A stretch of 7,894 nt of DNA from positions 1-7,894 of the forward strand of contig JAQULX010000119.1 in the NCBI GenBank assembly GCA_028718465.1. Direction: 5' to 3'. The position numbers were made by a program, and so were the translations under genes. The DNA comes from Dehalococcoidales bacterium. GTDB taxonomy: Bacteria; Chloroflexota; Dehalococcoidia; Dehalococcoidales; UBA3254. How positions within the stretch are numbered: the stretch's first letter is position 1; the number at the start of each line of letters is the position of its first letter. Below the pieces are notes generated by a model that was given only the letters and a program-made list of their open reading frames with translations, was not told the origin of the DNA and made no database searches. Shown here piece by piece: positions 1 to 7,894 of this stretch.

Positions 1-3
1 TTC

Positions 4-24
4 ATTAATCTTTAATCTTTAATC
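4..24. repeat. Three short tandem repeats downstream of the methyltransferase gene
   Basis: Three consecutive 7-bp units ATTAATC, TTTAATC, TTTAATC lie at the 3' end of the operon and overlap the last codon and stop of the methyltransferase. Only three short AT-rich units are visible and the window ends here, so it may be a chance low-complexity run or the edge of a longer array. Confidence 0.4.
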
Positions 25-882
25 ACAAATTCCGTCCCCCTTCCTCCACCATACCAGCGCCCATTTGGAGTATCCTTCATGGGTAAGAACTGAAGAACCT
101 TTTACTTCACTGAACTTTCTTTCCAGGAATTCAGTGAGAAGCGCCAACTCTTTCGGGTTGAAAGTCTCTGTCCGCCACTGCACTTCATCAATGGCCTGTT
201 CGATGCTGGAAAACTGGACCTTGATCCGGGAGTGAAGGACTTCCACATTGGCCTGGATACCCATTTGATATAGCATGTTGCAGATATAGATATATGGCGG
301 ATGCTTCTTCCCATTTCGACCGATAACCTTATATACTTCCCAGTCAAACGGGAGATGGACGATTGGGAAAGTGAGGTAGGCGGCCTGCCGGGTAATGGAG
401 ATGATATGGGAGAGGGCTTCTTTCATATCTCCGGACATCAGGGAGCGAGAGGCTACCACAACATCATGGGGGCTTATCAGATGGTTAGTACAGGCGTCAT
501 TCCAGGACGAATTGATATACTGGATATTGCTTAGTGCGTTTTTTCCTGCATTTTCCTTTAAATATTTCAGCATCTCCGGGGAAAGGTCCAGGGCGGTCAC
601 ACTTTTAGACTTTTTTGCCAAAGGGACCGCCAGCGTTCCCGGACCGCAGCCGATATCCAGGACGCTCCAATCCGATTGAACTTCGATTCGATCCAGCATT
701 TTGGAGATATAGTCATCTTTGTCCAGGTCTTCTTTACCTTCCGCGACTCGACTGATTCGTTTATTGAAACCGGCTGCCCGCCGGTCCCACAGGTCTTTTC
801 GGGAACAGTTGTTTTTACCCCGGTGGGAAGGCGAGGATTCAGCCTGCCACATGGCATTCCAATCTATTGTGTTAAAGTCCAT
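19..882 (-). CDS. Class I SAM-dependent methyltransferase of the Mo/W importer operon
   Basis: This 287-residue protein is probably a cytoplasmic, soluble S-adenosylmethionine-dependent methyltransferase. Motif I, VLDIGCGPG (residues 74-82), is the canonical SAM-binding glycine loop. The acidic residue at the end of strand beta2 is D99 in TALDLSPEML. The Rossmann core covers about 55-175. The C-terminal part (about 175-287), rich in tryptophan near the end, is not a module I recognise and may hold the substrate site. The N-terminus MDFNTIDWNAMW followed by LWDRRAAGFNKR at 31-42 resembles methyltransferases that I recall near FmdE/FecCD genes in anaerobes. The ATG is supported by an AGGTG site 4 nt upstream, and the gene starts 18 nt after the ABC-FmdE stop, so it is the last gene of the operon. 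The substrate is unknown; methylation of a metal ligand or a small molecule linked to metal uptake is only a guess. Confidence 0.85.
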   Translation of the reverse strand: MDFNTIDWNAMWQAESSPSHRGKNNCSRKDLWDRRAAGFNKRISRVAEGKEDLDKDDYISKMLDRIEVQSDWSVLDIGCGPGTLAVPLAKKSKSVTALDLSPEMLKYLKENAGKNALSNIQYINSSWNDACTNHLISPHDVVVASRSLMSGDMKEALSHIISITRQAAYLTFPIVHLPFDWEVYKVIGRNGKKHPPYIYICNMLYQMGIQANVEVLHSRIKVQFSSIEQAIDEVQWRTETFNPKELALLTEFLERKFSEVKGSSVLTHEGYSKWALVWWRKGDGICD

Positions 883-900
883 ATTTCACCTCGTATTTGT

Positions 901-2286
901 TTATTTATTTTCGCTGTAATACTTGCCGTTGGCACAGGCCCGGCAAAGCGTTTTACCTTCCCGAATTACCTCCCGGCCGTCCATGACCCTCTCACTGCAA
1001 ATTGAACAGTAAGATTTATTCTTTGGAGGACCCGGCAAATCATTTTCAGGGATGTCGATTTGTACTTCTTGCAGAATCACCATTTCCTCATCGGGAGTCC
1101 GGGCAATTATCCGGGAGATTTCCTCAATCGGGCCGTTGCTGTCAAAACTTTCTTTGATGGATGCTCTCAAAGATTTTCCGGTATCCAGATTGATGAAGGT
1201 GGCTGCAAACTTGCCGTAATCGATATGCTTCAAGGAGCGGTGTCCCAGGGAACAGCCGGTAACTACCTGGACGGCATCCGTCATGCAGCGGTCGATTTCC
1301 GCATAGACTATCAGGTTTTTATTTTTAATGCCCGGGTCAAGTCCCAGAGCCTTCATGGCTGCCAGGGCTATCTTGGTCCCCAGGGCGATTCCCGCGCAGA
1401 CGTGCCCGTGATAATCCCCTGCCTTTTTCAGATAAAACTCAAAACCGTTCATAAATCCTCCCAAATTAATGATATTTTTACTCTCAGTGGATGGTACGCA
1501 ATCTTCCATCGGCACACAAATTTTCCGATTGATTCCGGAATCCACCTCTAATACTTTTACCTTGATGTTATAAACTTTTTCCAGATTATTATCCGTCATC
1601 ACTTTTTCCGGGGTTCCTATATCGAGAAACGCGCCATTCTGCATCAGGGCCACTTTACTGGAAACCAGGAAAGCATGGTCCGGAAAATGTGAAGTCATGA
1701 TAATCGGCAGGCCGGTAGCCGATAACCTCCTGACAATCCTTAACAGGCGGACCTGGTTGCCGAAATCCAGATGGGAGGTCGGCTCATCCAGCAATAGCAA
1801 GGAGGGCTGCTGTGTCAGCACCCTGGCGAACATCACCATTTGCCTTTCACCCCCGCTGATCTGGGTATATGGCTTATCTCTCAGTTGGGCGATCCCCATA
1901 GCCTCCAATGACTCTTCGGCAACGCGGATGTCATCAGTGCCCGGCGAGGCCAGCAGTCCCAGGTGAGGAGTCCGGCCTACCAGAACAGCATCCAGGACTG
2001 AGAAGGGGAAAACCGGCTGGTGCATCTGGGGCACATAGCCGATAGACCGGGCTATCTCAGCCCGCGGCATCCGGGAAATATCCCGGTTATTTATCGTAAT
2101 GCTTCCCTGGTGCAGCTTAACCAGGTTATTGAGGCATTTCAGCAGGGTAGTCTTTCCGCACCCGTTTGGTCCCAGAATAGACAGGACTTCCCCTTCTTCC
2201 ACCGTGAAACTAACGTCGGAAAAGCCGCTGGTCATGGATGGGTCATAATGATAGGCGGCTTCCCTGACTTCTAATGTCAAGCCCAT
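901..2286 (-). CDS. ABC transporter ATPase fused to an FmdE domain with C-terminal zinc ribbon
   Basis: This is a 461-residue fusion. Residues 1 to about 255 form a FecE/BtuD-type ABC ATPase: Walker A GPNGCGKT (39-46), Q-loop Q87, signature SGGER (144-148), Walker B LLLLDE (163-168), D-loop SHLD and H-loop H200. All catalytic residues are present, so it should energise the permease encoded just upstream. After a linker (about 255-278), residues 279-410 are an FmdE domain, named after formylmethanofuran dehydrogenase subunit E: HGHVC (293-297), DRC (332-334), GCSLGH (344-349). A zinc-ribbon-like tail has C427-x2-C430 and C448-x2-C451. FecE-type ATPases are usually about 250-270 residues, and FmdE is usually a separate protein of roughly 150-200, so the join is unusual. 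The start codon overlaps the permease stop by 10 bp and has GGAGG 6 nt upstream. A metal or pterin-cofactor handling role for FmdE is inferred, not shown. Confidence 0.92.
   Translation of the reverse strand: MGLTLEVREAAYHYDPSMTSGFSDVSFTVEEGEVLSILGPNGCGKTTLLKCLNNLVKLHQGSITINNRDISRMPRAEIARSIGYVPQMHQPVFPFSVLDAVLVGRTPHLGLLASPGTDDIRVAEESLEAMGIAQLRDKPYTQISGGERQMVMFARVLTQQPSLLLLDEPTSHLDFGNQVRLLRIVRRLSATGLPIIMTSHFPDHAFLVSSKVALMQNGAFLDIGTPEKVMTDNNLEKVYNIKVKVLEVDSGINRKICVPMEDCVPSTESKNIINLGGFMNGFEFYLKKAGDYHGHVCAGIALGTKIALAAMKALGLDPGIKNKNLIVYAEIDRCMTDAVQVVTGCSLGHRSLKHIDYGKFAATFINLDTGKSLRASIKESFDSNGPIEEISRIIARTPDEEMVILQEVQIDIPENDLPGPPKNKSYCSICSERVMDGREVIREGKTLCRACANGKYYSENK
1450..1462 (-). promoter_or_regulatory. 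Internal ribosome binding site and ATG at the ABC/FmdE boundary
   Basis: On the minus strand GGGAGG (1462-1457) lies 4 nt before an in-frame ATG (1452-1450), which is Met279 of the fusion. From this ATG the product would begin MNGFEFYLKKAGDYHGH, which looks like a normal FmdE N-terminus. The site could yield a free FmdE of 183 residues beside the full fusion, or it could be the relic of a once separate gene. Confidence 0.6.
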
Positions 2287-3401
2287 CCTTTGCCTCCTCT
2301 CTTCAATAGATAGATGAAGAAAGGCGCCCCGATGATGGCTGTAAGGATCCCGATGGGTATCTCAACACTGGCTACCAGCCGGGCGATATCATCAATCAGC
2401 AGCAAATACGCTGCTCCCAGCAGCAGGCAAACAGGTATCAATCGCTTATGGTTCGGTCCTACCAGGAGGCGCCCAATATGGGGTATGACCAATCCCACCC
2501 AGCCGATAGTGCCGCTGATGCAGACCGCCGAAGCCGTGATCATAGTGCAGCAAAGCACAATGATGGTGCGCAGCTTTCCGGTATCAACCCCTAATGCCTG
2601 GGCTTCTTCCTCCCCCATAGCCAGCACGTTGAACCTCCAGCGGATCAGGATGAGGATTGTAATGCCGGTCAGCATGGGTATTGCTGCAAAGAGCAGGTCC
2701 TGGTTTTTGATGGAAGCCAGACTGCCCATCAGCCAGTAGGTGATTGCGGGAAGCTGATCGATGGGGTCCGCGGCATATTTCATCAAGGCCAGAAAAGCCC
2801 CGAATAATGACCCGATAGCCATACCGGCCAGAATCAGGCTGAGGGTAGGATTCCCCTTTACGATCCGGCTGACGAAAAAGGAAACTCCGACGGCCAGCAA
2901 GGCAAAACAGAAAGCCGATATTTCGATGGCAATCCAATTGCCGGATATCAAAATCGCTAGGGCGGCCCCGAAACCGGCACCCTGGGAAACTCCCAGGATG
3001 TCCGGCGAGACCAGGGGATTGCGGAAAAGCCCCTGAAAAGAAGTTCCGGCCAGAGCCAGGCTGGCCCCGATTAGCATGGCAGCTAATATTCTCGGCAGCC
3101 GGATTTGCATCACTATCGTATCCCAGATGTCGGGATAGGTATGAGCCAGTGGTAGAACTTGAGATGCCGCATCTCTGGCAAAGTCCGGTGTGATGTTATA
3201 TATCAGTACTGCAAACTGATATATCAGTACTTTGATTACATCCGGGGGTGATACTGGATACCTGCCCAGGGCAAAAGAGATGAGGAAGAGGCCCACCAGT
3301 ATCATCAGCAAGATGGTGACGGCCGGTAACCCGTTAATTCTCCGCAAGCAGGAAAATGCCGATTTCCCGGAATTTGACTTTAATTTCGCAGCAGTTGCCA
3401 T
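2277..3401 (-). CDS. FecCD/BtuC-family ABC transporter permease, probable molybdate/tungstate import
   Basis: This 374-residue integral membrane protein is the permease of a type II (BtuCD-like) importer, acting as a homodimer in the cytoplasmic membrane. It has the repeated hydrophobic segments expected for about ten transmembrane helices, starting near residue 25. The family motif QGLFRNPLVSPDILGVSQGAGFGA is at 123-146 and the family-typical C-terminus GAPFFIYLLKR is near 359-369. It is somewhat longer than the usual 330-350 residues because of a polar N-terminus and a longer loop between the first two membrane segments (about 65-95). It begins 6 nt after the binding-protein stop and ends overlapping the ATPase start. 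Its own ribosome site (AGAGAG) is weak, so translational coupling is likely. The sequence alone does not show the substrate. The family moves iron-siderophores, B12, haem and, in MolBCA, molybdate/tungstate; the riboswitch context favours the last. Confidence 0.9.
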   Translation of the reverse strand: MATAAKLKSNSGKSAFSCLRRINGLPAVTILLMILVGLFLISFALGRYPVSPPDVIKVLIYQFAVLIYNITPDFARDAASQVLPLAHTYPDIWDTIVMQIRLPRILAAMLIGASLALAGTSFQGLFRNPLVSPDILGVSQGAGFGAALAILISGNWIAIEISAFCFALLAVGVSFFVSRIVKGNPTLSLILAGMAIGSLFGAFLALMKYAADPIDQLPAITYWLMGSLASIKNQDLLFAAIPMLTGITILILIRWRFNVLAMGEEEAQALGVDTGKLRTIIVLCCTMITASAVCISGTIGWVGLVIPHIGRLLVGPNHKRLIPVCLLLGAAYLLLIDDIARLVASVEIPIGILTAIIGAPFFIYLLKRGGKGWA

Positions 3402-3407
3402 ATCTCT

Positions 3408-4604
3408 CTAACTCGGATTAGCTAATAGTTGTTCCAATTCCTGGTCTGTCAGATCGTAATGGAAGAATTTGGAATAAAACTCTTTTACCCTGGCATTCAG
3501 GTCCAGGTCTTTAGTTTTCTCCGGATAGAGCTTGTTTATCATCCAGTACATCCCCACCATCTGGCAAGGACCGGGAGGACCGTCAAACCAGGAGAACGGA
3601 TTGTCCGGGCGGATGGCAGCCTGTTTGTTTTTCACCGCTCTCAGCTGGCCCCAGCGCGAATCACTTAAAATGGTCTTATACAGAGTCGCCTGGCTGCCCC
3701 GTCCGATGATCACCTTATCCGGGTCCCAGAGCAGGATTTGCTCTAAGGAAGCATCCGCCATACCGTAGCCGGGCTTGAGGGTAACCTGGGCGACATTGAT
3801 ACCACCGCAGAATTCCAGAAGACGGGTGTGCATCGAACCGACCGGGTCGGTACTGAAGCCTTCTTTACCTTCGGCATAGTAGACCTTGATCCGGTCCTTT
3901 TCAGGAACGGTCGCCACAATCGCCTCCACATAGCTCATCGCTTCTTTATAGTAGGCAATCAGGCTCTCTGCCCGGTCCTGCACGCCCAGCAGGTCTCCCA
4001 GAAAGCGGATTTCGGCTTCGTATCCTGTCAGTGCGTCATCAGCGTAATTAGTTGTCTCTTCTCCTGCTTTGAGCCCTACTACCGGGATTGAACCGAACTT
4101 TTCCTGTCGTTCATTTATATTGGCTTCCGTACCTTCCAGGATGATGTCCGGCCTGGCCGCAATAAAGGTCTCGTAGTTGCCCGTCTGGGTGCCAAACCAG
4201 CCTCCGACCACCGGCAGATTTTTGTATTTTTCCGGCACCAGGGCCGGGTTGCCGTTGAAAGTAAAGCTCAAACCAGCCAGTTTATCCGGCGCCAGCAAAT
4301 AGACCATCTGCATCTCTATCGGTCCCGAGGTCAAGACACGGTTGATGGCCGCCGGTACGGTTAAATTCCGTCCATACATATCGGTGATAGTGCGGGTAGT
4401 TGGCGCAGGTGAAGCAGGTTTGGTAGCCGCTGGCGTTGGTACCGGTGATGCTGTTGCAGCAGAAGGCGCCGCTGAAACGGCAGGTGAGGATGTTTGGGGA
4501 ATCTGGTTTTCTGTACTACAGCCTGTCAGGCTTATGCTTAGAATAACACTGATAAGTGCTAATAAGATTCTTATTGGGATTTTGTTTTTCACGCTATACT
4601 CCAT
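3408..4604 (-). CDS. Lipoprotein substrate-binding protein of a FecB/MolA-type metal importer
   Basis: This is the extracytoplasmic solute receptor of the importer, first gene of the operon. The 398-residue reading has a basic n-region, a hydrophobic helix (11-25) and a lipobox LTGC with lipidated C29, so it is membrane-anchored. A long Ala/Pro/Ser/Thr linker (about 36-72) follows. The binding domain opens with TRTITDMYGRNLTVP, the usual start of type II metal/siderophore binding proteins, and runs to the end with two lobes, including FIAARPDIILEG and LLWDPDKVIIG, typical 'the substrate is at this site' strands of the family. ATG at 4604 has no Shine-Dalgarno site. A GTG at 4592-4590 (Val5 of this reading) has GGAG at 4602-4599 with 6 nt spacing, so the true protein may start MKNKIPIRILL (394 residues). 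Homology, lipobox and neighbours make the role secure; the ligand (molybdate or tungstate) is inferred from the leader RNAs. Confidence 0.9.
   Translation of the reverse strand: MEYSVKNKIPIRILLALISVILSISLTGCSTENQIPQTSSPAVSAAPSAATASPVPTPAATKPASPAPTTRTITDMYGRNLTVPAAINRVLTSGPIEMQMVYLLAPDKLAGLSFTFNGNPALVPEKYKNLPVVGGWFGTQTGNYETFIAARPDIILEGTEANINERQEKFGSIPVVGLKAGEETTNYADDALTGYEAEIRFLGDLLGVQDRAESLIAYYKEAMSYVEAIVATVPEKDRIKVYYAEGKEGFSTDPVGSMHTRLLEFCGGINVAQVTLKPGYGMADASLEQILLWDPDKVIIGRGSQATLYKTILSDSRWGQLRAVKNKQAAIRPDNPFSWFDGPPGPCQMVGMYWMINKLYPEKTKDLDLNARVKEFYSKFFHYDLTDQELEQLLANPS
4599..4602 (-). promoter_or_regulatory. Shine-Dalgarno site favouring a GTG start for the binding protein
   Basis: The minus strand reads ATGGAG-TATAGC-GTG. 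The GGAG sits inside the first ATG codon pair and is ideally placed (6 nt) for the GTG at 4592-4590. The ATG at 4604-4602 is preceded by an A/T-rich run without any purine-rich site. The shorter start is preferred, with the signal peptide then MKNKIPIRILLALISV. Confidence 0.6.
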
Positions 4605-4630
4605 GTTTTAAAAATTATTTCTATGCCGGG

Positions 4631-4642
4631 TTGCTCGAGCAA
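4631..4642. repeat. Perfect 12-bp palindrome upstream of the binding-protein gene
   Basis: TTGCTCGAGCAA is a perfect palindrome 27 nt before the ATG of the transport operon, downstream of the last terminator. It could be a repressor site or a small RNA hairpin near the ribosome binding region. It does not look like the classical ModE operator as I remember it. Function is unknown. Confidence 0.4.
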
Positions 4643-4669
4643 TTGGGTGTTACAAGCTCATTTTGCCCA

Positions 4670-4724
4670 CCTCCCTTTCCATACATCATGGCCTCAATAA
4701 CAGACCTGAGAACTGGAAAGGAGG
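4670..4724 (-). promoter_or_regulatory. Leader hairpin pairing CCUCCUUUCCA with UGGAAAGGGAGG
   Basis: In the minus-strand transcript CCUCCUUUCCA (4724-4714) can pair with UGGAAAGGGAGG (4681-4670), with one bulged G, closing a loop of about 32 nt just after the last terminator. The 5' arm is also complementary to the 3' end of aptamer A (UGGAAAGGAG, 4820-4811). It may therefore be an alternative pairing partner that frees or hides purine-rich, ribosome-site-like sequence. This is seen by eye only, and no folding energy was calculated. Confidence 0.4.
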
Positions 4725-4748
4725 GACTATGAGTGCAAATAAGCAAGA

Positions 4749-4785
4749 TAAAAAAATAGCACCCCTCGAACAAGAGGATGCTATT
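4749..4785 (-). terminator. Intrinsic terminator of riboswitch A
   Basis: On the minus strand AAUAGCAUCCUC pairs with GAGGGGUGCUAUU around a six-base loop UUGUUC, followed directly by a run of U (A at 4750-4756 on the plus strand). The stem begins 23 nt after the last base of aptamer A. It lies upstream of the transport operon, so it is an attenuator rather than the end of a gene. The stem could also work in the other direction, but no plus-strand gene precedes it. Confidence 0.85.
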
Positions 4786-4808
4786 ATATTATTACCCTGG
4801 CTCATATT

Positions 4809-5038
4809 TTCTCCTTTCCAATTCGGGAAACAGCACCGTTTTCAGTACTGCCGTCGATCCTGCACATTCCTTAAAGGGGTTTGGGCGAAGCCCATCAGGA
4901 TAGCGTTACCCGGAGGAGTCTGGGGCAAGCCCCGGTAGTATAGCGGGTACTCTTTGGATGCTCCCTTTAGAATGCCGGATGCCGACTGTCGGCCTTGTCC
5001 TTAAAACATAAGGATTTAGGCCTGACAGCTCCGGAGAA
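4809..5038 (-). ncRNA. Riboswitch A: Moco-type aptamer with a ~116-nt insertion
   Basis: This minus-strand RNA is closed by P1 UUCUCC (5038-5033) with GGAGAA (4814-4809). Next comes CUCCGGAGCUGUC and a long second stem in which CUGUC (5028-5024) pairs with GACAG (4990-4986), extended by GGCCU/AGGCC and UCCUU/AAGGA. The segments UCGG and CGACGG bracket the central arm. The stem CAGUACUG-AAAA-CGGUGCUG (4850-4831) and the end UUUCCCGAAUUGGAAAGGAG complete it. The same elements occur in riboswitch B with compensatory changes. The 3' end matches the Moco riboswitch (Rfam RF01055) as I remember it from the E. coli moaA leader. Unlike B, the central arm between 4977 and 4860 carries about 116 extra bases built largely from two hairpin repeats. 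The Moco call rests on memory of the consensus; that the two RNAs are homologous is seen directly. Confidence 0.72.
4875..4950. repeat. Two tandem ~36-bp hairpin repeats inside riboswitch A
   Basis: Plus-strand copies at 4875-4909 and 4914-4950 share the pattern AGGRGTYTGGG...AAGCCC...TATAGCG or GATAGCG, then TAC. Each centres on a short GC-rich hairpin: TGGGCGAAGCCCA at 4882-4894 and GGGGCAAGCCCC at 4922-4933. The two are clearly related but not identical. They sit in the central arm of aptamer A and are absent from B, so they look like small palindromic elements that entered or multiplied in the loop of the RNA. Confidence 0.65.
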
Positions 5039-5097
5039 TCATCTTTATTTTCTTTTGCGACAAAATTAACATAAAACCGGTTATTCAGAATTCATTG

Positions 5098-5108
5098 GAA
5101 AGGATAAG
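5098..5108 (-). promoter_or_regulatory. CUUAUCCUUUC element between the two riboswitches
   Basis: The minus-strand sequence CUUAUCCUUUCCAAU, just after terminator B, is complementary over 11 bases (UCCUUUCCAAU) to the end of aptamer A (AUUGGAAAGGA), and nearly as well to the end of aptamer B. Transcripts from the upstream promoter would contain it before aptamer A is made, so it could compete with the aptamer for its 3' strand. A near copy, TTATCCTTTC, lies in the promoter spacer at 5349-5340, which suggests the whole module was duplicated. Confidence 0.4.
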
Positions 5109-5148
5109 GCGAGGCTGGTATCAATGCAGGACTTTGCCCGGAGAAGAA

Positions 5149-5184
5149 CAAAAAAGCGCATTCTCAACATAAGAAAGCGCTTTT
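5149..5184 (-). terminator. Intrinsic terminator of riboswitch B
   Basis: On the minus strand AAAAGCGC (5184-5177) pairs with GCGCUUUU (5159-5152), with inner UUCU/AGAA pairs, and ends in six U. It begins 23 nt after the last base of aptamer B, the same spacing as in unit A, which supports a common aptamer-plus-terminator module. A-runs on both sides mean it could also act on plus-strand transcripts. Confidence 0.8.
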
Positions 5185-5207
5185 CTATGATAGGTTAACA
5201 TCATTCC

Positions 5208-5317
5208 TTCTCCTTTCCAAATCGGGAAGCTATGCCGTTTCCAGCAAAGCCGTCGAGATATTTCATCTACCGACTGTTTACCTTGGATTGCTCTTTAGGT
5301 AAAACAGCTCCAGAGAA
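5208..5317 (-). ncRNA. Riboswitch B: compact Moco-type aptamer
   Basis: This minus-strand RNA of about 110 nt starts some 8-10 nt after the predicted transcription start. P1 is UUCUCU (5317-5312) with GGAGAA (5213-5208). The second stem pairs CUGUUUUACC (5307-5298) with GGUAAACAG (5282-5274). A small central arm AGAU/AUCU lies inside UCGG...CGACGGC. The next hairpin (5250-5229) pairs GCUUUGCUG with CGGCAUAGC across a GAAA tetraloop, one U-U mismatch apart. The 3' end is GCUUCCCGAUUUGGAAAGGAG, which from memory closely resembles the end of the E. coli moaA Moco riboswitch. Compared with unit A the helices are kept while many paired bases differ, so this is a conserved structure. The ligand could be the molybdenum or the tungsten cofactor, and the sequence does not decide. 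Confidence 0.75.
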
Positions 5318-5326
5318 CTAAAACCC

Positions 5327-5356
5327 ATATTATCACTTATGAAAGGATAACGTCAA
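5327..5356 (-). promoter_or_regulatory. Sigma-70-type promoter of the riboswitch-controlled operon
   Basis: On the minus strand TTGACG (5356-5351) is followed after 18 nt by TAATAT (5332-5327); GATAAT two bases earlier is an alternative -10 with 16 nt spacing. Transcription would start near 5320, immediately before aptamer B. No comparable promoter is evident directly ahead of aptamer A, so one transcript probably carries B, then A, then the four genes. Confidence 0.7.
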
Positions 5357-5374
5357 ATCGCTAAGCTTGCGATT
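5356..5374. promoter_or_regulatory. Inverted repeat touching the -35 box, possible operator
   Basis: AATCGC and GCGATT flank TAAGCTT, a 6-bp inverted repeat with a 7-bp spacer that abuts the -35 box of the operon promoter. The position suits a DNA-binding regulator. It does not resemble a ModE site as I remember it, and chance occurrence is possible. Confidence 0.35.
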
Positions 5375-5660
5375 GGCTGGAGGTTGCAGGTGCAGCCATC
5401 TTATCTTTTTTTACAGGGCCTCAACCATACCTTAACTTCGCCGCCGCGAATAACCATACCATTGCCAAAGTGGGAACTACATTTTCCACGCTTGAAACGC
5501 CTGGTAAGATGAGGATCTCACCATGGTATGTGTTTAATAGCAGGCACTCACCGGATATCACCGGATGCCCCGAAGCATCTCAGAGTGGGGTGGCCCCTCT
5601 CTCCTCTATATTCTTTAATCATTAGTAACTATTTAGGTCTATTTCCAAAGTAGACTGCTC
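5375..5660. other. Region without a recognised gene, containing inverted and direct repeats
   Basis: No convincing gene is seen on either strand. The plus strand stays open from about 5364 to a TAG at 5623-5625 but lacks a plausible start, and the minus strand has a 50-codon open stretch ending GEILILPGVSSVENVV then AAAKLRYG; neither matches a family I know. Structural features are CATACCAT near 5453 facing ATGGTATG near 5523, enclosing GTGGGAA/TTTCCAC and TGAG/CTCA hairpins, and a direct repeat of TCACCGGAT at about 5548-5566. It may be decayed coding sequence or an untranslated RNA. Confidence 0.4.
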
Positions 5661-5690
5661 TTGAAACAATGATAGTAAACCGGCTATATA
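5661..5690 (+). promoter_or_regulatory. Possible plus-strand promoter
   Basis: TTGAAA (5661-5666) is followed after 18 nt by TATATA (5685-5690). The fit is moderate. The only reading frame downstream is the short fragment at 5728-5925, which has no ribosome site, so this may be a chance match. Confidence 0.25.
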
Positions 5691-5727
5691 TCAGTAAAGC
5701 AAAACGTGGTATTTTTAGCGGTATAAT

Positions 5728-5925
5728 ATGTTACTCCATATACATGGATACCAGGCATCAAGTTTCGGAATTAATGAATCTTACCAGGCCAGAGCTTATC
5801 GCTATAATAGTGACATTTCGATTACCATTGAACGAACATTGGGATGTACGTTAAATTGGGCGTATAGCTACAATGGCGATACCAAAGAATCAAACCTTGA
5901 TACCAACCTCGTGGGAGTAAAATAA
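5728..5925 (+). pseudogene. Possible C-terminal remnant of a beta-barrel outer-membrane protein
   Basis: The 65-codon frame has alternating hydrophobic/polar strands (DISITIER, LNWAYSYN, NLVGVK) separated by polar turns, a pattern of the last strands of outer-membrane beta-barrels. It ends GTA AAA TAA TTC TGG TAA. Without the TAA the protein would finish GVK-x-FW, and an aromatic final residue is the usual barrel signature. There is no Shine-Dalgarno site at the ATG, and the frame is closed by a TAG a few codons upstream, so this looks like the 3' stump of a larger gene whose front is missing. I do not recognise a specific family. If correct it argues for a diderm host or donor. It could also be a chance frame. 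Confidence 0.3.
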
Positions 5926-6159
5926 TTCTGGTAAGGGCTTACACCATATGAACTCCAGGCAGTTTATAAAACAATCGCATATTAAATACTGGTTTACCTT
6001 TCCTGGAGGGGGAAACGAGAGAGACTCAATCTCTACATTGAAACACAGCGTTTTTTTAATACAGCTTCCAAACCAATATCACCAGTTATGTCATTCAGGG
6101 GGGCTAGGTCATATTTAATAGCAATAAGTTCTTACCTTGTCTCATAAATTTCTTATCTC
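5926..6159. other. Spacer between remnant and STAND gene, no clear gene
   Basis: About 230 bp with no ribosome-site-preceded frame. A small GAGAG-N-CTCT inverted repeat lies near 6017-6034. One short minus-strand open stretch (6033-6131) is listed separately. I see no convincing terminator for the minus-strand ATPase gene that ends at 6160. Confidence 0.4.
6033..6131 (-). pseudogene. Short coding-like scrap, perhaps from a transposase N-terminus
   Basis: A 32-codon minus-strand stretch reads YDLAPLNDITGDIGLEAVLKK within a stop-to-stop frame that lacks a start codon. The pattern 'ITGDIGLEAVLKK' is reminiscent of the N-terminal region of IS1634-like transposases, where a short helix precedes a cysteine/phenylalanine motif. 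The match is by impression only, and no terminal inverted repeats or target duplication were found. It may be noise. Confidence 0.2.
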
Positions 6160-7894
6160 TCAATTAACCAACCTTTTTGGCATAACAGTGTTCGGAACCT
6201 TATTTCTTGACTTTTCCCCAGTAGCTCCAAAAAGTTGTTTGGCTGTAGCCATTTTAATAAGATACTTTAATTCGCGTAACGTGTCTGGAGATGCAAAACT
6301 ATATTTATATTCACTACCTAGCCGAATATATATGTCCATAAGGTAAAATGAATTCTTCGGAATAGACTCGATATATTCTCGTACCTGCGTTACCCAATCG
6401 CGAGGCCTTTGTTTAGCTAATAGCAATATAATATTGTGTTTTTTGAGATCATCGTTTTCTTTGTTCAATTGCGCGATCAACAAAGGCCCCATCTTATGTG
6501 AATATAGGTCGTCCTTAAACCATGTGACGACATTATCTGGAATTACACCCAATATATTATTAAACCTCTTTTCAGGAGTGTCCCCAAAATTTCCTAACAA
6601 GAGGAAATTTGCCCCATCGAATGTAGCTGTTTTTTCTGTGGCAAGTAATGGGGTCAAAGCCACTATTACCTTCATTATTTGTTTCCACGCCTCTATGATT
6701 TCTTCAAACATTTGACGCTTAATATTAGGGGAAACATAATCACTATTTCGAAGTGCTCTCGATGCCGCCTTCACTGTCTGCATCAATATTACTAAAGAAT
6801 ACTCCTCAAAAATGTTTCTCACTTCCTGGTAATACGGTTTTGCTGGGTCATACTGACGATCAGCATATTGATCTTTGACTGAGTCAGGTAATTTTGAATC
6901 CTTCACGCCATCACTTACTTCACTGTGCATTCGTTCAAGTGTTTTTTCAGATGGTTTCCATCGCGCAAATCGATATGGATTCAACTCATCGGGGAGACCA
7001 CTTTTGTCCTGCACTTTTTTGCGAATAATTTGCATATCTTTTAATAACACATTTAAGGCGTCTTCACGTCGACGATCAATTCCTGTATAAAACTCAATCA
7101 TTTCTGGAAAGTTGGCATACCGCGTATCCTCGAAAATGAAATTGGCAAAATTTTTGTCATTATACATTCTGTGTGCTGCAAAGTAATAAATCCAATAAGT
7201 AAACCGAAAATTAAAGCTATTGCCATGATTAACTAAAATATTGTTATCATATAACATATCGAATAGAACTTGAACTTCAAGGTCTATGACCATATCTTTG
7301 CAGAATTGTCCTAAAGTAGTTAAGAATTCATCCCGTGTAAAAGAATATTGGCTCTTCCTGAGCATGCCCTCACAAAAATATCCCAATACATATTCACAAT
7401 CCTTCAAGTCTGGACGACTTTTATATGTAGGAATTTCGGTATTAAAAATAAGAAATAGGACTCTTTTTAGCATTTCGGTACGATTTACAGGGCTTTCATC
7501 AAAATCAATTTCTGATACTTTTAGCAAAGTCAGGCAATTTAATGGGGTTCGATGAAGGTTGAGCATTTCTAGGTCTGATACCACTCTTGATACAACTGAA
7601 TCATCATCACCTATACGTTTTTTCTCATTATATTCAGAAACAACCTTACGTACATTCTCACGAGTAAGTGACCATAAATATAGAATGTTAAATTCTCTAT
7701 CCTGAAGCGTTTGACTTGATTCGTCGGCAAAGTTAATATCATCAGTAGCCTGCAAGATGATGATTGGAGCATCACCAGACAAACTAATAATGTTTTTTAA
7801 AAGCGTTAAAGATATTTTGTCATGATTATTCCATGAATCGAGGATTATACATTTAATATCTTGCATTTTACATCCAAATATCTCGAGTTCGCCT
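6160..7894 (-). CDS. STAND/NACHT-like P-loop ATPase, C-terminal part (5' end outside window)
   Basis: The frame is open through the right edge of the window (7894), and the first ATG (7866) has no ribosome site, so the gene is 5'-truncated by the window and at least 577 codons remain. Counting from Met at 7866, CIILDSW (6-12) fits a Walker B strand, and APIIILQATDD (33-43) fits the following sensor strand. LYLWSLTRENVRKVVSEY (62-79) and LHRTPLNCLTLLKV (104-117) fit the helical/winged-helix lid of STAND ATPases. FNFRFTYWIYYFAAHRMY (218-235) resembles the 'FRH..F.EYFAA' helix of NACHT proteins. The rest is helical with no recognised sensor repeats. The missing part should hold Walker A and an effector such as a nuclease, TIR or phosphoesterase. 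Base composition is clearly more AT-rich than in the transport operon, suggesting separate ancestry. A role in phage defence or signalling is inferred from the family only. Confidence 0.6.
   Translation of the reverse strand, partial: GELEIFGCKMQDIKCIILDSWNNHDKISLTLLKNIISLSGDAPIIILQATDDINFADESSQTLQDREFNILYLWSLTRENVRKVVSEYNEKKRIGDDDSVVSRVVSDLEMLNLHRTPLNCLTLLKVSEIDFDESPVNRTEMLKRVLFLIFNTEIPTYKSRPDLKDCEYVLGYFCEGMLRKSQYSFTRDEFLTTLGQFCKDMVIDLEVQVLFDMLYDNNILVNHGNSFNFRFTYWIYYFAAHRMYNDKNFANFIFEDTRYANFPEMIEFYTGIDRRREDALNVLLKDMQIIRKKVQDKSGLPDELNPYRFARWKPSEKTLERMHSEVSDGVKDSKLPDSVKDQYADRQYDPAKPYYQEVRNIFEEYSLVILMQTVKAASRALRNSDYVSPNIKRQMFEEIIEAWKQIMKVIVALTPLLATEKTATFDGANFLLLGNFGDTPEKRFNNILGVIPDNVVTWFKDDLYSHKMGPLLIAQLNKENDDLKKHNIILLLAKQRPRDWVTQVREYIESIPKNSFYLMDIYIRLGSEYKYSFASPDTLRELKYLIKMATAKQLFGATGEKSRNKVPNTVMPKRLVN

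Follow-up and report, generated by a model that had tools for sequence, protein, structure and literature searches.

The Moco RNAs of Rfam family RF01055 are the closest described relatives of the locus considered here. In E. coli, genetics supports OFF control by the family member on Moco production, and transporter genes under Moco RNAs have also been published (PMC2408646). According to the available portions of that study, RNAs with a P3 stem are assigned to Moco and those lacking P3 to the tungsten cofactor, and the P4 loop is GAAA in all but five of 176 Moco RNAs (PMC2408646). Regulski et al. (2008) described tandem Moco RNAs in Syntrophomonas wolfei and Geobacter metallireducens; the S. 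wolfei triple has putative terminators after its first two units (PMC2408646). Thirteen Moco doublets and two triplets were counted in a review of tandem riboswitches, in the part available (PMC9481103). Such tandems are expected to give steeper control, described as more “digital” and, by the review, as “pseudo-cooperative” (PMC2408646, PMC9481103). Here, a 7,894-nt stretch of DNA from a Dehalococcoidales bacterium (contig JAQULX010000119.1, assembly GCA_028718465.1), hereafter the window, is compared with these systems.

The tandem, its terminators and the operon behind it

The first-pass annotation of the window had proposed two tandem Moco-type RNAs on the minus strand, with shared and covarying stems, an intrinsic terminator at the same distance from each, one good promoter, and a metal importer operon downstream. 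In the direction of transcription, the features are as follows (G001 and G186 are two of the genomes compared):

5329..5356, minus strand: putative sigma-70-type promoter, TTGACG-16-GATAAT, 10 of 12 positions matching
5194..5327, minus strand: unit B, upstream Moco riboswitch aptamer of the P3-plus type with a 4-bp P3 (hairpin 5268-5256); RF01055, 50.1 bits
5148..5188, minus strand: intrinsic terminator of unit B, hairpin of -19.1 kcal/mol (z -5.3) with a T run
5095..5109, minus strand: anti-tail of unit B (repeat I2), a complement of the aptamer B tail (5220-5206) at 14 of 15 nt
4795..5048, minus strand: unit A, downstream Moco aptamer with a long P3 arm and an AAAA P4 loop; RF01055, 33.3 bits
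4857..4980, minus strand: long arm on P3 of unit A, bearing two CGCUAU-N4-hairpin modules, from sequence comparison with G186
4750..4785, minus strand: intrinsic terminator of unit A, hairpin of -16.0 kcal/mol (z -5.0)
4710..4733, minus strand: anti-tail of unit A (repeat I1), able to form Watson-Crick pairs with the aptamer A tail (4824-4801) at 20 of 24 nt
4650..4680, minus strand: second tail-like element, consisting of a Shine-Dalgarno sequence GGAAAGGGAGG, an AUG and a 3-codon ORF (MSL stop), from alignment with unit 2 of G001
3408..4592, minus strand: substrate-binding protein (PF01497), by family match, start by comparison with G001
2277..3401, minus strand: FecCD-family permease (PF01032), by family match
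901..2286, minus strand: ABC ATPase, FmdE domain and DksA/TraR-type zinc finger in one protein (PF00005, PF02663, PF01258)
19..882, minus strand: methyltransferase-domain protein (PF13649)

Both RNAs matched RF01055 over model positions 1-135 in cmscan. Unit B (5327-5194) lies above the curated gathering score of 36 bits (E 6.7e-10) and unit A (5048-4795) below it (E 5.5e-5), and the proposed pair of minus-strand Moco-type RNAs was borne out in this form. No other Rfam family matched the window at E ≤ 1. When aligned to the model, unit A has 126 nt at the P3 position, where the model has 13, and this insert is presumably the cause of its low score. Plain folds of the aptamers were only moderately better than those of shuffled sequences (unit B, z -1.94, 4 of 200 shuffles equally good; unit A, z -2.98, 1 of 200). 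In an alignment of both window units with four relatives, 31 pairs were predicted over P2-P5, and 15 of them stay paired through two-sided changes. These compensatory pairs sit in P2, P3 and P4; in P5 the changes are all one-sided, and P1 is absent from the six-sequence consensus. P1 and P5 were aligned by cmscan in both units, with some outer P1 pairs non-standard. P1 is present in the plain fold of unit A and partially present in that of unit B alone, and it does not form when unit B is folded unconstrained up to its own terminator.

The P4 loop is GAAA in unit B and AAAA in unit A; a noisy parse of 158 sequences gave GAAA in 100, AAAA in 4 and none in 14. In P2, whose bulge would hold the receptor for a GNRA tetraloop in P4, both units keep CCUAA, with CAAGG on the partner side, for which CATGG (34) and TATGG (29) are the commonest forms among parsed relatives by rough counts. 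The core of unit A is 71% identical to that of unit B and 70-72% identical to those of unit 2 of G001 (70%) and both units of G186 (72% for unit 1), vs. 60% for unit 1 of G001; these values are compatible with either an ancient or a recent origin of the tandem.

Neither terminator hairpin was equalled by any of 200 shuffles, and in each unit 23 nt separate GGAGAA from the terminator stem, in agreement with the first-pass annotation on both points. The window holds two complete aptamers, each with its own terminator platform, as in tandem pseudo-cooperative riboswitches. The single good promoter was upheld in its position, ending some 11 nt ahead of the P1 stem of unit B, and no minus-strand promoter between units B and A is listed in the promoter scan. 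It is the position rather than the score that supports it, because the scan gave 4 sites vs. 1.9 (sd 1.5) expected. Upstream of the promoter, positions 5360-6160 comprise about 800 nt without a convincing gene, including two short plus-strand ORFs with no Pfam match. A large minus-strand ORF at 6160-7893, open at the window edge, encodes an nSTAND NTPase domain (PF24406); it also matches the anti-phage system DS8, but weakly and far under the cut-off.

Downstream, the metal ABC importer operon was recovered as FecCD-type genes with an FmdE domain on the ATPase, and its substrate is probably molybdate or tungstate. The ABC ATPase, FmdE domain and zinc finger are fused in a single protein within this FecCD-type operon. 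By comparison with G001, the binding protein likely starts at a GTG at 4592 with GGAG upstream; the ORF listing places the start at the ATG at 4604. Among the 120 of 886 binding-protein relatives listed, the few with an organism name belong to Dehalococcoidia, Dehalococcoidales, Bathyarchaeia, Bacillota or Chloroflexota.

Relatives of the tandem and the P3 region

Nine loci of binding-protein relatives were compared, and one of them, locus L001 in G001, had RF01055 matches at E ≤ 0.01. There the same tandem was found (59.2 and 46.3 bits, both over the gathering score), ahead of a binding protein 67% identical over residues 2-397 and 77% identical over residues 65-397. Conservation among homologous leaders thus extended to this locus; no Moco RNA was found at this threshold at any other of the nine, one of which (L002) has just 28 bases upstream and could not reveal one. 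At locus L008, a SECIS_3-like match was found at 867-925 on the plus strand (39.2 bits, under the gathering score of 63). A plasmid search for homologs of the leader gave no match.

On a wider scale, RF01055 matches (E ≤ 0.01) were present in 92 of 294 sampled genomes of the class of G001, probably Dehalococcoidia. Inspected by eye, the list for these 92 genomes contained 10 close tandem pairs (same strand, less than 300 nt apart) in nine of them, namely G117 (twice), G194, G216, G139, G001, G186, G070, G244 and G060. The G070 pair was counted even though its first unit falls under the RF01055 cut-off, and a pair about 920 nt apart in G151 was left out. Close pairs also occur in G422 and G495, additional genomes that belong to a single order. 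Long P2-arm extensions were seen in the Moco RNAs of L154 (G212) and L155 (G124), with matches of 204 and 189 nt, and these extensions carry repeated CGGAAGG-like segments.

The automatic parse of the P3 linker gave no result for 15 of 158 sequences and placed many P2 ends wrongly, and was used only together with inspection. By eye, P3 is lacking from both units in G117, G194, G216, G139, G070 and G244 and present in both units in G001, G186 and the window; G060 is mixed. In the window, P3 pairs as AGAU/AUCU in unit B (4 bp) and as AUCC/GGAU, continued by the long arm, in unit A. These pairs change with compensation in the six-sequence alignment, and both units are of the P3-plus type.

This bears on the suggestion of the first-pass annotation that the two units, differing strongly in their central arms, might prefer the molybdenum and the tungsten cofactor, respectively. 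A two-input gate, with one unit for Moco and the other for the tungsten cofactor, would suit the large size difference between the P3 regions. However, the published marker of tungsten-cofactor RNAs is the absence of P3 (PMC2408646), arm length is not a published discriminator, and in G186 a homologous arm belongs to the first unit of a tandem that precedes an SBP_bac_11-type ABC importer. Because both window units are P3-plus, such a gate was rejected for the window and is highly improbable. A better candidate for Mo/W two-input control is the mixed tandem L075 (G060:C22; 17256-17122 and 16867-16748, minus strand), where the first unit has P3 and a terminator and the second is without P3. At L075, a third Moco RNA on the opposite strand is followed by importer genes read as Tup-like.

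The long arm of unit A has its two CGCUAU-N4-hairpin modules at 4945-4922 and 4905-4882. When compared with unit 1 of G186, it has 67 identical positions against a stretch of 88 bases in G186, whose importer probably carries molybdate. The pattern CGCTAT-N4-ATGGGCTTCGCCCAA, allowing up to 2 mismatches, occurred once in one of 393 genomes, inside a Moco RNA, and had no match in the viral contigs searched. A covariance model built from two sequences (R1) gave one strong match in the 393 genomes and two at E 0.035 and 0.058; over 16 sources it recovered the window and G186, from which it was built, and two weak further matches. The arm is thus not supported as a dispersed repeat. It is not supported as a known RNA either, since Rfam gave it no match of its own at E values up to 10; a PyrR match at chance level (E 3.6) overlaps its 3′ edge. 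The structure of the arm is putative: no compensatory change is visible in the alignment of window and G186, and when the arm was folded by itself, 86 of 200 shuffles were equally good (z -0.18). What speaks for it is solely the conservation of its sequence at the equivalent position in two operons. From the arm it could be learned whether an additional sensing module can be accommodated at P3, a question that matters because P3 is the proposed discriminator between Mo and W.

Tails, anti-tails and leader ORFs

The regions behind the aptamers were surveyed in 156 Moco RNAs of relatives and the two window units, of which 152 of 158 could be parsed for tail and terminator with a terminator finder made for the analysis. 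A complement of 8-9 of 9 nt to the tail core lies between the tail and the terminator end in 20 of 97 terminator-type units; with the core reversed as a control, the figure was 0 of 98. Competition between tail pairing and the terminator would be expected to leave such an excess. The window units reach 5 and 6 of 9 inside the terminator, within the control range. Their duplexes between tail and terminator arm rank 70th (-7.2 kcal/mol) and 90th (-5.5 kcal/mol, unit A) of 98, with a median of -9.75; over a longer stretch the unit A duplex reaches -8.0. An antiterminator of the conventional kind is weak in the window because the complement inside the terminators is poor and the tail/arm duplexes rank low. 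Candidate routes to antitermination are this weak tail/arm pairing, translation of a leader ORF, and capture of the tail by an anti-tail.

The anti-tails lie downstream of their respective terminators and were equalled by 0 (unit A) and 1 (unit B) of 5000 dinucleotide shuffles, at lengths (24 and 15 nt) set after the repeats were known. With a fixed 15-nt tail, tested in 97 of the 98 terminator-type units (one had too little sequence), unit B came 1st (p 0.0025) and unit A 4th (p 0.035). Values of p ≤ 0.05 were obtained for four of the 97, two of them the window units; anti-tails were therefore rejected as a general feature of terminator-type Moco RNAs, and within this set they appear peculiar to the window, a view taken from one sequence. 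In a duplex-energy scan including the terminator, unit A ranked 1st and unit B 15th by z of 145. An inverted repeat of this type was not found in L001. In an unconstrained fold of the full read-through RNA, the mean pair probability was 0.82 for I1 and 0.06 for I2, which reaches 0.79 in a shorter transcript.

Alternative folds give the anti-tail of unit A a second partner at 4682-4657. When aptamer A was forced in folding, the anti-tail moved to this partner and the mean unpaired probability of the later Shine-Dalgarno element fell from 0.38 to 0.20. The tail-like element at 4650-4680 aligns with the tail and the three-codon ORF (MGP stop) of unit 2 in G001, which suggests that an insertion of terminator A and its anti-tail may have separated an ancestral aptamer tail from the operon.

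Of the 98 terminator-type units, 57 have an ATG at a distance of 3-13 nt behind the tail, vs. 7-20 of 98 in five control windows; of the 54 other units, 36 have one, vs. 6-12 of 54 in control windows. Most of the ORFs are shorter than 60 aa (53 of 57 and 29 of 36, respectively). Those of the window, 27 codons from 5204 and 39 codons from 4805, each span their own terminator. Selection for leader-ORF length was not supported in a frame control (n = 57), as frame 0 is no longer than the other frames: median lengths in frames 0, 1 and 2 were 42, 70 and 50 nt, and the terminator was reached by 50, 51 and 51 ORFs and passed by 26, 34 and 31. A similar leader peptide, MGNKLR(I/A)MLGR..., is encoded behind the tail of unit 2 in three P3-lacking tandems (L037, L083 and L092, in G194, G117 and G216), with synonymous differences in G216.

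Proposed control of the importer operon and comparison with described tandems

The family matches, terminators, covariation, tandem in one relative and tail/anti-tail complementarity were observed directly, and they point with good probability to two complete Moco riboswitches in series that serve as OFF attenuators of the ABC importer operon. We infer the ligand, the import substrate and every dynamic step; the OFF direction would follow from family membership, from the terminators and from the antiterminators seen in relatives. With abundant Moco, each aptamer would close P1 with its GGAAAGGAG tail, and the terminator behind it would stop transcription; a polymerase past the first gate would meet the second, so that repression would multiply. 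When Moco is scarce, both units would be read through. In the read-through RNA, the anti-tail of unit A may capture the freed aptamer tail and leave the later Shine-Dalgarno element more open; with aptamer A closed, it may instead cover this element, which suggests an added, weaker checkpoint at the level of translation.

That the anti-tails have no switching role, being by-products of local duplication or serving a plus-strand ORF, is less probable than not but a real contender. Anti-tails were not found in L001 and are rare among the 97 units, and an ATG at 4729 behind GGAAAGGAGG falls within the plus-strand ORF 4663-4938; against this, both units have an anti-tail at the equivalent element, matched by almost none of the shuffles. 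It is unlikely that only unit B works as a Moco switch and that unit A, decayed or re-purposed, provides constant attenuation through its terminator. Such a loss would be in keeping with a score under the gathering threshold, the AAAA P4 loop and one of the weakest tail/arm duplexes, but the P2-P4 pairs of unit A are mostly kept through compensatory changes, its core is closer to G001 unit 2 and both G186 units than to G001 unit 1, its terminator is strong, and its low score is presumably due to the 126-nt insert.

We likewise doubt that termination is controlled mainly through translation, with a ribosome on the leader ORF, started from the tail Shine-Dalgarno and the AUG behind it, blocking the hairpin unless Moco closes P1. 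The excess of ATGs after the tail and the two window ORFs, which cross their terminators where the conventional antiterminator is weak, would fit such control; however, the frame control was negative, with frame 0 passing the terminator less often than frames 1 and 2, and the AUG could be structural. A further reading, in which unit A is a composite switch whose P3 arm is a grafted extra domain that binds a protein or a small molecule and whose tail is used twice, is comparably improbable. If true, the tail would act first in termination, the anti-tail past the terminator would then toggle between aptamer tail and Shine-Dalgarno/AUG, and transcription and translation would come under one aptamer. 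The locus and its relatives place a Moco tandem before a FecCD-type importer, and make a test case for two questions, namely if control is sharpened by serial aptamers and if a single aptamer can govern both transcription and translation.

Compared with the RF01055 RNAs in the available portions of the family's description (PMC2408646), the window units share the whole-model match, the GGAAAGGAG tail, CCUAA in P2, a terminator platform and transporter genes downstream. Unlike them, unit A carries an arm of roughly 120 nt on P3 and closes P4 with an AAAA loop, and both units have their better tail complement beyond the terminator. The S. wolfei triple and the G. metallireducens tandem also consist of complete units in series, with terminators after the first two units in S. 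wolfei, but the triple is P3-lacking whereas the window tandem is P3-plus (PMC2408646). In the part of the review available, Moco tandems precede cofactor biosynthesis genes (PMC9481103), in contrast to the FecCD/FmdE importer of the window. The extended-P3 RNA of G186 (C20:51559-51368) is similar in its homologous arm with a CGCUAU-N4-hairpin module and in its tandem before an ABC importer, and differs in having one module rather than two, on the first rather than the second unit, and a different transporter family. In open-literature searches that did not name either feature, a long P3 arm and a post-terminator anti-tail are not mentioned in the available portions of PMC2408646 and PMC9481103 or in the passages of PMC12452182, PMC13390414 and PMC7266159. 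Overall, tandem Moco riboswitches with serial terminators are an already known arrangement (PMC2408646, PMC9481103), and the window tandem is of this known kind, with two unusual structural features, the long P3 arm and the post-terminator anti-tails.
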